This document shows positions 1 through 64,000 of a DNA stretch of 64,000 bases, one piece after another. The DNA comes from Arcanobacterium pinnipediorum (GTDB taxonomy: Bacteria > Actinomycetota > Actinomycetes > Actinomycetales > Actinomycetaceae): the NCBI RefSeq assembly GCF_023973165.1, contig NZ_CP099547.1, positions 1,612,001 through 1,676,000 of the forward strand, in the 5' to 3' direction. Under the pieces are notes generated by a model that was not told where the DNA came from, did not search any database, and worked only from the letters and a program-made list of their open reading frames with translations. Position 1 is the first letter of the stretch; the number at the start of each line of letters is the position of its first letter. Position numbers and translations under genes: made by a program.

Positions 1-1733
<1,733 letters not shown>

Positions 1734-1747
1734 CAAAAACCAAACAC

Positions 1748-1762
1748 CCCACAAAAGAGGCA
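1748..1762 (-). promoter_or_regulatory. boxA-like antitermination element, leader copy
   Basis: The minus strand reads TGCCTCTTTTGTGGG just upstream of the 16S 5' end. It is the same motif as at 31-44 with one inserted C, and the shared block continues a few bases to each side. A leader boxA normally recruits the Nus antitermination complex. An alternative is a stretch used in pre-16S processing. Confidence 0.45.
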
Positions 1763-2138
1763 TCCAATCAATACACGTCCGAAAAGCCCAAACAGGCTCA
1801 ACAAAACAGACAAACCAAAAACTAGCTCATCCAAAAAAATCAAAAACAAACCACAAAAGCTCGCCCTTGAAAAAACATAAGAGCAAACACACCAACCACA
1901 AAGGCCAGCACGCAAACCCTTACAAAACAATCATTATAAAAAGCTGACACACTATTGAGATATCAAACAACACACCCACACCCAACAACCACCCACAACA
2001 GGCAACCATCAAGAAGGATAACCCCACCAAACTAACACACAACCACACCCAAAACAAAATCCAGGACCAGTCACACATCAACTTGGAAAGAAAACACCAC
2101 CACCAGAACACTCACACGCTCCGTGGCGACAGATAAAA

Positions 2139-2168
2139 ACTGTACCCACCCACCCACACAACCGTCAA
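2139..2168 (-). promoter_or_regulatory. Probable rRNA operon promoter
   Basis: On the minus strand TTGACG (2168-2163) is followed after an 18-bp G/T-rich spacer by TACAGT (2144-2139). Transcription would start near 2130, giving a leader of roughly 400 nt before the 16S. The stretch 1736-2484 has no convincing gene. It holds this promoter, the G/U-rich leader and the upstream region of the divergent FMN reductase gene. Confidence 0.5.
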
Positions 2169-2379
2169 ACCAAAATGACGTAAGCACCGCCACAATATCA
2201 ATCTTCGGCGTCGTCACAACGATTACTCACAACGTAACCCAGGTGACATTGTTTTAACTAGACAAGCAGATCGCCGTCGTGGCATATCGGCTTTTCAGCG
2301 TCGCTCCGAATAAAGACAACGCTACGTGGCGGAATTTCTAGCCGCCTGGGTCATTAGTGGACGTGAGGGAGAAACTGTA

Positions 2380-2393
2380 GTTTAATATTAAAC
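2380..2393. promoter_or_regulatory. 14-bp perfect palindrome upstream of the FMN reductase gene
   Basis: GTTTAATATTAAAC is a perfect palindrome about 90 bp upstream of the reductase start at 2485. Its size and position fit an operator for a dimeric MarR- or HxlR-type repressor, but no regulator gene is adjacent. It could also be a chance A/T palindrome. Confidence 0.35.
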
Positions 2394-2484
2394 GACCGGT
2401 TTGCGGCACGTCCGCCACCAAACCCCGCGTAAAATCTAAACTACCCACAAAAATATGCATTTAAATGCTCAAGAAAGGCATGCA

Positions 2485-3033
2485 ATGAAGAAAATAGCCG
2501 TTATTGTTGGCAGCACCCGTCAAGGATCGTGGAACCGACGCGTCGCCCAAGACCTCGTCTCGATGCTTCCCGAAGGTTTCGACGCCGAATTCCTCTCCCT
2601 TCAAGATCTCCCCTTCTACGATCAAGAATGGGACACACCCGAAACGATTCCGGCCGCCGTCGCCGAATTGCGCAGCAAGGCAGATGCTGCGGACGGCTTC
2701 ATTATCCTCACCCCGGAATATAACCGCTCCATGCCAGCCGTACTCAAAAATGCCCTCGATATTCTCTCGCGCCCATTCGGCGCAAAGAAGATGTCTGGAA
2801 AACCAACGCTAGTGGCTAGTGCTACCCCAGGGGCGTTTGGCGGATTTGGAGCCAGCCGCGACTTGCGCAATGTGCTCGCATTCTTAGACGCTCAGGTCAT
2901 CGGGCAACCCGAAGTTTATTTGAGTTTCGTTCACACCCTCTATGCCGACGGCGAGCTGAACGAAGATACCGCCAAATTCTTACGTAGCGTAGTTGCAAAG
3001 TTCGTGGACGCATTTCCACCACAAGCGAAGTAA
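2485..3033 (+). CDS. NADPH-dependent FMN reductase family protein
   Basis: A 182-residue flavodoxin-fold oxidoreductase of the NADPH-dependent FMN reductase (chromate/quinone reductase-like) family. The N-terminus MKKIAVIVGSTRQGSWNRR contains the GSTRxxS FMN-phosphate loop. The second family motif TPEYNRSMPAVLKNALD follows near residue 80. Length is typical. An ATG 30 bases upstream is open, but the start at 2485 is preceded by AGAAAGG at good spacing and begins at the family N-terminus. It is expected to be a soluble cytoplasmic enzyme using NAD(P)H to reduce flavin, quinones or similar acceptors. It is monocistronic and divergent from the rRNA operon, with a 14-bp palindrome in its upstream region. 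Confidence 0.88.
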   Translation: MKKIAVIVGSTRQGSWNRRVAQDLVSMLPEGFDAEFLSLQDLPFYDQEWDTPETIPAAVAELRSKADAADGFIILTPEYNRSMPAVLKNALDILSRPFGAKKMSGKPTLVASATPGAFGGFGASRDLRNVLAFLDAQVIGQPEVYLSFVHTLYADGELNEDTAKFLRSVVAKFVDAFPPQAK

Positions 3034-3104
3034 CAAGAATCTGGCGCTATAAACCTGAATAATAAAAGTTGTAAAGATAATTTCTATAGAGAGAGGTAAT
3101 GAAG

Positions 3105-3566
3105 ATGACAACAAGTTTCACTGGCTCCTCAGTTCTATCTGAAAGCCTACAAAAAGTTTTAACTGACGTCACCGCACTATCCTTAGTTGCCAAGCAGCTA
3201 CATTGGAACGTAGTCGGTGTTGGTTTCCGTGGCCTACATCTGTACCTAGATGAGGTCGTAGCAATCGCCCGTACCGCATCTGACGATGTTGCCGAGCGCA
3301 TGCGCGCAGTTGGCCTGATTCCTGATGGTCGCCCACAAAGCGTTGGCGAACTCAACAGCTTGCCTGCAGTGAAGGAAACCATTGTTTCTACTGCCGAAGC
3401 AGTCGAGGCGGCAGTTGCTGCACTCAACGCAACCGTTGGCACCATGCGCCAAGTTCACGAGAAGATCGACGCTGAAGATCCAGCCTCGGGCGATATTTTG
3501 CTTGACTACATTCGTCAGCTAGAGCAGCAAGCTTGGTTCATCGGTTCGTCGGTAGACAAGGCTTAA
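3105..3566 (+). CDS. dps: Dps family ferritin-like DNA-protection protein
   Basis: A 153-residue ferritin-like protein of the Dps/Dps-like family, which forms dodecamers that oxidise and store iron and protect DNA from peroxide. The diagnostic N-terminal ligand region is present (AKQLHWNVVGVGFRGLH, with the His and the following acidic residues of LHLYLDEVV forming the intersubunit ferroxidase site). An ATG six bases upstream is possible, but GAGAGG lies 8 bases before the 3105 ATG and only 2 before the other. The gene ends with a strong hairpin at 3606-3646 and stands alone, 71 bp after the FMN reductase. No iron box or OxyR-like site was noticed directly upstream. Confidence 0.9.
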   Translation: MTTSFTGSSVLSESLQKVLTDVTALSLVAKQLHWNVVGVGFRGLHLYLDEVVAIARTASDDVAERMRAVGLIPDGRPQSVGELNSLPAVKETIVSTAEAVEAAVAALNATVGTMRQVHEKIDAEDPASGDILLDYIRQLEQQAWFIGSSVDKA

Positions 3567-3605
3567 AACTTCAGTAGCCGAGGCGTAAAACACCAAAGTT
3601 ACGAA

Positions 3606-3646
3606 AGCGGGTCGGACCTTGACTGGTCCGGCCCGCTTTGCTGTTT
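3606..3646 (+). terminator. Rho-independent terminator of dps
   Basis: AGCGGGTCGGACC pairs with GGTCCGGCCCGCT (one G-T pair) around a 5-base loop. The stem is followed by TTTGCTGTTT on the plus strand. Confidence 0.85.
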
Positions 3647-3726
3647 GCCATAATCGCGCTAACGGTGTGCCGAGTGGCGGTTAGCTCGCCAAGTTGTCGC
3701 GTATTTCGCACGGCCGGCATAGGCAT

Positions 3727-4134
3727 TTATTTCTCGACGACGACGTCGATCCCGAGCGCCTCGGAGGCTTCTTGCACCGATCCTAGATTCTTCACGTCAG
3801 TAAAACCGATGCTCTCCATGTATTCTTGCGCACCGTGAGCACGGTTACCGGAACGGCAGTAGAGAATATAGGATGCGTTTTTATCCAGATCTTTAACCTG
3901 GTTTTTGAATTCTTCGTCGTTAACGTCAAAATTGACTGCACCTTGCAGGTGACCGCTCGCAAATTCTTCTGGGGTGCGTACATCGATAATCATCGCCGAT
4001 TCACTTTCAGTTGTGGACGTGCTTTCTTTAATTGAACTCGTTGATTCCGCCGAGACTTGGGCAGATGTTTCTGGAGAACAGGCAACTAAGCCGACGCAGG
4101 CAAAAGTTGCGAGCGCAATTCGTAAAGTTTTCAT
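3727..4134 (-). CDS. Rhodanese-domain lipoprotein
   Basis: A 135-residue secreted lipoprotein with a single rhodanese domain. The N-terminus MKTLRIALATFACVGLVAC is a type II signal peptide with lipobox LVAC. A Ser/Thr-rich linker follows. The rhodanese fold runs from IIDVRTPEEFASGHLQGAVNF to the C-terminus, with the active-site loop YCRSGNR containing the catalytic Cys. It is probably anchored to the outer face of the membrane and may handle sulfur or act as a thiol redox partner, but the substrate cannot be told. A TTG codon 18 bases upstream (4152) is in frame. I prefer the ATG at 4134, which starts the signal peptide directly, although no clear Shine-Dalgarno sequence is present. Confidence 0.82.
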   Translation of the reverse strand: MKTLRIALATFACVGLVACSPETSAQVSAESTSSIKESTSTTESESAMIIDVRTPEEFASGHLQGAVNFDVNDEEFKNQVKDLDKNASYILYCRSGNRAHGAQEYMESIGFTDVKNLGSVQEASEALGIDVVVEK

Positions 4135-4241
4135 AGGGTCATCATATCGCAATCTGCTTCGATATAACTGAAAGTGTATTACTGAGTGATTGTTGTGTGG
4201 TTTGATGATGACTTATCACGCCTTACGGCTGGTAAAACCAG

Positions 4242-4283
4242 CGAGTAAGTTCGGGGAGTGACCGAGTAAGTTCGGGGAGTGAC
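4242..4283. repeat. 21-bp perfect tandem duplication
   Basis: Two identical 21-bp units lie head to tail at 4242-4262 and 4263-4283, each containing GAGTAAGTTCGGGGAGTGAC. They sit in the intergenic region before the AAA ATPase gene. No flanking mobile element is visible. Confidence 0.9.
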
Positions 4284-4348
4284 TTCGAATAAACAGCTTT
4301 ACATAACATTAAACAAAATAAATAACTTCAAACAACTATACTGGCTCT

Positions 4349-5476
4349 ATGATCAAAAATCCGTTTAAACCGACTATGGGCATGACGCCACCACTGCTGG
4401 TGGGCCGCGAGGAAATCCTTAATGACGTCGAATTCGCTCTAGATAACGGAGCTGGAACACATGAACGAGTCACAGTTATTACTGGTCCGCGCGGCATCGG
4501 CAAAACCGCGGTGCTCAACGCCATCGAAGATCTAGCACTACAACATGGCTGGACCTACTTTTCCGAAACTGCAACGAAGGGCTTTGTACAGCGCCTGATC
4601 AGTAGCGCACAGGCCAAAATCGCTGAACTTTCACCACAGTCGCAACGGAAACTGACCGGCGTATCGCTTTCTGGAGTCGGCAGTCTCGACTGGAAGAGTG
4701 TGGAACCGGCCGCGACTTCGCCGTCGTTACGTCAAATACTGACGCGGGTGCTGGATCTGATCGATGAAGCTGACGAAAAACTCGGGCAATCGACGGGGCT
4801 GTTTATCACTCTTGACGAACTGCATCATCTTCAGCGCGATGAGATCATTGAGTTGGCCACTACGGTACAGCACTTGATTCGTGAATCTCGGAATATTGCT
4901 TTGTTTATGGCAGGGATTCCCGGCTCGGTCAAGCCGTTATTGGGTAACGACGCCGGACGCAATCCGATCACGTTTTTGCGGCGAGCAAATCGGGTTACGT
5001 TGGGACGTGTGGGAATCGATTTTGTGCGCCAGGGGCTGTCGGTTCCGGTCCAGAATCTTGGGTTGCGCTGGGAGAAGGACGCATTGGAAGAGGCAGCGCG
5101 GGCCTGCGACGGCTATCCGTTCACGATACAGTTGGTCGGCCAGTACTCATTTGCTGCTCGCGAGGGTGAGTTCATTACCGCAGACAGTGTCGCGGCTGGT
5201 ATTTCACGGGCAGTAGCCAAGCTCGGTCAGTTGGTCCACGAGCCGGCTCTAGCTGATTTATCGGAACGAGATCGCGAATTCTTGCGCTCCATGGCGATCG
5301 ACGACGACGATAGCGCAATATCCCAGATCGCTACTCGGATGGGGATTTCCGCTCAGTATGCAAACAACTATCGCAGGCGCTTGATTGACGCAGAAATGAT
5401 TGAACCCACGCGACGAGGCAGGGTCAGGTTTGCATTGCCGTATTTGCGTAGCTATTTGCGAGAAAACTATAGCTAA
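4349..5476 (+). CDS. AAA/ORC-type ATP-binding protein with C-terminal winged helix
   Basis: A 375-residue ATPase resembling the ORC/Cdc6-like AAA proteins found on many actinobacterial chromosomes. The Walker A loop GPRGIGKT is at residues 46-53 and Walker B LFITLDE at about 151-157. A sensor-like Arg region follows, and the C-terminus (about 320-375) looks like a winged helix with SQIATRMGISAQYANNYRRR as helix-turn-helix. There is no partner gene, so its client is unknown. There is no Shine-Dalgarno sequence. TATACT ends six bases before the ATG, suggesting a leaderless transcript. It converges with the ornithine cyclodeaminase operon across a perfect terminator palindrome. Confidence 0.8.
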   Translation: MIKNPFKPTMGMTPPLLVGREEILNDVEFALDNGAGTHERVTVITGPRGIGKTAVLNAIEDLALQHGWTYFSETATKGFVQRLISSAQAKIAELSPQSQRKLTGVSLSGVGSLDWKSVEPAATSPSLRQILTRVLDLIDEADEKLGQSTGLFITLDELHHLQRDEIIELATTVQHLIRESRNIALFMAGIPGSVKPLLGNDAGRNPITFLRRANRVTLGRVGIDFVRQGLSVPVQNLGLRWEKDALEEAARACDGYPFTIQLVGQYSFAAREGEFITADSVAAGISRAVAKLGQLVHEPALADLSERDREFLRSMAIDDDDSAISQIATRMGISAQYANNYRRRLIDAEMIEPTRRGRVRFALPYLRSYLRENYS

Positions 5477-5560
5477 CTAGAAAGCGTTCGAATTTTGCGG
5501 TGTTCGGTCTTTTTTACGAACCGAACCTTCAAGGCACATACCCAAGCAAGGCTACGTATT

Positions 5561-5586
5561 TGCCGGGGCACTATAGTGCCCCGGCA
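5561..5586. terminator. Bidirectional terminator between convergent genes
   Basis: TGCCGGGGCACTATAGTGCCCCGGCA is a perfect 26-bp palindrome lying between the stops of the AAA ATPase (plus) and the ornithine-cyclodeaminase-family gene (minus). It can serve both directions. Confidence 0.8.
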
Positions 5587-5607
5587 TTGCACACCAGTGA
5601 TGGAGCG

Positions 5608-6591
5608 TTAGATCTCGATAGTTTGCCCTATGCCTTGTGCTGCAGCTTGCTCTAAGACTCGCTGGCCGCATACGACGTCGAGCACAGCCGAACCAACGCA
5701 CTCAAAGAACGTAATATCTTGCGCACTTTGGCGCCCTGGTCGATCACCATTGATAATCTCTCCCAATGGCACACAATCTGCCGCGCTGAAATGGCCGGCG
5801 TTAATAGGGTTGATCAAGTCACCGGATTCCGCTAACGCATCGGCGGTATCGATGGCTACCAGACTGGCCGAACGAACCAAGGCTTCCGGAATCTCGGCCA
5901 TGTCTGGGGTATATGATCCCATGCCATTGATGTGGGCGCCGGGCTTAATCAGTTCCGCATCGAAAACTGCGGTCTTTGAAATAGTCACAGCGGTAACGAT
6001 GTCTGCGTCGTTGACTGCTTCGGCAGAAGTTTCTACCGCCTGGATTCGCGTCCCAAAATGGCTCAACCGCTGTGATTGCGCCGTCGCAAATGCTTGGGCG
6101 CGGGTAAAGTCGACGTCCATGACTTTAACTAGTTCAAGGTCGCGAACTGTCAGCATTGCTTCAAGCTGGCCAGATGCCTGCCCACCGGTTCCAATGAGTG
6201 CACCTACTTTTGCGTCTGGTCGAGCCAGTACGTCAGTGGCGGCTCCTTGCACCGCGCCGGTGCGAATCCGAGTCAGGGAGGTTCCTTCTAAAATCGCACT
6301 GACCATGCCAGTTCGAGGATCCATCATAATCACCTGGGCAGGCACCGCCGGAAGGCCTTGATTCACGTTATTCGGGTAGACCGAGACGATCTTGATACCT
6401 AAACTCTCAGCCGCAGGTACAGACGCTGGCATAAACAATGCCTGACCTTGATAGGCATCAACTGCCAGGTTCGTGCGCAACGGTACGGTTGCTTCGCCAT
6501 GGGCATGGAACCCGAGAGCATCCTTACACGCCGCAACCGCAGCTTCCATAGTGAGTGTTTTTTCGATCTGTGCTGCAGAGAGGATAATCAT
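5608..6591 (-). CDS. Ornithine cyclodeaminase / mu-crystallin family protein
   Basis: A 327-residue member of the ornithine cyclodeaminase/mu-crystallin family, NAD(P)-dependent enzymes that include ornithine cyclodeaminase, alanine dehydrogenase and imine (ketimine) reductases. The family segments are present: ATVPLRTNL, the SLTRIRTGAVQGAATDVLA block near residue 105-125 and the Rossmann dinucleotide loop GALIGTGGQASGQ. The ATG overlaps the stop of the upstream TauE-like gene by four bases (ATGA), so the two are translationally coupled. The pairing with an anion exporter suggests catabolism of a small amino or sulfonated compound, but the substrate is not evident. The family assignment is firm; the specific reaction is open. 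Confidence 0.87.
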   Translation of the reverse strand: MIILSAAQIEKTLTMEAAVAACKDALGFHAHGEATVPLRTNLAVDAYQGQALFMPASVPAAESLGIKIVSVYPNNVNQGLPAVPAQVIMMDPRTGMVSAILEGTSLTRIRTGAVQGAATDVLARPDAKVGALIGTGGQASGQLEAMLTVRDLELVKVMDVDFTRAQAFATAQSQRLSHFGTRIQAVETSAEAVNDADIVTAVTISKTAVFDAELIKPGAHINGMGSYTPDMAEIPEALVRSASLVAIDTADALAESGDLINPINAGHFSAADCVPLGEIINGDRPGRQSAQDITFFECVGSAVLDVVCGQRVLEQAAAQGIGQTIEI

Positions 6592-7526
6592 CGTAGGACT
6601 GACTCCTTTACGTCACTGGTTGTTGATTCGGCCTGAGCAGAGGTGGCGCTACGATCTTCAGACGCACGGTTTTCCCGATATGCCATGAACATCGTGATAG
6701 CGGAGTAGACCAGCACTGCCACAACGATCCACTTGATCCAATACAACGGCAACGAGGTGACGAGGAATACTGCACACAGCACTCCCACCACGCCGAAGAT
6801 TGCTGAAATAAACGTCAGTTTCGCAGAGTAGGAATCGAGGCGAATGAACTCGGTGGAGCCGATCGGCACCGATACGGCGCACGCGCCCATCATGATGGGG
6901 AACGCGGCAACTGGATTCATGCCGAGGGCAAAAATAGTGACCATAGTTAGTGCATAGGAGCCGATTCCGACGTTATTGAGCGCTCCGTAGACGAACATGA
7001 GGATCGTTGCAATGAATAGCTTAGGTAGCGAGAGTTCGGTGGCAGTGCCGTTGGATGGGATCCAATCTAGTTGGGTTGCAGTGATGACGGCTGAGGCAAC
7101 CATCAGGCCGCTGGCGATGAAAAGTCGAATTGCGTTCACTGGCAGTTTCACGACGTAGCGTGGGCCGATATAGGCTCCGATTGCTTGGGCGATGACTAGG
7201 GTGAAAAGGGTTCGCATTCCGACGTCGACTGAGGAAATATAGGCGAATGCCATCACGGCAACTGGGATCACACACTGAGTATTGAGGGTGCCGGGAAGTC
7301 GGCGGTCGCTGACCCAGTTCATTTTGCGGTAGAGAACAGTTGAAATTGCGAAATCAGAGATTCCGAAGGTTGAGAAAAAGTAGATGATCGTGGAGCTGAC
7401 GCTTTGCGCGACCGGGTTGCCCGGTTCCTTCAAGAAGGTTGCGCGCTTGCGGTAGAGATCTTTTGCGAAAGCCACAATAAAAATAAGGTTTGCAATCCCA
7501 ATAAGGGTGAGCAAAACGTATTGCAC
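6588..7526 (-). CDS. TauE/SafE family membrane transporter
   Basis: A 312-residue integral membrane protein of the TauE/SafE (sulfite exporter, formerly DUF81) family with about eight hydrophobic segments in two repeats. The family is linked to export of sulfite, sulfoacetate or other small anions. The Ser-rich, charged cytoplasmic C-terminus is unremarkable. It is the first gene of a two-gene minus-strand operon, and its stop overlaps the start of the ornithine-cyclodeaminase-like gene. The upstream 186 bp (7527-7711) contain no clear operator. The transported substrate cannot be read from sequence. Confidence 0.85.
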   Translation of the reverse strand: MQYVLLTLIGIANLIFIVAFAKDLYRKRATFLKEPGNPVAQSVSSTIIYFFSTFGISDFAISTVLYRKMNWVSDRRLPGTLNTQCVIPVAVMAFAYISSVDVGMRTLFTLVIAQAIGAYIGPRYVVKLPVNAIRLFIASGLMVASAVITATQLDWIPSNGTATELSLPKLFIATILMFVYGALNNVGIGSYALTMVTIFALGMNPVAAFPIMMGACAVSVPIGSTEFIRLDSYSAKLTFISAIFGVVGVLCAVFLVTSLPLYWIKWIVVAVLVYSAITMFMAYRENRASEDRSATSAQAESTTSDVKESVLR

Positions 7527-7711
7527 TGAAGTCTCCTCACTGATAATTTCTCACTTTTCATTCGAGCACAAAAATTATAGTAAGTGTGGAGGCGAACTAA
7601 CCCGGCCCAAAGACCCGAATTGGTCAGTTTTCGTTGTTGCCGGGAATCCGTGCGATCACAAAATTATGTGGATGCACGGTTTTGCGAGGAGTTGCTATGT
7701 AAGCCGCTAGG

Positions 7712-8551
7712 CTAATTCGTGGTGGAGTCTTGCCTAGAGCTAGCCTCATGAACAGCACTCGGATCGCCATTTGTGCCCGCGTACTGTGCGGAATGGGCAA
7801 CTAATTTTGCAATATCGCTGCGAAGCGCCGTGATCTCAGCCTCTAACTGCGCGATAGATTGCCGTGAGTCTGCGGCGATCTCCTCATCGCGCAACGAATC
7901 ACGCAACGCGTCAGCAGCATCGACTTTTTCCACCAGCCATGAAGCCAACATACCGGTAACCGCACCCAGCAACCCAATCCCGTAGAGCATCAACATAACG
8001 GCAACAATCCGGCCCGCTAAACTAACTGGATAGGTATCACCGTAGCCGACGGTGGTCACCGTCGTAATCGCCCACCACAACGCCGTCGGAAAATCCACAA
8101 TGACAGCACCGGGCACCTCTTGTTCCACGCTGAGCTCAGCAAGCGCACCGATGAACACGACCATAAAGGCAGAACTGGCCGCATACCAAGCAACTTGACC
8201 CTGAAAATTTGATTCTGCTTCTTTGCCAAGATAGCTCATTAGCACCAACACTCTCAGTAGCCGCAACGGGCGGAACATTGGCAACAAAATAATCGCTAGG
8301 TCAAACAGATTTGCTTTGACGAAGGCTAGGCGCTTTGGTGCGAGGTAGAGGCGTAGCAGATAGTCAACTAAGAAGATACCCCAAATCACCCACTGTGTAG
8401 TAAAACAGAGATCACGTAACCCAGGACGCAACTCAAGATCAATAATCGGCCACGCATACACCACACAAAACAGCACCGCAGCCACCAGCAGTAGCGGCTC
8501 TGATTTTTTCATATATCTCTCTAGAGCTTGCCCATCTCGTTGGGATTTCAT
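7712..8551 (-). CDS. Voltage-gated-type potassium channel protein
   Basis: A 279-residue six-transmembrane cation channel of the ion-transport superfamily. It has an S4-like arginine-bearing segment (RPLRLLRVLVLMSYL near residue 90-105) and the K+ selectivity filter TTVGYGDTYPV before the last membrane helix. The C-terminal 70 residues (SLRDEEIAADSRQSIAQLEAEITALRSD begins the region) are predicted to form a coiled coil, likely for tetramer assembly. There is no RCK or cyclic-nucleotide domain. A second ATG 42 bases inside could also serve as start. It is monocistronic. Confidence 0.88.
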   Translation of the reverse strand: MKSQRDGQALERYMKKSEPLLLVAAVLFCVVYAWPIIDLELRPGLRDLCFTTQWVIWGIFLVDYLLRLYLAPKRLAFVKANLFDLAIILLPMFRPLRLLRVLVLMSYLGKEAESNFQGQVAWYAASSAFMVVFIGALAELSVEQEVPGAVIVDFPTALWWAITTVTTVGYGDTYPVSLAGRIVAVMLMLYGIGLLGAVTGMLASWLVEKVDAADALRDSLRDEEIAADSRQSIAQLEAEITALRSDIAKLVAHSAQYAGTNGDPSAVHEASSRQDSTTN

Positions 8552-8723
8552 TAAATTCGCCTCCTGCTTGGCATCGTCTTATTCAACAAAATTATCGCAA
8601 AAAGCAAGACAGGGCGTGACTTTAGTGTGCGAGCGTCAAGGGCATAACCTTGGTGAACAAACCTCAAAGACCCACCGCTTTCGAATGAACTTATTACACG
8701 CTGGAGAACTAAGAGTTTGCATA

Positions 8724-8760
8724 AAAGTTGTGGGAGCGACACAACCGCTCCCACAACTTC
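8724..8760 (-). terminator. Terminator of the LAKTG surface-protein gene
   Basis: On the minus strand GAAGTTGTGGGAGCG pairs with CGCTCCCACAACTTTT around a short loop, followed by T-rich sequence. It lies about 35 bp past the stop of the surface-protein gene. The GTGGGAGC arm also appears in a leader hairpin of the second surface-protein gene at about 22259-22290. Confidence 0.8.
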
Positions 8761-8792
8761 GCTAAAATCTATGCATTCTCAGCGCTCAAACA

Positions 8793-10865
8793 TTAAGCTC
8801 TGCGGAACTTAGTCAATGCTGAACCCGCACCTACCAATAGCACCAGCAATGCTAACGCCCAAGGAAGATTCAACCCAGTCTTCGCTAGCTGGGATGAAGC
8901 CACCGCAGCGCCAGAAGCAGCCTGCACGTCCACATTTGTTGAAGCGCTCGAAGAAACAGCAGTGCCCGAAGCACCTGGAGCACCCACATTCTCCACAACA
9001 GCCGGCAGGTTTTCTGTTACTGTTTCATTTCGCTCCACAACGCGCCCCGCGGCAGAATCGATTGTCTTGGCCGGGGTGAGTTTGAGAGCCGGAATAACCT
9101 TCTTCGCCGGCACCAACTCCAATGCCGGGATTACTTCGGGTGTTGGCTGATTGGCTGGTTCTTCCCACTGCGCCCATGCCTTACCGTCTTTAAAGTAGAA
9201 GTAGGCGGCATAACTGCCTCGAGCCTGCAAAACGGTGGGGGCAAAAATCGTGTAACGTCCTTCTGCTAGCGATTGCGGTAATTCGATCTCAAGTTCGAGC
9301 GTCCCTTCGGCCGTCGTCGTCGCCGGAATGGCGGCAACAGTATTACCTTGGGAATCGACTACTTCGAGGCTAATTATTGCGTTTTTACTAAAGGTAGTAT
9401 CAGCACCAAAATCCTCTGGCTGATAGGAGGCGATCTTTAAGGAACGCGATTTACCGGCAACCTCAGCAACTGAAATTCCGTGTCCGGAGTGTGGCGCAAT
9501 CACTGAACGGTAGTCAAGCTGTAACTGACTTTGCTGACCAACCGCGAAAATTGTAAAGCTTTGGGCGCTAGTGTTAAGCGGAATCCACACATCGGTTTCG
9601 ACGTGACCGGCCTGGTCTGCAATCAGAGTTGGCCCTTCGATCAAAGGTTCCCCATCGTTGAACGCAAAGGAGATTTTGACTTCTTCACCCGGTTTGAACG
9701 GTTCAGCTTTGGTGCCATCTTTCAAGATGAGTGCATTGTGAGAAGGATATGAGGAAATATGAACTCGATCTCCTGGGCGAGGGATGAGATAGTTTAGCGC
9801 TCTACCAGCAAACGTTGTGGGCAGGTTCGAACGACCTAAAGTGATCTCTTTGCTCTGTGTTTGCAAACCTGAGCCGTCTTTGAGGCTCACGCATGTTGCA
9901 ACTACAGTGTAATTTCCCGCTGGCCATTGCGAGGCGTTTACTGCTTCAGTCCGTGATGATTTAGGCAACGAGATTTCATGACCGTTAAACAGCACGCCAA
10001 CTTTTACTGAGCGTTCGTTTTGAACTGAGCAGCCAGTCGCCTTCCAAGACAGGGTTCTACCCGTAGGAGATTCTTGGAAATCTGCGGATTGTATTACCAA
10101 GTCAGAATTGGTGGCGGGAGGAGTTGGCCCTTCAGGGTTTACTGGCCCTTCAGGGTTTACTGGCCCTTCAGGGGTTTCGTCTGGAGTTTGTGCAACTGTG
10201 ACGGACTTAGTGAGAACGGTGGGAGCTAGCCATTCCGGGGAACATTTGGCAGTTAGCGTATAGGTTCCGGCCGGTTGATCCTTGAGTGAGAATTCTTCGA
10301 GCCCATCAATATCAATGATCTGCCCGTCGCGTTTTAGGGTAATCTCGGGTTCTTGAGGTGCACGGCATCCGGTTGTTCGCCAGGTAAGTTTCGCCTCGTC
10401 ACTCAGGCCAACCTGATCAAAGTAGAGAGTGAAGGGACCATCGTCGTCATCGCCAGTGTTGTTTGGCTGATCGGTGCCTGTGCCTGGTTGGTCAGCCAGG
10501 GCATCAATTTCGAGGGTGACGCGGCGCTTTTCAGGGGCCAACCACGCGGAATATTGACAGCTCGCATTCAGCGTGTAAGTACCGGCGTCTTGTGCACTGA
10601 GCTCTAGCTGAGTGCTACCCTCAATAGGAATTTCAGTTCCTGCTTTATCTAAGGAAAACGTAACTTTCGCGGTTTCTCCTGCGACGGGCACGCACTGGTC
10701 GTAACTCCATTCAAGGTGTCGGCCATTCCCGTCACGCACTTCTTCTAACGTGATAGAGAATCCGGCTTCCGGCGATGTCACAGCGCTGGCTGGCGCTATC
10801 CCCGGGATAACCACAAGAGATGCCGTAGCGAAAGCAACAAGCACATGTTTGTTGAACTTCATCAT
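8793..10865 (-). CDS. Iron-box-controlled LAKTG cell-wall-anchored protein with Ig-like repeats
   Basis: About 690 residues. It opens with a Sec signal peptide (MMKFNKHVLVAFATASL to PASA). Three related beta-rich modules of about 90 residues follow, each with a pattern like LxW(x)7C ... AGTYTLxAxC (two Cys per module, probably a disulfide). There is a GPVNPE repeat linker after the second module. Then come two further beta-sandwich-like regions and a low-complexity stalk. The C-terminus is a sorting signal: LAKTG, hydrophobic span, KFRRA. The longer open frame begins at 10892, but MM at 10865/10862 starts the signal peptide. A near-perfect DtxR box lies about 40 bp upstream, so it is probably expressed under iron starvation. 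The ligand is unknown; no NEAT or HtaA heme domain was recognised. Confidence 0.8.
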   Translation of the reverse strand: MMKFNKHVLVAFATASLVVIPGIAPASAVTSPEAGFSITLEEVRDGNGRHLEWSYDQCVPVAGETAKVTFSLDKAGTEIPIEGSTQLELSAQDAGTYTLNASCQYSAWLAPEKRRVTLEIDALADQPGTGTDQPNNTGDDDDGPFTLYFDQVGLSDEAKLTWRTTGCRAPQEPEITLKRDGQIIDIDGLEEFSLKDQPAGTYTLTAKCSPEWLAPTVLTKSVTVAQTPDETPEGPVNPEGPVNPEGPTPPATNSDLVIQSADFQESPTGRTLSWKATGCSVQNERSVKVGVLFNGHEISLPKSSRTEAVNASQWPAGNYTVVATCVSLKDGSGLQTQSKEITLGRSNLPTTFAGRALNYLIPRPGDRVHISSYPSHNALILKDGTKAEPFKPGEEVKISFAFNDGEPLIEGPTLIADQAGHVETDVWIPLNTSAQSFTIFAVGQQSQLQLDYRSVIAPHSGHGISVAEVAGKSRSLKIASYQPEDFGADTTFSKNAIISLEVVDSQGNTVAAIPATTTAEGTLELEIELPQSLAEGRYTIFAPTVLQARGSYAAYFYFKDGKAWAQWEEPANQPTPEVIPALELVPAKKVIPALKLTPAKTIDSAAGRVVERNETVTENLPAVVENVGAPGASGTAVSSSASTNVDVQAASGAAVASSQLAKTGLNLPWALALLVLLVGAGSALTKFRRA
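10124..10171. repeat. 18-bp tandem repeat coding GPVNPE
   Basis: A unit containing GGGTTTACTGGCCCTTCA is repeated head to tail, encoding GPVNPEGPVNPEGP in the linker of the surface protein. Copy-number variation here would change linker length in frame. Confidence 0.85.
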
Positions 10866-10903
10866 GTTCCAATCAATAATAATTTCCAACAATGTAACTG
10901 CGG

Positions 10904-10922
10904 TTAGGTTAGCCTAACCTCA
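10904..10922 (-). promoter_or_regulatory. DtxR/IdeR iron box
   Basis: TTAGGTTAGCCTAACCTCA matches the DtxR/IdeR consensus TTAGGTTAGCCTAACCTAA at 18 of 19 positions. It sits about 40 bp upstream of the LAKTG protein start and just downstream of a -10-like TATAGAAT (minus strand, about 10937-10930). A bound repressor would therefore block transcription. This predicts derepression when iron is scarce. Confidence 0.88.
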
Positions 10923-11009
10923 GTAATGTTATTCTATACATGCCGATTTTCTCAACGGGTTTCTAAAACATGAACTAGTCATTTGTGATTATCTAGGCGT
11001 TAGACATGA

Positions 11010-11165
11010 CGTGATCTTTTGGATTACCGCGAGTGTGGAGCGCATGGGGAAACAAAAGTAGTCCACATCGATCAAGAATCGGATTATCTCATTACATCAT
11101 TGGCCGATAAATTTGAGGTATTCATTCGTGGTCTGGTCAATGGAGAAGAATTTGATTCACACTAA
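11010..11165 (+). pseudogene. C-terminal remnant of an SMI1/KNR4 (SUKH) family protein
   Basis: The plus-strand frame is open for 51 codons up to TAA at 11163 but has no start and meets a stop directly upstream (TGA 11007-11009). Its translation has the SUKH C-terminal pattern: LLDYRECG, then VVHIDQESDYLI, then LADKFEVFIRGLV. SUKH proteins are immunity proteins of polymorphic toxin systems and are also found elsewhere. No N-terminal half and no toxin gene are present, so this looks like the tail of a deleted gene. It was too short and start-less for ordinary gene calling. Confidence 0.65.
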
Positions 11166-11180
11166 ATACACATCTATATT
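11152..11180 (+). promoter_or_regulatory. Promoter of the GNAT gene, probably leaderless
   Basis: TTGATT (11152-11157) and TATATT (11175-11180) are separated by exactly 17 bp. The predicted start of transcription coincides with the ATG at 11189, and no Shine-Dalgarno sequence is present. The -35 lies inside the last codons of the SUKH remnant. Confidence 0.65.
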
Positions 11181-11188
11181 CTGTGTAC

Positions 11189-11770
11189 ATGTGCAATAAT
11201 CCTCAGCAACTACAATTACATATTCCCAGCTATGCTGAGCTAAGCTACCGCCAGCAGTGGATGGGCGATCCTGAGATGATGTCCTACAATGCCGGGTGGC
11301 ACATATCGCATCCAGGATACGATAATTCGACCGGGTGCATCGACTGGCCCCAAAGCGAATGGCAACAATTTCTCGATGTGTACTGCTCAGATGCTACGCG
11401 CGCTGGCTATTTTTACTTGGCGCATACGCCAACACATCAATTTATTGGACACGCGCATTACCGTATTGTCGACGACGAAGCCCACATCGGGATCAATGTT
11501 ATTCCAGTTATGCGCAACCAAGGTCTTGCTTCTTTGGGGTTGCGGCTATTGCTGGACCACATACAGGTTGCAACATCGGCTCGTGTTGCGGTCAATGAAT
11601 TCGAAAGCTCTCGCTTGGCTGCAGTGCGGCTACATCACAAACTTGGATTCATAAAACAGGCGACGGCGGAATCTGATTCTAGCGTCCATCCCGCCACCGG
11701 TGAGCCAATTGTGCGGTGGGTTTATCAGTTTTCGCCGCGCCACGACGCCACAACGCTCCTGGAATATTGA
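11189..11770 (+). CDS. GNAT family N-acetyltransferase
   Basis: A 193-residue GNAT protein. The acetyl-CoA binding region is visible as INVIPVMRNQGLASLGLRLLLDH (Q-x-x-G-x-A/G loop) near residue 105-125, followed by the typical strand and LHHKLGFIKQA. The acceptor substrate is not predictable; ribosomal-protein or small-molecule acetylation are both possible. A GTG six bases upstream (11183) is in frame. I choose the ATG at 11189 because the promoter spacing suggests a leaderless mRNA. The gene's 3' end overlaps its terminator hairpin. Confidence 0.75.
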   Translation: MCNNPQQLQLHIPSYAELSYRQQWMGDPEMMSYNAGWHISHPGYDNSTGCIDWPQSEWQQFLDVYCSDATRAGYFYLAHTPTHQFIGHAHYRIVDDEAHIGINVIPVMRNQGLASLGLRLLLDHIQVATSARVAVNEFESSRLAAVRLHHKLGFIKQATAESDSSVHPATGEPIVRWVYQFSPRHDATTLLEY

Positions 11771-11784
11771 TTCACAGGAGCGTT
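11752..11784 (+). terminator. Terminator overlapping the end of the GNAT gene
   Basis: AACGCTCCTG (11752-11761) pairs with CAGGAGCGTT (11775-11784), followed by a short T run. The 5' arm lies inside the last coding codons. It may also serve the convergent Panacea-domain gene. Confidence 0.65.
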
Positions 11785-11804
11785 TGACTAGGGTAAGAAT
11801 TTCC

Positions 11805-12248
11805 CTATGTAGTGATTGGATGTTGCCGGTAATAGTTAGCGATATTTTCCTTGGTGATAAGCACGTTACATGATTCAGCCGGACCTAATTCGCCACGTGC
11901 ATCCTTCCACGGTTGCTCTTCATGAGTGCGGTAACTCAGATCCCTTCCAGAGAGATCCCCTAGGGTTGCATACACATAGTCAATGATCGCAATTTGCTCA
12001 TCACTAAGTTCATCACCGCAAGGTGGAATATCTTCTTGAGAGACGAAAAAATTTCCGCGATGCAATCGATATAAATCTACAGCTACCGGACCTGCACGCC
12101 AGGCTTGAAAATCAGAATCAAAAAGCGGGAGACCTGTTGTCGATAACGCATGAGCCTGCGAGTAAAATACAAGCTTTTGCAACTTCATGGTAGAAAGAGA
12201 CCTCTTCTTGGAAAGAATGTGCCGTGCAACATTGTTAATACTTACCAT
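11805..12248 (-). CDS. Panacea-domain (DUF4065) antitoxin-like protein
   Basis: A 147-residue protein made almost entirely of a Panacea domain (DUF4065/GepA-like). Family signatures are MKLQKLVFYSQAHALSTTGLPLFDSDFQAWRAGPV in two parts (the LQKLxYYxQ helix and the FxAWxxGPV motif), then DELSDEQIAIIDYVYATLG. Panacea proteins are promiscuous antitoxins that neutralise many toxin types, including small alarmone synthetase toxins (toxSAS). It starts after a strong AAGGAGG. It is divergent from a RelA/SpoT-domain gene whose 5' part is broken, a plausible toxin partner, although the usual arrangement is co-directional. Confidence 0.85.
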   Translation of the reverse strand: MVSINNVARHILSKKRSLSTMKLQKLVFYSQAHALSTTGLPLFDSDFQAWRAGPVAVDLYRLHRGNFFVSQEDIPPCGDELSDEQIAIIDYVYATLGDLSGRDLSYRTHEEQPWKDARGELGPAESCNVLITKENIANYYRQHPITT

Positions 12249-12316
12249 ATTCGCCTCCTTAAACCAGTATTAGTATTCATCTACTATAAGTACAAATGTA
12301 CCCAGTTGATAATGTT
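12249..12316. promoter_or_regulatory. Divergent promoter region of the Panacea / RelA-SpoT pair
   Basis: This 68-bp A+T-rich spacer separates the two divergent genes. It contains TATAAG-like and TAATAC-like -10 candidates on opposite strands and a GTAC-N4-GTAC inverted repeat centred near 12296. Autoregulation by the antitoxin would fit, but no operator can be assigned from one sequence. Confidence 0.35.
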
Positions 12317-12477
12317 ATGTTCAATACTTCAGTTTCTCGTTCTACCGCTAAGAAGAAGAACAAAGTTCTGAAAGATAAGAGTATCCCCCCGGTGATCCTG
12401 CTTTTGAAGCGATATCAGTCGTGTAACGTTGGCGCAACCAATGTGTACCTGTAACGCAAGAGTGCTTTCGTATCGTC
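12317..12477 (+). pseudogene. Disrupted N-terminal part of the RelA/SpoT-domain gene
   Basis: The frame starting at 12317 (MFNTSVSRSTAKKKNKVLKD...) has the look of a toxSAS N-terminus. It runs into a six-C tract at 12385-12390. Restoring a seventh C joins it to the frame of the downstream gene (GDPAFEAISVV), which then meets TAA at 12424-12426. Immediately after that stop comes RWRNQCVPVTQECF, the conserved WR..H-type segment that precedes the synthetase core. The gene therefore carries one frameshift and one stop relative to an intact ancestor. Confidence 0.7.
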
Positions 12478-13377
12478 ATGGAATGCGCGCAGGAACTTCA
12501 GGGAGCTGTCGCAACTTTTCGGATGAAACGCGTAAAATCTATAGTTCATAAGATTCAGCGTCCACACGGCAATTTTGAATTAAGCACATTAGACGACGTG
12601 GGCGGCTGCCGTTTAATTGTTAATTCTCTCGAAGACGCTGAAAAGGCGAAGAAATTCTTAGTAAAACAGCTTAATATTACAGATCCAAGGCAGACTAAAG
12701 ATTATATTGAAAAGCCTAAACCAGACGGCTACCGTTCCTGCCATCTGCTAACACGCCGTGAAAGCAACGGTACGAAATATCGTGTGGAAATCCAGATAAG
12801 AACCAAACTTCAACACTACTGGGCCACTGCTATCGAAGTTTTTGATGAACTGTATGGAACGTCAATCAAGAGTCCAAATAATACTGAAGCAGGTCACGAA
12901 GAAGCTCCTAAAGACCTTCCGGAATCTCTTGCTATCGTTTCGCAGTTGTTCACCTTGGAAGAAGACCTTTCGGCCGGTGACAAAGTCCCTAAGTCAAAGG
13001 AAGAACTTTTACAAGAGCTCGCCACAATGGCTAAATTCCGATCTGCCATTGACGATATGGAAGATGCGTGTAGTGACGTTCTTGAAAGTGCAGACGAGAA
13101 TAAAGTGGATTCTTCGATCTTCATTTTATCTTTTTCAAAGGACGATCAATTTCTTTCAGTACAGCCCTACACATCCGAGCAATTGGATAAAGCTTTGGAA
13201 ACTTACGCCCAGCTAGAACAAGACATCGAATCAAATGGGCACTCACCTACTAACGTTGTTCTCGTTCACGCAAAAGGCATGCAGGAATTGCGACTGGCAT
13301 ACCCTAACTACTCAGCGAATGCACCAGATTTTATTAAAAAAGTAAGACAGTATTTTGCTCTCGCCGAGAAATTTTAG
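12478..13377 (+). CDS. RelA/SpoT synthetase-domain protein, toxSAS-like, 5'-disrupted
   Basis: A 299-residue open frame containing a (p)ppGpp-synthetase-type nucleotidyltransferase core. Key blocks are FRMKRVKSIVHKIQRP, LDDVGGCRLIV (Mg-binding DxxGxR region), KPKPDGYRSCHLL and VEIQIRTKLQHYWATAIEV. There is no HD hydrolase, TGS or ACT domain, so it is a small alarmone synthetase-like protein. Those encoded beside Panacea antitoxins act as toxins (toxSAS), some by pyrophosphorylating the tRNA CCA end. The C-terminal ~150 residues are not recognised. Homologous sequence continues upstream of this ATG but is broken, so the product, if made, lacks about 50 N-terminal residues and may be inactive. 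No good Shine-Dalgarno sequence precedes 12478. Confidence 0.8.
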   Translation: MECAQELQGAVATFRMKRVKSIVHKIQRPHGNFELSTLDDVGGCRLIVNSLEDAEKAKKFLVKQLNITDPRQTKDYIEKPKPDGYRSCHLLTRRESNGTKYRVEIQIRTKLQHYWATAIEVFDELYGTSIKSPNNTEAGHEEAPKDLPESLAIVSQLFTLEEDLSAGDKVPKSKEELLQELATMAKFRSAIDDMEDACSDVLESADENKVDSSIFILSFSKDDQFLSVQPYTSEQLDKALETYAQLEQDIESNGHSPTNVVLVHAKGMQELRLAYPNYSANAPDFIKKVRQYFALAEKF

Positions 13378-13607
13378 CTACGCTTCGATTAATTCCTGAA
13401 ACATGTGTGCTTGCGTTTCTTAGTGTTCCCTGAAATCTTTATAATTCGCCCACGTGGGACTGGGCTAGGAATTAGGCCAGTCCAGGAGCAGGTTTAGCGT
13501 GTTCAAAGTTTCCCTCAAACACGCAGTTGTTGCAAATTCTGCAACAACTGCGCCGATGCCAATATATACGAAAAAGTCGTTGCAGTTTCCAACGTTACAG
13601 AGTCAGA
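13378..13607. other. Intergenic region with two hairpins
   Basis: No gene was recognised. Two hairpins occur: GGACTGGGCTA/TAGGCCAGTCC (about 13457-13483, one mismatch) and a perfect 13-bp inverted repeat CGCAGTTGTTGCA/TGCAACAACTGCG at 13522-13552. They probably end transcription from the two convergent genes on either side, though T runs are weak. Confidence 0.6.
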
Positions 13608-13961
13608 TTACAGCTCATCATATTTCTTCGAAGTCCCTCGCGCCTTATGGACAGGATATTTTACAGAGTTCTTCAACATCTTTGATCGGATAATACTCGG
13701 AATATCGAACTGCATATCATCAGCAAGCATAAAAGCGTAAATTAAAACATCCGCAAGCTCATCAGCTATCTCTTCCCGCTTCTCAATTGCTGCTACATCT
13801 GAGGGCAACCATTGAAAACACTCCAATAATTCAGCAGATTCTATCGAAATAGAAACTGCTAAATTCTTCTCAGAATGAAACTCACGCCAATTTCTTTCAT
13901 CACGGAAAACATTTAATGCTGAAATAATTGTCTCCAACGTGTTCTTATCTTCCATAATCAT
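13608..13961 (-). CDS. MazG-like nucleotide pyrophosphohydrolase
   Basis: A 117-residue all-alpha NTP pyrophosphohydrolase of the MazG-like/dCTPase type. Metal-binding acidic motifs are visible: SIESAELLECFQW (ExxE) and EEIADELADVLIYAFMLADD (ExxxD). Such enzymes cleave (d)NTPs to monophosphates and PPi. The ATG overlaps the stop of the upstream helicase gene by four bases, and a second ATG at 13955 has better spacing from AAGGA. Obligate coupling to a GIY-YIG/DUF2075 protein suggests a joint function, possibly in phage defence or nucleotide signalling. Confidence 0.82.
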   Translation of the reverse strand: MIMEDKNTLETIISALNVFRDERNWREFHSEKNLAVSISIESAELLECFQWLPSDVAAIEKREEIADELADVLIYAFMLADDMQFDIPSIIRSKMLKNSVKYPVHKARGTSKKYDEL

Positions 13962-15751
13962 TCCTTGTTTGACGATGATGTAGCGTTTTGTAATGCCCTA
14001 CGCAACTCTTTATCTACTGCATAAATGTAGAGCCCATTCACTCCTCGGGTTAAAAGAACATTCAGCTCATTTCTTAAAAGTTCTTCGGCGACTGAGCGTT
14101 TGGAATTATCACTCATTGTCCTGCGCTTCTTAGCATTTGTATTGCAACTTGATGTCTCATCAAAAATAATATGCCCATCACGATACTTTACTGATTCCCC
14201 AATGATCACTCCTGCATAATTCAAATCAAAACCCTGAATGGTGAAAATCGAACCAACTTCGTTAATGGTTTGCTCTTGTTCTGCCCAAGATAAACCTTTA
14301 TTACGCTTCCGGAGTTCCCTACTCTCTGCAGATTTACTAGTCCGCTTAATTTCACGATTCCATGGCAGCGACCAATCGCCGATTGTAACATCCCATGTCT
14401 TACCATTTTCTGGAGATCTACTTGCGCTATACGCCCAGTCATATGTGGCCAATAATCTAGATAAACCATGTTCAACACTACTTGCTTTCATCGAGATCGC
14501 ACTATGGAGCTCTCTTGGATCATCAAAAATTCTGATCTCATATTCTCCAGTATCATCTGGGCATGGTTCAACAATGCCCTTATCGATAATTGATCGGACC
14601 CACTTAATAACTTGCACCGGCGCATCCATGCGCATTTGATTTTTTAAATGAATAACCGTGGAAGTATTACGTTTAAGCCATTCTCCGTACACTGAATCTG
14701 CATATTGGTTAAAAGCCAAAATCTGTTTTTCATCATATACTGCAATGACAACACGTGCACGTTCCAGCAAGTCAGCAAGCTGATTTTTACCTTGATAGCT
14801 CATTTTACCTTGGGTCAACAATAGATGAGCTTCATCAACCAATATCACATCTGCTTTGTCGCTAACACTACGCTTGTTAATAAAGATCGTGGGTTTGGTT
14901 ACTGTAATATTACTCCCCGAGTTCAAACCCAGTTTTTCAGCGATTTGCTGATATACCAGCAATTGTTCATCATGGTTGACAAGCATAATAACTTCAGCAT
15001 CGGAAGGATTTACGATCGAGCCGAGAACAGTTTCTTGGCTATCTGTCCGGAACTGCGACAACTCGTAGAATAAGTTACTAAGTAAAACAGTTTTACCCGA
15101 ACCAGCTTCTCCAGAAACAAGTATCAACTGCCCCGTCTTATCATTATGGAGAGCTTGGATCGCCGAATCATATATTTTACGTTTAGCATCAACCTGTTCA
15201 TCTGTCAGTTTATGAAACGGCGAAGCCTTGAACATAGCCGAATCTCTAATTACTCTCTCAATTGGGAAAAGAGCACTGTTTTGTTTACGTAATTCTCTCC
15301 AAATCTGATGGAAAATTTCGTCAAATTGCTCCTGCGTATAGTACTGGCGTTGTGGATTCGATCGACCGTTGTAAAGTCGCTGAATCTGCGGAGCGCCAAG
15401 AAGCCATGACATTAATCTATTTTCGACATCTAGTGTCAACGATTTATTGAATAGCGTATTTCCAATTACATGCAATGTCGCATCTGCTTTTTTAACTTCT
15501 GAATGCCAGTTATCCAATGCATATTGGTTAGGATCTAAATGCTGTTTTGTTCGGCTTTGTATATCGTTCGTCTCCCCGATATACACACTAAATTTTCCTG
15601 CCTTTTCATGCTCGATGACGTAAACTGCAGGATAATCGAATAAATATTTTTCGAGACTTTCCTTCAAATCACTACTATCGATTTGTGCATGAATATTCTC
15701 AATAGCTTCATCTGTGAACGGAACAGATTGTATGTATGTTCGTGGTCTCAT
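13958..15751 (-). CDS. GIY-YIG nuclease fused to a DUF2075-type helicase/ATPase
   Basis: About 597 residues. The N-terminal GIY-YIG endonuclease-like domain (about 40-110) shows YPAVYVIEHEKAGKFSVYIGETNDIQSRTKQH in pieces: the VYVI strand, VYIGET, and the DIxxRxxQH helix. The DUF2075 superfamily-1-like ATPase follows: Walker A GEAGSGKT near 214-221, Walker B VDEAH near 305-309, the KNQMRMDAPV motif near 365, and the C-terminal NVLLTRGVNGLYIY motif. An open frame continues upstream to a TTG at 15793. The ATG at 15751 (or 15763) fits the family N-terminus better. The domain pair suggests DNA or RNA cutting driven by a motor. Coupling with MazG (ATGA overlap) and the accessory setting point to defence, which is inference. 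Confidence 0.8.
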   Translation of the reverse strand: MRPRTYIQSVPFTDEAIENIHAQIDSSDLKESLEKYLFDYPAVYVIEHEKAGKFSVYIGETNDIQSRTKQHLDPNQYALDNWHSEVKKADATLHVIGNTLFNKSLTLDVENRLMSWLLGAPQIQRLYNGRSNPQRQYYTQEQFDEIFHQIWRELRKQNSALFPIERVIRDSAMFKASPFHKLTDEQVDAKRKIYDSAIQALHNDKTGQLILVSGEAGSGKTVLLSNLFYELSQFRTDSQETVLGSIVNPSDAEVIMLVNHDEQLLVYQQIAEKLGLNSGSNITVTKPTIFINKRSVSDKADVILVDEAHLLLTQGKMSYQGKNQLADLLERARVVIAVYDEKQILAFNQYADSVYGEWLKRNTSTVIHLKNQMRMDAPVQVIKWVRSIIDKGIVEPCPDDTGEYEIRIFDDPRELHSAISMKASSVEHGLSRLLATYDWAYSASRSPENGKTWDVTIGDWSLPWNREIKRTSKSAESRELRKRNKGLSWAEQEQTINEVGSIFTIQGFDLNYAGVIIGESVKYRDGHIIFDETSSCNTNAKKRRTMSDNSKRSVAEELLRNELNVLLTRGVNGLYIYAVDKELRRALQNATSSSNKE

Positions 15752-16007
15752 TCTTCTACCCATCAAAAGCTGTTGCAATGGAGCAAGAATCAAAGATTAG
15801 ACCCGTAATGAAGTCTTCTAGATTACCTTTCCAAGCACCTTTCCTATATTTCATTTTCGAAGATTGCCTGCTTTTTTACCACCACTAAGACTCGTTTGCG
15901 TCTGGTTTTATATCACAAAAGTTACATCGATACCTTGTTCTACCGTTGAACTGCTCAGAACATGCTTGCTTAGTGTTTGCGCATCTGGATTCCTTCGGTC
16001 GTGCTGA

Positions 16008-16229
16008 CGGACAATATTAACGGTTCCAGTGCGTAGATATGGAGAGTTCAGAACCGGCCCTCGCTTCATCACTAAATATGGAACTATACAAGGGATACTC
16101 GTTTTAGGTAAACAAATCCCACTCGCCATTGGCGTACTAGTTGGCGCAACTGAGAACAGCATTTTCCCATATGGAGTTAGTGGATCTGCACTAACTCCTC
16201 TATTAACCACCAGCAGCATGGCCAACTAA
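16008..16229 (+). pseudogene. Possible remnant of a membrane-associated protein
   Basis: A plus-strand frame open for 73 codons with no good start (a GTG lies at 16029). It contains a hydrophobic stretch KQIPLAIGVLVGATENSIF, reminiscent of the K..P..IG...G...N motif near the C-terminus of EcsC-like proteins. The similarity is only a pattern seen by eye, and upstream homologous sequence was not found. It could be a decayed gene tail or chance. Confidence 0.22.
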
Positions 16230-16240
16230 CATCACTGCAA

Positions 16241-16310
16241 CCCATTTGTAAAAAATCCGCCCGATTTTTTACACGTTCTGCGGATATGTAAAAATGTTTT
16301 ACATATCCGC
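16241..16310. repeat. Palindromic element, copy 1 (downstream of fic)
   Basis: The element contains two inverted repeats. The first is TGTAAAAAATC / GATTTTTTACA (16247-16257 and 16263-16273, perfect, 5-base loop). The second has 14-bp arms GCGGATATGTAAAA / TTTTACATATCCGC (16280-16310, 3-base loop). The first 66 bases match 17441-17506 with five differences. Both inverted repeats share a TGTAAAA...TTTTACA core, as expected for operators of a dimeric DNA-binding protein. Confidence 0.85.
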
Positions 16311-16334
16311 GAGACATTCGCTATACCGTATGCG

Positions 16335-17402
16335 TTACTCAGGAAGTTTCGCCTCAAATAGTAGATCCAAGTATTGCCTATTGATGAACAACACATTCCG
16401 GCCCACCTTATGCCGCTCTAATACACCAAGCTCGACAAGTTTTTCAGCATGCTTGCCCGCGGTAGGACGACTGATATTCAGCTCCTGCGTCAAATCTGAG
16501 AACCGCAAATACGGCTTTAAAAACAACACATGAGCAAAATCGCGAGCCGGCATACCTCCGTCATGTAGCACGCGAATAGTATCTTCAATCTGGTTCCGAA
16601 TAGAATAAATAATATTGCTTGTCCACTGTGAGGTCACCGCAACAGCATCAAGCATAAACAGCACCCACGGAATCCATTCATTTTTCTGCGTCACGTTGTT
16701 CAACAAACGATAGTACTCATCCTTATGCTGAACAATATATCCGGAAAGATAGGTAATCGGCTGACGAAGCAAACCCTCATGAACCAAATAAAGCACGTTA
16801 AGAATTCTGCCAGTTCGCCCATTACCATCCGAAAATGGGTGAATCGCTTCAAACTGATAATGCAAGAGAGCCAGCTTAACTAGCGGATCCAACGACGTAT
16901 CATCATGAAGAAACGATTCCCACTTCGAAAGATGATCAAGAATCACATCTTTCCCTTCAGGCGGCGTATAGATACGTTCTTTCGTAGTCGGATTACCAAT
17001 ATATGTACCGGCGTTCGACCGAATATCCATCTCAAACCCAATAACTGTTGAACACACTAATTTAGCCGTATTGACTGCTAACGGGCGCTCGCGAATCACA
17101 TCGAATCCGCGATAGAGAGCGTGGGAATAACGAAGCGCCTCGCGCGTTGCCCCTGAAGGAGTCTCGATGCGATGGGCTGCGCGAAATAGTTCTTCATTCG
17201 TCGTCACGATATTTTCAATTTCATTCGATGCGCGCGCTTCTAGCAGCGGAATAGAATGAATGAGAATATCTGGATTAGGTATCAGTTCTGCTGCCGCATC
17301 GGCTCTCGCTAAATACCGAGCAGCCTTAACCAAGGCGCGAGCAACTTCTGCAGTTTCGATACCTTCAGGCGGTAGCGGTGGCAGGTTTTGAAAGGACTTC
17401 AT
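16335..17402 (-). CDS. Fic family protein with C-terminal winged helix
   Basis: A 355-residue Fic protein. The active-site motif HPFSDGNGRTGR is at residues 188-199, so catalytic His and the nucleotide-binding Gly/Arg residues are all present. The inhibitory helix motif SNEIEN ([S/T]xxxE[G/N]) lies at 59-64, N-terminal to the Fic core, as in class II autoinhibited Fic proteins. The C-terminal region (about 285-345) is a winged helix with SDLTQELNISRPTAGKHAEK as the recognition unit. Fic enzymes usually AMPylate proteins; the target is unknown. The wHTH plus flanking palindromes suggest it may bind its own promoter. Start ATG at 17402; the promoter region holds element copy 2. Confidence 0.88.
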   Translation of the reverse strand: MKSFQNLPPLPPEGIETAEVARALVKAARYLARADAAAELIPNPDILIHSIPLLEARASNEIENIVTTNEELFRAAHRIETPSGATREALRYSHALYRGFDVIRERPLAVNTAKLVCSTVIGFEMDIRSNAGTYIGNPTTKERIYTPPEGKDVILDHLSKWESFLHDDTSLDPLVKLALLHYQFEAIHPFSDGNGRTGRILNVLYLVHEGLLRQPITYLSGYIVQHKDEYYRLLNNVTQKNEWIPWVLFMLDAVAVTSQWTSNIIYSIRNQIEDTIRVLHDGGMPARDFAHVLFLKPYLRFSDLTQELNISRPTAGKHAEKLVELGVLERHKVGRNVLFINRQYLDLLFEAKLPE

Positions 17403-17440
17403 CGGATCAACACTCCTACTTTCAGATTAACCTACACAAA

Positions 17441-17506
17441 CCCATGTGTAAAAATTCCGCCCGATTTTTTACACGTTCTTCGGATATGTAAAAACCTTTT
17501 ACATAT
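17441..17506. repeat. Palindromic element, copy 2 (upstream of fic)
   Basis: This is a direct repeat of the element at 16241-16306, differing at five of 66 positions. Here the second palindrome is ATATGTAAAA / TTTTACATAT (10-bp arms, 3-base loop) and the first has a mismatch. It sits 39-104 bp before the fic start, in the promoter region, so copy 2 is the likely functional operator. It is immediately followed by a 19-bp tandem repeat. Confidence 0.85.
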
Positions 17507-17508
17507 TG

Positions 17509-17571
17509 TTTTCCGGTGCGCGTCTTATTTTCCGGTGCGCGTCTTATTTTCCGGTGCACGTCTTATTTTCC
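17509..17571. repeat. 19-bp tandem repeat, 3.3 copies
   Basis: The unit TTTTCCGGTGCGCGTCTTA is repeated at 17509-17527, 17528-17546 and 17547-17565 (one base change in the third), with a partial fourth copy to 17571. It abuts palindromic element copy 2, between the divergent fic and M48-like genes. There are no spacers, so it is not a CRISPR array. Confidence 0.92.
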
Positions 17572-17685
17572 AGCCCGCATTAGCCGTTCTTCGCATGCCG
17601 TTCTTCCCATGCCTTTTTTCATTCACAACCACCCAATCTGCCTATTTGCCTATCGTTACCCGGCAATCCATGACAGTATGAAAGA

Positions 17686-18585
17686 ATGAGTAGTTCTTTC
17701 CCTAGTTTTGCCAACCCGCTAATTGCCCGATATCGCCGTACCGGGCGATATTTCCTTGCGCTATCTTTGCTATTGACACTCTTTTTCACTGCAATGGCCA
17801 TCTTAGTATTAGTGCTGGCTAAGACTGATGAAACTATTCTTACCAGTGCTCTTGGTCTGTTATTCTTGCCAATCGTTTCACTCATCTTCCAACGCTATAA
17901 GCTCGCCGTCCAACGCATCGGCATAGCACCGGTTTCACCAACACAATTTCCGGAAGTCTACGAAATTACGAAACAAGTCTGCGCTGACGCAGGTTTAGCG
18001 AAGATTCCGCCTATTTTCGTCACCACCGATCCTGCAATTGATCCATGTATTCAAAGTCCCGGAACACGCCCGATTATTCTTATTGGCATGGATTTCCTAT
18101 CCGGTTGCCGAGAGAATAACACCCCGCATGCGTTGCGGTTTATGATCGCGCACCAGGTTGCACATTTTGTTTATAAACATAATTCTCCAGCGTGGATCAT
18201 GGGCTGTTCGGCGGTTATTGCTACTCCAATTCTCAACACTTTCTTCCGCAAACATTGTGAGTTCAGCGCCGATGCATGGGCTGGTTTATACGCCCCAGAA
18301 GGTAGTGCGCTAGCGATGAGTCTTTGCGTTGCCGGTAAAGACAACTATTTGTTTATTAACACCCAAGACTTAGCGTCATTCCGTCGTCGTTCTCGGCGTG
18401 GATTGTTCGCTATTATTGCCTACTACAGCGCATTGAAAGTTTCGGTTATTGAACGTACGAAGCGCCTTCATTCCGATAACCTGCTAATCCCGGTTGCTCC
18501 ATTGACAGACCATTCTGAGTTGCTCCCGAAGGATTTATTGGCGACGTGGCAAACCCAGTACATTGATGGTTTCGCAACCAAGTAG
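17686..18585 (+). CDS. M48-like membrane protein with a degenerate HExxH (HQVAH)
   Basis: A 299-residue protein with two hydrophobic spans at about 22-68 followed by an M48 (HtpX/Ste24-like) metallopeptidase-type domain. Where the zinc-binding catalytic motif HExxH is expected, residues 156-160 read HQVAH (codon CAG at the second position), so the general-base Glu is replaced by Gln. Both His ligands remain, as does the third-ligand motif ExxxD (CEFSADAWAGLY, Glu192). The protein is thus likely catalytically dead or impaired but could still bind metal. It is monocistronic and ends at a long hairpin shared with the convergent LRR gene. Function as a pseudo-protease is inference. Confidence 0.75.
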   Translation: MSSSFPSFANPLIARYRRTGRYFLALSLLLTLFFTAMAILVLVLAKTDETILTSALGLLFLPIVSLIFQRYKLAVQRIGIAPVSPTQFPEVYEITKQVCADAGLAKIPPIFVTTDPAIDPCIQSPGTRPIILIGMDFLSGCRENNTPHALRFMIAHQVAHFVYKHNSPAWIMGCSAVIATPILNTFFRKHCEFSADAWAGLYAPEGSALAMSLCVAGKDNYLFINTQDLASFRRRSRRGLFAIIAYYSALKVSVIERTKRLHSDNLLIPVAPLTDHSELLPKDLLATWQTQYIDGFATK

Positions 18586-18624
18586 TGCGGTTTTATCGAC
18601 GCTAACCCGCCAATGGCAATGAGT

Positions 18625-18668
18625 AGGGGCTGGTTGTTGAACAATAGTGCGTTCAACAACCAGCCCCT
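18625..18668. terminator. Bidirectional terminator hairpin
   Basis: AGGGGCTGGTTGTTGAAC pairs perfectly with GTTCAACAACCAGCCCCT around an 8-base loop, an 18-bp stem. It lies between the convergent M48-like and LRR surface-protein genes and can act for both. Confidence 0.8.
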
Positions 18669-18713
18669 CATCATATTTTCGCATTGAGGCTTCGGATTCG
18701 TTAGGTCTTGAGG

Positions 18714-21700
18714 TTAGTTCGTGCGCCGGTATGCGCGATAGCCAATAACTCCTCCGCCCGCAAGTAGTAACGCGAGTGCTACCCAGCCTAGTGCACCAAC
18801 ACCCACTCCAGTACGAGCGAGGTTCGACGTCGATTCAGTTACCTGCTGGTGTGTCCCGGCAGGTTGTTTGTGACTTGGCTGTTCCATACCGCCAGGTTGC
18901 TTAGCACCACCGGACTGCTTAGCGCCACTCGTATTGCCAGGCTGCTCAGTACCACCGGGCTGCTGAGTATCACCGGGCGTTTCGGTATCCGAATCCCCTG
19001 GAGTCTGCGGTTCGCCCGGAACCTTCTTCCCCAACACGTGTAGTGCCGGTAGCGCAGCTAAGACGATAGAACCGCGGCCAGTTGGATTTCCGGCTCGATC
19101 TGCACCCGCAATCATGAGCATTCCAGCATAGTCATTAAACCCATTGACCACACCGACTGCACGCCCCAAGCGGTCTGCATTGCCGTTGATTTCTACCTTG
19201 TACGCAGGGTCAATCTGTGCTAGATCGACGCTACCTCCCAGCGCATTGCCTGTTTCAGTAGCCGGCTGGATTAACGGGTTATCAACGCTACCTGTCAATA
19301 CTGAGGTGTCAAAAGCAACCACGCGCGCAGCTTCAGAAGAACCCAAAATAATTGTTCCGCTCTTCCCCTCTCGCGCTGGCACGCCAGACATGCCGTAACC
19401 CAAATAACCAGATGGTCGTGAATCGGTGATCCACCAGCCACGGCTACCATTGCTATCTGTGATCGGGAGGCGAGCTGCCGGATCAATCGTGACCGTATTA
19501 TGCTCCTTAGCTCCCAACACAACAGCTACTGCACCGTTTCCATGCGTTGGATTGGCAGCAATCATGACATCGGCAAAACCGTCGTCGTTAATGTCGCCAA
19601 GTGGTGCAACTGCAATACCCAAGCGGTCTCCGCCGCGAAGTGGGCCTTGGATAGCAAAACCGTCAAAATCGTCAAAGACGTTGACTGTACCGCGCGCTTT
19701 TCCGGAAACAACCCACGCCATACCCGTCTTTGGCGCCTGGGCATTCGTAGCAGTGGCATAATAGCCACCTACAAGGAAATCATCGACGCCATCGCCGTCA
19801 ACATCGCCTGCTTGGGTCACGTTGAACACCGGCATATCCGTATTCCCCACGATTCGGGTGAGCACCCGATCCGAGTCTTGTAAGGTCACCGGCGCGTTCG
19901 ACGTCGATCCGGCAATGATTGTTACTTCGCCGCGCTTGTCTTTTCCACCTGCTTGGGAGACGACGGCGAGGTCGCCAAGACTATCACCATTGACGTCACC
20001 TGCGGCAGTTACGATCCATCCGGCACCGATTTTCGCTACCGATGAGGAGATTTCAAATCCCTTATCGGCCAACTGATCGAGATGGATCGGTTCGGTTGAC
20101 TCAGTTCCAAAGACGACGTAGCCGCGGTCAGCTTTATGGCTAGAAATACCGATATCTGCCTTTCCGTCACCATTAACATCGCCCACACACGCTACATTGA
20201 ATCCGGTTAAAGAACCTGGAGTTGGGCCATAGATTTTCAACGCCCCAGTTGCTGGATCGTCAAGATCGCCTGCCGGTGAACCATTGGGAAGAACGTAGGC
20301 TACGCCAACCATACCGGTTGCTTTTTCTTCATGCGCCCACGCTCCCACAATAATATCTTCTTTGCCATCTCCGGTAACATCACAAGAATGCTGAGCAATG
20401 GCCGAACCGGTTGCAGCGCCCGGTGCACCATACCACTGTGCAAGACCTCCCTGCGGAATTGCCGGAGCCGGAATATCTGCTGGCGCTTCGGGTTGTTCTG
20501 GCTTCGCAGGCGCCACGTTTTCCTGGACGTTAATCAGTCCATGTGGCTCATTCGGGTCAGCTCCGGGTGCTGGTGGCTGGAATTGCAGCGATTCGAGTTC
20601 GTGTGCGTTAGTGATCGGGTTTTGGGAAATATCTACCCGATACGGCTTCGTGAGATTCTTCAGTGGTGAAACATCAGTGATCTGGTTTTCGCGTACCGAT
20701 ACAGTGCGAAGTTGGCTGAGCGCTGTCAGCTCAGCAATTGACGAGATTTCGTTGGTGCCGAGCTCGAGATTATCTAACGCGGTGAGGTTTTCGATGCCTG
20801 CTAGAGACGTAATTTTGTTGTGGTGAGCACGCAAATCACCCAACTTCACTAATTGTTCAAGCGGCGTTAGCGACGTGATCTCGTTTTGTGCCACGTTAAG
20901 AAAAGTCAATGACGAATAGCCCGCGAGTGCAGAGATATCGGTGAGGTTATTCTTCAGCAGTGACAGATGCGTTAAGTTCGGGAATTGCCCCATGCCCTCA
21001 ACAGAGGTGATCTCATTGTTAGCCAGATAGAGTTCTTTAAGGGCTGGTAGCGCGGTGAGTTTAGATAAATCTCGAACCTGGGTTTTATCCACTCGCAATA
21101 CTTCCAACTTGGGAAGATTGTTCAATGGACTCAAATCAGATACGTGTGTTTGGCTCAAATCGAGAACTTTCAGATTCTGTGCCAATTCCAAGCCTTCTAG
21201 GCTATCGATATCACGTCCAACACAGTGTAGCTCAGTTAGCTGTGCGACATGTTCAGCGGTCACGACGCCGTTTTCCCCGATCCGATGCTCTGGCACCAGT
21301 CGAATACATGAGCGCAGTATGCGATCCTTAACTGGCGATGCGCTATGGTCTCCATCGGGCTGTGCTGGCGGGAAAGGTAGCGGTGAAGGCTGATCCGGTT
21401 GTTCATTTTCCGGCTCGTCAGGTGTCACATCCTGTGGTTTTTCTGCCTTGGGCTTGACCGTAACGTTTAGGTTTCCATTAAAGAGCAACGTGGCCCTAAA
21501 CGACGCCGTGTACGTGCCTTCGGTTTCGAAAGTTGCTCCTGGTTCATAAGGATGGGATTGTTTGCTCGGGGTAACTACACTGCCATCTTGAGCCTTAATT
21601 ACTGGGACTGGGTCTCCAACGTAACGAATGAGGTCAGGTTTTTGCAGTTTCGCGTCAATCTTTGCAGTTAGATCTTTCAGCGCAGAAAGGTCATACACGT

Positions 21701-22166
21701 AGTTCTTCCGCAGGTCCAGTTTCTTCAGATTCGTCAACGCCGCAAGCGCGCTGACGTCTTCGATCTTGTTATCATTAAGCGAAAGCGTGGTGAGCTTCGT
21801 TAGTTTACCTAAGTCCGAAACATCGCTCAGCTGCGCCTGGAACAGACTCAGCGAAGCTAATTGCGGTAGCGCTTCCAAACCTGCAAGAGATTTGATCTCC
21901 ACTTTCTGCAAATCAACAGACGCTAGCTTCGGATAGTTACCTAAAAATGTCAGATCATCAAATTTTCCGCCGTCAAAACGGCACTGTAGCTGGGTGATAT
22001 CCTGCTCGGCAACTCCATCCTCGCGCGCTTGATCGGCAATACATCCAGCCAATGTTGCTTGCGGGTTTTCATTCGCAAATGCTGGCGGAGCACCAATCCC
22101 CAGAGATATCACGCTCAATGCAGATACGAAACTAACCATACGACGTCGTCGTAGATGATTACTCAT
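18714..22166 (-). CDS. Iron-box-controlled LRR / FG-GAP surface protein with LARTG anchor
   Basis: A 1150-residue cell-wall protein. Signal peptide 1-31 (ends AFA). There are two blocks of internalin-type 22-residue leucine-rich repeats (about 65-165 and 305-510; pattern LxxLxxLxxLxLxxNxIxDIxxL), each preceded by a cysteine-bearing cap (CIADQAREDG..LQC; CIRLVP..LHC). A PKD/Ig-like piece lies between them (about 195-240). A beta-propeller of FG-GAP repeats follows (about 580-1040) with Ca-binding loops DVTGDGKED, DVNGDGKAD, DVDGDGVDD and DINDDGFAD. A Pro/Gly/Gln-rich stalk and the sorting signal LARTG-hydrophobic-RAYRRTN end it. GGGAGA precedes the ATG. A DtxR box lies about 170 bp upstream. 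Likely an adhesin or ligand-capture protein induced by low iron. Confidence 0.85.
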   Translation of the reverse strand: MSNHLRRRRMVSFVSALSVISLGIGAPPAFANENPQATLAGCIADQAREDGVAEQDITQLQCRFDGGKFDDLTFLGNYPKLASVDLQKVEIKSLAGLEALPQLASLSLFQAQLSDVSDLGKLTKLTTLSLNDNKIEDVSALAALTNLKKLDLRKNYVYDLSALKDLTAKIDAKLQKPDLIRYVGDPVPVIKAQDGSVVTPSKQSHPYEPGATFETEGTYTASFRATLLFNGNLNVTVKPKAEKPQDVTPDEPENEQPDQPSPLPFPPAQPDGDHSASPVKDRILRSCIRLVPEHRIGENGVVTAEHVAQLTELHCVGRDIDSLEGLELAQNLKVLDLSQTHVSDLSPLNNLPKLEVLRVDKTQVRDLSKLTALPALKELYLANNEITSVEGMGQFPNLTHLSLLKNNLTDISALAGYSSLTFLNVAQNEITSLTPLEQLVKLGDLRAHHNKITSLAGIENLTALDNLELGTNEISSIAELTALSQLRTVSVRENQITDVSPLKNLTKPYRVDISQNPITNAHELESLQFQPPAPGADPNEPHGLINVQENVAPAKPEQPEAPADIPAPAIPQGGLAQWYGAPGAATGSAIAQHSCDVTGDGKEDIIVGAWAHEEKATGMVGVAYVLPNGSPAGDLDDPATGALKIYGPTPGSLTGFNVACVGDVNGDGKADIGISSHKADRGYVVFGTESTEPIHLDQLADKGFEISSSVAKIGAGWIVTAAGDVNGDSLGDLAVVSQAGGKDKRGEVTIIAGSTSNAPVTLQDSDRVLTRIVGNTDMPVFNVTQAGDVDGDGVDDFLVGGYYATATNAQAPKTGMAWVVSGKARGTVNVFDDFDGFAIQGPLRGGDRLGIAVAPLGDINDDGFADVMIAANPTHGNGAVAVVLGAKEHNTVTIDPAARLPITDSNGSRGWWITDSRPSGYLGYGMSGVPAREGKSGTIILGSSEAARVVAFDTSVLTGSVDNPLIQPATETGNALGGSVDLAQIDPAYKVEINGNADRLGRAVGVVNGFNDYAGMLMIAGADRAGNPTGRGSIVLAALPALHVLGKKVPGEPQTPGDSDTETPGDTQQPGGTEQPGNTSGAKQSGGAKQPGGMEQPSHKQPAGTHQQVTESTSNLARTGVGVGALGWVALALLLAGGGVIGYRAYRRTN

Positions 22167-22337
22167 TTTTCTCCCTGTACACTAATAAAAGACCACGCGG
22201 TCTGTTCTTTTCTTCAGCTAAGAACGTTAGATGCAGTTCTGCCTCACCGTCGCTGGTCACCGTGGGAGTCTAGGTGCAAGCTAGGCTCCCACAGCTTCAT
22301 CCGCGTCAGTGAAAACAGAGTCACTACCTAAAACTTA

Positions 22338-22356
22338 TTAGGTAAGGCTCACCTAA
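22338..22356 (-). promoter_or_regulatory. DtxR/IdeR iron box of the LRR surface-protein gene
   Basis: TTAGGTAAGGCTCACCTAA matches the DtxR/IdeR consensus at 16 of 19 positions (17 if the central C/G is allowed) and keeps both AGGT..ACCT half-sites. It lies 172 bp before the start codon, next to -10-like sequence on the minus strand. It is the second such site in this window, again in front of a sortase-anchored protein. Confidence 0.8.
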
Positions 22357-22505
22357 GTTCTACATATGTACAGTATTAGAAATTGCGTATTTTGAAAAGC
22401 CGAACTTTGCGAAAATACGCTCATCGAGACGAGTGCCACGCCATGTCTACATCAATGAACCTAGCTAGCATCCCCACTCCTCACATACTTCCATTACCAA
22501 ACCAC

Positions 22506-22541
22506 GTTGGCGCGCCACCAACAAGAAGGTGACGCGCCAAC
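22506..22541 (-). terminator. Terminator of the NSS transporter operon
   Basis: GTTGGCGCGCCACC pairs with GGTGACGCGCCAAC (one mismatch) around an 8-base loop, 34 bp past the stop of the small subunit. Confidence 0.7.
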
Positions 22542-22574
22542 AAGAAGCAATAAAACATTAACCTCGCTGCGAGA

Positions 22575-22706
22575 TTACTGCGAAGATGTGCCAAGATCTC
22601 CTGAAGTTTCATCATCGTGAGTAGACATAAGCCTAATTCCCACGGCCAAGCCTCCCCCAACGATAGCCAAATAGACCACCATCATAATAACTGCCGATGT
22701 CGTCAT
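22575..22706 (-). CDS. Small subunit (MetS-like) of a methionine/alanine-type NSS transporter
   Basis: A 43-residue protein starting MTTSAVIMMVVYLAIVGGGL: one membrane helix followed by a short polar tail. This matches the MetS-type small subunit that accompanies NSS-family transporters in actinobacteria (MetPS of Corynebacterium is the known example). It starts two bases after the stop of the large transporter gene, with GGAAGGGG as Shine-Dalgarno, so the two are co-translated. The partner's identity as a methionine/alanine importer is inferred from this pairing. Confidence 0.82.
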   Translation of the reverse strand: MTTSAVIMMVVYLAIVGGGLAVGIRLMSTHDDETSGDLGTSSQ

Positions 22707-22708
22707 GA

Positions 22709-24313
22709 TCATTCCCCTTCCTTACCATGCTGAGCTACCTCAGCGTCAAAATCATGTGTTCTGCCTGCATCCATCTGTGCAGTTTTCTTTAGATCGAAGG
22801 CAAACTCAGCAGGTGCTTCAAACTGAGTACCTTGCGCCCAAGGCAACCGACTCAAAATAAATGAGCCCACCCAGATCACTACAGCTAGACCCCAGCCATA
22901 AACTAGTAGCTGCGTGGCGGTATAGCCTCCGTAAGGGTTAATTAGCAATTCGCGAGTATCACCCACCAACGTCACGGCCAACACAATTGGAGTTACTACG
23001 CCAACAGCGCCAACCCACCAACCGCGAGTGCGAATCGTGGAGATAGCATCGAGATGACGCGAGAGAACTGGGAACATCCGCAGCCCCCAACCAACAATGA
23101 CGAGCGTAACTAGAGCGATTGCCACAATGCCGAAAACGTTGATGAACTTATCCATGATGTCGAGGGTGCCCAGACCCGTCGTCGTTGGGAATAAAGCTAC
23201 TGATACAAGCGCTGCAAAACCACCAACCAGAATTACTGCCTTGCGACGAGCCCAGCCGAACTTATCCATCGCAGCCGAAATCGGAACTTCAATCACAGAA
23301 AACATTGAGGTAAAGCCCGCTAAGAAAAGCGAACCAAAGAACAACACACCAAACAGTGCTCCACCTGGCATCAAGGAGATGATCTTCGGGAAGGCAATGA
23401 AAGCCAAACCGATACCCGAAGATACCACTTCACCAACTTCTTGACCAGAGCTCATCGCCATGTATCCCAATACTGAAAAAACACCGATGCCGGCCAACAC
23501 TTCGAACGAAGAATTTGCGAAACCAACAGTCCAAGCGGTTGTCGTCACGTCAGTACGGCGCTTCAAATACGATGCCTGAGTGAGCATAATGCCAAAACCG
23601 ACTGCTAGCGAATAGAAAATCTGACCATATCCTGCCATCCATACCGATGGCTTTAACAACGCAGACCAATCTGGGGCAAAGAATGTATTAAGACCTTGAG
23701 CTGCTCCCGGTAAGAATACCGCGCGCACTGTAATTGCTAAGAATAAAACAATCAGTAGCGGAACAGCTATTTTAGAAACCTTGCCAACCCCATGCTCGAC
23801 GCCTTTTGACATCACGAACAACAAAACCAGCCAAATACCTCCCAAAACCAGCGTTAAACCCGGAAGATAGCCGCCAGTAAAAACTGAGGAGCCGTCGAGT
23901 TGGAGGAATTCGTTGAGGAAGAAAGCCTCGGGATCATCGCCCCACGCTAAGGTGATCGAATAGTAGGTGTAGTAACCAGCCCAAGCCAAAATAGCCATGT
24001 AGTACACCGAGATGAAGAAGGTCACGAGTGTTTGGACCCAACCTAGGACTTCGGTGTGTTTGGAGATGCGACGAAAAGCTAAGGGTGGAGCGCCACGGAA
24101 CCGGTGACCGATTGCGTAGTCGAAGAAGAGCATCGAAATACCACCGGTGACCAATGCGATGACGTATGGAATGAGGAATGCTCCCCCTCCGTTTTCGTAT
24201 GCGATATACGGAAAACGCCAAATGTTTCCCAGGCCGATGGCAGAGCCAATTGCAGCAGCAAGAAATACTGTGCGAGACGACCAGACTTCTCTCGTCTTTG
24301 TTGTACTAGACAT
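22709..24313 (-). CDS. NSS family sodium-dependent amino acid transporter
   Basis: A 534-residue neurotransmitter:sodium symporter (LeuT/MhsT-type) with about 11-12 membrane spans. The family signature is at the N-terminus: AAIGSAIGLGNIWRFPYIAYENGGGAF, with the unwound TM1 Gly residues and the N/W/R motif, in pieces across residues 20-46. Such proteins import amino acids with Na+. The MetS-like small protein directly downstream suggests methionine or alanine as substrate. GAAGGTG precedes the ATG. The upstream 200 bp contain a terminator-like hairpin and an inverted repeat, which may control expression. Confidence 0.9.
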   Translation of the reverse strand: MSSTTKTREVWSSRTVFLAAAIGSAIGLGNIWRFPYIAYENGGGAFLIPYVIALVTGGISMLFFDYAIGHRFRGAPPLAFRRISKHTEVLGWVQTLVTFFISVYYMAILAWAGYYTYYSITLAWGDDPEAFFLNEFLQLDGSSVFTGGYLPGLTLVLGGIWLVLLFVMSKGVEHGVGKVSKIAVPLLIVLFLAITVRAVFLPGAAQGLNTFFAPDWSALLKPSVWMAGYGQIFYSLAVGFGIMLTQASYLKRRTDVTTTAWTVGFANSSFEVLAGIGVFSVLGYMAMSSGQEVGEVVSSGIGLAFIAFPKIISLMPGGALFGVLFFGSLFLAGFTSMFSVIEVPISAAMDKFGWARRKAVILVGGFAALVSVALFPTTTGLGTLDIMDKFINVFGIVAIALVTLVIVGWGLRMFPVLSRHLDAISTIRTRGWWVGAVGVVTPIVLAVTLVGDTRELLINPYGGYTATQLLVYGWGLAVVIWVGSFILSRLPWAQGTQFEAPAEFAFDLKKTAQMDAGRTHDFDAEVAQHGKEGE

Positions 24314-24365
24314 AAGGGTACACCTTCAGTATTGATGGGTTTTATCGGATGTCGATATGAAAAAA

Positions 24366-24438
24366 CCCCGGACGTGGTTTGTGTCTCGGGGTGGGTGTGC
24401 AGTACTGCGGATGGCGGCTACTCTAGCCTGCACACCCG
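24366..24438 (-). promoter_or_regulatory. Structured leader or terminator upstream of the NSS operon
   Basis: Read on the minus strand, a hairpin with arms GGGTGTGCAG/CTGCACACCC (24438-24393, with an inner GGCTA-GAG-TAGCC stem) is followed immediately by ACCCCG...CGGGGT and six T residues (to 24360), a canonical intrinsic terminator 47 bp before the transporter ATG. This could be an attenuator or riboswitch-type leader. Alternatively it is simply the terminator of the upstream CPBP gene with an NSS promoter behind it. No known riboswitch class was recognised. Confidence 0.5.
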
Positions 24439-24471
24439 CTAATAATCTCTAAACCGGTACCTAACACGTCA

Positions 24472-24504
24472 TTGACGTTATCATTACTATTTTTATAACG
24501 TCAA
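24472..24504. promoter_or_regulatory. Inverted repeat TTGACGTTAT-N13-ATAACGTCAA
   Basis: The 10-bp arms are perfect and the centre-to-centre distance is 23 bp, about two helical turns. On the minus strand TTGACG of the right arm could also be a -35. It lies upstream of the structured leader of the NSS operon and downstream of the CPBP gene. A transcription factor site is likely; the factor is unknown. Confidence 0.6.
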
Positions 24505-24572
24505 ATTAATAAGGCCGGCATGTAACCAAGGGCACATTACTAGCGCAAATATGTCTCCGAGCTTTCCTGGCG

Positions 24573-25370
24573 TTACCTTAGCGCTAGTTTATCGAGATGT
24601 TTGGGTGAGCGTTTAACTAAGAGCACGACGATTGCGATCACCGCCAGCGTGAATTGTGGCAATAGCACAGCGATGGCAACACCCATGTCTGCCAGGACTC
24701 GATCGCCGATATCGATCACGAGTAGCGGGGTGACGTTTACAATCCAGTGGATCATTGCCGCTAGAATCGCCCGTTGCCACCACGATCCACCAGTCACCAT
24801 TTCTAAGCCCAGCGAGATCGCAATACATGTGGCAGCGAATAACACAAAGACCAGCGGATTTAGGAGCATGTGACCATGCCATGATGCCCAAATAATACCA
24901 ACATACACGGCCCCTGCGATCGTGCCGAAACGCTGGACGAAGAGTGGTTGGAGAAATCCGCGCCAGCCGATCTCTTCTAAGAACGCACCAAGAAATTGGA
25001 CGGTGAGGAAACCGACCAATGCCCAGTCAGTAAAAACGGCAGCGAAATTAACAACTTCGTGGCGTACTGCCAGTATGCAGGCAAAGCCTAAGTATGCGAG
25101 ACATAGGGCGGCTACTAGTAAAAACCGGCGTCGAAAAAATCCTTTTGAGGCTGGAGCAAGCAGAAGATAGTTCGTGAGGGACTCGCGATAAAAATACCAA
25201 GCGGTTGCCAAGCCTAGAGCTGGACCGAGCTGCGGGAAGGCGATGTAGTTGAGATCTACTGAGAGTAGAAGTTGCAGGCCAGCGAGCGCGATCGAATAGG
25301 TCAAGGTCGATAGCAGAAACACTGCTAGGATGTGTTTGGGGAGTTTGCGTACCGATAGTCGTTTAGTCAT
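24573..25370 (-). CDS. CPBP family intramembrane metalloprotease
   Basis: A 265-residue polytopic membrane protein of the CPBP/Abi (CAAX-processing-like) family. Catalytic motifs are EEIGWRGFLQPLF (EExxxR) near residue 135-147 and the second His-containing motif ASWHGHMLLNP near 163-173. These proteases are linked to bacteriocin self-immunity or processing of membrane substrates; here nothing indicates a bacteriocin. It follows the LacI-family gene by 13 bp and is probably the last gene of the alpha-glucoside operon, where its role is unclear. Confidence 0.85.
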   Translation of the reverse strand: MTKRLSVRKLPKHILAVFLLSTLTYSIALAGLQLLLSVDLNYIAFPQLGPALGLATAWYFYRESLTNYLLLAPASKGFFRRRFLLVAALCLAYLGFACILAVRHEVVNFAAVFTDWALVGFLTVQFLGAFLEEIGWRGFLQPLFVQRFGTIAGAVYVGIIWASWHGHMLLNPLVFVLFAATCIAISLGLEMVTGGSWWQRAILAAMIHWIVNVTPLLVIDIGDRVLADMGVAIAVLLPQFTLAVIAIVVLLVKRSPKHLDKLALR

Positions 25371-25383
25371 GCTCCACTTTAAC

Positions 25384-26376
25384 TTAAATCACGGTTCCGC
25401 CGTCGATAATCTGGGCTGGAAAATACACTGAAGAAATATCGCCTTCGCCATTAAACAGCGCAAGAACCTTATCCACGCAGGTTCGGCCCATCTGATAGCG
25501 ATCCGTACCACACTCGGTCGTGAAGGAAAAGTCTGCAGAATCAATAGGATATCGCGCACCGAACGTTATCAGCGAATAGTCTCGCCCCACATGCAATCCA
25601 GATCGCGGCGAAATGGATACCAACGTCGTTAAAGCCTCTGCGTTATCGCCCATCACCACAGTATGGCGATCGTAATGCGACAACTGGTCGAGAATTGGGA
25701 AAGCGCTCACTGGAGATGACGGCAAACGCAATAGTGAAACATCTACTCCCGTGCGCACTTGAGCTTCACCGATTCCACGAATAATGACATCAGTGATGCG
25801 CGCAAAATCTGAGCGATGCTCGCAGCGAACCACGACGATACAGCGTTGATGCCCACGTTGGTGCGCATATTCGACCCCACGCCGTCCAATATCCATAAAA
25901 TCTGATTCCACAAACGGAACCCGATCTGTACCAGGTGAACCTAGAAATACGCTCGGGATCTGCTCTTCTTCCACCACGCCTTCGCGCCAATCGTTATCAG
26001 CAACTTCCATCATGATCAGCGCGTCAACCATTTTCGATCGCAAATAGGCTCGAAACGTCTCCGGATCATCGTGTGCAACAACTGGAATAGTGAGCATAAT
26101 GCCATGTTCTGCCGCACGATCACGCATTCCAGCAATATATTCGCCAGCAATCTGATCGATTCCATGCTCGCCAACCCCGAAATGCAACCCGATTGTACGC
26201 AGCGAACGAGCCGCTAAATTCCCGGCCCATCGATGCGGCACATATCCTAACTCGTCAATCGCCTTTCGAACACGGGCTTGAGTTTGCGCGGAGGTGGGAC
26301 GTTGCCCGTTAAGCACATAAGAGACGGTTGATGGCGATACGCCAGCGCGTTTCGCCACATCTGCACGAGTCGCCAT
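25384..26376 (-). CDS. LacI family transcriptional regulator
   Basis: A 330-residue LacI/GalR-type repressor. The N-terminal helix-turn-helix ATRADVAKRAGVSPSTVSYVLNG is complete with the hinge helix region, and the periplasmic-binding-like effector domain (about 60-330) follows. The open frame also allows a TTG one codon earlier; I chose the ATG. It lies downstream of an alpha-glucosidase and its ABC transporter in the same operon, so it most likely senses the sugar and represses the operon. A palindrome of the LacI type (31494-31509) lies in the operon promoter. Confidence 0.9.
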   Translation of the reverse strand: MATRADVAKRAGVSPSTVSYVLNGQRPTSAQTQARVRKAIDELGYVPHRWAGNLAARSLRTIGLHFGVGEHGIDQIAGEYIAGMRDRAAEHGIMLTIPVVAHDDPETFRAYLRSKMVDALIMMEVADNDWREGVVEEEQIPSVFLGSPGTDRVPFVESDFMDIGRRGVEYAHQRGHQRCIVVVRCEHRSDFARITDVIIRGIGEAQVRTGVDVSLLRLPSSPVSAFPILDQLSHYDRHTVVMGDNAEALTTLVSISPRSGLHVGRDYSLITFGARYPIDSADFSFTTECGTDRYQMGRTCVDKVLALFNGEGDISSVYFPAQIIDGGTVI

Positions 26377-26423
26377 CAACCTACTCTTTCATCAATTCTC
26401 AGTCAGTGTGGGAGGAATAATCT

Positions 26424-28106
26424 CTACGATAGCCAGGCTGCGGTATTGGCAGCAATATCAATACCACCTGGAACTACCCGGCAGCTTCCCGAAGATAAGT
26501 CAATGGTATATTCTCCCGGAATAACCACCGGTTCGCTAGCCATGTTAAGTACCAGCGTCAGCTTGCCATTGCGTACCACCAAGACTTCGTCATTTTCATG
26601 ATCGATCCAGGTAATATCACCGTGACCTATATCGTAGTGCCGACGCCGATCAATTATCGTTCGATAAAAATTCAAGACCGAATCTGGATCGTCTTGTTGA
26701 CGTTGGGCTGCATATTCATGCCAATACTGTGGCTGCGGTAGCCACGGATCGGCTCCGAAACCGGTATCTTCAGGGTCTGCTTTCCATGGCAGCGGCACCC
26801 GGCAACCATCTCGCCCGCGCACCTTATAGCCGGTACGCTCCCACGTAGGATCCTGACGCGCCTCATCAGGCATATCGGTTACTTCTGGCAACCCAAGTTC
26901 TTCACCTTGATAAAGGTACACTGAGCCTGGCAAACCAAAAGTAAACAAGGTCATTGCTAAACCTCGCTGCAACCCCAGCTCGCGATCAGGCTGGCGATCT
27001 CCAAGACCAATACCACCTTCAGTGTCATAGCCCGGCTCAAAGCCAAAGCGTGAGGGGTGGCGAACGACGTCGTGATTGGACAAAACCCAGGTAACTGGAG
27101 CGCCCACTTTGCTCATTTCGCTCAGGGTTTGGTCAATAATCATCCGCAACCGCTTCGGACGCCAACCGCACTTGAGATAATCAAAATTAAACGCTTGGCT
27201 CATTTCCTCTTCACGCACATATAACGCACCACGCGAGGGTGGATCAACCCACGCTTCTGCAACGAGCATTCGATCACGCCCATATTCATTGAGCACGTTA
27301 CGCCATTGCCGATAGATCTCATGTACACCGTCTTGATCGAACATTGGACCTGAATCAAGCGCATCTGGATCACGGTTGTCATCAGCCCAACGATCTGTTC
27401 CACGCAAATCGTCTGGCAGGCCATCTTGTTTCACCAAGCCATGCGCTACATCAACCCGGAATCCATCAACTCCCAGATCACACCAGAACCGCAGATAATC
27501 GATAAAAAGCTGGTGTACATCGTCATTATTCCAATCGAAATCAGGCTGCTGGGGAGCAAATAAATGCAAATACCACCAGTGACGATCTTCTTCACGCCCG
27601 GTTAACGGCTCAACCGGAGACCACGCTGGCCCACCAAACATCGACCCCCAATTGTTCGGCGGCTGGCCTTGCGAATAACGGAAAATATAACGGGCACGCT
27701 CGGGCGAATCATGCCCGGCACGCAACGCCTCTTGGAACCAACGGTGTTGATCAGAAGAATGGTTAGGAACGACGTCGATAATCACCTTTATTCCTACTGC
27801 ATGCGCCCGCGAAATAAGTTCTTGGACCTCATCTAAGGAACCATACTCGGGGTTAATATCGAAATAATCAGCGACGTCGTATCCAGCATCAGCTTGCGGA
27901 GATGGATAGAACGGCGAAATCCAGATCGCATCAACGCCCAAGGCACTCAAGTAATCAAGTTTTTCGATGATCCCCGCAATATCTCCTAAACCATCACCAT
28001 TCGTATCGTTAAAGCTTCGCGGATAGACCTGATAGATGACCGCGTTTCGCCACCACTGATCAGCGTCAGAGCGCACAACCATATTCTTCCTTTCGTTTTT
28101 CTGCAT
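26424..28106 (-). CDS. GH13 alpha-glucosidase (oligo-1,6-glucosidase type)
   Basis: About 560 residues, glycoside hydrolase family 13, alpha-glucosidase/oligo-1,6-glucosidase/trehalose-6-P hydrolase type. Conserved regions in order are WWRNAVIYQVYPRSF, DVVPNHSSDQHRWF (region I), GFRVDVAHG (region II, nucleophile Asp), VAEAWVD (region III, acid/base Glu) and LSNHDVVRH (region IV). There is no signal peptide, so it is cytoplasmic and acts on imported sugar. Starts at 28106 (after GGGAGA) and 28082 (after GAAAGGAAG) are both plausible; the open frame to 28172 looks too long. It sits behind a complete sugar ABC importer, which fits uptake and cleavage of alpha-glucosides such as isomaltose, maltose or trehalulose. 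Confidence 0.9.
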   Translation of the reverse strand: MQKNERKNMVVRSDADQWWRNAVIYQVYPRSFNDTNGDGLGDIAGIIEKLDYLSALGVDAIWISPFYPSPQADAGYDVADYFDINPEYGSLDEVQELISRAHAVGIKVIIDVVPNHSSDQHRWFQEALRAGHDSPERARYIFRYSQGQPPNNWGSMFGGPAWSPVEPLTGREEDRHWWYLHLFAPQQPDFDWNNDDVHQLFIDYLRFWCDLGVDGFRVDVAHGLVKQDGLPDDLRGTDRWADDNRDPDALDSGPMFDQDGVHEIYRQWRNVLNEYGRDRMLVAEAWVDPPSRGALYVREEEMSQAFNFDYLKCGWRPKRLRMIIDQTLSEMSKVGAPVTWVLSNHDVVRHPSRFGFEPGYDTEGGIGLGDRQPDRELGLQRGLAMTLFTFGLPGSVYLYQGEELGLPEVTDMPDEARQDPTWERTGYKVRGRDGCRVPLPWKADPEDTGFGADPWLPQPQYWHEYAAQRQQDDPDSVLNFYRTIIDRRRHYDIGHGDITWIDHENDEVLVVRNGKLTLVLNMASEPVVIPGEYTIDLSSGSCRVVPGGIDIAANTAAWLS

Positions 28107-28173
28107 ATTAGTCTCCCTGCCAGTGCGGCGTCCAAAATCCCTTGCTGGCGATCTACCGCCTCCCATCTCCACC

Positions 28174-28204
28174 GCGGCGTTAAGTTAGCGCGGCGTTAAG
28201 TTAG
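28174..28204. repeat. 16-bp tandem duplication before the glucosidase gene
   Basis: GCGGCGTTAAGTTAG occurs twice with a 16-bp period in the gap between the permease and glucosidase genes. It is small and non-coding. Confidence 0.85.
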
Positions 28205-28215
28205 GCAGTAATACG

Positions 28216-29058
28216 TTATTTCACACCACCAGCGGCAAGACCAGCAACAATGCGTCGCTGGAAAATCAGAACCAGAATAACGAGCGGAATCGTCACCACA
28301 ATTCCCGCCGCCATCTGTGAACCGTAAGGAGTTTCAAACTGTGAAACGCCACCGAACTTCGAGATCGCTACCGGCGCGGTTTGCATGGCCTGATCGTTAA
28401 TCATCGTTACCGCAATCATAAACTCATTCCACGCCGTGATAAAAACAATGATCGCCGTCGTAAAAACACCAGGTGCCGCCAAGGGCATAATGATCTTGCG
28501 GAACGCTTGGCCCGGAGTGCACCCGTCAATCAACGCCGCCTGCTCAAGTTCAACCGGCATCTGCCGGAAAAAGCTATGTAGGTTCCATACTGCTAACGGC
28601 AATGCGAAAGACAGCGAGGGCAAAATCATCGCCTGGTAGGTATTGATCCAGCCAATATCGGTAAACAGCTGCAACAGCGGAACGATGATCGCCACAATCG
28701 GGAACATCGACGTCGCAACGATCACCGTCAAAATGAAAGTTTTCCCGCGGAACTGCAGTCGAGCCAAAGCATAAGCAGTAAACGTGGCAACGACAAGGGC
28801 TAACACCGTCGTCGTCCCGGCAACAATCACTGAGTTCACTAGGGCTCTACCAAAACCGCGAGAAGGATCGAAAACCGCTCCGTAGTTTTCAAAACTGATC
28901 TCACTAGGCCACAGCGAGGTTTCAAAGATTTTCGTCGCTGGACGAATCGAGGAGATGAACATCCAATAAAACGGTGCTAAACAGAACACAACGATGCCGA
29001 TAATCCCCAAGACAGAGGAGGTGTTGGACAACCCTTGGCGTAACTTCTTCACTTTCAT
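28216..29058 (-). CDS. Sugar ABC transporter permease (MalG-like)
   Basis: A 280-residue inner-membrane permease with six hydrophobic segments and the EAA loop QAALIDGCTPGQAFRKIIMPLAAPG, shown in part by EQAALIDGCT..G near residue 175-200. That loop docks the ATPase. It is a MalG/CUT1-type partner of the MalF-like permease, whose stop overlaps this start by four bases. No ATP-binding subunit gene is present in the operon, so a shared MsiK-type ATPase encoded elsewhere is expected, as is common in actinobacteria. Confidence 0.9.
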   Translation of the reverse strand: MKVKKLRQGLSNTSSVLGIIGIVVFCLAPFYWMFISSIRPATKIFETSLWPSEISFENYGAVFDPSRGFGRALVNSVIVAGTTTVLALVVATFTAYALARLQFRGKTFILTVIVATSMFPIVAIIVPLLQLFTDIGWINTYQAMILPSLSFALPLAVWNLHSFFRQMPVELEQAALIDGCTPGQAFRKIIMPLAAPGVFTTAIIVFITAWNEFMIAVTMINDQAMQTAPVAISKFGGVSQFETPYGSQMAAGIVVTIPLVILVLIFQRRIVAGLAAGGVK

Positions 29059-30092
29059 GCTACTGCCTCCTGAGTATTTCGACTACGTTTGCGCGCCAAC
29101 CGCGAATTCGCAAACAACTTACGTAACGGAATCTTGGATTTTTCCTCTGCTCCGATCACTTCTGCGCCGGCAACTTTAATAAAAGCAAACGCGATAAGGA
29201 AAACGTATGCGAACAGCATCAAGGCATAGGCGGCAGCTGAACCATACCGCAAATTCGAGGCTTCATCTTGAACCAGCATAGACAGTGTTTCCACAGATCC
29301 TTTGCGCGCACCGATCAAAATATAGGGTAGGTCGAACATCCGCAACGCATCAAGTAACCGGAAGAGCACGGCAACAACGAGTGCAGGTTTGACTAGCGGG
29401 AGGGTGATCCGGCGTAAGCGCTGCCACGCATTGGCACCATCGATCTTTGCCGCTTCATAGACTTCGTCCGGGATAACTTGCAAACCGGCAAGCGTCAACA
29501 AGCCGATAAACGGCGCTGTTTTCCACGTATCGGCAACAATAATGGCCATCTTTGCCGGAATGTCAGAAGTTGCCCACAAGATCTGAGTACCCAAAAGCGC
29601 ATTGGCTGCACCGTGGGCATCAAAAATCCACTTCCACAAAATAGCCGATACCGCTGTTGGAATCGCCCACGGAACGAGAATCGCAGCACGCACCAGCCCG
29701 CGCCCGCGCATAGCCCGATGCATAATGAGCGCCATCGTGATGCCTAAAATCGTCTCTAGGCTGACCGTTAATAGCGCAAAGATCGTCGTATTTGATGCCG
29801 CATTCCAAAACCGCTGCCCAGATTCACCGATGAACATATTGGCATAGTTTTGTAAGCCCACGAATGGCGCGGTTTCATTAACAAAGCCAGTTTCCGGATC
29901 GATACCTTTAACACCAAAGAGCGATTGGTAGACGGCGGTCAAAGTTGGGAAGATGACGACGATAGTAATGATGAGAATTGTGGGTGCTACTAAAAGCCAC
30001 GCTAGGCGGCTTTGGCGCCGAGCCGCGTCACGCCGTTGTGGCCGCGCAACGATGGAATCTAGTCGAGTATGAGTAGTGCGTGACATTCTCAT
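29055..30092 (-). CDS. Sugar ABC transporter permease (MalF-like)
   Basis: A 345-residue CUT1-type permease with an Arg-rich N-terminus, six membrane spans and the EAA motif EAAKIDGANAWQRLRRITLP near residue 235. It pairs with the MalG-like protein (four-base overlap) and the lipoprotein encoded 85 bp upstream. GAGGACAACC precedes the ATG. The C-terminal extension after the last span (about 40 residues, basic) is longer than usual but unremarkable. Confidence 0.9.
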   Translation of the reverse strand: MRMSRTTHTRLDSIVARPQRRDAARRQSRLAWLLVAPTILIITIVVIFPTLTAVYQSLFGVKGIDPETGFVNETAPFVGLQNYANMFIGESGQRFWNAASNTTIFALLTVSLETILGITMALIMHRAMRGRGLVRAAILVPWAIPTAVSAILWKWIFDAHGAANALLGTQILWATSDIPAKMAIIVADTWKTAPFIGLLTLAGLQVIPDEVYEAAKIDGANAWQRLRRITLPLVKPALVVAVLFRLLDALRMFDLPYILIGARKGSVETLSMLVQDEASNLRYGSAAAYALMLFAYVFLIAFAFIKVAGAEVIGAEEKSKIPLRKLFANSRLARKRSRNTQEAVA

Positions 30093-30177
30093 GGTTGTCC
30101 TCTAGTTCAGGGAAGAATACTTCACAAGCAGGAAGAAAGTGGTGGGGCAGTATTTGTGCTACCCCACCATCTTCACG

Positions 30178-31455
30178 TTACTTCACAAGTTCATTGAGCT
30201 TCTTCGACAGCTGAGTGATGGCTTCATCAGCTGAAGTTTCGCCCTTGAGCGCCGGGAAGATTGCATCTTGGATTGCTGCGGTAACGTCACCGTAGTTGGC
30301 AACCTGTGGGCGTGGTGCGGCTGCTTCAATCGAAGCTTTGAGCACTGGCAGGTAGGGGTAGGCTTCAATATTGCTCGGATCATCATAAAGAGCTGTGTAG
30401 GTTGGAGCTAGTGACATTTCCTCAAGCTGGTAGTTCGAGATTTCCTTTGAGGTATAGAACTTAACGAAGTCGAGTGCGGTTGCCTTGTTCTTGCAGTAGG
30501 TGGAAATAGCTGCGTTGTGGCCGCCGAGGGAGGAAGCACCAACTTTTCCAGCTTCAAACCCTGGCATTGGGGCAATGCCGAACTTGCCGTCCATCGTCTT
30601 TTGCGTCAAGGAGTATTGGTATGGCCAATTGCGGTAAAAGACTAGACGGTCACCTTCAAATGCGGCTCGTCCTTCTTCTTCTTTGTAGGTCAATGCTTCT
30701 TGTGGGATGAAGTTAGACTTAAAGCCATCGATCACTTTTTGCAGACCGTCTCGAGCTTGTTGGGAATCGACGACGACTTTACCTTCGGCGTCAACAATTT
30801 CTCCGCCCGCTGAATGGATAGCTTCATCAATGTTGACTGTTAGACCTTCATATTTAGCGAACTGACCGCCATAGCAACCGATGTTTTCGTGTCCGGGGAG
30901 TTGGCGAACTGCTTCACATTGCTTTTCCATATCGTCCCACGTCTTTGGAGCTTCGGTGATGCCGGCTTGTTCGAGGAGATCTTTACGGTAATAGAGGAAG
31001 CCACCGTCAGATGCGTGTGGCATCGCATAAAGTTTGCCGCGATATTCTCCTGTTTTCCACACCGGTTCCATAATTTCTGACTTGGGGAATTGATCAGCTG
31101 GAAGCTCATCGATCCAGCGATTTGCCGCAAATTCTGATACCCATACGTTATCGACGGATAGAACACAGTAGGCATCTGATTTGGTTTGTGCGTTTTGGAT
31201 CATGGACTGACGCTGCTGGTCTGCTTCAGTGGAAAGCTCAACTAAGCTAACTTCTTCATCTGGATGGGCTTTATTCCACTGGTCGATAATATTGACGAGC
31301 TTTCCAGAGTTGTCTTTTCCTTGGACGTAGGTGATTGGGCCGCGTCCTTCAAATGATCCTGATTCTGGTGTGGCAGCATCGTCGCCGCCACTGCATGCAC
31401 TAAGCATTGATACAGCCATACCTAGCGCCAAAATGGTAGAAAATGTTTTCTTCAT
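30178..31455 (-). CDS. Sugar-binding lipoprotein of the alpha-glucoside ABC importer
   Basis: A 425-residue extracellular solute-binding protein (family 1, MalE-like). The type II signal peptide MKKTFSTILALGMAVSMLSAC ends in lipobox LSAC. The body has the family features of a two-lobed binding protein, including ITYVQGKDNSGKLVNIIDQWN near the start and LGGHNAAISTYCKNKATALDF near residue 315. It opens the operon SBP-MalF-MalG-glucosidase-LacI-CPBP. Expression is probably controlled by the LacI protein through the palindrome 40-55 bp upstream. Confidence 0.9.
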   Translation of the reverse strand: MKKTFSTILALGMAVSMLSACSGGDDAATPESGSFEGRGPITYVQGKDNSGKLVNIIDQWNKAHPDEEVSLVELSTEADQQRQSMIQNAQTKSDAYCVLSVDNVWVSEFAANRWIDELPADQFPKSEIMEPVWKTGEYRGKLYAMPHASDGGFLYYRKDLLEQAGITEAPKTWDDMEKQCEAVRQLPGHENIGCYGGQFAKYEGLTVNIDEAIHSAGGEIVDAEGKVVVDSQQARDGLQKVIDGFKSNFIPQEALTYKEEEGRAAFEGDRLVFYRNWPYQYSLTQKTMDGKFGIAPMPGFEAGKVGASSLGGHNAAISTYCKNKATALDFVKFYTSKEISNYQLEEMSLAPTYTALYDDPSNIEAYPYLPVLKASIEAAAPRPQVANYGDVTAAIQDAIFPALKGETSADEAITQLSKKLNELVK

Positions 31456-31493
31456 GCTGTGAAACCCCTTTGTTATCGAGCATTGACATAATC

Positions 31494-31509
31494 ATCGACG
31501 CGCGCCGAT
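31494..31509 (-). promoter_or_regulatory. Probable LacI-type operator of the alpha-glucoside operon
   Basis: ATCGACGCGCGCCGAT is a 16-bp palindrome with one mismatched pair and a central CG, the architecture of LacI/GalR operators. It lies 39 bp before the binding-protein start, between TTGGTT and an AT-rich -10-like stretch on the minus strand. The operon's own LacI-family protein is the obvious candidate to bind it. Confidence 0.55.
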
Positions 31510-31727
31510 AAACCAACTTTACCACACCGTATGCTCCACGTCACATCAAGGATGTTTTAGAGGAGATGTTCGGCACATTACACGTTGCACATTTGGGCAA
31601 TATCACCCCATCATCGCGGTAAAATTTGACTGTATTCACATCCGTCGCGGCAAGATTTGCACACCGATACTCTGCATAGAGCATTCGAAAAACTTGCTCT
31701 GCGATCAACGACACTACTAGGAACACC

Positions 31728-33557
31728 ATGCCTCAATCACTGACACATAAAGCTAAAGCAGCTTTCTTACTCGCCGTCGTCCTTATTCTTTCGGCGTGCG
31801 GTGCAAAAGTGACCACTGCGGTCGATATCGCTGACGACGGTTCGGGTACCCGCACGATCACGTTGACCATGGAGCGAGATCCAGACAAGGAAAGCCGCAT
31901 CAACGGCGGATTCGACGCCATCGATACCTCCATCAAGAAGCACCTACCGCCAGAACTTACCTACTCAGGTTTGACGGTTAGCGACGCTCAAGCAACAGCA
32001 AACCTAACCTTGAGTTTTTCAAGTTTCAATGACTACCGCGAGAAAGTGGCGAACCTCTTGGAATACTCCGGTGTGGAACTCAAACCACATATTTCCATTG
32101 TCAACTCGGATTCGCCACTTGCCAACGGCTTTAGCTACTATGAAAACTTCAGTTCCACCGACCTGATCGAGTGGATACCACAATCACTCGTCACCGACGG
32201 CGTTATTAGCCAAGAAAATAAGTCCAGCGTCTTCGCCACCAGTGAACCAGGGAAGATTACTGCGAAGGGGAAAACCTACGACGTCGAATCAGGTTACCTT
32301 GACGTTAAAGACAGCGCCGACAACCGCTTTGCCAGTGTGTTCATCAATATCGATGAACTCGCCGACGGTTCATTCGAAACTATCGTCTACCTCGTTCGCG
32401 ACGAAAAACCAGCAGGCCCCGTTATTGAACAGGAAGACGCATATCTATCGTCTATCGATATCGACGACGTCGAGATCGACAAAGCCGACAGCTATAGTTC
32501 ACTCTACGAACGAACAATCAAATTTTCTTCGAAAGACAGCGCCGAACTAGCCAAGCACTTCGATAAAGTCTTCCTCACCAACAATACGAAGTTTGACTCC
32601 GAGCTCGATACCTCCACACCCTATTCACTTGAAATAACTACTAATTACACCGGAAGTATCGACACCTCCAAGATTGCCGATACTCGATTCGCCTACATAT
32701 CTCTCAGCCCGGTTGGCGCAGACGGATTTCCCGTATCCGTCGGAGATAACGCACCGCTTCCTGATATTTCCATGACCGTATCTCGACCAATCACCATTGA
32801 TGCGTTCGACGTTGCGATGGAAGTCACAGATGATCACTCTTCAGATCTGACGATCAGCTTAAATATCCCTGCCGAGCAGGCCAAACCATTTGATCGTCTC
32901 ATCACCGATAAACTCACTCCCCCTAAAGAGCTTGGTACGTTGTCAGTGACCGATAAAGGAGATATGCGCCACTACACAATCGAGCTCTCCGGAATCACTA
33001 TAGATAACTCTGACGTGCTGAAGTTCTTGAATGGCACGGCTTACGCCACCACCACCGAGCCAGGCAAAGACGCAGACTACTTTGTTGCAATCCAGATGTC
33101 ACCAAAAGATTTCCTCGGAGTGCAAGCATCGAAGGTCTCCGCAATAATCACCTTGCCTGGTGGGGACACATTTGTAAATGATCGCGCACCGGGCACCTCG
33201 GATTGGAGGATTAATGGCGGACAAGCACTCCTTGATACGTTTGCGGAAGACATTAATTTTACTGCCGGAGCTGTGCAACATTCCCAGATAGGTCTATATA
33301 TCGCCATCGCGCTTGGTGTGCTGATGCTCATTGGTCTGATCTTGGCATTCGTGTTCCGCAAGCAGCTCAAGGCAAAACTAGCTGCCAACCGCGAAAAGCG
33401 CCAGGCAGCGGCAGCAGCTGCGACAGTTGCACAACCGCAACCACAAACACCTACCGGACCTGCTGCAACACCGACACAACCACAAACACCTACCGGACCT
33501 GCTGCAACACCGACACAACCTGGTCCAAAAGACTTCGACGACTCTGACCTCATTTAG
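31728..33557 (+). CDS. Lipoprotein with LppM-like N-terminus, C-terminal membrane anchor and repeats
   Basis: A 609-residue protein. The N-terminus carries a type II signal peptide with lipobox ILSACG (about residue 20-24). The region after it (KVTTAVDIADDGSGTRTITL) resembles the start of LppM/DUF3153-type domains, which bind lipids in mycobacteria; the rest, rich in Asp, Ser and Thr, is not recognised. Near residue 535-557 there is a membrane span (IGLYIAIALGVLMLIGLILAF), then a basic stretch and a cytoplasmic tail of PQTPTGPAATPTQ repeats ending FDDSDLI. It is therefore anchored at both ends. It stands alone, divergent from the alpha-glucoside operon. Confidence 0.72.
   Translation: MPQSLTHKAKAAFLLAVVLILSACGAKVTTAVDIADDGSGTRTITLTMERDPDKESRINGGFDAIDTSIKKHLPPELTYSGLTVSDAQATANLTLSFSSFNDYREKVANLLEYSGVELKPHISIVNSDSPLANGFSYYENFSSTDLIEWIPQSLVTDGVISQENKSSVFATSEPGKITAKGKTYDVESGYLDVKDSADNRFASVFINIDELADGSFETIVYLVRDEKPAGPVIEQEDAYLSSIDIDDVEIDKADSYSSLYERTIKFSSKDSAELAKHFDKVFLTNNTKFDSELDTSTPYSLEITTNYTGSIDTSKIADTRFAYISLSPVGADGFPVSVGDNAPLPDISMTVSRPITIDAFDVAMEVTDDHSSDLTISLNIPAEQAKPFDRLITDKLTPPKELGTLSVTDKGDMRHYTIELSGITIDNSDVLKFLNGTAYATTTEPGKDADYFVAIQMSPKDFLGVQASKVSAIITLPGGDTFVNDRAPGTSDWRINGGQALLDTFAEDINFTAGAVQHSQIGLYIAIALGVLMLIGLILAFVFRKQLKAKLAANREKRQAAAAAATVAQPQPQTPTGPAATPTQPQTPTGPAATPTQPGPKDFDDSDLI
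33441..33518. repeat. 39-bp perfect tandem repeat in coding sequence
   Basis: Two identical 39-bp units (33441-33479 and 33480-33518) encode PQTPTGPAATPTQ twice in the C-terminal tail of the LppM-like protein. Perfect identity at DNA level indicates a recent duplication. Confidence 0.92.
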
Positions 33558-33570
33558 GTCATAGCACTCA

Positions 33571-33626
33571 TAGACTCCCTATAGTTTTCGGAAGTAGTGT
33601 TTCGAAAACCATAGGGAGTCTACTTT
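33571..33626. terminator. Long terminator hairpin between convergent genes
   Basis: TAGACTCCCTATAGTTTTCG pairs with CGAAAACCATAGGGAGTCTA (one mismatch), followed by CTTTT on the plus strand. It separates the LppM-like gene from the convergent GNAT gene. Confidence 0.85.
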
Positions 33627-33643
33627 TAGCACTGCGGAAAATC

Positions 33644-34087
33644 TCAGCCCTCGACGTCGTCGTTAAACTGCACAAACGCTCGCAACTGCGCACCTAAATA
33701 GTCTCGAATCTCGGTGAACCCACAGTCTTCATAGAAGGCTCGTTGGCGCTCTTCGTCGTCTGTAAGCAACACCTTTTGCCGCACACTCGCGTATGGAGCC
33801 AACGCATACGAGAGCAATCGCCGTCCAACACCCATCTGTTGGAACTTCGGGGAAACAAGGAGATCTTGGATATAAGCTATCGTGGCACAATCCGAAATGA
33901 CTCGACACAAACCGATGAGCTCACCATCCTTGCGAGCCGTAACCACCCGCGTTGAATGCTCCAAACCACGCATTAGCACGTCAAGGTGACGAGTATAGGA
34001 TGTCCAACCAACAGATTCATATAAGGCACGAACCTCGTCACGAGTGAACCTATCTGAGTCAGAAAAAACTATCGAGTCAATCTCCAA
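33644..34087 (-). CDS. GNAT family N-acetyltransferase
   Basis: About 147 residues. The acetyl-CoA site is visible as DLLVSPKFQQMGVGRRLLSYAL (Q-x-x-G-x-G), followed by VLLTDDEERQRAFYEDCGFTE, the usual final strand-helix of the fold. The open frame extends to a GTG at 34129, but AGAGGA is well spaced from the TTG at 34087, where the GNAT fold begins. The acceptor is unknown. A second GNAT gene lies just upstream on the same strand; the two are not closely similar. Confidence 0.78.
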   Translation of the reverse strand: MEIDSIVFSDSDRFTRDEVRALYESVGWTSYTRHLDVLMRGLEHSTRVVTARKDGELIGLCRVISDCATIAYIQDLLVSPKFQQMGVGRRLLSYALAPYASVRQKVLLTDDEERQRAFYEDCGFTEIRDYLGAQLRAFVQFNDDVEG

Positions 34088-34162
34088 CGCTCTATCCTCT
34101 TTTACTGTAGATCTTGGCAACACGCTCACAACTCTCGATGGTCAGTGTTGTTGCGACGGCGG

Positions 34163-34669
34163 TCAAATACAATACCTGCGCGTGTGTCGGCTACCGCTGA
34201 CCAGCGTATTTTCATACACGCCACCACAGCTTTCGATAACTTTACGCGAACCGAGATTCGTTTCATCGCAGGTTAAAAGAATACGCTCAATCTCTAAAGT
34301 ATACGCATAATGAAGTGCCTGGCGAAGAATGTCGGCTGCGTATCCGCGCCGGCGAAAACGTGGGCGTACCGCATAGCCAATATGCCCACCATCGTTAAAC
34401 AGAAACTCGTTCAACGAATGTCGAATACTCACCCGCCCCACCAGCTCCTGAGCAACGAAAGCGCCAAGAAACGTAGCTGGTACGCGCCCGGGAGCAAGAT
34501 TGACACCCTTGGACTCATTATCGAGACGAGATAGATATTGCCTCCAGCTCTCATCCTCGCCTCGCATCAAGAAATCGAATCCGGTTCCTGCGAACTCTTC
34601 GTCGGCGAGCAGAGCCTGGGCTTCGTCGTCGGCAGTGAGCGGGCGCAACGTGAGCGGCAACAATCGCAT
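34163..34669 (-). CDS. GNAT family N-acetyltransferase
   Basis: A 168-residue GNAT protein starting MRLLPLTLRPLTADDEAQAL, a typical first strand and helix. The cofactor loop reads AVRPRFRRRGYAADILRQALHYA (R-R-x-G-Y-A), and LLTCDETNLGSRKVIESCGG is the RimJ/RimL-type segment in which the Asn contacts CoA or substrate. Possible roles are protein N-terminal or antibiotic-like acetylation; no substrate can be assigned. It is followed by a second GNAT gene on the same strand. Confidence 0.82.
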   Translation of the reverse strand: MRLLPLTLRPLTADDEAQALLADEEFAGTGFDFLMRGEDESWRQYLSRLDNESKGVNLAPGRVPATFLGAFVAQELVGRVSIRHSLNEFLFNDGGHIGYAVRPRFRRRGYAADILRQALHYAYTLEIERILLTCDETNLGSRKVIESCGGVYENTLVSGSRHTRRYCI

Positions 34670-34863
34670 GCCGATACCTTTCTAACTAGCTACCAACTGA
34701 AGTGGTTCGATATTCTCACGCACAGCCTCAATTTTATTCACCATCAACTTCTAGATCGTAACAGGTTTGAAGATTGATCTAAAAATGCGGTTCCATCCCG
34801 AAATACCGGCCTAGCCGCAAGGCAGTGTCGGCCGTGATGCGTCGGAAACACCATAACTTTCTC

Positions 34864-35127
34864 CTAATAATGGTATCGGCAAGCAGCTATATATACTGCC
34901 GTCTCGGTGTACTTAAAAACGAGGCGATGTTCATCAGAGATCCTGCGCGACCAATATCCGGCAAGCTCATATTTCAATGGTTCCGGCTTCCCGATACCTT
35001 CGTTTCCGTTGCGCGAAATATCTTTAAGCAAGAGATTGATTCGCTTCAGCATCTTCCGGTCGTGAGCTTGCCACCATAGGTAGTCTTGCCAGGCGTTCTC
35101 ATCCCAGACATATTTCACGCGATTCAC
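34864..35127 (-). CDS. yoeB: Txe/YoeB family mRNA-interferase toxin
   Basis: An 87-residue RelE-superfamily toxin of the YoeB type, which cleaves mRNA at the ribosomal A site. Family features are present: VKYVWDENAWQDYLWWQAHD at the N-terminus, the basic/acidic helix KMLKRINLLLKDI, GKPEPLKYELAGYWSRRI and the conserved C-terminus RLVFKY...CRYHY with catalytic His/Tyr. Full length. The ATG overlaps the antitoxin stop by four bases. It is the second gene of a canonical yefM-yoeB operon. Confidence 0.93.
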   Translation of the reverse strand: MNRVKYVWDENAWQDYLWWQAHDRKMLKRINLLLKDISRNGNEGIGKPEPLKYELAGYWSRRISDEHRLVFKYTETAVYIAACRYHY

Positions 35128-35381
35128 TCCGCTTCAAGGAGTGGCTGAGTTGTACCTTCTCCCGCTTCTAATCGCTCGACAGCATCAAATAGCCTGCGCG
35201 CATTGCGCGGTGACCGCATCAAATACGCGGTTTCTCGCAGCGAATTATAGTCATCGAGCGAAACAATCACTGCAGAATCGTGACCTTTGCGGGTAATGAT
35301 GACCTCTTCACGATCTTCAACAACCGATTTCAGAACATCTGCATAATGTGCACGCGATTCAGAATATGACATAGTTTTCAT
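35124..35381 (-). CDS. yefM: YefM/Phd family antitoxin
   Basis: An 85-residue antitoxin with the Phd/YefM N-terminal DNA-binding fold (MSYSESRAHYADVLKSVVED, then VIITRKGHDSAVIVSLDDYNSL) and a disordered acidic C-terminus that would wrap YoeB. The frame is open much further upstream, but AAGGAGAG sits directly before the ATG at 35381 and the protein is full length from there. Two TGTACA hexamers lie 13-30 bp upstream, the known YefM-YoeB operator arrangement, so autorepression is expected. Confidence 0.93.
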   Translation of the reverse strand: MKTMSYSESRAHYADVLKSVVEDREEVIITRKGHDSAVIVSLDDYNSLRETAYLMRSPRNARRLFDAVERLEAGEGTTQPLLEAE

Positions 35382-35393
35382 AAGAACTCTCCT

Positions 35394-35411
35394 TGTACAA
35401 CTAATTGTACA
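35394..35411 (-). promoter_or_regulatory. YefM-YoeB operator, paired TGTACA hexamers
   Basis: TGTACA occurs at 35394-35399 and 35406-35411, centre to centre 12 bp. The E. coli yefM-yoeB operator uses the same TGTACA core and a comparable long/short palindrome layout. The site overlaps the expected promoter of the toxin-antitoxin pair. Confidence 0.7.
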
Positions 35412-35469
35412 TCTCACCCGGGTATGTGCAAGATTTCGCCAAAACGCGCTACAAATGAGATAACTAGGC

Positions 35470-35590
35470 TCCTGCCCCTGGATCGAGTGTGCACTGAAAC
35501 GGGGAATAGCCTTCCGGCATGACTCGCCGGCTGGTACTCCCCAGAGCCGGGGAGCCGCCACTGCCCGGGCAATCCAGCTTCCACCTAGCA
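35470..35590. other. GC-rich structured intergenic segment
   Basis: This part of the gap between yefM and ychF is markedly more G+C-rich than its surroundings and contains three potential hairpins: CCGGC-ATGACT-CGCCGG, CTCCCC-AGAGCC-GGGGAG and GCCCGGGC. It lies between the terminator of ychF and the promoter of yefM. It might be a small RNA or a dispersed repeat. I could not match it to tmRNA, SRP RNA, 6C RNA or RNase P RNA. Confidence 0.4.
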
Positions 35591-35603
35591 CCCCACCCCG
35601 CTC

Positions 35604-35637
35604 AACAAAAAACTGCGGGAGCCATTGGCTCCCGCAG
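35604..35637 (-). terminator. Terminator of ychF
   Basis: CTGCGGGAGCC-ATT-GGCTCCCGCAG is a perfect stem, followed on the minus strand by TTTTTTG. It lies 20 bp past the ychF stop. Confidence 0.9.
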
Positions 35638-35656
35638 CAAATAATAAAATCAGCAC

Positions 35657-36736
35657 TCACACGTTGAACATGAACTCCACGACGTCACCGTCGTTCATCA
35701 CATATTCTTTGCCTTCCATACGAACCTTGCCATGTGCTTTCGCTTCGGTCACCGAGCCGAACTCAACGAGGTCATCGAAAGAAATCACTTGCGCCTTGAT
35801 AAATCCACGCTCGAAATCGGTGTGGATCACGCCGGCTGCTTGCGGAGCAGTCCAACCCTTGTGGATCGTCCATGCGCGTGCTTCTTTAGGTCCGGCAGTT
35901 AAATAGGTTTGCAGACCGAGGGTATCAAAGCCAACACGCGCCAGCTTGTCCAAACCGGCTTCATCTTGGCCGGTGGATTCGAGCATTTCGCGGGCTTCTT
36001 CTTCGTCGAGCTCAATGAGTTCGGCTTCGAACTTGGCATCGAGGAAGATAGCTTCGGCGGGCGCAACCAACTCGCGCAGCTTGGCTTGCATATCGGTATC
36101 TGCCAAGCCTTCGTCGTCAGTATTAAAGACGTAGATGAATGGCTTGTTGGTCATCAAATGGAAAGTTTTGAGGATCTCTGGGTCAAGATCGCCACCGGCG
36201 GCGTAAAGCGTTTTTCCTTCTTCGAGAATCTTCAGGGCTGCTTGGGCAGTCTCAACCACTTCCTTAGCAACCTTGCGATTGGTCAGTTCCTTCTGCAATC
36301 GGGGTAGTTGCTTTTCCAGGGTCTGGATATCAGCCAGCACGAGCTCGGTGGTGATGGTGTCAATATCGGAGGCCGGATCGACGCGACCATCGACGTGAGT
36401 GACGTCTGGATCTGCGAACGCACGGGTGACTTGGCAGATTGCGTCGGCTTCGCGAATATTAGCTAAGAACTGGTTGCCCAAGCCTTCGCCTTCGGAGGCA
36501 CCGCGCACAATTCCTGCAATATCAACGAAAGACACCGTTGCTGGCAGGATCTTTTGCGACCCGAAAATTTCCGCGAGCCTGTTCAGCCGCGGATCAGGTA
36601 GGGGCACGATCCCCACGTTTGGTTCGATGGTGGCGAACGGGTAGTTCGCTGCCAGCACGTTTGCACGGGTAAGTGCGTTGAACAATGTTGACTTGCCGAC
36701 GTTGGGCAGTCCTGCAATTCCAATAGTTAAAGCCAC
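35657..36736 (-). CDS. ychF: YchF/OLA1 family redox-regulated ATPase
   Basis: A 359-residue universally conserved P-loop protein of the Obg-related YchF/OLA1 group. G1 is GLPNVGKST near residue 8-16, followed by NYPFATIEPNVGIV, G3 DIAGIVRGASEGEGLGNQFL and NTDDEG in place of the canonical NKxD, which explains the ATP preference of the family. A C-terminal TGS domain (DFERGFIKAQVISFDD...) is complete. Binds ribosomes and influences translation and stress response. Full length. Confidence 0.96.
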   Translation of the reverse strand: MALTIGIAGLPNVGKSTLFNALTRANVLAANYPFATIEPNVGIVPLPDPRLNRLAEIFGSQKILPATVSFVDIAGIVRGASEGEGLGNQFLANIREADAICQVTRAFADPDVTHVDGRVDPASDIDTITTELVLADIQTLEKQLPRLQKELTNRKVAKEVVETAQAALKILEEGKTLYAAGGDLDPEILKTFHLMTNKPFIYVFNTDDEGLADTDMQAKLRELVAPAEAIFLDAKFEAELIELDEEEAREMLESTGQDEAGLDKLARVGFDTLGLQTYLTAGPKEARAWTIHKGWTAPQAAGVIHTDFERGFIKAQVISFDDLVEFGSVTEAKAHGKVRMEGKEYVMNDGDVVEFMFNV

Positions 36737-36871
36737 GTGGTCTAGTTTAGTTCACCGTAGTGTTTACGTCACGTTAGATGAGTGTGGGATTGCTTTGATT
36801 TAACGACGACGGTGAGCGGTCACGTTACTCGTCACGCAAAGTATGTGGGAGGCTCGTTTTACACTAAAGCT

Positions 36872-38092
36872 ATGACACTTCCACTCAGTATTTTTATCAT
36901 CGTCCTTGTCCTCACCGCCGCCTGTAGCGCTACCCTAGGTTGGATAATCGGGCGGCGAAGCACTGCTAGCCAAGAAGATAGGTTGCACAGTCAAGTGCGC
37001 GAGTTCCGCGATCAATCACTGTTTTTACAGGGCCAACTCGAATCACTCCAACTCGAAAATCAACATCTGCATAGTCGCATCACCTCTCAAGGTGAAACGG
37101 CGCAAGCGCTAGCTCCCATTGCCCAACAGCTCTCTGCAGTTGATTCCTATGTCCGAGCTTTGGAATCAAAAACTGTCCATCATTTTTCGGCGATCACCAC
37201 TCAGCTACAACACGATGCCAAAATTTCTGCCCAACTATCGCGCACTACAGAATCCTTAGACGCCATGCTGCGCAATTCTTCAGCGCGCGGCACCTGGGGT
37301 GAAGTCCAGCTGCGCCGCATTATCGAAGTAGCTGGAATGCTTCATCGAGTCGATTTCGATGAACAGCTTTCCACATCACAGTTCTCCGAAAGCTCCCAGG
37401 GCCGGGGCCGGCCAGATGTTACGGTTCATCTTCCTAACGGCGCTCACCTAGCAATCGATGCCAAAGTTCCGATGAGTTCCTATATTGCTGCCTTTGAGAT
37501 TTCTGCCAACGATGCTGAGCGAGCCAGTGAACGCCAATCGTTACTCCACGATCACGCCAAAGCTGTGCGCCAACACATCAACGCCTTAAAGAAGCGCAAC
37601 TACCCAGCTGATTTTCCGCAATCGCCACAGCTAACAATCATGTTTTTACCCTCCGAAGGCTTACTTGCCCAAGCCCTAGAATCTGATCCGCAGCTCCTTG
37701 AAGATGCGTTGAGTGAGGGAATCATTCTCGCCTCCCCGGCTTCACTGTTAGCATTGCTACGTTCGGTGGCTGCTATTTGGCGTTCGGCACAAGCTTCGGA
37801 GCAAGCCCGAGAAATCGTTGCGGCAGGCAACGAACTCGTTGACCGGCTCTCGGTCTTTGTCAAACACCTATCTAAGCTCGGCGTTAATCTAACCAATGCA
37901 GTCAAGTCCTATAACAGCGCAATGTCGTCATTAGAATCGCGAGTGCTGGTAACCTATCGCAAGTTCGATGCTCTCAACGATAAGATCAGCGATCTGGAAA
38001 CGGGTTCATCGGTAGTAGATCCCGAGCATGCCAGCACGCGCGCGCTCACTGCCCCGGAATTGCTAGAGTCACGAGAACACAGCGAAGCATAG
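36872..38092 (+). CDS. rmuC: DNA recombination protein RmuC
   Basis: About 406 residues. A membrane-anchoring N-terminus (MTLPLSIFIIVLVLTAACSA) is followed by a coiled-coil region (about 35-130) and the RmuC nuclease-like domain with ARGTWGEVQLRRIIEVAGM, GRPDVTVHLPNGAHLAIDAKVPM and IMFLPSEGLLAQAL. RmuC limits inversions at short inverted repeats in E. coli. The open frame begins at a GTG at 36782, but the ATG at 36872 starts at the membrane anchor. No Shine-Dalgarno sequence precedes it, and TACACT lies six bases upstream, so the mRNA may be leaderless. It is divergent from ychF. Confidence 0.9.
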   Translation: MTLPLSIFIIVLVLTAACSATLGWIIGRRSTASQEDRLHSQVREFRDQSLFLQGQLESLQLENQHLHSRITSQGETAQALAPIAQQLSAVDSYVRALESKTVHHFSAITTQLQHDAKISAQLSRTTESLDAMLRNSSARGTWGEVQLRRIIEVAGMLHRVDFDEQLSTSQFSESSQGRGRPDVTVHLPNGAHLAIDAKVPMSSYIAAFEISANDAERASERQSLLHDHAKAVRQHINALKKRNYPADFPQSPQLTIMFLPSEGLLAQALESDPQLLEDALSEGIILASPASLLALLRSVAAIWRSAQASEQAREIVAAGNELVDRLSVFVKHLSKLGVNLTNAVKSYNSAMSSLESRVLVTYRKFDALNDKISDLETGSSVVDPEHASTRALTAPELLESREHSEA

Positions 38093-38197
38093 GGAGCAAT
38101 GAACACCCTGGCCGTGAACATAGGGGGTCGTGAACACAGAAGGTCATGCACACAGGGAGCACTTTAGCTTCGGTTGCGGTGCATTTTCTGTGCCAGC

Positions 38198-39406
38198 TTA
38201 GGATTCAGTGGCTTCTTCGTCCCGGGCTAGGCGTCCGGTGCTGCGTGCGGTAGACCTGCGCGAAGCGGTCTTTTCACGAGCCTTGTGTGGGCGATCTACA
38301 TCCACCCCGGTAGCTTTCAACTCACCGCGCAGATTCTTCGGCAACGAAAAATGCACATCTTCTTGAACAGTGAATACCGGCTCCACTGAGGTAAAACCCC
38401 ACTCTTTGAGCTGATCAACAACATCGCGCACCAGGATCTCTGGCACCGATGCCCCTGAGGTCACGCCAATCGTTGCGGCCCCCTCGAGCCAGTCACGCTC
38501 TAGCTCTTCGGCCTTGTCAACTCGGTAAGATGCGCGGGCACCGCCTTCCAAAGCAACCTCAACCAAGCGGACCGAGTTCGAAGAATTAGCCGAACCAACC
38601 ACGATCACAACATCACATTCGGGAGCCATCTTCTTCACCGAACCCTGGCGGTTTTGCGTCGCATAGCAAATATCGTCACTGGGCGGATTCATCAGATTCG
38701 GGAAGCGCTGGCGCAACAACTCAACCGTCTTCATCGTTTCGTCAACCGACAACGTCGTCTGCGAAATCCACACCACCCGATCAGGGTCACGCACCTGAAC
38801 GTGGGCAACATCTTCTGGACCGTTAACAACTTGGATATGATCGGGAGCCTCGCCTTGGGTGCCTTCAACTTCCTCATGGCCGCTGTGACCGATCAGCAAA
38901 ATATCGTAGTCCTGATCAGCGAAGCGCACCGCCTGCTTGTGGACCTTCGTCACCAGCGGGCAGGTTGCGTCAATGGTTTGAAGCATCCGGCGATGAGCTG
39001 CCTCGTGAACTGCCGGCGAAACTCCGTGCGCAGAAAAAACAACACGGGCACCTTCGGGGACGTCGTCAGTATCGTGAACAAAAATCGCTCCACGCTTCGT
39101 CAAAGTCTCCACCACGAACTTGTTGTGCACAATCTCCTTGCGCACATACACCGGCGGGCCATAAAGCTCGAGCGCCTTTTCCACCGTATCGACAGCGCGA
39201 TCAACCCCGGCACAGTAACCGCGCGGGGTAGCAATCAAAATGCGTTTACCTTCGTCGTTGGGCTCGGAAACGATGTCGGCCGGAAACGCCGAAGCACCCG
39301 CCAACGAAACCGTCCCAGCTTTTACAGGGTTCTCTTCGATTCTCACGAACCCAAGACTAACAGCTCCAACTCCCTCCTGCTTATTACCTCGTGCACATTC
39401 GACCAT
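38198..39406 (-). CDS. ispH: 4-hydroxy-3-methylbut-2-enyl diphosphate reductase
   Basis: About 402 residues; the last enzyme of the MEP isoprenoid pathway, converting HMBPP to IPP and DMAPP using a [4Fe-4S] cluster. The three cluster cysteines are seen in [26 protein letters not shown] and [21 protein letters not shown] ICYATQNRQ. The HGV and H-x-G-H loops ([25 protein letters not shown]) are intact. The N-terminal ~55 residues before [11 protein letters not shown] and the basic C-terminal tail ([19 protein letters not shown]) exceed the core enzyme; the true start may be a GTG nearer the core. It is divergent from xseA. Confidence 0.94.
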
Positions 39407-39521
39407 TTTCGCGCTGGGACTTTCGCCCAAAATTTCAGCGGCGCACGCACCTTAAAATTGAAAAGAATTATCTTCGGCACTGAAAGTACCGACATTCATT
39501 GAGAATAGGTCGTTAAAGCCC

Positions 39522-40775
39522 ATGAGCGCAACGGTTACCATTCCGGTTGGCCTGCCGCAGGTGGCCCGGGAAACAACCCCCGAACACCCGTGGCCATTAC
39601 GTCTGCTTAACGCGAAAATCGCTGAATATGTGTCGAAAATGTCACGGCTGTGGGTTGAAGGAGAAATCATTACCCTCACTCGCCGCCCTGGTGCTAAAGT
39701 CCAATTCTTCACCGTGGCAGACCTCGAAGATAAAGCCGCAATCACCTGTAAAATCTTCACTCACGCCCTGCCCGAAGGAATCGACTCCGGTTCTCGCGTC
39801 GTCATGTTGGCCAAACCGGACTTTTGGACTGGGAACGGCACGCTCTCCTTACACGTCGATGAAATTCGCACAGTGGGACTAGGCGATATCCTGGCCCGCA
39901 TCGAAGCGTTAAAGAACAAGCTCGCCACCGAAGGGCTCTTCAGCCCAGCACGCAAAAAACCACTGCCGTTCTTGCCACATACCATTGGCCTGATCGTCGG
40001 GCGTAACACCAAAGCACTCCACGACGTCCAAGTAAATGCCCGGACGCGATGGGCCAGTGCCCGCTTCGAAGTACGCGAAGTTGTTGTCCAAGGCCCAACT
40101 GCCGTCCAAGAAATCCTTCCAGCACTTGCCCAACTCGATGCCCTGCCCGAAGTTGAGGTTATCGTTATCGCCCGCGGGGGCGGATCGGTTGAAGATCTCC
40201 TGCCGTTTTCAGACGAGCAGCTCGTGCGGGCAGTAGCCCAAACTACAACCCCCGTCGTCTCAGCCATCGGGCACGAAACCGATAATCCACTTCTCGATCT
40301 CGTTGCAGATTTTCGCGCCTCAACCCCAACCGATGCAGCACGCTCAATCGTTCCAGACGTCAGCGAAGAATACACCAAGATCCACCAAGCACTCGCCCGC
40401 GGTCGCACCGCCATGAACTCACTGCTTGAGCGTGCCCAGGCAGATATTCTCACGCAACGCTCCCGCCCAGTTCTCGCCCACCCCCAATCGCTTCTCCAAA
40501 CTCGAGAACTAGAACTTAACCAACTGCGCCAATGGTTGGATAACAATTTTGACCGACTCTTAACCCACCACACGTCCGCCATAGAATCCGCACTAGCCCA
40601 CCTGCGAGCCCTTTCCCCACTTTCGACGCTCCAACGCGGCTATGCAGTCTTACGCACCGAATCCGGCGTCGTCACAGGTGTGAATATGGCAAAACCTGGC
40701 ACAGCGCTCATCGCCCAACTACATGACGGAACAATCACAACCACAGTAACGTCAGCTGAAAGGACAACCTCATGA
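39522..40775 (+). CDS. xseA: Exodeoxyribonuclease VII large subunit
   Basis: A 417-residue ExoVII large subunit. The N-terminal OB-fold (LRLLNAKIAEYVSKMSRLWVEGEI...VQFFTVAD) binds single-stranded DNA. The catalytic domain shows IGLIVGRNTKALHDV, VIARGGGSVEDLLPF and SAIGHETDNPLLDLVADFRASTPTDAA, followed by a helical C-terminal region. It degrades ssDNA to oligonucleotides together with XseB. The stop overlaps the xseB start by four bases. Full length. Confidence 0.95.
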   Translation: MSATVTIPVGLPQVARETTPEHPWPLRLLNAKIAEYVSKMSRLWVEGEIITLTRRPGAKVQFFTVADLEDKAAITCKIFTHALPEGIDSGSRVVMLAKPDFWTGNGTLSLHVDEIRTVGLGDILARIEALKNKLATEGLFSPARKKPLPFLPHTIGLIVGRNTKALHDVQVNARTRWASARFEVREVVVQGPTAVQEILPALAQLDALPEVEVIVIARGGGSVEDLLPFSDEQLVRAVAQTTTPVVSAIGHETDNPLLDLVADFRASTPTDAARSIVPDVSEEYTKIHQALARGRTAMNSLLERAQADILTQRSRPVLAHPQSLLQTRELELNQLRQWLDNNFDRLLTHHTSAIESALAHLRALSPLSTLQRGYAVLRTESGVVTGVNMAKPGTALIAQLHDGTITTTVTSAERTTS

Positions 40776-41029
40776 ATCCTCGCGACCCTCAAGAACTCGA
40801 CGCCCAGGTCGCCACACTCAGCTACGAAGAAGCACGCACCCGGCTCGTTGATACCGTCGCCAGACTAGAACAAGGCAATATCCCACTCGAAGAAGCCCTC
40901 GAACTGTGGGAACTAGGCGAAGCACTCGCCCGACGATGCGAATCCTGGCTCGCCGGCGCCCGCGAACGCCTCGCCCACGCCCAAGAACAAACACGCGCAG
41001 TGCTCGATACTGACCCAGGTGACAACTAA
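40772..41029 (+). CDS. xseB: Exodeoxyribonuclease VII small subunit
   Basis: An 85-residue helical protein with the family pattern YEEARTRLVDTVARLEQGNIPLEEALELWELGE, in sections over residues 19-50, then a second helix and a polar tail. XseB wraps around XseA and is needed for a stable ExoVII complex. It overlaps xseA by ATGA and is followed directly by the kinase gene (its TAA abuts the next ATG). Confidence 0.94.
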   Translation: MNPRDPQELDAQVATLSYEEARTRLVDTVARLEQGNIPLEEALELWELGEALARRCESWLAGARERLAHAQEQTRAVLDTDPGDN

Positions 41030-41977
41030 ATGTCATCCTTTGTAGTGATCGGAGAATCCCTCCTCGACGAAGTCCAACGCGGCACACTTCGCACCATCCA
41101 TCCAGGCGGTGCGCCCCTGAATGTTGCCGTTGGGCTGGCACGTCTCGAACGTGACGTCACCTTAATCACCCGCATCGGCCAGGACGACGACGGCGAAACA
41201 ATCATACGTTTTCTCACCGATTCTGCAGTGCGGCTATACCCTGGATCGATCGATCATCACCCAACCTCAACCGCACACGCCCAACTCGATCCACACGGTA
41301 ACGCCAGCTACACCTTTGATGTACGCTCAGATTTTCCGCCCCCGCCAACATTACAGCACGCACTCAAACCACGCCTAGTCCATATCGGTTCACTTGGCGC
41401 CCATCTCGAACCAGGTGCAACTACGCTACGCTCCTGGCTATCATACTTTGGCGACTTTTCAACAATCTCCTACGACCCAAACGTACGCCTAGGCTTAATG
41501 GGACCTCCAGAAAAGCTACGCCGCGAAATCGATGAACTCATGCCGGCAATCGACGTCGTTAAGGCTTCCATCGACGACATGGCAGCTTTGGGCGGGCCAA
41601 CCGATCCGCACGCGAGCGCTAACTATTTCCTAGACCGTGGCGCCCAACTGGTTGTGATAACAATGGGAGCACACGGACTCCTTCTAGCTACCGCCACAAC
41701 ACAAGTGTATGTTCCGGCAGTAGACATACCGGTAGTCGATACAGTTGGTGCGGGAGATTCTTTGATGTCTGCACTCATCGACGGGCTATCTCGGATGAGT
41801 TTTTTAGGTGGCGAAGACGGCGAAGCCTTACGCGATATTTCCCGGCAAGGACTTACCTCACTGGGCGCTTACGCCGCTGCGGCAGCTGGTATCACAGTGG
41901 CACGTCCGGGCGCTCAATGCCCTACCCGTGAAGAACTATCATCGTCGATGGATCTATATTCCAGCGATCTTTTGTAG
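41030..41977 (+). CDS. PfkB family carbohydrate kinase (fructokinase-like)
   Basis: A 315-residue ribokinase/PfkB kinase. The substrate-binding motif GGAPLNVAVGLARL lies near residue 25-38, the anion-hole/catalytic motif DTVGAGDSLMSALIDG near 238-253 with catalytic Asp, and VVKASIDDMAAL is the typical central segment. Fructose or a related sugar is the usual substrate for this subgroup, but exact specificity is open. It starts immediately after the xseB stop, so it is co-transcribed with xseAB, an operon link without an obvious functional reason. Confidence 0.88.
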   Translation: MSSFVVIGESLLDEVQRGTLRTIHPGGAPLNVAVGLARLERDVTLITRIGQDDDGETIIRFLTDSAVRLYPGSIDHHPTSTAHAQLDPHGNASYTFDVRSDFPPPPTLQHALKPRLVHIGSLGAHLEPGATTLRSWLSYFGDFSTISYDPNVRLGLMGPPEKLRREIDELMPAIDVVKASIDDMAALGGPTDPHASANYFLDRGAQLVVITMGAHGLLLATATTQVYVPAVDIPVVDTVGAGDSLMSALIDGLSRMSFLGGEDGEALRDISRQGLTSLGAYAAAAAGITVARPGAQCPTREELSSSMDLYSSDLL

Positions 41978-42019
41978 TAACCACCGGCCTGCGCCGCCCA
42001 ACCGGGCTTACCGGCGTCG

Positions 42020-42781
42020 TCACTTTCCTTTGCGACGCTCGCGCAACGAGTAGTCACGTAACGCACGCAAGAAATCAATACGGCGAAAATCCGGCCAATA
42101 GGTTTCGCAAAAATAAAGTTCGGTGTGAACCGTCTGCCACAGCATGAAACCACTCATACGCTGTTCGCCAGAGGTGCGGATAATCAAATCTGGATCTGGT
42201 TGGCCCTTAGTGTAAATATGATCGGTAATCGCATCGACGCTAATTGAATTAGCAACATCGCTCAACGTTGCACCCGAGGCGGCCTGTTCATGGAGATAAT
42301 CTTGAACGGCCTGCGTGATTTCTTGCCGGCCACCATAGCCAATTGCCACATTAACGATCATCCCGCTATGGTTCTTGGTGTGCTCTGCAGCAGCTCGTAG
42401 CGCATTGGCTGATTCACTAGGCAACAAATCGAGGTCGCCTAAAACTCGGATCTGCCACGAGGAATTAACAGCTAGTTGGCCTACTGCTCCCACAATAATA
42501 TTAAGTAACTCATCAAGCTCTTTAGGAGAGCGCTGCAAATTATCGGTACTGAGCATCCACAGTGTCACAATCGATACACCGGCTTCTTCTGCCCAACCCA
42601 ACACTTCCGAAATATGGTCTGCACCGCGGCGGTGGCCATGTGCTACCGGAGTGCCTAACGCTCGTGCCCAACGGCGGTTGCCATCGAGAATAATGCCGAT
42701 ATGGCGCGGAACATCAATCCCTTTGATTTCACGAGAAAGCCTACGTTCATAGATCCGATACAGGAAATCCATTGCGATCAT
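42020..42781 (-). CDS. uppS: Isoprenyl (undecaprenyl-type) diphosphate synthase
   Basis: About 253 residues of the cis-prenyltransferase family. Signature blocks are HIGIILDGNRRWARALG (catalytic Asp and P-loop), AHGHRRGADHISEVLGWAEE, TLWMLSTDNLQRS, IGYGGRQEI and DLIIRTSGEQRMSGFMLWQ, with the final YFCETYWPDF. It condenses IPP units into the lipid carrier for cell-wall synthesis or a shorter cis-prenyl product. The open frame reaches 42802. The ATG at 42781 is preceded by AAAGGCGG at 7-base spacing. It is convergent with the PfkB gene. Confidence 0.93.
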   Translation of the reverse strand: MIAMDFLYRIYERRLSREIKGIDVPRHIGIILDGNRRWARALGTPVAHGHRRGADHISEVLGWAEEAGVSIVTLWMLSTDNLQRSPKELDELLNIIVGAVGQLAVNSSWQIRVLGDLDLLPSESANALRAAAEHTKNHSGMIVNVAIGYGGRQEITQAVQDYLHEQAASGATLSDVANSISVDAITDHIYTKGQPDPDLIIRTSGEQRMSGFMLWQTVHTELYFCETYWPDFRRIDFLRALRDYSLRERRKGK

Positions 42782-43003
42782 CAACTCACCGCCTTTACTC
42801 ACTAGATCTTATTGCTAGGCCTGCCCAGCTACTTGATTCACTCTCACATACATATCTCATGCCAAGATGATCCTATCCTACCCGTTGCTTACCCGAAGGG
42901 ACATTTGCGCCATGATATCGGTATCAACATGACAGATATTGTGCAAGCAGGTATAAATCAGTGAGATGAAGGTATACCCTGAAAGTATGTGGACAGGAGC
43001 ATT

Positions 43004-43669
43004 ATGGGACTGAAATTACGAAAATATGAAATAGCCCAACTGCCTAAACCTTTCATGCGTGGCTGGATCCATGCCGTAACCGCTCCATTAGCACTGGCGA
43101 ACGGTATTTTATTAACGCTGTGGGCTCCCAATGGTGGCGTAAAAATAGCGGCCTTAGTCTTTTTAGCGACGTCGTTCTTCCTGTTTGCGAATTCGGGTTT
43201 TTACCATATCGGAACGTGGAGTCCACGGGTAGAAAACACGTTGCGCCGGATCGATCATGCCAATATTTTCCTCATGATCGCTGGCACATACACTCCGCTA
43301 TCGGTGCTACTACTTGATGCCACAGATCAACTAACCCTTTTGCTCATTGTTTGGGGCGGTGCGATTGCGGGTTCCTTCATGCATATCTTCTGGCACAATT
43401 CCCCGCGATGGATCAATGTTCCGCTCTACGTGGCCCTAGGATGGGCTGCCATCTGGTATCTTCCCAGTTTCTGGGTCTACGGTAGTCCAGCCATCGTATG
43501 GCTCGTCCTTGCTGGCGGTATCTCCTATACCGTAGGAGCCCTGTGCTACGCTTTTCGATGGCCCAATCCGTGGCCGAACTCTTGGGGTTTCCATGAATTT
43601 TTCCATCTGGGCACATTGGGTGGTTTCGTCTGTCATGTCGTGGCGATTTGGCTAGCAATATTCCGCTAA
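43004..43669 (+). CDS. Hemolysin III / PAQR family membrane protein
   Basis: A 221-residue seven-span membrane protein of the hemolysin III (PAQR, YqfA/TrhA) family. Conserved motifs are the N-terminal RGWIHAVTAPLAL, ANSGFYHIG (S-x-x-x-H), RRIDHANIFLMIAGTYTP (H...IaGTYTP) and the C-terminal GFHEFFHLGTLGGFVCHVVAI with the HxxxH/H metal-type residues. Function in bacteria is mostly linked to membrane lipid homeostasis, and true hemolysis is doubtful. The start at 43004 follows AGGAG; a GTG at 42989 is less likely. Confidence 0.9.
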   Translation: MGLKLRKYEIAQLPKPFMRGWIHAVTAPLALANGILLTLWAPNGGVKIAALVFLATSFFLFANSGFYHIGTWSPRVENTLRRIDHANIFLMIAGTYTPLSVLLLDATDQLTLLLIVWGGAIAGSFMHIFWHNSPRWINVPLYVALGWAAIWYLPSFWVYGSPAIVWLVLAGGISYTVGALCYAFRWPNPWPNSWGFHEFFHLGTLGGFVCHVVAIWLAIFR

Positions 43670-43759
43670 CGCTCCGCTCAACGCTCCGCTAAAGGCGAAT
43701 ATCGGTGATATCGATTGTTCTGCGCGAGGTTTAGTGATACGCTCTCGCACATATAGGTT

Positions 43760-43793
43760 CATGTCCACTTCCTTGTGGACATGCCTTTTTTAT
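43760..43793 (+). terminator. Intrinsic terminator 49 bp before greA
   Basis: CATGTCCAC-TTCCTT-GTGGACATG is followed by CCTTTTTT. It may end the hemolysin-III gene. A -10-like TATAGG sits right in front of it (43754-43759), so it could instead yield a short terminated leader RNA upstream of greA. Confidence 0.8.
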
Positions 43794-43841
43794 TCACTTC
43801 GTGGCAATATTCGTTGCCAGCACTACACAAGGAGAAAGCAC

Positions 43842-44321
43842 ATGGTCGAAACAACATGGCTCTCACAAGAAACTTTTGATCGTCTCAACGCCGAGCTCGA
43901 ACATCTAAAAACTACTGGACGTACCGAGATTGCCACCAAGATTGAAGAAGCCCGCTCCGAGGGTGATTTGCGCGAAAACGGTGGCTACCATGCTGCTCGG
44001 GAAGAGCAATCTAAAATGGAAGGCCGTATCCAAGAGCTAACCTACCTCCTCGAACATGCCGAAGTTGGTGATTCGCCGCAAGAGATTTCCAAAGTTGCCC
44101 CAGGTCTGGTTATTACCGCGGAAGTCAACGGCATCAAGAAGAAGTTCTTGCTCGGTTCACGTGAAGCTGCTGACTTCGTCGATATCGACGTCTACCCAGA
44201 AACCGCTCCGCTCGGATCGTCAATTATGGGTAAGTCTATCGGCGCCGAAACCTCCTACACTGCTCCAAATGGCAAGAACTTCACCGTTAAAGTCCTCAAC
44301 ATCGAACCTTTCCAAGGATAG
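43842..44321 (+). CDS. greA: Transcription elongation factor GreA
   Basis: A 159-residue GreA. The N-terminal coiled coil has the tip sequence SEGDLRENGGYHAAREEQ with the acidic Asp/Glu pair that enters the RNA polymerase secondary channel to stimulate cleavage of backtracked transcripts. The C-terminal FKBP-like domain (VNGIKKKFLLGSREA to the end) is complete. The open frame extends upstream to 43734, but AAGGAG precedes the 43842 ATG and the family starts there. Probably the first gene of greA-msrA-fkbp (3-bp and 55-bp gaps). Confidence 0.96.
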   Translation: MVETTWLSQETFDRLNAELEHLKTTGRTEIATKIEEARSEGDLRENGGYHAAREEQSKMEGRIQELTYLLEHAEVGDSPQEISKVAPGLVITAEVNGIKKKFLLGSREAADFVDIDVYPETAPLGSSIMGKSIGAETSYTAPNGKNFTVKVLNIEPFQG

Positions 44322-44324
44322 TTA

Positions 44325-45014
44325 ATGTTTTCTCGTTCTCCACTACCAGATAACCCCACACCAGTTCTTCCCCACCCTAAGCCACATACTGTGCTGGGTA
44401 GCGACCTCATGGCTGAGCCACAACCAGGCCAGCAGGTTATTTACCTTGCCGGAGGTTGCTACTGGGGTGTAGAAGAAATCATGTGGCAACTACCTGGGGT
44501 TGTGAGTACAGCCGTGGGGTTCATGGGTGGCCAAACCGCTAACCCGACGTATCGGCAAGTATGTAGCGGACTAACTGGTCATACCGAGACGGTTCGTGTT
44601 GTAGCTTCAGATGAGGCTATCCCGCAGATCATTAAAACTTTTTGGGAAATGCACGATCCGACCTCACTAAACCGGCAAGGTAACGACGTCGGAACGCAGT
44701 ATCGTTCGGCGATTTTCGTTACCACTCAAGCTCAACAAGAACTTGTTGACGAATCCGTTAGTGCTTATTCGCAGGTACTTTCCCAAGCCGGTCAAGGTGA
44801 GATTGTCACTGAGATTCTGCCGGCACAACAAGCTGGCCCGTTCTATCTAGCAGAAGATGAACACCAGCAATATCTTGACAAAAATCCGTTCGGTTACCGG
44901 TGCCACGCAGCTACTGGTATGCCGTGCCCAATGCCGGGCAGCGGTCCACTTGCTAACGCTTCGGACGAAAAGCCAGCAGGCAACGAACCACAATCTTTTA
45001 TTCATCTCGACTAA
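44325..45014 (+). CDS. msrA: Peptide-methionine (S)-S-oxide reductase
   Basis: A 229-residue MsrA that repairs methionine-S-sulfoxide in proteins. The active-site motif reads AGGCYWGVEE, with Tyr in place of the common Phe of GCFWG. The substrate-binding features GFMGG, SGLTGHTETVRV, HDPTSLNRQGNDVGTQYRSAIF are intact. The C-terminal Cys near GMPCPMPG could be the resolving residue. A family-typical N-terminal extension of about 35 residues precedes the core. It begins 3 bp after greA and is co-transcribed. Confidence 0.94.
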   Translation: MFSRSPLPDNPTPVLPHPKPHTVLGSDLMAEPQPGQQVIYLAGGCYWGVEEIMWQLPGVVSTAVGFMGGQTANPTYRQVCSGLTGHTETVRVVASDEAIPQIIKTFWEMHDPTSLNRQGNDVGTQYRSAIFVTTQAQQELVDESVSAYSQVLSQAGQGEIVTEILPAQQAGPFYLAEDEHQQYLDKNPFGYRCHAATGMPCPMPGSGPLANASDEKPAGNEPQSFIHLD

Positions 45015-45068
45015 AATTGCAGTCGAACGTAGCTGATATTGGCTACAACGGTAGCGAAAGGTATAACA

Positions 45069-45503
45069 ATGGAAGTTGAACTTCCTTCTGTCTCTGGTGC
45101 ATTCGGAGATACCCCTGAAATTACATACCCTTCTTCTCAAGCACCTAAAGGGCTCAAGGTAGTCATGCTTGAAGAAGGTAACGGTGCAGTTGTCCATGCT
45201 GGCGATGAGGTAGAGGTAAACTACCACGGTCAGATTTGGGATGGCGAACTATTCGATTCATCCTACTTCCGTGGCGAACCGACTCGATTCCCAATCGGTG
45301 TTGGCATGGTTATCAAGGGCTGGGATCAGGCTCTTGTTGGCAAGCAAATTGGCTCTCGAGTCCTCATTATCGTCCCACCAGATAAAGGCTATGGCCCGTC
45401 CGGTAACCCTCGTGCAGGCATTAAAGGTGATGACGTTTTAGTCTTCGTCGTCGATATCCTGGGCGTTAACCAGACTGCATTTTCTACCCATTCGATCCGC
45501 TAG
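45069..45503 (+). CDS. FKBP-type peptidyl-prolyl cis-trans isomerase
   Basis: About 144 residues, cytoplasmic (no signal peptide). The FKBP domain covers the C-terminal 110 residues: VEVNYHGQIWDGELFDSSYFRGEP, FPIGVGMVIKGWDQALVGKQIGSRVLIIVPPDKGYG and VFVVDILGV, with the aromatic pocket residues Y, F, W and Y retained. It assists folding at proline bonds. The open frame reaches 45039, but the ATG at 45069 is preceded by AAAGG at proper distance. It is the last gene of the greA-msrA cluster. Confidence 0.92.
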   Translation: MEVELPSVSGAFGDTPEITYPSSQAPKGLKVVMLEEGNGAVVHAGDEVEVNYHGQIWDGELFDSSYFRGEPTRFPIGVGMVIKGWDQALVGKQIGSRVLIIVPPDKGYGPSGNPRAGIKGDDVLVFVVDILGVNQTAFSTHSIR

Positions 45504-45543
45504 GCTCCCGGCTAAGCTAACCTCGCTGGAGCTGCCTTGTGCC

Positions 45544-45577
45544 GATCGTCTTGCTTGGCTGATCGTCTTGCTTGGCT
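45544..45577. repeat. 17-bp tandem duplication
   Basis: GATCGTCTTGCTTGGCT occurs twice head to tail (45544-45560 and 45561-45577), downstream of the FKBP gene, non-coding. Confidence 0.92.
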
Positions 45578-45644
45578 GATGGTATTCTTGACTGAATTCG
45601 TTTGCTGATCGAAACACATAAAACCCATCCAAGAGACAATAAGA

Positions 45645-45681
45645 GTTGCGGGCCGGTATCAATATGATACCGGCCCGCAAC
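45645..45681. terminator. Bidirectional terminator
   Basis: GTTGCGGGCCGGTATC-AATAT-GATACCGGCCCGCAAC is a perfect 16-bp stem between the convergent FKBP and Bax-inhibitor family genes. Confidence 0.88.
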
Positions 45682-45708
45682 TGCTATGTATTAGCTACAT
45701 GCTATCTA

Positions 45709-46518
45709 CTATCGGTTGTTAGCTAAAATAGCGAGCAAACGTAGGACTTCAATGTAGATCCACAAAATCGTCATCACGATTGCCAGCGCAGCCGTCCATG
45801 CGAATTGTGTTGGCGCCTGATGGGCGATTGCTTCATTGATCTGTTCAAAATCAGCAATGAGCATGTAGGCAGCAACTAAAATCATAGCTGCACCAATGAG
45901 CAGACCAAACGGTCCGTTGCGCAAACCGAAACCACCCAAGATTCCAGTCCAGGTCAAAACTACGTTGATTAGTGAGAATACCAAGTATCCTAATGCAACA
46001 ACGTAGACGATCTTACGTCCACGCTTAGTCGTACGAACCGCACCTGAGTAATGCAAACCCAAGGTGACGCCAACAATAACCATAGTTGCCAAGATTGCTT
46101 GGAATGCGATGCCTGGGTAATACATATTGAATGCACTAGTAATAGTTCCTAGTGCAACACCTTCGATAGCTGCATATGCGATCGCTAAACCTGGCGAAAC
46201 CATTGGTTTGAAGGCAGCAAAGAATCCGAGCCCCAGGGCCGCGAATGAGGAGATCATCGCCACTGCCGGCATGGACGGGGTTGGAACAACGAAAGCTGCC
46301 ACAATACCGGTAACCACAGTGACGCCAAGCAACAAGGCTACCTTGTTCATGGCATCGGTGTAGGTCATGCGCCCTTCTACAGGCTGGGGATCGAAAGCAG
46401 AGTAGTTCGGTTGTGCAGGCATATCTGGCTGCACATTCGTTTGCTGCTGGCCGAATTGATTTGGTCGCTGCGTTTCACCCGTGAAGTACGGGTTACGAGA
46501 GATTACTGGGTTGCTCAT
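45709..46518 (-). CDS. Bax inhibitor-1 / YccA family membrane protein
   Basis: A 269-residue protein with a soluble N-terminus of about 60 residues (MSNPVISRNPYFTGET, Gln/Pro/Asn-rich) and seven membrane spans. This is the actinobacterial Bax-inhibitor-1-like form, with the family segments MTYTDAMNKVALLLG and the C-terminal ADFEQINEAIAHQAPTQFAW containing the Asp pair region. The family forms pH-sensitive Ca2+ leak channels (YetJ) or modulates FtsH (YccA). The start at 46518 follows GGAGG; the longer open frame to 46551 is less likely. Monocistronic. Confidence 0.9.
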   Translation of the reverse strand: MSNPVISRNPYFTGETQRPNQFGQQQTNVQPDMPAQPNYSAFDPQPVEGRMTYTDAMNKVALLLGVTVVTGIVAAFVVPTPSMPAVAMISSFAALGLGFFAAFKPMVSPGLAIAYAAIEGVALGTITSAFNMYYPGIAFQAILATMVIVGVTLGLHYSGAVRTTKRGRKIVYVVALGYLVFSLINVVLTWTGILGGFGLRNGPFGLLIGAAMILVAAYMLIADFEQINEAIAHQAPTQFAWTAALAIVMTILWIYIEVLRLLAILANNR

Positions 46519-46811
46519 AAAAGAACCTCCAAACTCAGTATCACGTGTCACTTACACGCTAACATCTTATCCCACTATACCTGAGCTCATACTTTGGACT
46601 TGAGCGTATTTCTCTCGCAGGCGAAAACTCACATAATTCCATGCGAATTTTCAACGCATGCCACCAGTTTTTCTCAAATGCCTGAATTACCCACATCGGG
46701 TACTGGGTTACACCTATAGCAAGTTCTTGGGCCTGTGGAAAATTTCGCTCAAAACCACTAGCGTCAGATAGAATTCAGCTATGATCATCAACCACGAAAG
46801 GATGTGATGGA

Positions 46812-47753
46812 ATGATTACTGTCGATCGATTGTCAAAGAACTATGGCAAGGTCCAGGCAGTTCGCGATCTGTCATTTACCGTGCGCGAGGGAGCAGTTAC
46901 TGGTTTCCTAGGCCCAAACGGCTCCGGTAAGTCCACTACACTACGTTGCCTATTAGGTTTGGATAATCCCAATTCTGGCGTTGCTACGATTGACGGAAAA
47001 TCTTATGCCTCAAGTGTTGCACCAATTACTAAGGTCGGCGCATTGCTCGATGGTAAAGCGTTTAATCCTAAGGTAACTGCTCGGCGTCATTTAGAAATTG
47101 TTGCTGCCACCCACGCCATTCCGGCAACACAGATCGATCACGTTCTTCAAACTACTGGCCTTACTTCTGTTGCAAAGAAAAAAGTTGGTGGCTTCTCCTT
47201 GGGCATGAGCCAACGTCTAGGTATCGCCACGGCACTGATCGGCGATCCCGAATATCTCATCTTTGACGAACCTGTTAACGGCTTAGATCCAGATGGTGTG
47301 AAGTGGGTGCGTAACCTTATGCGTCACCTTGCTGGAGAAGGACGAACCGTTTTAGTATCCTCACACCTTATGTCCGAAATGTCACTGACTGCGGACGACG
47401 TCGTTATTATCGGGCGCGGGCAGTTGATCGATGCCGGCCCAATCGGTAAATTTACCCATTCCTCAGCTCGTACCACCGTACAAGTCGCTGGTCCAGAAAC
47501 TGAAGCTATCACTCAGGCATTGCGCGAGAACGGAATCGAATTTACTTTCGATCAGCCAGAACAAGAACGCCCACACGGACGCTTCACTATCGCTGGATCG
47601 ACCTCAGAAGTGATCGGTCACTTGCTGTACCAACACAATATTGAACTACATGAGCTCTGTGAAGTTCACTCATCACTCGAAGATGTCTTTATGGAATTAA
47701 CCGATGAAGCAGTCGATTACCGTATGGGCAATGATAATGGAGGTGCACAGTGA
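46812..47753 (+). CDS. ABC transporter ATP-binding protein
   Basis: A 313-residue ATPase of the drug/bacteriocin-export (NatA/CcmA-like) type. Walker A GPNGSGKST is near residue 37-45, the signature GFSLGMSQRLGIA near 132-144 and Walker B YLIFDEPVNGLDPDG near 153-167, with the switch His in SSHLMSEMS. A C-terminal extension of about 90 residues follows. Its stop overlaps the start of the permease gene. It is a two-gene exporter; the substrate is unknown. GGATGTGATGGA precedes the ATG. Confidence 0.92.
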   Translation: MITVDRLSKNYGKVQAVRDLSFTVREGAVTGFLGPNGSGKSTTLRCLLGLDNPNSGVATIDGKSYASSVAPITKVGALLDGKAFNPKVTARRHLEIVAATHAIPATQIDHVLQTTGLTSVAKKKVGGFSLGMSQRLGIATALIGDPEYLIFDEPVNGLDPDGVKWVRNLMRHLAGEGRTVLVSSHLMSEMSLTADDVVIIGRGQLIDAGPIGKFTHSSARTTVQVAGPETEAITQALRENGIEFTFDQPEQERPHGRFTIAGSTSEVIGHLLYQHNIELHELCEVHSSLEDVFMELTDEAVDYRMGNDNGGAQ

Positions 47754-48559
47754 GTGCTACACACTACACATCGATTTATGCTTCCGGTGCCAACAAAAAT
47801 ACCTTTGGGCGCACCTTTACTAGCGAGCTACTAAAGCTGAAACATCGCTCATTTAGACTAAACCTCATTATTTTTTCCGTCCTGCTCATTGGCGCTCCCG
47901 TAACAAGTGCATCATTTTCTCGAGCAGACAGCCAAGGTTTCGCGCTCACAGTTGACGACGCTATTGGCGGGATGCAAGTCTACCTTTTGTTCGCAATAGT
48001 GATCGGCACCCTGGCTGTGACCAGTGAGTATGCGGCAAACACAATGCGCACAACCGTTCTAGCCACCCCGCGCCGGTTAGTGAGCCTTGGGGCAAAAGTT
48101 CTCGCCGTCGCACTCTACACCGCACTAGCCACAATCGCTATCATCGCCGTTACCTTCGCCCTGATCCTAGCCATCGCAGGTGGCGAATCGGACCTTACTG
48201 GAAACGATCTTGTTATTGTGCTAACGCTGGTTGGCATCGTCGTACTCACAGCAATAATGGCTACCGGTTTAGGTTACATTTTGCGTTCAACAGCTGGTGG
48301 CATCAGCTCAATGATCGCATTCATTTTCCTTCTCCCCCTCATTACGCTCATCTTCGTCAAGTTCGATACTTTCCGCTACTATGTGCCAGCTCATTTACCA
48401 ACCGAGCTCATCAGTACCGCACTCCAAACAAGAGCTAATTTCCCACCGATAGAAGATGCGCTACACTATTCACCAGCTGTCGCATTCTTCATCTACGCTG
48501 GCTACAGCCTCATCGCACTTACGCTGGGGTATCTGCGCTACGAGAAATCAGACGTTTAA
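47750..48559 (+). CDS. ABC-2 type transporter permease
   Basis: A 269-residue membrane protein with six hydrophobic spans and the ABC-2 permease layout: an N-terminal cytoplasmic helix (FTSELLKLKHRSFR), TM1, an extracytoplasmic stretch, and VTSEYAANTMRTTVLATPRR after TM2. It starts with GTG after GGAGGTGCACA, overlapping the ATPase stop. It forms the membrane half of the exporter; substrate unknown (lantibiotic-type self-protection is one common role of this class). Confidence 0.88.
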   Translation: MSATHYTSIYASGANKNTFGRTFTSELLKLKHRSFRLNLIIFSVLLIGAPVTSASFSRADSQGFALTVDDAIGGMQVYLLFAIVIGTLAVTSEYAANTMRTTVLATPRRLVSLGAKVLAVALYTALATIAIIAVTFALILAIAGGESDLTGNDLVIVLTLVGIVVLTAIMATGLGYILRSTAGGISSMIAFIFLLPLITLIFVKFDTFRYYVPAHLPTELISTALQTRANFPPIEDALHYSPAVAFFIYAGYSLIALTLGYLRYEKSDV

Positions 48560-48621
48560 TTTCCCGCAGCCAAACAACACGCTCTGGCCTATAAGCCAAC
48601 AACACGAATCCAATAAGATAA

Positions 48622-48660
48622 CAAAAGTCCGCGGTATCACTTTGATATCGCGGACTTTTA
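48622..48660 (+). terminator. Terminator of the ABC exporter genes
   Basis: AAAAGTCCGCGGTATC-ACTTT-GATATCGCGGACTTTT (one G-T pair) lies between the permease gene and the tRNA-Leu, and ends in a T run on the plus strand. Confidence 0.82.
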
Positions 48661-48661
48661 G

Positions 48662-48735
48662 TGCCTCCAGTGGGACTCGAACCCACACTGAACAGATTTT
48701 AAGTCTGCTGCCTCTGCCGATTGGGCTATGGAGGC
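48662..48735 (-). tRNA. tRNA-Leu(UAA) with a short variable region
   Basis: A 74-nt cloverleaf on the minus strand. Acceptor GCCTCCA:TGGAGGC, positions 8-9 TA, D arm GCCC...GGC, anticodon stem CAGA:TCTG with loop CTTAAAA (anticodon TAA), T arm GTGGG-TTCGAGT-CCCAC, discriminator A. No CCA is encoded. The anticodon reads UUA. The variable region is only about five bases, whereas leucine tRNAs are normally class II with a long variable arm. Confidence 0.88.
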
Positions 48736-48909
48736 ACGGTAGTAAACAACTACCGTGCTAATACTAATAGCTCAACACCTCGTAGGCAAAATCGAAACGA
48801 TATTCGAGCATAATTTTGCCAATCTCAACACAGTGCAAGGAAAGCCATTCGCTAAACAGCGTAGACTTATCGCAGGAAGAGATACAAAGATGAAGAATGG
48901 AGCTGGCAG

Positions 48910-50190
48910 ATGCCACATCGCCAAAACCCAATCGCCCGATACCGGCGTGCAATGCACAACGAAGCAACCGCAGGAATAGTTCTTATCCTTGGCGCGATCC
49001 TTGCACTCATTTGGGCCAACTCACCGATACGCGATTCCTATATGGAACTTTCTGAAACAGTTATCGGCCCTCACTCCCTCCACCTTGATTTAACAGTCTC
49101 TGAATGGGCAGCCGATGGACTTCTCGCCATCTTCTTCTTCATTGTAGGAATGGAACTCAAGCATGAATTCGTTGCCGGATCCCTACGCGACGTCAAAAAG
49201 GCTCTCGTACCGATACTCGCCGCCGTCTTTGGCATGGTCGGACCGGTGGTCGTCTACGTCGTCGTACAAGCATTAACCGGATCAACAGTCTATGACGGTT
49301 GGGCAGTTCCAGTGGCAACCGATATCGCCTTCGCTCTAGCAGTATTAGGCGTATTCGGCAGAGGTTTCCCGCCAGCAGTTCGCACATTCCTTATGACTCT
49401 CGCAGTCGTTGATGATCTGCTTGGAATTATCATCATCGCAATTTTCTTCTCCAACGGCCTAAACTTCCTTTATTTGTTTATCGCCCTGGTAGTTATCGCA
49501 GTTTTTGGCTTCTTAGTGCAGCGCCGCATCGTGCACTGGTACCTGATGTGGCCGTTAGGAATCCTAGCGTGGTATTTCATGCACGTCTCTGGCGTTCACG
49601 CAACAATTGCCGGCGTCATGCTCGGAATGACGATCCCAGTTCTAACAACTCGCCGAGAAAGCCAATCACTGACCCATACACTAACTGAAAAGCTCGAATT
49701 CTATTCTGCAGGATTCATTTTGCCGATTTTCGCGTTCTTCGCAGCTGGCGTGAACGTCGTCGATTCTGGTGGCTTTACCAGCATGCTCGTAGACCCAGTA
49801 TCTATAGGCATCTATCTCGGGTTGCCGTTAGGGAAATTCCTCGGCATCTTTGGTGGCGTATTCTTCATGATTAAAGTGTTGCGCCTCAAACTCAGTCACG
49901 GCGTTGATCTCCCCGATATCTTTGCCATATCGTGGGTAGCAGGTATTGGTTTCACCGTCTCTCTCCTGATCGCTACCTTGAGTTTTACCGACGGAAATCC
50001 ACACGGCCCACACGCCCGCGTTGCTGTTCTACTCGGATCGCTACTCGCCTTGCTCATCGGTGCATTCTTCTTGCACCTACGCGCCAACCAGCACCAACGC
50101 GGTATCGCCTCGAAGGGATCGCTACAATCTAAGTCCTTCGGACGCGATAAGACGAAGCGACGCACCCGTTCCCAAAAGCGCAAGAAGTAA
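48910..50190 (+). CDS. nhaA: Na+/H+ antiporter NhaA
   Basis: A 426-residue NhaA-type antiporter exporting Na+ in exchange for H+. The conserved segments are present: NEATAGIVLILGAILALIWANSP, FFFIVGMELKHEF, VATDIAFALAVLGVFG with the Asp of TM4 and the paired Asp of TM5 in TLAVVDDLLGIIIIAIFF (ion-binding DD). The basic C-terminal tail (GRDKTKRRTRSQKRKK) is cytoplasmic. An ATG at 48955 is an alternative start close to the conserved HNEATAG. It begins about 170 bp after the divergently transcribed tRNA-Leu. Confidence 0.93.
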   Translation: MPHRQNPIARYRRAMHNEATAGIVLILGAILALIWANSPIRDSYMELSETVIGPHSLHLDLTVSEWAADGLLAIFFFIVGMELKHEFVAGSLRDVKKALVPILAAVFGMVGPVVVYVVVQALTGSTVYDGWAVPVATDIAFALAVLGVFGRGFPPAVRTFLMTLAVVDDLLGIIIIAIFFSNGLNFLYLFIALVVIAVFGFLVQRRIVHWYLMWPLGILAWYFMHVSGVHATIAGVMLGMTIPVLTTRRESQSLTHTLTEKLEFYSAGFILPIFAFFAAGVNVVDSGGFTSMLVDPVSIGIYLGLPLGKFLGIFGGVFFMIKVLRLKLSHGVDLPDIFAISWVAGIGFTVSLLIATLSFTDGNPHGPHARVAVLLGSLLALLIGAFFLHLRANQHQRGIASKGSLQSKSFGRDKTKRRTRSQKRKK

Positions 50191-50202
50191 ATCCTTACCA
50201 CC

Positions 50203-50234
50203 AGGGCACGCCGCCAGCGCGATGTGCCCTGGGC
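50203..50234. terminator. Terminator between nhaA and the convergent ppx gene
   Basis: CCAGGGCACG pairs with TGTGCCCTGG (one G-T pair allowed) around a GC-rich loop, between two convergent stops. Confidence 0.65.
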
Positions 50235-50239
50235 GAAGA

Positions 50240-51196
50240 CTAACTCACGCAGCCCGCAGCGCGCAGCGCTAAACCGTCGAGGATGTCGTGCTCTGAAATA
50301 GTTACTTCGGAGATCGGATTGCCTGCGTGCGCACTGCGTTCAACGATGCGATGAACCACTTCTTGCCACACCAACGCTCCCGCACCGATAACATCGGCAC
50401 GCTGCGGATGTAAGAACGCAACCCCTGCCCGTTCTTCCCCAGAAGCGTCAATAAACCATTGCGTGGCACGATCGATTTCAGGAATACTCATTGTGAGGCC
50501 GTGGATACGCTGCGAATCATAGGCAGTTAACCCCAGAGAAAGAGCAGCCACAGACGTGATAGTTCCAGCCAAGCCAACTACTGCCTGAGCCTGTTCTAGC
50601 GCAACATGTTGCTCGGCTTGGTCAAGAGCTAAGCGAATATCGGCGCGCGCCGCATTCAGCTCCTGCGGGGTAGGAATATCGGAAAGCAACCGCCGTTCAC
50701 GCATCCGCACCGATCCGATATCCATGGAAAAAGCACTTAGTACCGTCCCGTCAGCCTTTCCTAGGACTAGCTCGGTGGAGCCACCGCCTAGATCTACAGC
50801 CAGTAGCGGCTCATGCGGATCACTGAGCGCCGAAATAGCGCCCGCGAATGAGGTACGTGCTTCTTCTTCCCCGCTAAACACGTTAACCTCAACCCCGAGA
50901 CGCTCGTAGACGCCGTCGATGAAAATATCGCGATTGGACGCATCACGAGTAGCCGACGTCGCCGCGAAAATAACTGACTCACAGTCATAATGGCGGATCT
51001 GCTGCCCATAGTCGTCTACCACTGCTAAAGTGCGCTCCAGCGCGCCGGTATCAAACCGCCCATTGCGGTCTACGCCTTGGCCTAGTCGCACGATTTCAAG
51101 GCGACGCTCAATATCGGTTAGCTTGCCGTCGTCGTCGATATCGGCAATCAAAAGTCGAATCGAATTCGTCCCGCAATCAATCCCTGCAACCCGCAT
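50240..51196 (-). CDS. Ppx/GppA family phosphatase
   Basis: A 318-residue exopolyphosphatase / guanosine pentaphosphate phosphatase family protein with the ASKHA fold. Motifs are VAGIDCGTNSIRLLIAD at the N-terminus, FAATSATRDASNRDIF, FSGEEEARTSFAGA and AVDLGGGSTELVLG (phosphate 2 loop). It may degrade polyphosphate or pppGpp. It is the short (about 310-residue) form common in actinobacteria, where it regularly follows DUF501, the FtsB-like protein and enolase, as here. Confidence 0.92.
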   Translation of the reverse strand: MRVAGIDCGTNSIRLLIADIDDDGKLTDIERRLEIVRLGQGVDRNGRFDTGALERTLAVVDDYGQQIRHYDCESVIFAATSATRDASNRDIFIDGVYERLGVEVNVFSGEEEARTSFAGAISALSDPHEPLLAVDLGGGSTELVLGKADGTVLSAFSMDIGSVRMRERRLLSDIPTPQELNAARADIRLALDQAEQHVALEQAQAVVGLAGTITSVAALSLGLTAYDSQRIHGLTMSIPEIDRATQWFIDASGEERAGVAFLHPQRADVIGAGALVWQEVVHRIVERSAHAGNPISEVTISEHDILDGLALRAAGCVS

Positions 51197-51214
51197 ACTT
51201 AACCTCTTTCACGT

Positions 51215-51775
51215 CTACTCTTGATCCTCAACGTCAGTGGCGGCGCAGTGGCATACCTGCCAATCCCATCCGGCTTGCGCAAGTGCGTCGTCTCCAGCTG
51301 GGCACACCCCTGGACCTGCGGCAAGCGCATAGCCGGCCAATGCGTGCAAACACTTGACTCGATCAGGCATTCCGCCAGCAGACTTTCCAGCAATCTCTGG
51401 GACTTCATCCAATAGATCACGCCGGGCAACATAGGATTCATGGGCTTGTGCATGCGCCGCAGCATACTGCGGATCCTCGGCTAGCCGTTTGTTGTAGGTT
51501 GCCATCTCTCCTGCGCTTTCGATACGCGAAATTTCGCGCACCAACCACGGATATGACAAGTAGAACAGAGTAGGGAATGGAGAACCATCTGGCAGTCGCG
51601 GATAGGTAATCGTCACCGCCGGTGCACCGCATACACATCGTGCACCGATACCAACAAGACCACGTGGATCACGGCCAAGTTGCGCGGTAAGGATCTCACG
51701 ATCTCCAGGGCGGATTTCGGTGGCGTTAACAGCCACGCGCTGGAGCACTTCGAGTGGGACAGATACCGGAGTCAT
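51215..51775 (-). CDS. DUF501 family protein
   Basis: A 186-residue conserved actinobacterial protein of unknown function (DUF501). Typical features are the GRxPRGxxGI segment near residue 30-45, the two-Cys ARCVCGAPAVTITYPRLPDGSPFPT region and FYLSYPWLVREISRIESAGEM, plus a C-terminal KCLHALAGYALAAGPGVCPAGDDAL with further Cys. The cysteines may bind metal. The ATG overlaps the stop of the FtsB-like gene by four bases, and ppx follows after 18 bp. The same order is found across actinobacteria. Confidence 0.92.
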   Translation of the reverse strand: MTPVSVPLEVLQRVAVNATEIRPGDREILTAQLGRDPRGLVGIGARCVCGAPAVTITYPRLPDGSPFPTLFYLSYPWLVREISRIESAGEMATYNKRLAEDPQYAAAHAQAHESYVARRDLLDEVPEIAGKSAGGMPDRVKCLHALAGYALAAGPGVCPAGDDALAQAGWDWQVCHCAATDVEDQE

Positions 51776-52485
51776 TTAGTTTCGTCCTTTGTTGTAACTT
51801 GATCAGATGTTTGCGAATCTTGCGAGGTAGGTTCCCGGGCTTCGTCGTCGTTAAGGACCGGAGTGTTTTGCGGGTTCGCGCGCTCGGCGACTTGCCCGGC
51901 AACTACTATCGAATCCCATCCGGTAACAAAGAATGGTGTTTTTTCACGACGCAGGCGATTGACTTCGTCGGTTCGCTTATTCAACCGAGCAGTGGCATCG
52001 CCGTGGTGTTGATCTTTCGTGATATAAAGAGTTTGCCCGGGCATCACAAACCCGAGGCGTTCGCGGGCCTGGGCTTGGATGAAGATCGGATCACTCCACA
52101 ACGCCTTTTCTGCTTCGAGGGTTTCGACGCGTTCTTTAACTGCAGCTAGTTCCGACTTGGCCTGGCGTATTTCTTCTTGCTGCGCCAGATACTGAGTTAA
52201 CGGACTGGCAATAATCAACACTCCAACAAGAACAAACATCAAAATTGTAGCGAGGCGCAACGAAACACGGTGAGTCTTTTTTCGCCCTTCAAAGACGATA
52301 TGGTGTTCTTGAGAAAAGCGCGAACGCCAGGTTTGTTTTTCTGTGCGGCGCGGGCTCGACGTCGATTTGGTCTTTCGTCCTGGACGCGGCGGAGTCGATA
52401 GTGGTTTTGTTCGATGGTTGCGCGAACCACGCACCCCGGACGACTTCGGGGAAGCTGCTGAGCGTTTCTTTGGACGACGAACCAT
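51772..52485 (-). CDS. FtsB/DivIC family septum formation initiator
   Basis: A 237-residue cell-division protein. A long basic cytoplasmic N-terminus (about 85 residues, Arg/Lys/Ser/Pro-rich) precedes one membrane span (RLATILMFVLVGVLIIASPLT), then a coiled coil (YLAQQEEIRQAKSELAAVKERVETLEAEKALW) and the DivIC-type WSDPIFIQAQARERLGFVMPGQTLY motif. It acts with FtsL and FtsQ in the divisome. It lies between eno and DUF501 in the conserved actinobacterial cluster. Confidence 0.9.
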   Translation of the reverse strand: MVRRPKKRSAASPKSSGVRGSRNHRTKPLSTPPRPGRKTKSTSSPRRTEKQTWRSRFSQEHHIVFEGRKKTHRVSLRLATILMFVLVGVLIIASPLTQYLAQQEEIRQAKSELAAVKERVETLEAEKALWSDPIFIQAQARERLGFVMPGQTLYITKDQHHGDATARLNKRTDEVNRLRREKTPFFVTGWDSIVVAGQVAERANPQNTPVLNDDEAREPTSQDSQTSDQVTTKDETK

Positions 52486-52552
52486 GTCTATAAGTTTAAA
52501 GCCCTCTGCGGTAAAACGGGAGATGGCGACGGTGAGCCATATCCCACCCTGT

Positions 52553-52600
52553 TAAATTTCAGGGCGGCACCACGATACGTAGTGCCGCCCTGAGAAATTT
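52553..52600 (-). terminator. Terminator of eno
   Basis: AAATTTCAGGGCGGCAC pairs with GTGCCGCCCTGAGAAATTT (two-base bulge) downstream of the eno stop. The minus-strand exit is A/T-rich. Confidence 0.8.
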
Positions 52601-52621
52601 CTAGCTTATGCTAGTTGATTC

Positions 52622-53920
<1,299 letters not shown>

Positions 53921-54131
53921 TTATTTGGTCTTGCAGTCTCATGCTGGAATGTTTTCCAACACGTACTCTTCTATTGTCCTACGTTTTGCCTCATTTGGGT
54001 ATCCCGTTGAGCATACTGATAGAAATAACTCACCACAACGCCGAAACGGACACCTCTTTTTGGCTAAATCCCGGCTAAAAGTCCTAGGCGCCACCTAATT
54101 ACGCGGGTGGCTGATTTAGCATTGTTCACCG

Positions 54132-57100
54132 CTAAGCTAGCAACTGATTCATAATTTTTTGTACCGCCGCTATCATCTCATCGTTTTCTAAGGTGGTCTG
54201 GTTTGCCAATACGCTGCGTTCGTTACCGGATCTATCTAAGTCAGAAAGCGGAATTAAAAGTGTACGCACCGCTGCTTTGGCCACCGCTTTGGGATAGAGG
54301 CGGCGCAACCGAGCATGTTTAGAATCTGAGAGAATTACTGGGGAAATCCGCACGTTCTTTCCCATCACCGTAATTTCTTCAACACCGTAGGAGCGCGCTT
54401 GTTCTCGCAGGGCAGCTAAAGCAAATAATCGCTCAACTTCCACCGGAATCTTACCGTAACGATCATGCAGCTCCTGGCGGATATCCTCGCGTTGTTTCTC
54501 ATTGAGCGACGAAGCAATCTTAGTATAGATTTCCAACCGCAACCGTTCTGAGGTAACCCAGCGTTCTGGAACATAGGCTTCCACGGGTAACTCGATTCGC
54601 ATTTCAGCTTGTTGCTCTGCCTCGGTGCGTTTGTCTTGACCGGTTATCTGGCCAACTGCCTCAGCAACCATCCTGAGATATAAGTCGAATCCTACACCGG
54701 CGATATGCCCAGACTGTTCGCCTCCCAAAATATTGCCAGCCCCGCGAATTTCGAGATCCTTCATCGCCACCTGGATACCCGCACCCAGTTCTGAATGAGC
54801 AGCAATGGTTCGTAACCGTTCAATGGCTGTCTCAGTCATTGAGGTATCACGCGGGTAGAGGAAATAAGCGTATGCTCGTTCTCGACCACGCCCAACTCGC
54901 CCTCGTAGCTGATGTAGCTGGGACAGGCCAAGCTTATGTGCATCTTCAACGATTAACGTATTGGCATTGGAAATATCGAGCCCGGTTTCTACAATCGTCG
55001 TACACACCAACACATCTATCTCTTTGTCCCAAAACGCTTGAATCACATCTTCAAGCTGGGTCTCACTCATTTTCCCGTGCGCCACCCCCACGCGTGCCTG
55101 GGGCACCAGTTCAGCTAGTTCTGCAGCTGCCCGGTGAATTGTCTGAGTTCTGTTATGGATGTAGAACACTTGCCCATCACGCAACAACTCACGTTTTATC
55201 GCTGCCGTAATCTGGCGATTTTCGTGCGCTCCCACGTAGGTCAAAATCGGATGTCTTTCCTCTGGTGGGGTTGCTAACGTAGACATTTGCCGGATCCCGG
55301 TAACCGCCATCTCCAGCGTTCGTGGGATCGGGGTTGCAGACATCGACAGCACATCAACTGCCGGATATAGCTGCTTGAGCATTTCTTTGTGTTCAACGCC
55401 GAAGCGTTGTTCTTCGTCGATAATAACCAGTCCCAGATTCTTAAATCGTACGTCACCAGTGATTAAACGGTGTGTTCCGATAACGACGTCGATTTTGCCT
55501 TCGCGTACGCCACGGCGGACTTCTTCTGCTTCTTTAGCTGATTGGAAGCGCGATAAGCTAGCCACGGTAACCGGGAAACCCGAATAGCGTTCGGTGAATG
55601 TTTCAGCATGTTGTTCAACAAGCAAAGTTGTGGGGACGAGAATTGCCACCTGCATATTATCTTGGACGGCTTTAAACGCCGCGCGTACCGCGATCTCGGT
55701 CTTGCCATATCCTACATCCCCGGAAATAAGGCGATCCATCGGCTCAGGTGATTCCATGTCATGCTTGACTTCGTCGATCGTGGTGAGCTGATCTGGGGTT
55801 TCGACGTACATGAAGGCATCTTCAAGTTCACGCTGCCAGGGAGTATCTGGCCCAAAGGCATGGCCTTTGGTTGCGCGACGTTTGGCGTAGAGCCGCACCA
55901 GTTCTTTGGCGATGTTTTTAACCGCCGCCCGGGCTTTTGCTTTGGTTTTATCCCAGTCAGCTCCACCCATCTTGTTTAACGACGGCGAATCGCCACCGGA
56001 ATATTTTGTCACGTAATCAAGCTGATCGGTTGGAACCCAAAGCTGATCGCGAACCCCGCCACGCTTGGAGGCGGCATATTCTAAGACCACATATTCGCGC
56101 TGGCTCCCCGACGATCCGCCCAGTGATCGTTTAGCGAGCTTAACGAACTGTGCAACACCGTGGCGCTGATGGACAACATAATCGCCCGGCTTGAGCTGGA
56201 GTGGATCGACGGCATTCTTTCGCCGCTTCGGCATTGTTTGTTGGGTAACAAACCCGGATTTTTTCCGGTGGAGGAGATCTGTTGATCCATAGACCGCGAT
56301 TTTGCGCTCCTGATCAACAAAGCCTGAAAGCATAGGTACAGCGACAACATAGACAACGCCAGGCAAGAGCTCTTGGGGAAGATCCTCGACGTAGGAGGCA
56401 GGCACATCACCATCTTGGAGTTGTTCTGCCAATCTCCGCCCTAAGCCCGGGCCTTGGGTAGCAAGCACAATCTGCCAGCCTTGCCGAGCTAACCCACCGA
56501 CATGTTCGATCGTTGCCTCAACGTTTCCACCAAAACTCTGTGGTTCGCGCAACCCAAAATCAACTGCCTCTGGATGCGGCAACCCACCTATCGTCCACCA
56601 GGCTTGGCCGGCTTCGATAACCGAAGCCCGCACGGTGGACAACGGGATAAATGACGCCATATCGACGTTGACTGGGATCTGCCCACCAGCAGTAGCCGCA
56701 TCCCAGGCAGCTGCAAGGAATTCCTCAGTAGTTTCCACTAACGAATCCGCCCGCGCAACTACACGTTCTGGTTCAACAACAACAAATCGTGAGTTTTGTG
56801 GCATGAGCTGACTAACTGGGGTCATGCTTGGAACCAAAATCGGCAGCAACGATTCCATTCCTTCAACCGCTATACCGTTGGCGATTTTTTCAAGCATGTC
56901 CAGTGCGCCAGGAAGCTCGGTCATTGCTGCGCTGGCTCGGGAGCGCACATCTTCAGTTAAGAGCAGTTCGCGGCACGGCGGTGCATACACCTGAGCGCGT
57001 TTAGCTAAGGAACGCTGATCGGCAACTGCGAAGGAACGAATGTCATCTACTTCATCACCGAAGAGTTCCACACGTAGCGGATGGGGTTCGGTTGGCGGAA

Positions 57101-57647
57101 AAATATCGATGATACCGCCGCGGATAGCGAATTCGCCGCGGTTTTCAATCATATCGACGCGTGAATAGGCGGCATTGACGAGCTGTTCTTGGAGTTGGAT
57201 CATATCGATGGTATCGCCCAATGCGATCCGCACTGGTTCCAGATCGCCTAAGCCGTGTGCTACTGGTTGGACAAGTGCACGTACCGGCACAATAACTGCC
57301 AACAGCGGCGCGAACTCTTCTGGATGTGCCAAGCGCCGGAACGTCGCCAACCGCCGTCCTACTGTATCTGAACGTGGTGAAAGGCGTTCGTGAGGCAGAG
57401 TTTCCCATGCAGGCAAAGTTGCTACCGATTCGTGGGGCAGAAAAGTCTCTAAGATAGTAGCTAATTCATCAGCTTCGCGCCCAGTTGCTGTGATAAGCAC
57501 GTGGGTTTGGCGTACATCGCGATCGATGAGCGCCGATAGCAGTGGGCCATAGCCACCGCGCGGAATTGTGATGTCACAGAATTGCCCAGTGAGTTCTTGG
57601 CTTTGCTCAGCTGATGAGATCAGATGCTGTAAAACTGAAAGATCCAT
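54132..57647 (-). CDS. mfd: Transcription-repair coupling factor
   Basis: A 1171-residue Mfd, full length. Order: UvrB-like N-terminal modules (from about 10; GREADELATILETFLP and NRGEFAIRGGIIDIFPP), the RNA polymerase interaction domain (PGDYVVHQRHGVAQF near 500), then the RecG-like SF2 translocase with SGDVGYGKTEIAVRAAFKA (Walker A), VIIDEEQRFGVEHKE (DEEQ box) and motifs IV-VI (TTIVETGLDISNANTLIVEDA, QLRGRVGRGRERAYAY), and the C-terminal TRCF domain. It displaces stalled RNA polymerase and recruits UvrA. It precedes pth on the same strand by a gap that holds a 19-bp duplication. Confidence 0.97.
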   Translation of the reverse strand: MDLSVLQHLISSAEQSQELTGQFCDITIPRGGYGPLLSALIDRDVRQTHVLITATGREADELATILETFLPHESVATLPAWETLPHERLSPRSDTVGRRLATFRRLAHPEEFAPLLAVIVPVRALVQPVAHGLGDLEPVRIALGDTIDMIQLQEQLVNAAYSRVDMIENRGEFAIRGGIIDIFPPTEPHPLRVELFGDEVDDIRSFAVADQRSLAKRAQVYAPPCRELLLTEDVRSRASAAMTELPGALDMLEKIANGIAVEGMESLLPILVPSMTPVSQLMPQNSRFVVVEPERVVARADSLVETTEEFLAAAWDAATAGGQIPVNVDMASFIPLSTVRASVIEAGQAWWTIGGLPHPEAVDFGLREPQSFGGNVEATIEHVGGLARQGWQIVLATQGPGLGRRLAEQLQDGDVPASYVEDLPQELLPGVVYVVAVPMLSGFVDQERKIAVYGSTDLLHRKKSGFVTQQTMPKRRKNAVDPLQLKPGDYVVHQRHGVAQFVKLAKRSLGGSSGSQREYVVLEYAASKRGGVRDQLWVPTDQLDYVTKYSGGDSPSLNKMGGADWDKTKAKARAAVKNIAKELVRLYAKRRATKGHAFGPDTPWQRELEDAFMYVETPDQLTTIDEVKHDMESPEPMDRLISGDVGYGKTEIAVRAAFKAVQDNMQVAILVPTTLLVEQHAETFTERYSGFPVTVASLSRFQSAKEAEEVRRGVREGKIDVVIGTHRLITGDVRFKNLGLVIIDEEQRFGVEHKEMLKQLYPAVDVLSMSATPIPRTLEMAVTGIRQMSTLATPPEERHPILTYVGAHENRQITAAIKRELLRDGQVFYIHNRTQTIHRAAAELAELVPQARVGVAHGKMSETQLEDVIQAFWDKEIDVLVCTTIVETGLDISNANTLIVEDAHKLGLSQLHQLRGRVGRGRERAYAYFLYPRDTSMTETAIERLRTIAAHSELGAGIQVAMKDLEIRGAGNILGGEQSGHIAGVGFDLYLRMVAEAVGQITGQDKRTEAEQQAEMRIELPVEAYVPERWVTSERLRLEIYTKIASSLNEKQREDIRQELHDRYGKIPVEVERLFALAALREQARSYGVEEITVMGKNVRISPVILSDSKHARLRRLYPKAVAKAAVRTLLIPLSDLDRSGNERSVLANQTTLENDEMIAAVQKIMNQLLA

Positions 57648-57659
57648 ACCGGCCTTCTT

Positions 57660-57697
57660 CTTCGGGAACTGTACTCAACTTCGGGAACTATACTCTG
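57660..57697. repeat. 19-bp imperfect tandem duplication
   Basis: CTTCGGGAACTGTACTCAA is followed directly by a copy with three changes (57679-57697). Located between pth and mfd, non-coding. Confidence 0.85.
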
Positions 57698-57728
57698 CTT
57701 GAACTGCTGGGAGATAAAGAAAGCCGCT

Positions 57729-58313
57729 CTATGCGGTGTGCAACCGCATAGTTGCACGATCTAGGCCAAGTTCGATAACGTCTATCACTGCATCCGCCGC
57801 TAATTCCAGCATCACACCAAGTTCTTTACGTTCACCTGCTGAAAATTCGGACAGCACGAAATCTGCTGGATCTTGGCGGCCTGGTGGACGACCAATACCA
57901 CAGCGCAAGCGAATGTAGTTCTTCGATCCACTCGACTGCGAAATCGACTTCAAGCCGTTATGCCCGCCTTCGCCACCACCGCGTTTAAGTTTGAGCGTCC
58001 CAAAAGGTAAATCTAGCTCATCGTGAATAACAATGAGGTTTTCTACAGTGCCACTATAGTAGGCCATCAGAGAGGTTACGGGACCTCCTGAAGTATTCAT
58101 ATACCCGGTAGAAATACCAAGGACCACCTGTTCTCCAGGCTGACCTGGCCCTACGCCAAGGCGCACAGTACCTGATTGAGTCTGAGTGTGTTTATGAAGA
58201 GCCAAACGTGTATTGAACCGTTGGGCCAAAACATCGATAACCATCTGCCCGATATTGTGCCGAGTTCTGGCATATTTTGGACCAGGATTTCCTAAACCAA
58301 CAACGGTGTACAC
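57729..58313 (-). CDS. pth: Peptidyl-tRNA hydrolase
   Basis: About 194 residues. Releases peptides from prematurely dropped peptidyl-tRNA. Motifs are VVGLGNPGPKYARTRHNIG with the catalytic His of RHNIG, YMNTSGGPV, IHDELDLPFGTLKLKRGGGEGGHNGLKS and RLRCGIGRP. The GTG at 58313 is 8 bases after AAGGAG. A TTG two codons earlier (58319) is too close to it but remains possible. It sits between L25 and mfd, a conserved order. Confidence 0.95.
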   Translation of the reverse strand: MYTVVGLGNPGPKYARTRHNIGQMVIDVLAQRFNTRLALHKHTQTQSGTVRLGVGPGQPGEQVVLGISTGYMNTSGGPVTSLMAYYSGTVENLIVIHDELDLPFGTLKLKRGGGEGGHNGLKSISQSSGSKNYIRLRCGIGRPPGRQDPADFVLSEFSAGERKELGVMLELAADAVIDVIELGLDRATMRLHTA

Positions 58314-58442
58314 AGTCAATACTCCTTAGCGCTAGTAGCACAACACAGTGTGCTACTTACAGTTTTACATCTGCCCTCCCACATACTTTGATGTACCTGA
58401 GATATCGCCACAAGAACAATCACATGGTGGGCAAAGAGGAAA

Positions 58443-58468
58443 GGCCCAGCCCTTTGCAGGGCTGAGCC
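58443..58468 (-). terminator. Terminator of the L25 gene
   Basis: GGCTCAGCCCTGCAAAGGGCTGGGCC (minus strand) folds into a tight GC hairpin followed by TTTCCTCTTT. It lies just past the L25 stop. Confidence 0.82.
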
Positions 58469-58486
58469 TCACCCGAGAATGCTAAA

Positions 58487-59086
58487 TCACTCGCCGTCTT
58501 CTTCAGCTGCTGGAGCTTCTTCTTCAACAGCTGCGTCTTCTGGGACTTCAGCTGATGGGACAGAAATAACCACAACAACGGTCTCTGGGTCGAGTTCAAT
58601 CTCAACATCAGAAGGAATGTTAAGATCAGCCACCGTGACGTGAGCACCTTCTTCTAGGCCTTCAACGTTAACAACGATGGACTCTGGAATGTTGGTAGCA
58701 GAAGCTTTAGCAAGAATCTGAAGAATCTCAGCGTTTGCCATAGCAGCACCTGCAGGTTCGCCTTCCAAGACGATTGGAACTTCAACATCAACCTTCTCGC
58801 CCTTGCTCACGCGCAAGAAATCAACATGCTCGATCAAACGAGACAACGGATTGCGCTGAACGTCTTTAACGATAGCAAGATGCTTCTCACCAGCAACATC
58901 AATGCTAAGCAATGCGTTAGCATTGCCACGCACTGCCAAATAGGTTGCGTGGTAATCAAGTTCAAGATGTAGTGGATCTTCACCGTGTCCGTAAAGGACA
59001 CCTGGAAGCTTGTCATCACGACGCAAGCGACGCGATGCGCCCTTGCCGAATTCCTTACGAATTTCAGCTGCTAATAGATCAGCCAT
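58487..59086 (-). CDS. rplY: 50S ribosomal protein L25/general stress protein Ctc
   Basis: A 199-residue L25 of the long CTC/TL5 type that binds 5S rRNA. The N-terminal domain (MADLLAAEIRKEFGKGASRRLRRDDKLPGVLYG in pieces) is followed by the beta-barrel C-terminal domain (HVDFLRVSKGEKVDVEVPI...) and an acidic tail of Glu and Ala residues. The ATG at 59086 has GAGGAG at 7-base spacing; the open frame to 59101 is not needed. It precedes pth as in many actinobacteria. Confidence 0.95.
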   Translation of the reverse strand: MADLLAAEIRKEFGKGASRRLRRDDKLPGVLYGHGEDPLHLELDYHATYLAVRGNANALLSIDVAGEKHLAIVKDVQRNPLSRLIEHVDFLRVSKGEKVDVEVPIVLEGEPAGAAMANAEILQILAKASATNIPESIVVNVEGLEEGAHVTVADLNIPSDVEIELDPETVVVVISVPSAEVPEDAAVEEEAPAAEEDGE

Positions 59087-59200
59087 AATATAACTCCTCA
59101 TGTTGTGTTACGGATAGCCTCGATATCGGAAGACTACCCTCCCCAATGAGGAGCGCAGACACCGCGTCGATAACGGAACTTCCACCAAAAGCCATGAATG

Positions 59201-59239
59201 ACTGATGGGGTTCCCTCGCCGAGGCAACCCCATCAGTCT
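59201..59239 (-). terminator. Probable terminator of prs
   Basis: CTGATGGGGTT.CCTCG pairs with CGAGG.AACCCCATCAG around a minimal loop, with one internal mismatch. It lies 75-113 bp past the prs stop. The T run is weak. Confidence 0.6.
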
Positions 59240-59313
59240 ACTATTGACGTAACCCATAAGAAAAGTTTATGTGTCAACGTCACATTAGTTGTCTTCTCCG
59301 GCTACTATGCAAC

Positions 59314-60294
59314 TTAAAAAGCGCCGTCAAACATTGAGGTGACTGAACCGTCGTCGAAAACTTCGCGGATGGCGCGAGCTAAAACCGGAGCGATTGACAA
59401 CACAGTTAAGCCCTCGAAACGCTTCTCTGGAGAAATTGGCAACGTATCGGTGACGATGATTTCGCACGCACCCGATTCCATCAGGCGTTCTCGTGCCGGG
59501 CCAGACATCGGAGCGTGGGTGGCGGCAACGATAACGTCTTTTGCGCCAGCTTCCAACACAACACGAGCTGCGCCCGCGATAGTTCCGGCAGTGTCAATAA
59601 GATCGTCAACAATAATTGCGGTACGTCCGGCAACATCACCAACAACACGGTTAGCAGTTGCCTGGTTTGGTCGGGAAATATCGCGAGTCTTGTGCACGAA
59701 CGCCAACGGCACGCCACCGAGCCGGTTACCCCACTGTTCAGCGACTTTGATACGCCCAGCATCAGGTGACACAATCACTGATTCTGACGGATTTACTCGA
59801 GTGCGAACATAATCTACCAGCGTCGGCATAGCCCATAGGTGATCTACTGGACCGTCGAAGAAACCCTGGGTTTGGGCAGCGTGAAGATCAACGGACATAA
59901 TCCGCTCCGCTCCAGCTGCCTTGAACAGATCAGCCATCAAACGCGCCGAGATTGGCTCGCGTCCTTTATGTTTTTTATCTTGACGTGCATAAGGGAAGGA
60001 CGGCAAAACAACAGAAATGCGCTTTGCAGAAGCACGCTTGGCCGCATCGACCATAATGAGTGCTTCCATAACCCACTTGTTAACTGGGACATCGATGGAC
60101 TGAATAATAAACACATCCGAACCGCGAACTGATTCGTCAAATCGGACGTAGATTTCTGAGTTTGCGAATTCATAGGAAGTAGTGGGTGAAAGCTCGATAC
60201 CGAGTTCTTTGGCTACTTCTTGTGCTAATTCTGGATGTGCGCGCCCGCTGGCGACAACGAGGTGCTTTTCACCGCTTGTATGGATGCCTGTCAT
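59314..60294 (-). CDS. prs: Ribose-phosphate pyrophosphokinase
   Basis: About 326 residues. Makes PRPP from ribose 5-phosphate and ATP for nucleotide, His and Trp synthesis. Conserved parts are FANSEIYVRFDESVRGSDVFIIQS (flexible catalytic region), FPYARQDKKHKGREPISARLMADL, SVDLHAAQTQGFFDGPVDHL, VVSPDAGRIKVAEQW and IIVDDLIDTAGTI (PRPP-binding loop). The open frame starts at a TTG at 60318; the ATG at 60294 is closer to the family N-terminus. It follows glmU by about 60 bp, a common order. Confidence 0.95.
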   Translation of the reverse strand: MTGIHTSGEKHLVVASGRAHPELAQEVAKELGIELSPTTSYEFANSEIYVRFDESVRGSDVFIIQSIDVPVNKWVMEALIMVDAAKRASAKRISVVLPSFPYARQDKKHKGREPISARLMADLFKAAGAERIMSVDLHAAQTQGFFDGPVDHLWAMPTLVDYVRTRVNPSESVIVSPDAGRIKVAEQWGNRLGGVPLAFVHKTRDISRPNQATANRVVGDVAGRTAIIVDDLIDTAGTIAGAARVVLEAGAKDVIVAATHAPMSGPARERLMESGACEIIVTDTLPISPEKRFEGLTVLSIAPVLARAIREVFDDGSVTSMFDGAF

Positions 60295-60355
60295 GCCCGA
60301 CCATTCTTTATCTAGCAATTAAATGTAATGGCCGGCTGGCCATTACTCCAGCCCG

Positions 60356-61423
60356 TTAGTTGTTCATACCCATCACCGTAAATGGTGAAATCTGCTCATT
60401 ATCTGCAATTGCAACCGAATCGGCAACAACATGTGGAACATGAGCATGTTTTCCAACGTTAACATCGGTAAGTTCGGTGAACGGACCGATGACGGAAAAC
60501 TCAGACACCTTCGTCGTTCCACGAAGTATGGTGCCTGGCTGAATGGTGACGTCCGGCGCCAAAGTAACATCCACGTCAATCTGAGTGGTTGCCGGATCGA
60601 TAATTGAAACACCGCTACGCATCCACTTTTCTAGGATGCGGCGGTTCTTTTCTGAGCGCAAATGAGCTAACTGCACAAGGTCATTAACGCCTTCTGCTTG
60701 CACAGAGTCAGCAAGAACATACGACGCTACCCCGTGTCCAGTTTCGACGGCTTTAGCGATCACGTCAGTAAGATACATTTCCCCTTGGGCGTTGTCCGTA
60801 CCCAAACCACCGAGGGCTTGACGCAAGAAGTCGGCATCAAAGACGTAGGTGGAGGTGCCAACTTCTTTGATGGTGCGCTGTAGGTCGGTTGCATCTTTTT
60901 CTTCGACGATACCCACAACTTGACCAGTTGCTTGCGGGGTGTAGGCCACTTCCTCCGAGCCGGGAGCTGCATCACGCAATATCCGGCCATAGCCGTGCGA
61001 GTCAGCCAAAATCGTTGACAAAACGGTAACTGCAGCACCGGAGGTGATATGCACCCGGGCTAGTTCAGCTAGAGTTTCTGGGGCGAACATGGGCGAATCC
61101 CCAGCAACAATGAGGACTGGACCGTGCAGATCATCTGGCAATGCCTGCATTCCACACCACGCGGCACGGCCGGTGCCTTTGATATCGTCTTGATCAGCAA
61201 TTTTTGCGTGCGGCGCGATCTGCGTTACATGTTGGACCACTTGGTCACGTTCATGACGAACGACGACGACGGTGTGATCGTTTCCTGCTTTATCAACTGC
61301 ATCTAGGGCATGGCCGATAAGGGAACGCCCGCACATGCGCAGCAATACTTTTGGGGTCTGTGATTTAATTCGGGTTCCTTTACCTGCAGCAAGAATGATT
61401 GCTGCAGCGAGTTGATAACTCAC
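60356..61423 (-). CDS. glmU: GlmU-type UDP-GlcNAc pyrophosphorylase with truncated acetyltransferase domain
   Basis: About 355 residues. The N-terminal pyrophosphorylase domain is complete: AAIILAAGKGTRIKSQTPKVLL, GTGRAAWCGMQAL, VAGDSPMF, GYGRILRD, IVEEKDA and YLTDVIAKA. The left-handed beta-helix begins (VTLAPDVTIQPGTILRGTT) but the protein ends at DNEQISPFTVMGMNN. That is where other GlmU proteins read VGPFxxLRPGT and continue with the acetyltransferase active site, so about 100 residues are missing. The start is GTG at 61423, 5 bases after GAGGAGG; an ATG at 61450 is less likely. Uridylyltransfer should be intact, but the acetyl-transfer to GlcN-1-P must come from elsewhere. Confidence 0.9.
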   Translation of the reverse strand: MSYQLAAAIILAAGKGTRIKSQTPKVLLRMCGRSLIGHALDAVDKAGNDHTVVVVRHERDQVVQHVTQIAPHAKIADQDDIKGTGRAAWCGMQALPDDLHGPVLIVAGDSPMFAPETLAELARVHITSGAAVTVLSTILADSHGYGRILRDAAPGSEEVAYTPQATGQVVGIVEEKDATDLQRTIKEVGTSTYVFDADFLRQALGGLGTDNAQGEMYLTDVIAKAVETGHGVASYVLADSVQAEGVNDLVQLAHLRSEKNRRILEKWMRSGVSIIDPATTQIDVDVTLAPDVTIQPGTILRGTTKVSEFSVIGPFTELTDVNVGKHAHVPHVVADSVAIADNEQISPFTVMGMNN

Positions 61424-61481
61424 AGGTGCCTCCTCGGCTAACCGAACCATATTCAACAACGCTGCACCGACGTTGTTTTCG

Positions 61482-61552
61482 CTCCGCCACTAGGACTCGA
61501 ACCTAGACAAGCGGTTCCAAAGACCGCTGTGCTGCCATTACACCATGGCGGA
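61482..61552 (-). tRNA. tRNA-Gln(UUG)
   Basis: A 71-nt cloverleaf on the minus strand. Acceptor TCCGCCA:TGGCGGA, D loop TGGTGTAATGGCA, anticodon stem GCGGT:ACCGC with loop CTTTGGA (anticodon TTG), T arm CTAGG-TTCGAGT-CCTAG, discriminator G. CCA is not encoded. It lies upstream of glmU. Confidence 0.95.
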
Positions 61553-61729
61553 TTACTTGATATATTGTGCCAGTTTGTGCCGATAGTTTCCACTCACGCG
61601 ACCATATCGAGACTTATGGCGTTCCCCACCCCACGTATTGCGCACTCATCTGGCAGACAGTTCCTTTTTCATGTTATAGGAATCTACCAGGTCGCTATTC
61701 TGGTTTCGATACCGTAAGTATGGGAGAAT

Positions 61730-62398
61730 ATGGGCATGACTCCAAGCGCAAAATCCGATTCTTCCGCTACGAACCCGAGCCCCAAACGGCAACGAATGAC
61801 GCGTGTTGAGCGCCGTGACCAGCTTATAGGGATCGGGCGGCGCCTGTTCGCGGCCCGAGGCTATGATGCAGTTTCTATTGAGGAAATCGCTCACGCCGCC
61901 AACGTTTCTAAACCGGTAGTCTACGAGCATTTTGGCGGCAAAGAAGGTCTGTACCAGGTGATCGTTGACCGCGAAACAACCGCAGTTAATACGATTTTGC
62001 ATGCTGCGCTCGGCACCGGGAAAAGTCCGCGCGAATCTCTTGAGGCAGTTGTGTTAGGTTTGCTGGATTACATCGAAGAAAACCCAGATGGGTTCGGCTT
62101 GATGGTTCATCAAAGTCCCGACGTCGTAGCCGGTGGCCGCTTCTCAACGATTATTTCCGATATGGGAGACCATTTGGATCAGCTTTTAGGGGCGTACGTC
62201 GAAAAACTACAGTTCCCTCCCGATGCTATGTCGCTGTATGCTCAGATGCTTTCTGGGTTGATGGGGATTGTTGGCCAATCATGGGCTGTGAATCGACAGT
62301 TAGAAAAACGTGTGATGGCTGCTCATTTGGTGAATTTGATGTGGAACGGCTTGCATCATTTGGAGGCGCAACCCACTTTGGTTACTCCGGAAAACTAA
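61730..62398 (+). CDS. TetR family transcriptional regulator
   Basis: A 222-residue TetR-type repressor. After a polar N-terminal arm, the DNA-binding domain spans about 25-75 (RRDQLIGIGRRLFAARGYDAVSIEEIAHAANVSKPVVYEHFGGKEGLY in sequence blocks). The C-terminal ligand domain is less conserved. The ATG at 61736 is better spaced from GGGAGA than that at 61730. It lies 110 bp before an ABC exporter ATPase gene on the same strand and may regulate it. Confidence 0.92.
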   Translation: MGMTPSAKSDSSATNPSPKRQRMTRVERRDQLIGIGRRLFAARGYDAVSIEEIAHAANVSKPVVYEHFGGKEGLYQVIVDRETTAVNTILHAALGTGKSPRESLEAVVLGLLDYIEENPDGFGLMVHQSPDVVAGGRFSTIISDMGDHLDQLLGAYVEKLQFPPDAMSLYAQMLSGLMGIVGQSWAVNRQLEKRVMAAHLVNLMWNGLHHLEAQPTLVTPEN

Positions 62399-62507
62399 CT
62401 ACGATGATCGCCCGCCTCGAACATTAGGCTCGCACCACCCTAGCTTTCCCCAGCCGCTTTCCGGCGTAGAAAATATACTTATTCATATAAACACGAAAGG
62501 AGCACTG

Positions 62508-63476
62508 GTGAATCTTCACATCAGCAATCTCCACAAGCGCTACGGTAAGGTCGTAGCTCTTGATGGAATGGAATTTAGTGTTCGCCCCGGTGAGCTCTAT
62601 GGTTTCGTCGGCTCGAACGGTGCCGGCAAGACGACGACGATGCGTATCACCCTCGGTGTCTTATCCGCCGATTCGGGCACAGTGACCCTCGATGGTAAAG
62701 AACTAGACTTTGCAACCAGGAAAACCTTCGGCTATATGCCGGCTGAACGTGGTCTCTACCCGAAAATGCGGGTGGCAGAACAGCTCATTTATCTGGCGCG
62801 GTTGCAAGGACTGACCAAGCAAGACGCGACTCAAGCTATGGAGTATTGGACCGAGCGCTTAGACCTTGCCCATCGCCGGAACGACGAAGTTCAAACACTG
62901 TCACTCGGTAACCAGCAACGCGTCCAACTGGCTGCTGCACTTATACACAATCCCCAAGTTCTGGTTCTCGACGAGCCGTTCTCTGGTCTCGACCCGGTCG
63001 CAGTTGACATCATGAGTGGCGTTTTGCGCGAAAAGGCCGACGCCGGCGCAACCGTTGTTTTCTCTTCACACCAACTCGACTTAGTGGAACGTATGTGTGA
63101 ACGCGTCGGTATTTGTTCTCAAGGCAAGATCGTTGCCGAAGGCACAATCGACGAACTGCGCACCACCGATCAACAGCATCTGCGAATCCGGCTCGACGGC
63201 GATAGCGCAATGCTTGCTCAAACGTTCCTCGCTCGCGGAATCGCCACAACACGTGATCCGAACGGAGCGTTGAACTTAACGGTCGGAGCCGAGATGGACA
63301 CCCAGGAACTACTGCGTATCGCACTTGAAGCTGGTCCAGTGGTGGAGTTTGCCCCCCAACGTCCTCATCTGCAAGATATTTTCAAAGACGTGGTCAGTGT
63401 ACCGGTTGGCGAAGAAAAAAATGACGAACCCCAAAAGAAGCGCGGTTTAGCTGCCCTGTTTGGAAAGAGGAAGTGA
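62508..63476 (+). CDS. ABC transporter ATP-binding protein
   Basis: A 322-residue ATPase of the NatA/YhaQ type. Walker A GSNGAGKTT is near residue 35-43, the signature TLSLGNQQRVQLAAAL near 128-143, and Walker B VLVLDEPFSGLDPVAVD near 149-165, with SSHQLDLVE as the H-loop. A C-terminal domain of about 100 residues ends in a basic tail (KKRGLAALFGKRK). It starts with GTG after AAAGGAG. The permease gene starts 2 bp after its stop. Confidence 0.93.
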   Translation: MNLHISNLHKRYGKVVALDGMEFSVRPGELYGFVGSNGAGKTTTMRITLGVLSADSGTVTLDGKELDFATRKTFGYMPAERGLYPKMRVAEQLIYLARLQGLTKQDATQAMEYWTERLDLAHRRNDEVQTLSLGNQQRVQLAAALIHNPQVLVLDEPFSGLDPVAVDIMSGVLREKADAGATVVFSSHQLDLVERMCERVGICSQGKIVAEGTIDELRTTDQQHLRIRLDGDSAMLAQTFLARGIATTRDPNGALNLTVGAEMDTQELLRIALEAGPVVEFAPQRPHLQDIFKDVVSVPVGEEKNDEPQKKRGLAALFGKRK

Positions 63477-63477
63477 C

Positions 63478-64000
63478 ATGCTGGCATTAATTATGAAGCG
63501 GGAGATGAAGGCTCTCCTCGCCACCCGTTCGAACCAAATTGGTTTCGCCTTTACGATCATCTTTATCCTCGCAGTGGGTATCGTCTCTAGTTTCTTCACC
63601 GGTTCGGATGAGGAATCTGACTCCGGGAAACCAGAAACATCCTACGTGGTTGGTATCGAACGAACCGCCAGTAGTGCAGCTGGTTTTATTGAAGCTTCCC
63701 AGCCTTATCTCACCACCGAAATTATTGATGATGGTCACGGGCAGGCCTGGCTTACTGATGCCGTGGAAAACCACGCTGATTCCGACGACGACGTCGACTA
63801 CGCCGTCGTTGCTGGCACAGCCGAAAACCCTGTGGTGATATTCCCTAACGTTGGCGCAGTTGACTCTTCCTTGGGTGAAGCGCTCCAGTTTGGGGTCACG
63901 ATGTGGATTGCTGGTGATGGCTCGAACCTGAGTGCAGACGTTGCTCATAACGCGATTACCGCTGCGCAAGCAGCCGATGTGCAGATCCTTGATTTGAAGG
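63478..64000 (+). CDS. ABC-2 / YhaP-NatB-type permease, cut by the window end
   Basis: Partial gene; the frame is open from the ATG at 63478 to the last base of the window (174 codons). It begins MLALIMKREMKALLATRSNQIG, then one membrane span (FAFTIIFILAVGIVSSFF) and a large extracytoplasmic domain, the layout of NatB/YhaP-type ABC-2 permeases. Further spans should follow outside the window. It is coupled to the ATPase gene (2-bp gap). Sodium or drug export is typical for this class; the substrate is unknown here. Confidence 0.88.
   Translation, partial: MLALIMKREMKALLATRSNQIGFAFTIIFILAVGIVSSFFTGSDEESDSGKPETSYVVGIERTASSAAGFIEASQPYLTTEIIDDGHGQAWLTDAVENHADSDDDVDYAVVAGTAENPVVIFPNVGAVDSSLGEALQFGVTMWIAGDGSNLSADVAHNAITAAQAADVQILDLK

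What the first reader, a model, noticed from the sequence alone, without database searches (positions are those of the whole stretch)
12317..13377. toxSAS-like gene broken by a poly-C frameshift and a stop codon
Conserved N-terminal sequence of the alarmone-synthetase toxin continues upstream of the open frame but is interrupted. A 6-C tract at 12385-12390 would need one more C to keep frame, and TAA at 12424 splits the conserved segment before RWRNQ. The poly-C run could make the toxin phase-variable, or the toxin has been inactivated while its antitoxin-like neighbour stays intact.
Basis: partly seen in the sequence, partly recalled or inferred. Interest (0 to 1): 0.75.

Follow-up and report, generated by a model that had tools for sequence, protein, structure and literature searches.

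The report
Broken toxSAS toxin beside intact antitoxin
A bacterial self-poisoning enzyme gene of the CapRel kind, normally paired with a protective partner and probably used against viruses of bacteria, has lost its front end here through at least two breaks, while the partner gene still looks whole; this is most likely an ordinary recent gene loss rather than a switch.

Summary
The toxSAS gene of this Arcanobacterium genome is split: the first ~32 residues of intact relatives read from 12296 in one frame, the rest from about 12385 in another, and TAA at 12424 interrupts the second. The start matching the intact copies is 12296, not 12317. The poly-C reading is not supported: the C6 tract is short, the sister copy has no such run, the length difference from it is not a single base, and no slip in the tract removes the stop. 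The protein is CapRel-like: catalytic arginines, G-loop tyrosine and YXXY motif are kept, and the model's best solved match is CapRel end to end. Its partner is a divergent Panacea (PanA) antitoxin. This head-to-head pair is found at 30 of 34 related loci in two families, mostly intact, including the sister species at the corresponding place. Most likely a recently inactivated toxin. The downstream frame shows no decay (0 of 48 invariant residues changed), so a kept, shortened protein is not excluded, but it lacks a ribosome-binding site and the nearly invariant WR. Ordinary, with one side point: this clade's toxin mRNA looks leaderless.

The parts
12296..12454 (+). 5' remnant of the toxSAS (CapRel-like) gene: ATG at 12296, 52 codons, stop 12452-12454; its first ~32 codons match residues 1-32 of the intact sister protein
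   Evidence: 47-nt spacing to panA identical in the sister species
12385..12400 (+). interval in which the conserved reading frame changes; contains the C6 tract 12385-12390
12424..12426 (+). in-frame TAA inside the conserved N-terminal segment (P0002, P0003 and P0004 have glutamine there)
12478..13377 (+). remaining open frame, 299 codons: toxSYNTH domain (PF04607) plus pseudo-zinc-finger region with YXXY motif; first in-frame start codon after the TAA, no ribosome-binding site found
11805..12248 (-). panA antitoxin gene, SocA_Panacea domain PF13274, 147 aa, open from start to stop, strong SD AGGAGG, GPV motif present
12249..12295 (.). 47-nt region between the two divergent starts; SD for panA; -10-like box close to the toxSAS start, no SD for toxSAS

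Best explanation
The locus is the remnant of a PanA-CapRel type toxin-antitoxin pair, arranged head to head, whose toxin gene has been inactivated recently in this Arcanobacterium lineage by at least two lesions near its 5' end (a frame change around 12385-12400 and a nonsense codon at 12424; shown). The intact ancestor would have encoded a ~360-aa CapRel-like toxSAS, expected from its family to pyrophosphorylate tRNA ends when a phage protein is sensed and held in check by its own pseudo-zinc-finger region and by PanA (inferred from the family, not shown here). Here translation from 12296 ends after 52 codons, and the catalytic remainder has neither a leaderless start nor an SD, so little or no toxin is expected (inferred); panA remains as an open, possibly partnerless, antitoxin gene.
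Against: The downstream frame shows no decay: 0 of 48 residues invariant in 12 relatives are changed, and of 12 relative-rate comparisons with the window none shows a significant excess of changes in it (two show fewer); window-only departures are 0 of 45 strictly and 2 of 85 mostly conserved columns; no further stop or frame change in 316 codons. Both lesions lie in the first 131 of 1082 nt (chance about 0.015, post hoc), as expected if the rest were still selected. Only one isolate is known, so fixation is untested.
Confidence: 0.8

Rival explanations
1. The 12478-13377 frame is still translated and selected as an N-terminally shortened CapRel-like protein (still sensing, or a decoy or regulator with PanA).
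For: No decay of 316 codons; both lesions confined to the 5' end; catalytic R15, R45, Y85 and YXXY 275-278 kept; AF2 model of the 299 aa is confident, pLDDT 88.1, pTM 0.86.
Against: No SD and no -10-like box before 12478, 12523 or 12598; the nearly invariant W-R of the N-terminal segment is lost; among 34 related genes none unbroken was seen whose match clearly begins only there, G493 being unclear. A confident AF2 model of a truncated piece does not show that it folds.
Confidence: 0.11
2. Sequencing or assembly error: the gene is whole in the living strain.
For: A homopolymer adjoins the frame change; a single assembly only. The control caught toxSAS by its stop, not by its frame change, so short displaced ends in other genes would have been missed, and 21 of 81 matched ORFs were set aside.
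Against: Two lesions of different kinds; the stop looks like a substitution, not a homopolymer error; 0 of 58 other sister-matched protein ORFs compared has a break beyond its first 27 residues; the length difference from the relative is not a single base.
Confidence: 0.06
3. Poly-C slippage makes the toxin phase-variable or allows programmed frameshifting.
For: The C6 tract lies where the two frames meet.
Against: TAA 12424 lies beyond the tract, so a slip does not yield the full protein; the tract is short and not enriched; no C run in the intact sister.
Confidence: 0.02

Closest known systems
PanA-CapRel of Vibrio harveyi (PMC8832971; passages seen)
   Same: Panacea-domain antitoxin with GPV motif next to a CapRel-subfamily toxSAS
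   Different: Here the genes are head to head on opposite strands and the toxin is broken; the orientation of the Vibrio pair was not checked
CapRel SJ46, fused toxin-antitoxin and phage sensor (PMC9712102; passages seen; PDB 7ztb)
   Same: toxSYNTH with R79, R116, Y155 equivalents, pseudo-zinc-finger region and YXXY motif
   Different: 25% identity; about 61 N-terminal residues absent from the remaining frame; additional PanA neighbour
PADLOC candidate defence family PDC-S33
   Same: Profile match E 3.7e-77
   Different: First 62 profile positions missing in the window frame

Membership tests
CapRel-type toxSAS | RelA_SpoT synthetase domain | tested here: met
   PF04607 E 8.2e-22, 78.1 bits against a cut-off of 27
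CapRel-type toxSAS | Adenine-binding arginines R79/R116 and G-loop Y155 (PMC9712102) | tested here: met
   Aligned to R15, R45, Y85 of the 299-aa frame (counted along the alignment); all three invariant in the 49 sequences aligned
CapRel-type toxSAS | Pseudo-zinc-finger region with YXXY motif | tested here: met
   AYPNYS at 274-279 aligned to Y352/Y355; structural match runs to the C-terminus of 7ztb
CapRel-type toxSAS | Complete N-terminal part / full-length open frame | tested here: not met
   Frame change and TAA 12424; hence a remnant of the family, not a working member
CapRel-type toxSAS | tRNA pyrophosphorylation, toxicity, phage activation | not testable with these tools
   needs bench work
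[quoted passage not shown]
   PF13274 E 8.4e-19; 47 nt between starts; 30 of 34 loci have PanA, though some of those have gaps of 107-167 nt
PanAT toxin-antitoxin system | Bicistronic operon, both genes on one strand (general description of type II systems, PMC10440598) | tested here: not met
   Opposite strands, diverging, at all 30 loci that have PanA; so it is filed as PanA-CapRel by its proteins, not as an operon-type system

The most novel reading that the evidence does not exclude
The gene is not dead but converted: the 299-codon frame is kept by selection as a shortened CapRel that no longer fires as a full toxSAS but still binds PanA or a phage trigger, acting as a decoy or regulator, with the upstream 52-codon leaderless reading frame governing its translation by re-initiation.
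Probability: 0.08. Interest if true: 0.55.

Novelty: new member of a known kind. Interest (0 to 1): 0.27.

Why it matters
It documents a defence-type toxin being lost at its conserved chromosomal place while its antitoxin gene persists, with an intact sister copy for comparison. The wider family shows a conserved head-to-head PanA-CapRel layout, in the family of Arcanobacterium and in a second one that is probably Bifidobacteriaceae, in which the antitoxin has a ribosome-binding site and the toxin mRNA looks leaderless: a testable idea for how antitoxin excess could be set without an operon.

Tried and rejected
Phase variation and programmed frameshifting: rejected because the TAA lies outside the tract and the sister copy has no run. 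Natural short form starting at 12478: not seen among 34 related genes, G493 being unclear; of the database proteins, P0022 (296 aa) begins close to the MKR start of P0001, and P0095 and P0096 are short too, but their DNA was not seen, so they are unresolved. Relaxed constraint on PanA: the ML tree gives the window PanA branch 0.603 against 0.085 for the sister, and the toxin body 0.322 against 0.203; single-outgroup counts for PanA are 14 against 5 (twice, p 0.06) and 14 against 10, two outgroups give 7 against 0 (p 0.016), four give 3 against 0, and 1 of 43 residues invariant in 7 others is changed in the window; but a test against the consensus of 15 others shows no significant difference (6 against 3, 2 against 0, 0 against 0); not claimed. 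Pairwise dS could not be computed for the toxin. The genome-contig scan with P0002 found only two distant hits. In one search the window row was read in the wrong frame; corrected. The L040 and L097 rows depend on a simple start-choice rule that probably failed there. Before the trees I dropped loci that were broken, partial, duplicate or without PanA, and also L112 (G598), an unbroken but divergent pair; 27 were kept. Before I dropped a further 10 near-identical rows. The 49 sequences were my choice from the 117 hits, short and near-duplicate ones left out.

Full report
What is there. The window lies in a 1,952,277-base single-contig genome. The open frame 12478-13377 carries a RelA_SpoT synthetase domain. 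Upstream of it, two further stretches match the N-terminus of intact relatives in two different frames, with a TAA at 12424 between conserved blocks. Translation from 12296 would end after 52 codons.

More than chance. The two pieces score 33.9 and 71.2 bits with P0002, against about 20 bits for the next places in the window. Eight N-terminal queries were used. The second piece was the best hit of all eight; the first piece was clear with the two closest relatives, weaker with P0004 (E 5e-4), and not significant or not listed with the other five.

Relatives. At E 1e-20 or better, 12 of 213 genomes of the window's family carry such a gene (13 places), as do 20 of 189 genomes of the family of G252 (23 rows; I count 21 genes, as G703 and G620 each appear in two pieces). 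Of these 34 genes 30 have PanA in the fetched flank (1.5 kb, less at contig ends), always diverging head to head. Four are broken within the sequence: the window, G559 (3' part lost, PanA also split), G703 (two frame changes, no PanA in a short flank) and G070 (5' part lost, no PanA); G620 is split by contig ends. G493 and G515 have no PanA in the flank. Two further matches in another family, G261 and G283, have none either. G017, of the same genus as G374, has PanA (48% identity) but no toxSAS match. In A. buesumense the module lies between the same outer genes as in the window, while the nearest neighbours differ: a GNAT gene, a MazG-like gene and a Schlafen-type helicase in the window, a putative type I restriction set in G006 (recognised by eye).

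Why the poly-C reading fails. The tract is six long; the window has three such tracts where shuffles give 19 on average, and the genome only four of eight or more. The intact sister has no C run there, and the difference in length is not a single base, so the place and cause of the frame change within 12385-12400 cannot be assigned to the run. The stop at 12424 is a second lesion that slippage does not touch.

Dead or shortened. For death: no SD and no -10-like box before 12478, 12523 or 12598, loss of the nearly invariant WR, and no unbroken relative among the 34 whose match clearly begins only there. Against, or for a very recent break: 0 of 48 invariant residues changed, no window-only change in 45 strictly conserved columns, no excess of changes in the window in 12 relative-rate comparisons (two of them, both against A. 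phocae, show fewer changes in the window, p 0.02 and 0.03), and both lesions in the first 131 of 1082 nt (about 0.015 by chance, post hoc). My inference is a recent inactivation; a kept short protein has about one chance in ten.

Assembly error. I compared 60 ORFs of the sister with their counterparts in 464 kb of this genome (321 sister ORFs taken, 81 with a hit, 21 set aside for low identity or coverage). Ten were flagged: toxSAS; one inside 23S rRNA; eight with stops only in their first 6-27 residues, where the sister ORF seems to start too early (by eye; in L059 and L060 some similarity continues before the stop). None of the 58 other protein ORFs has a break further in. The control has limits: it caught toxSAS by its stop, not by its frame change, so short displaced ends would be missed.

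Side finding. At 30 head-to-head loci panA has an SD core 3-13 nt before its start in 23, toxSAS in 4 (the long-gap group L101-L104), while a TANNNT box lies 3-11 nt before the toxSAS start in 21 (8.6 expected from shuffles of the upstream bases; the window row, misread there, has TACTAT at 8 nt and no SD). Many loci are close relatives, so the effective number is smaller. This suggests leaderless toxin mRNA beside a leadered antitoxin mRNA. Searches of the paper library for Panacea with toxSAS (four papers, passages of all four read), Panacea with 'divergently' and 'toxin-antitoxin' (one review, listing only) and leaderless toxin-antitoxin in Bifidobacterium (one unrelated paper, listing only) showed me no report of it; passages of PMC10440598 describe type II systems as bicistronic operons. 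PMC11782079 (passages) describes the YXXY mechanism. In PMC8235330 on A. phocae the terms toxin-antitoxin, pseudogene, phase variation and defense do not occur in the main text.

Noticed in passing
12249-12295 and loci L037, L040, L084-L115: PanA-CapRel pairs are head to head at 30 of 34 loci in two actinobacterial families; panA mostly has an SD, the toxin mostly none but a -10-like box just before its start, suggesting leaderless toxin mRNA.
   Followed up: partly
L092 (G559), L111 (G703), L043 (G070): Three further broken copies of the same toxSAS family, one with its PanA split too.
   Followed up: partly
L028 (G017): A PanA gene, 48% identical to the window's, with no toxSAS match in that genome.
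   Followed up: partly
13958-15793 (-): GIY-YIG plus Schlafen-group-3 helicase protein of 611 aa with partial matches to Nhi and AbiO defence profiles, next to a MazG-like gene.
   Followed up: no
16335-17402 (-): SoFic-type Fic protein, strong PADLOC match; with the above it makes a small defence-like region.
   Followed up: no
11805-12248 (-): Window PanA has a much longer tree branch than its sister (0.603 against 0.085), not borne out as significant at conserved columns.
   Followed up: yes
whole window: C6 tracts number three where dinucleotide shuffles give 19 on average.
   Followed up: no
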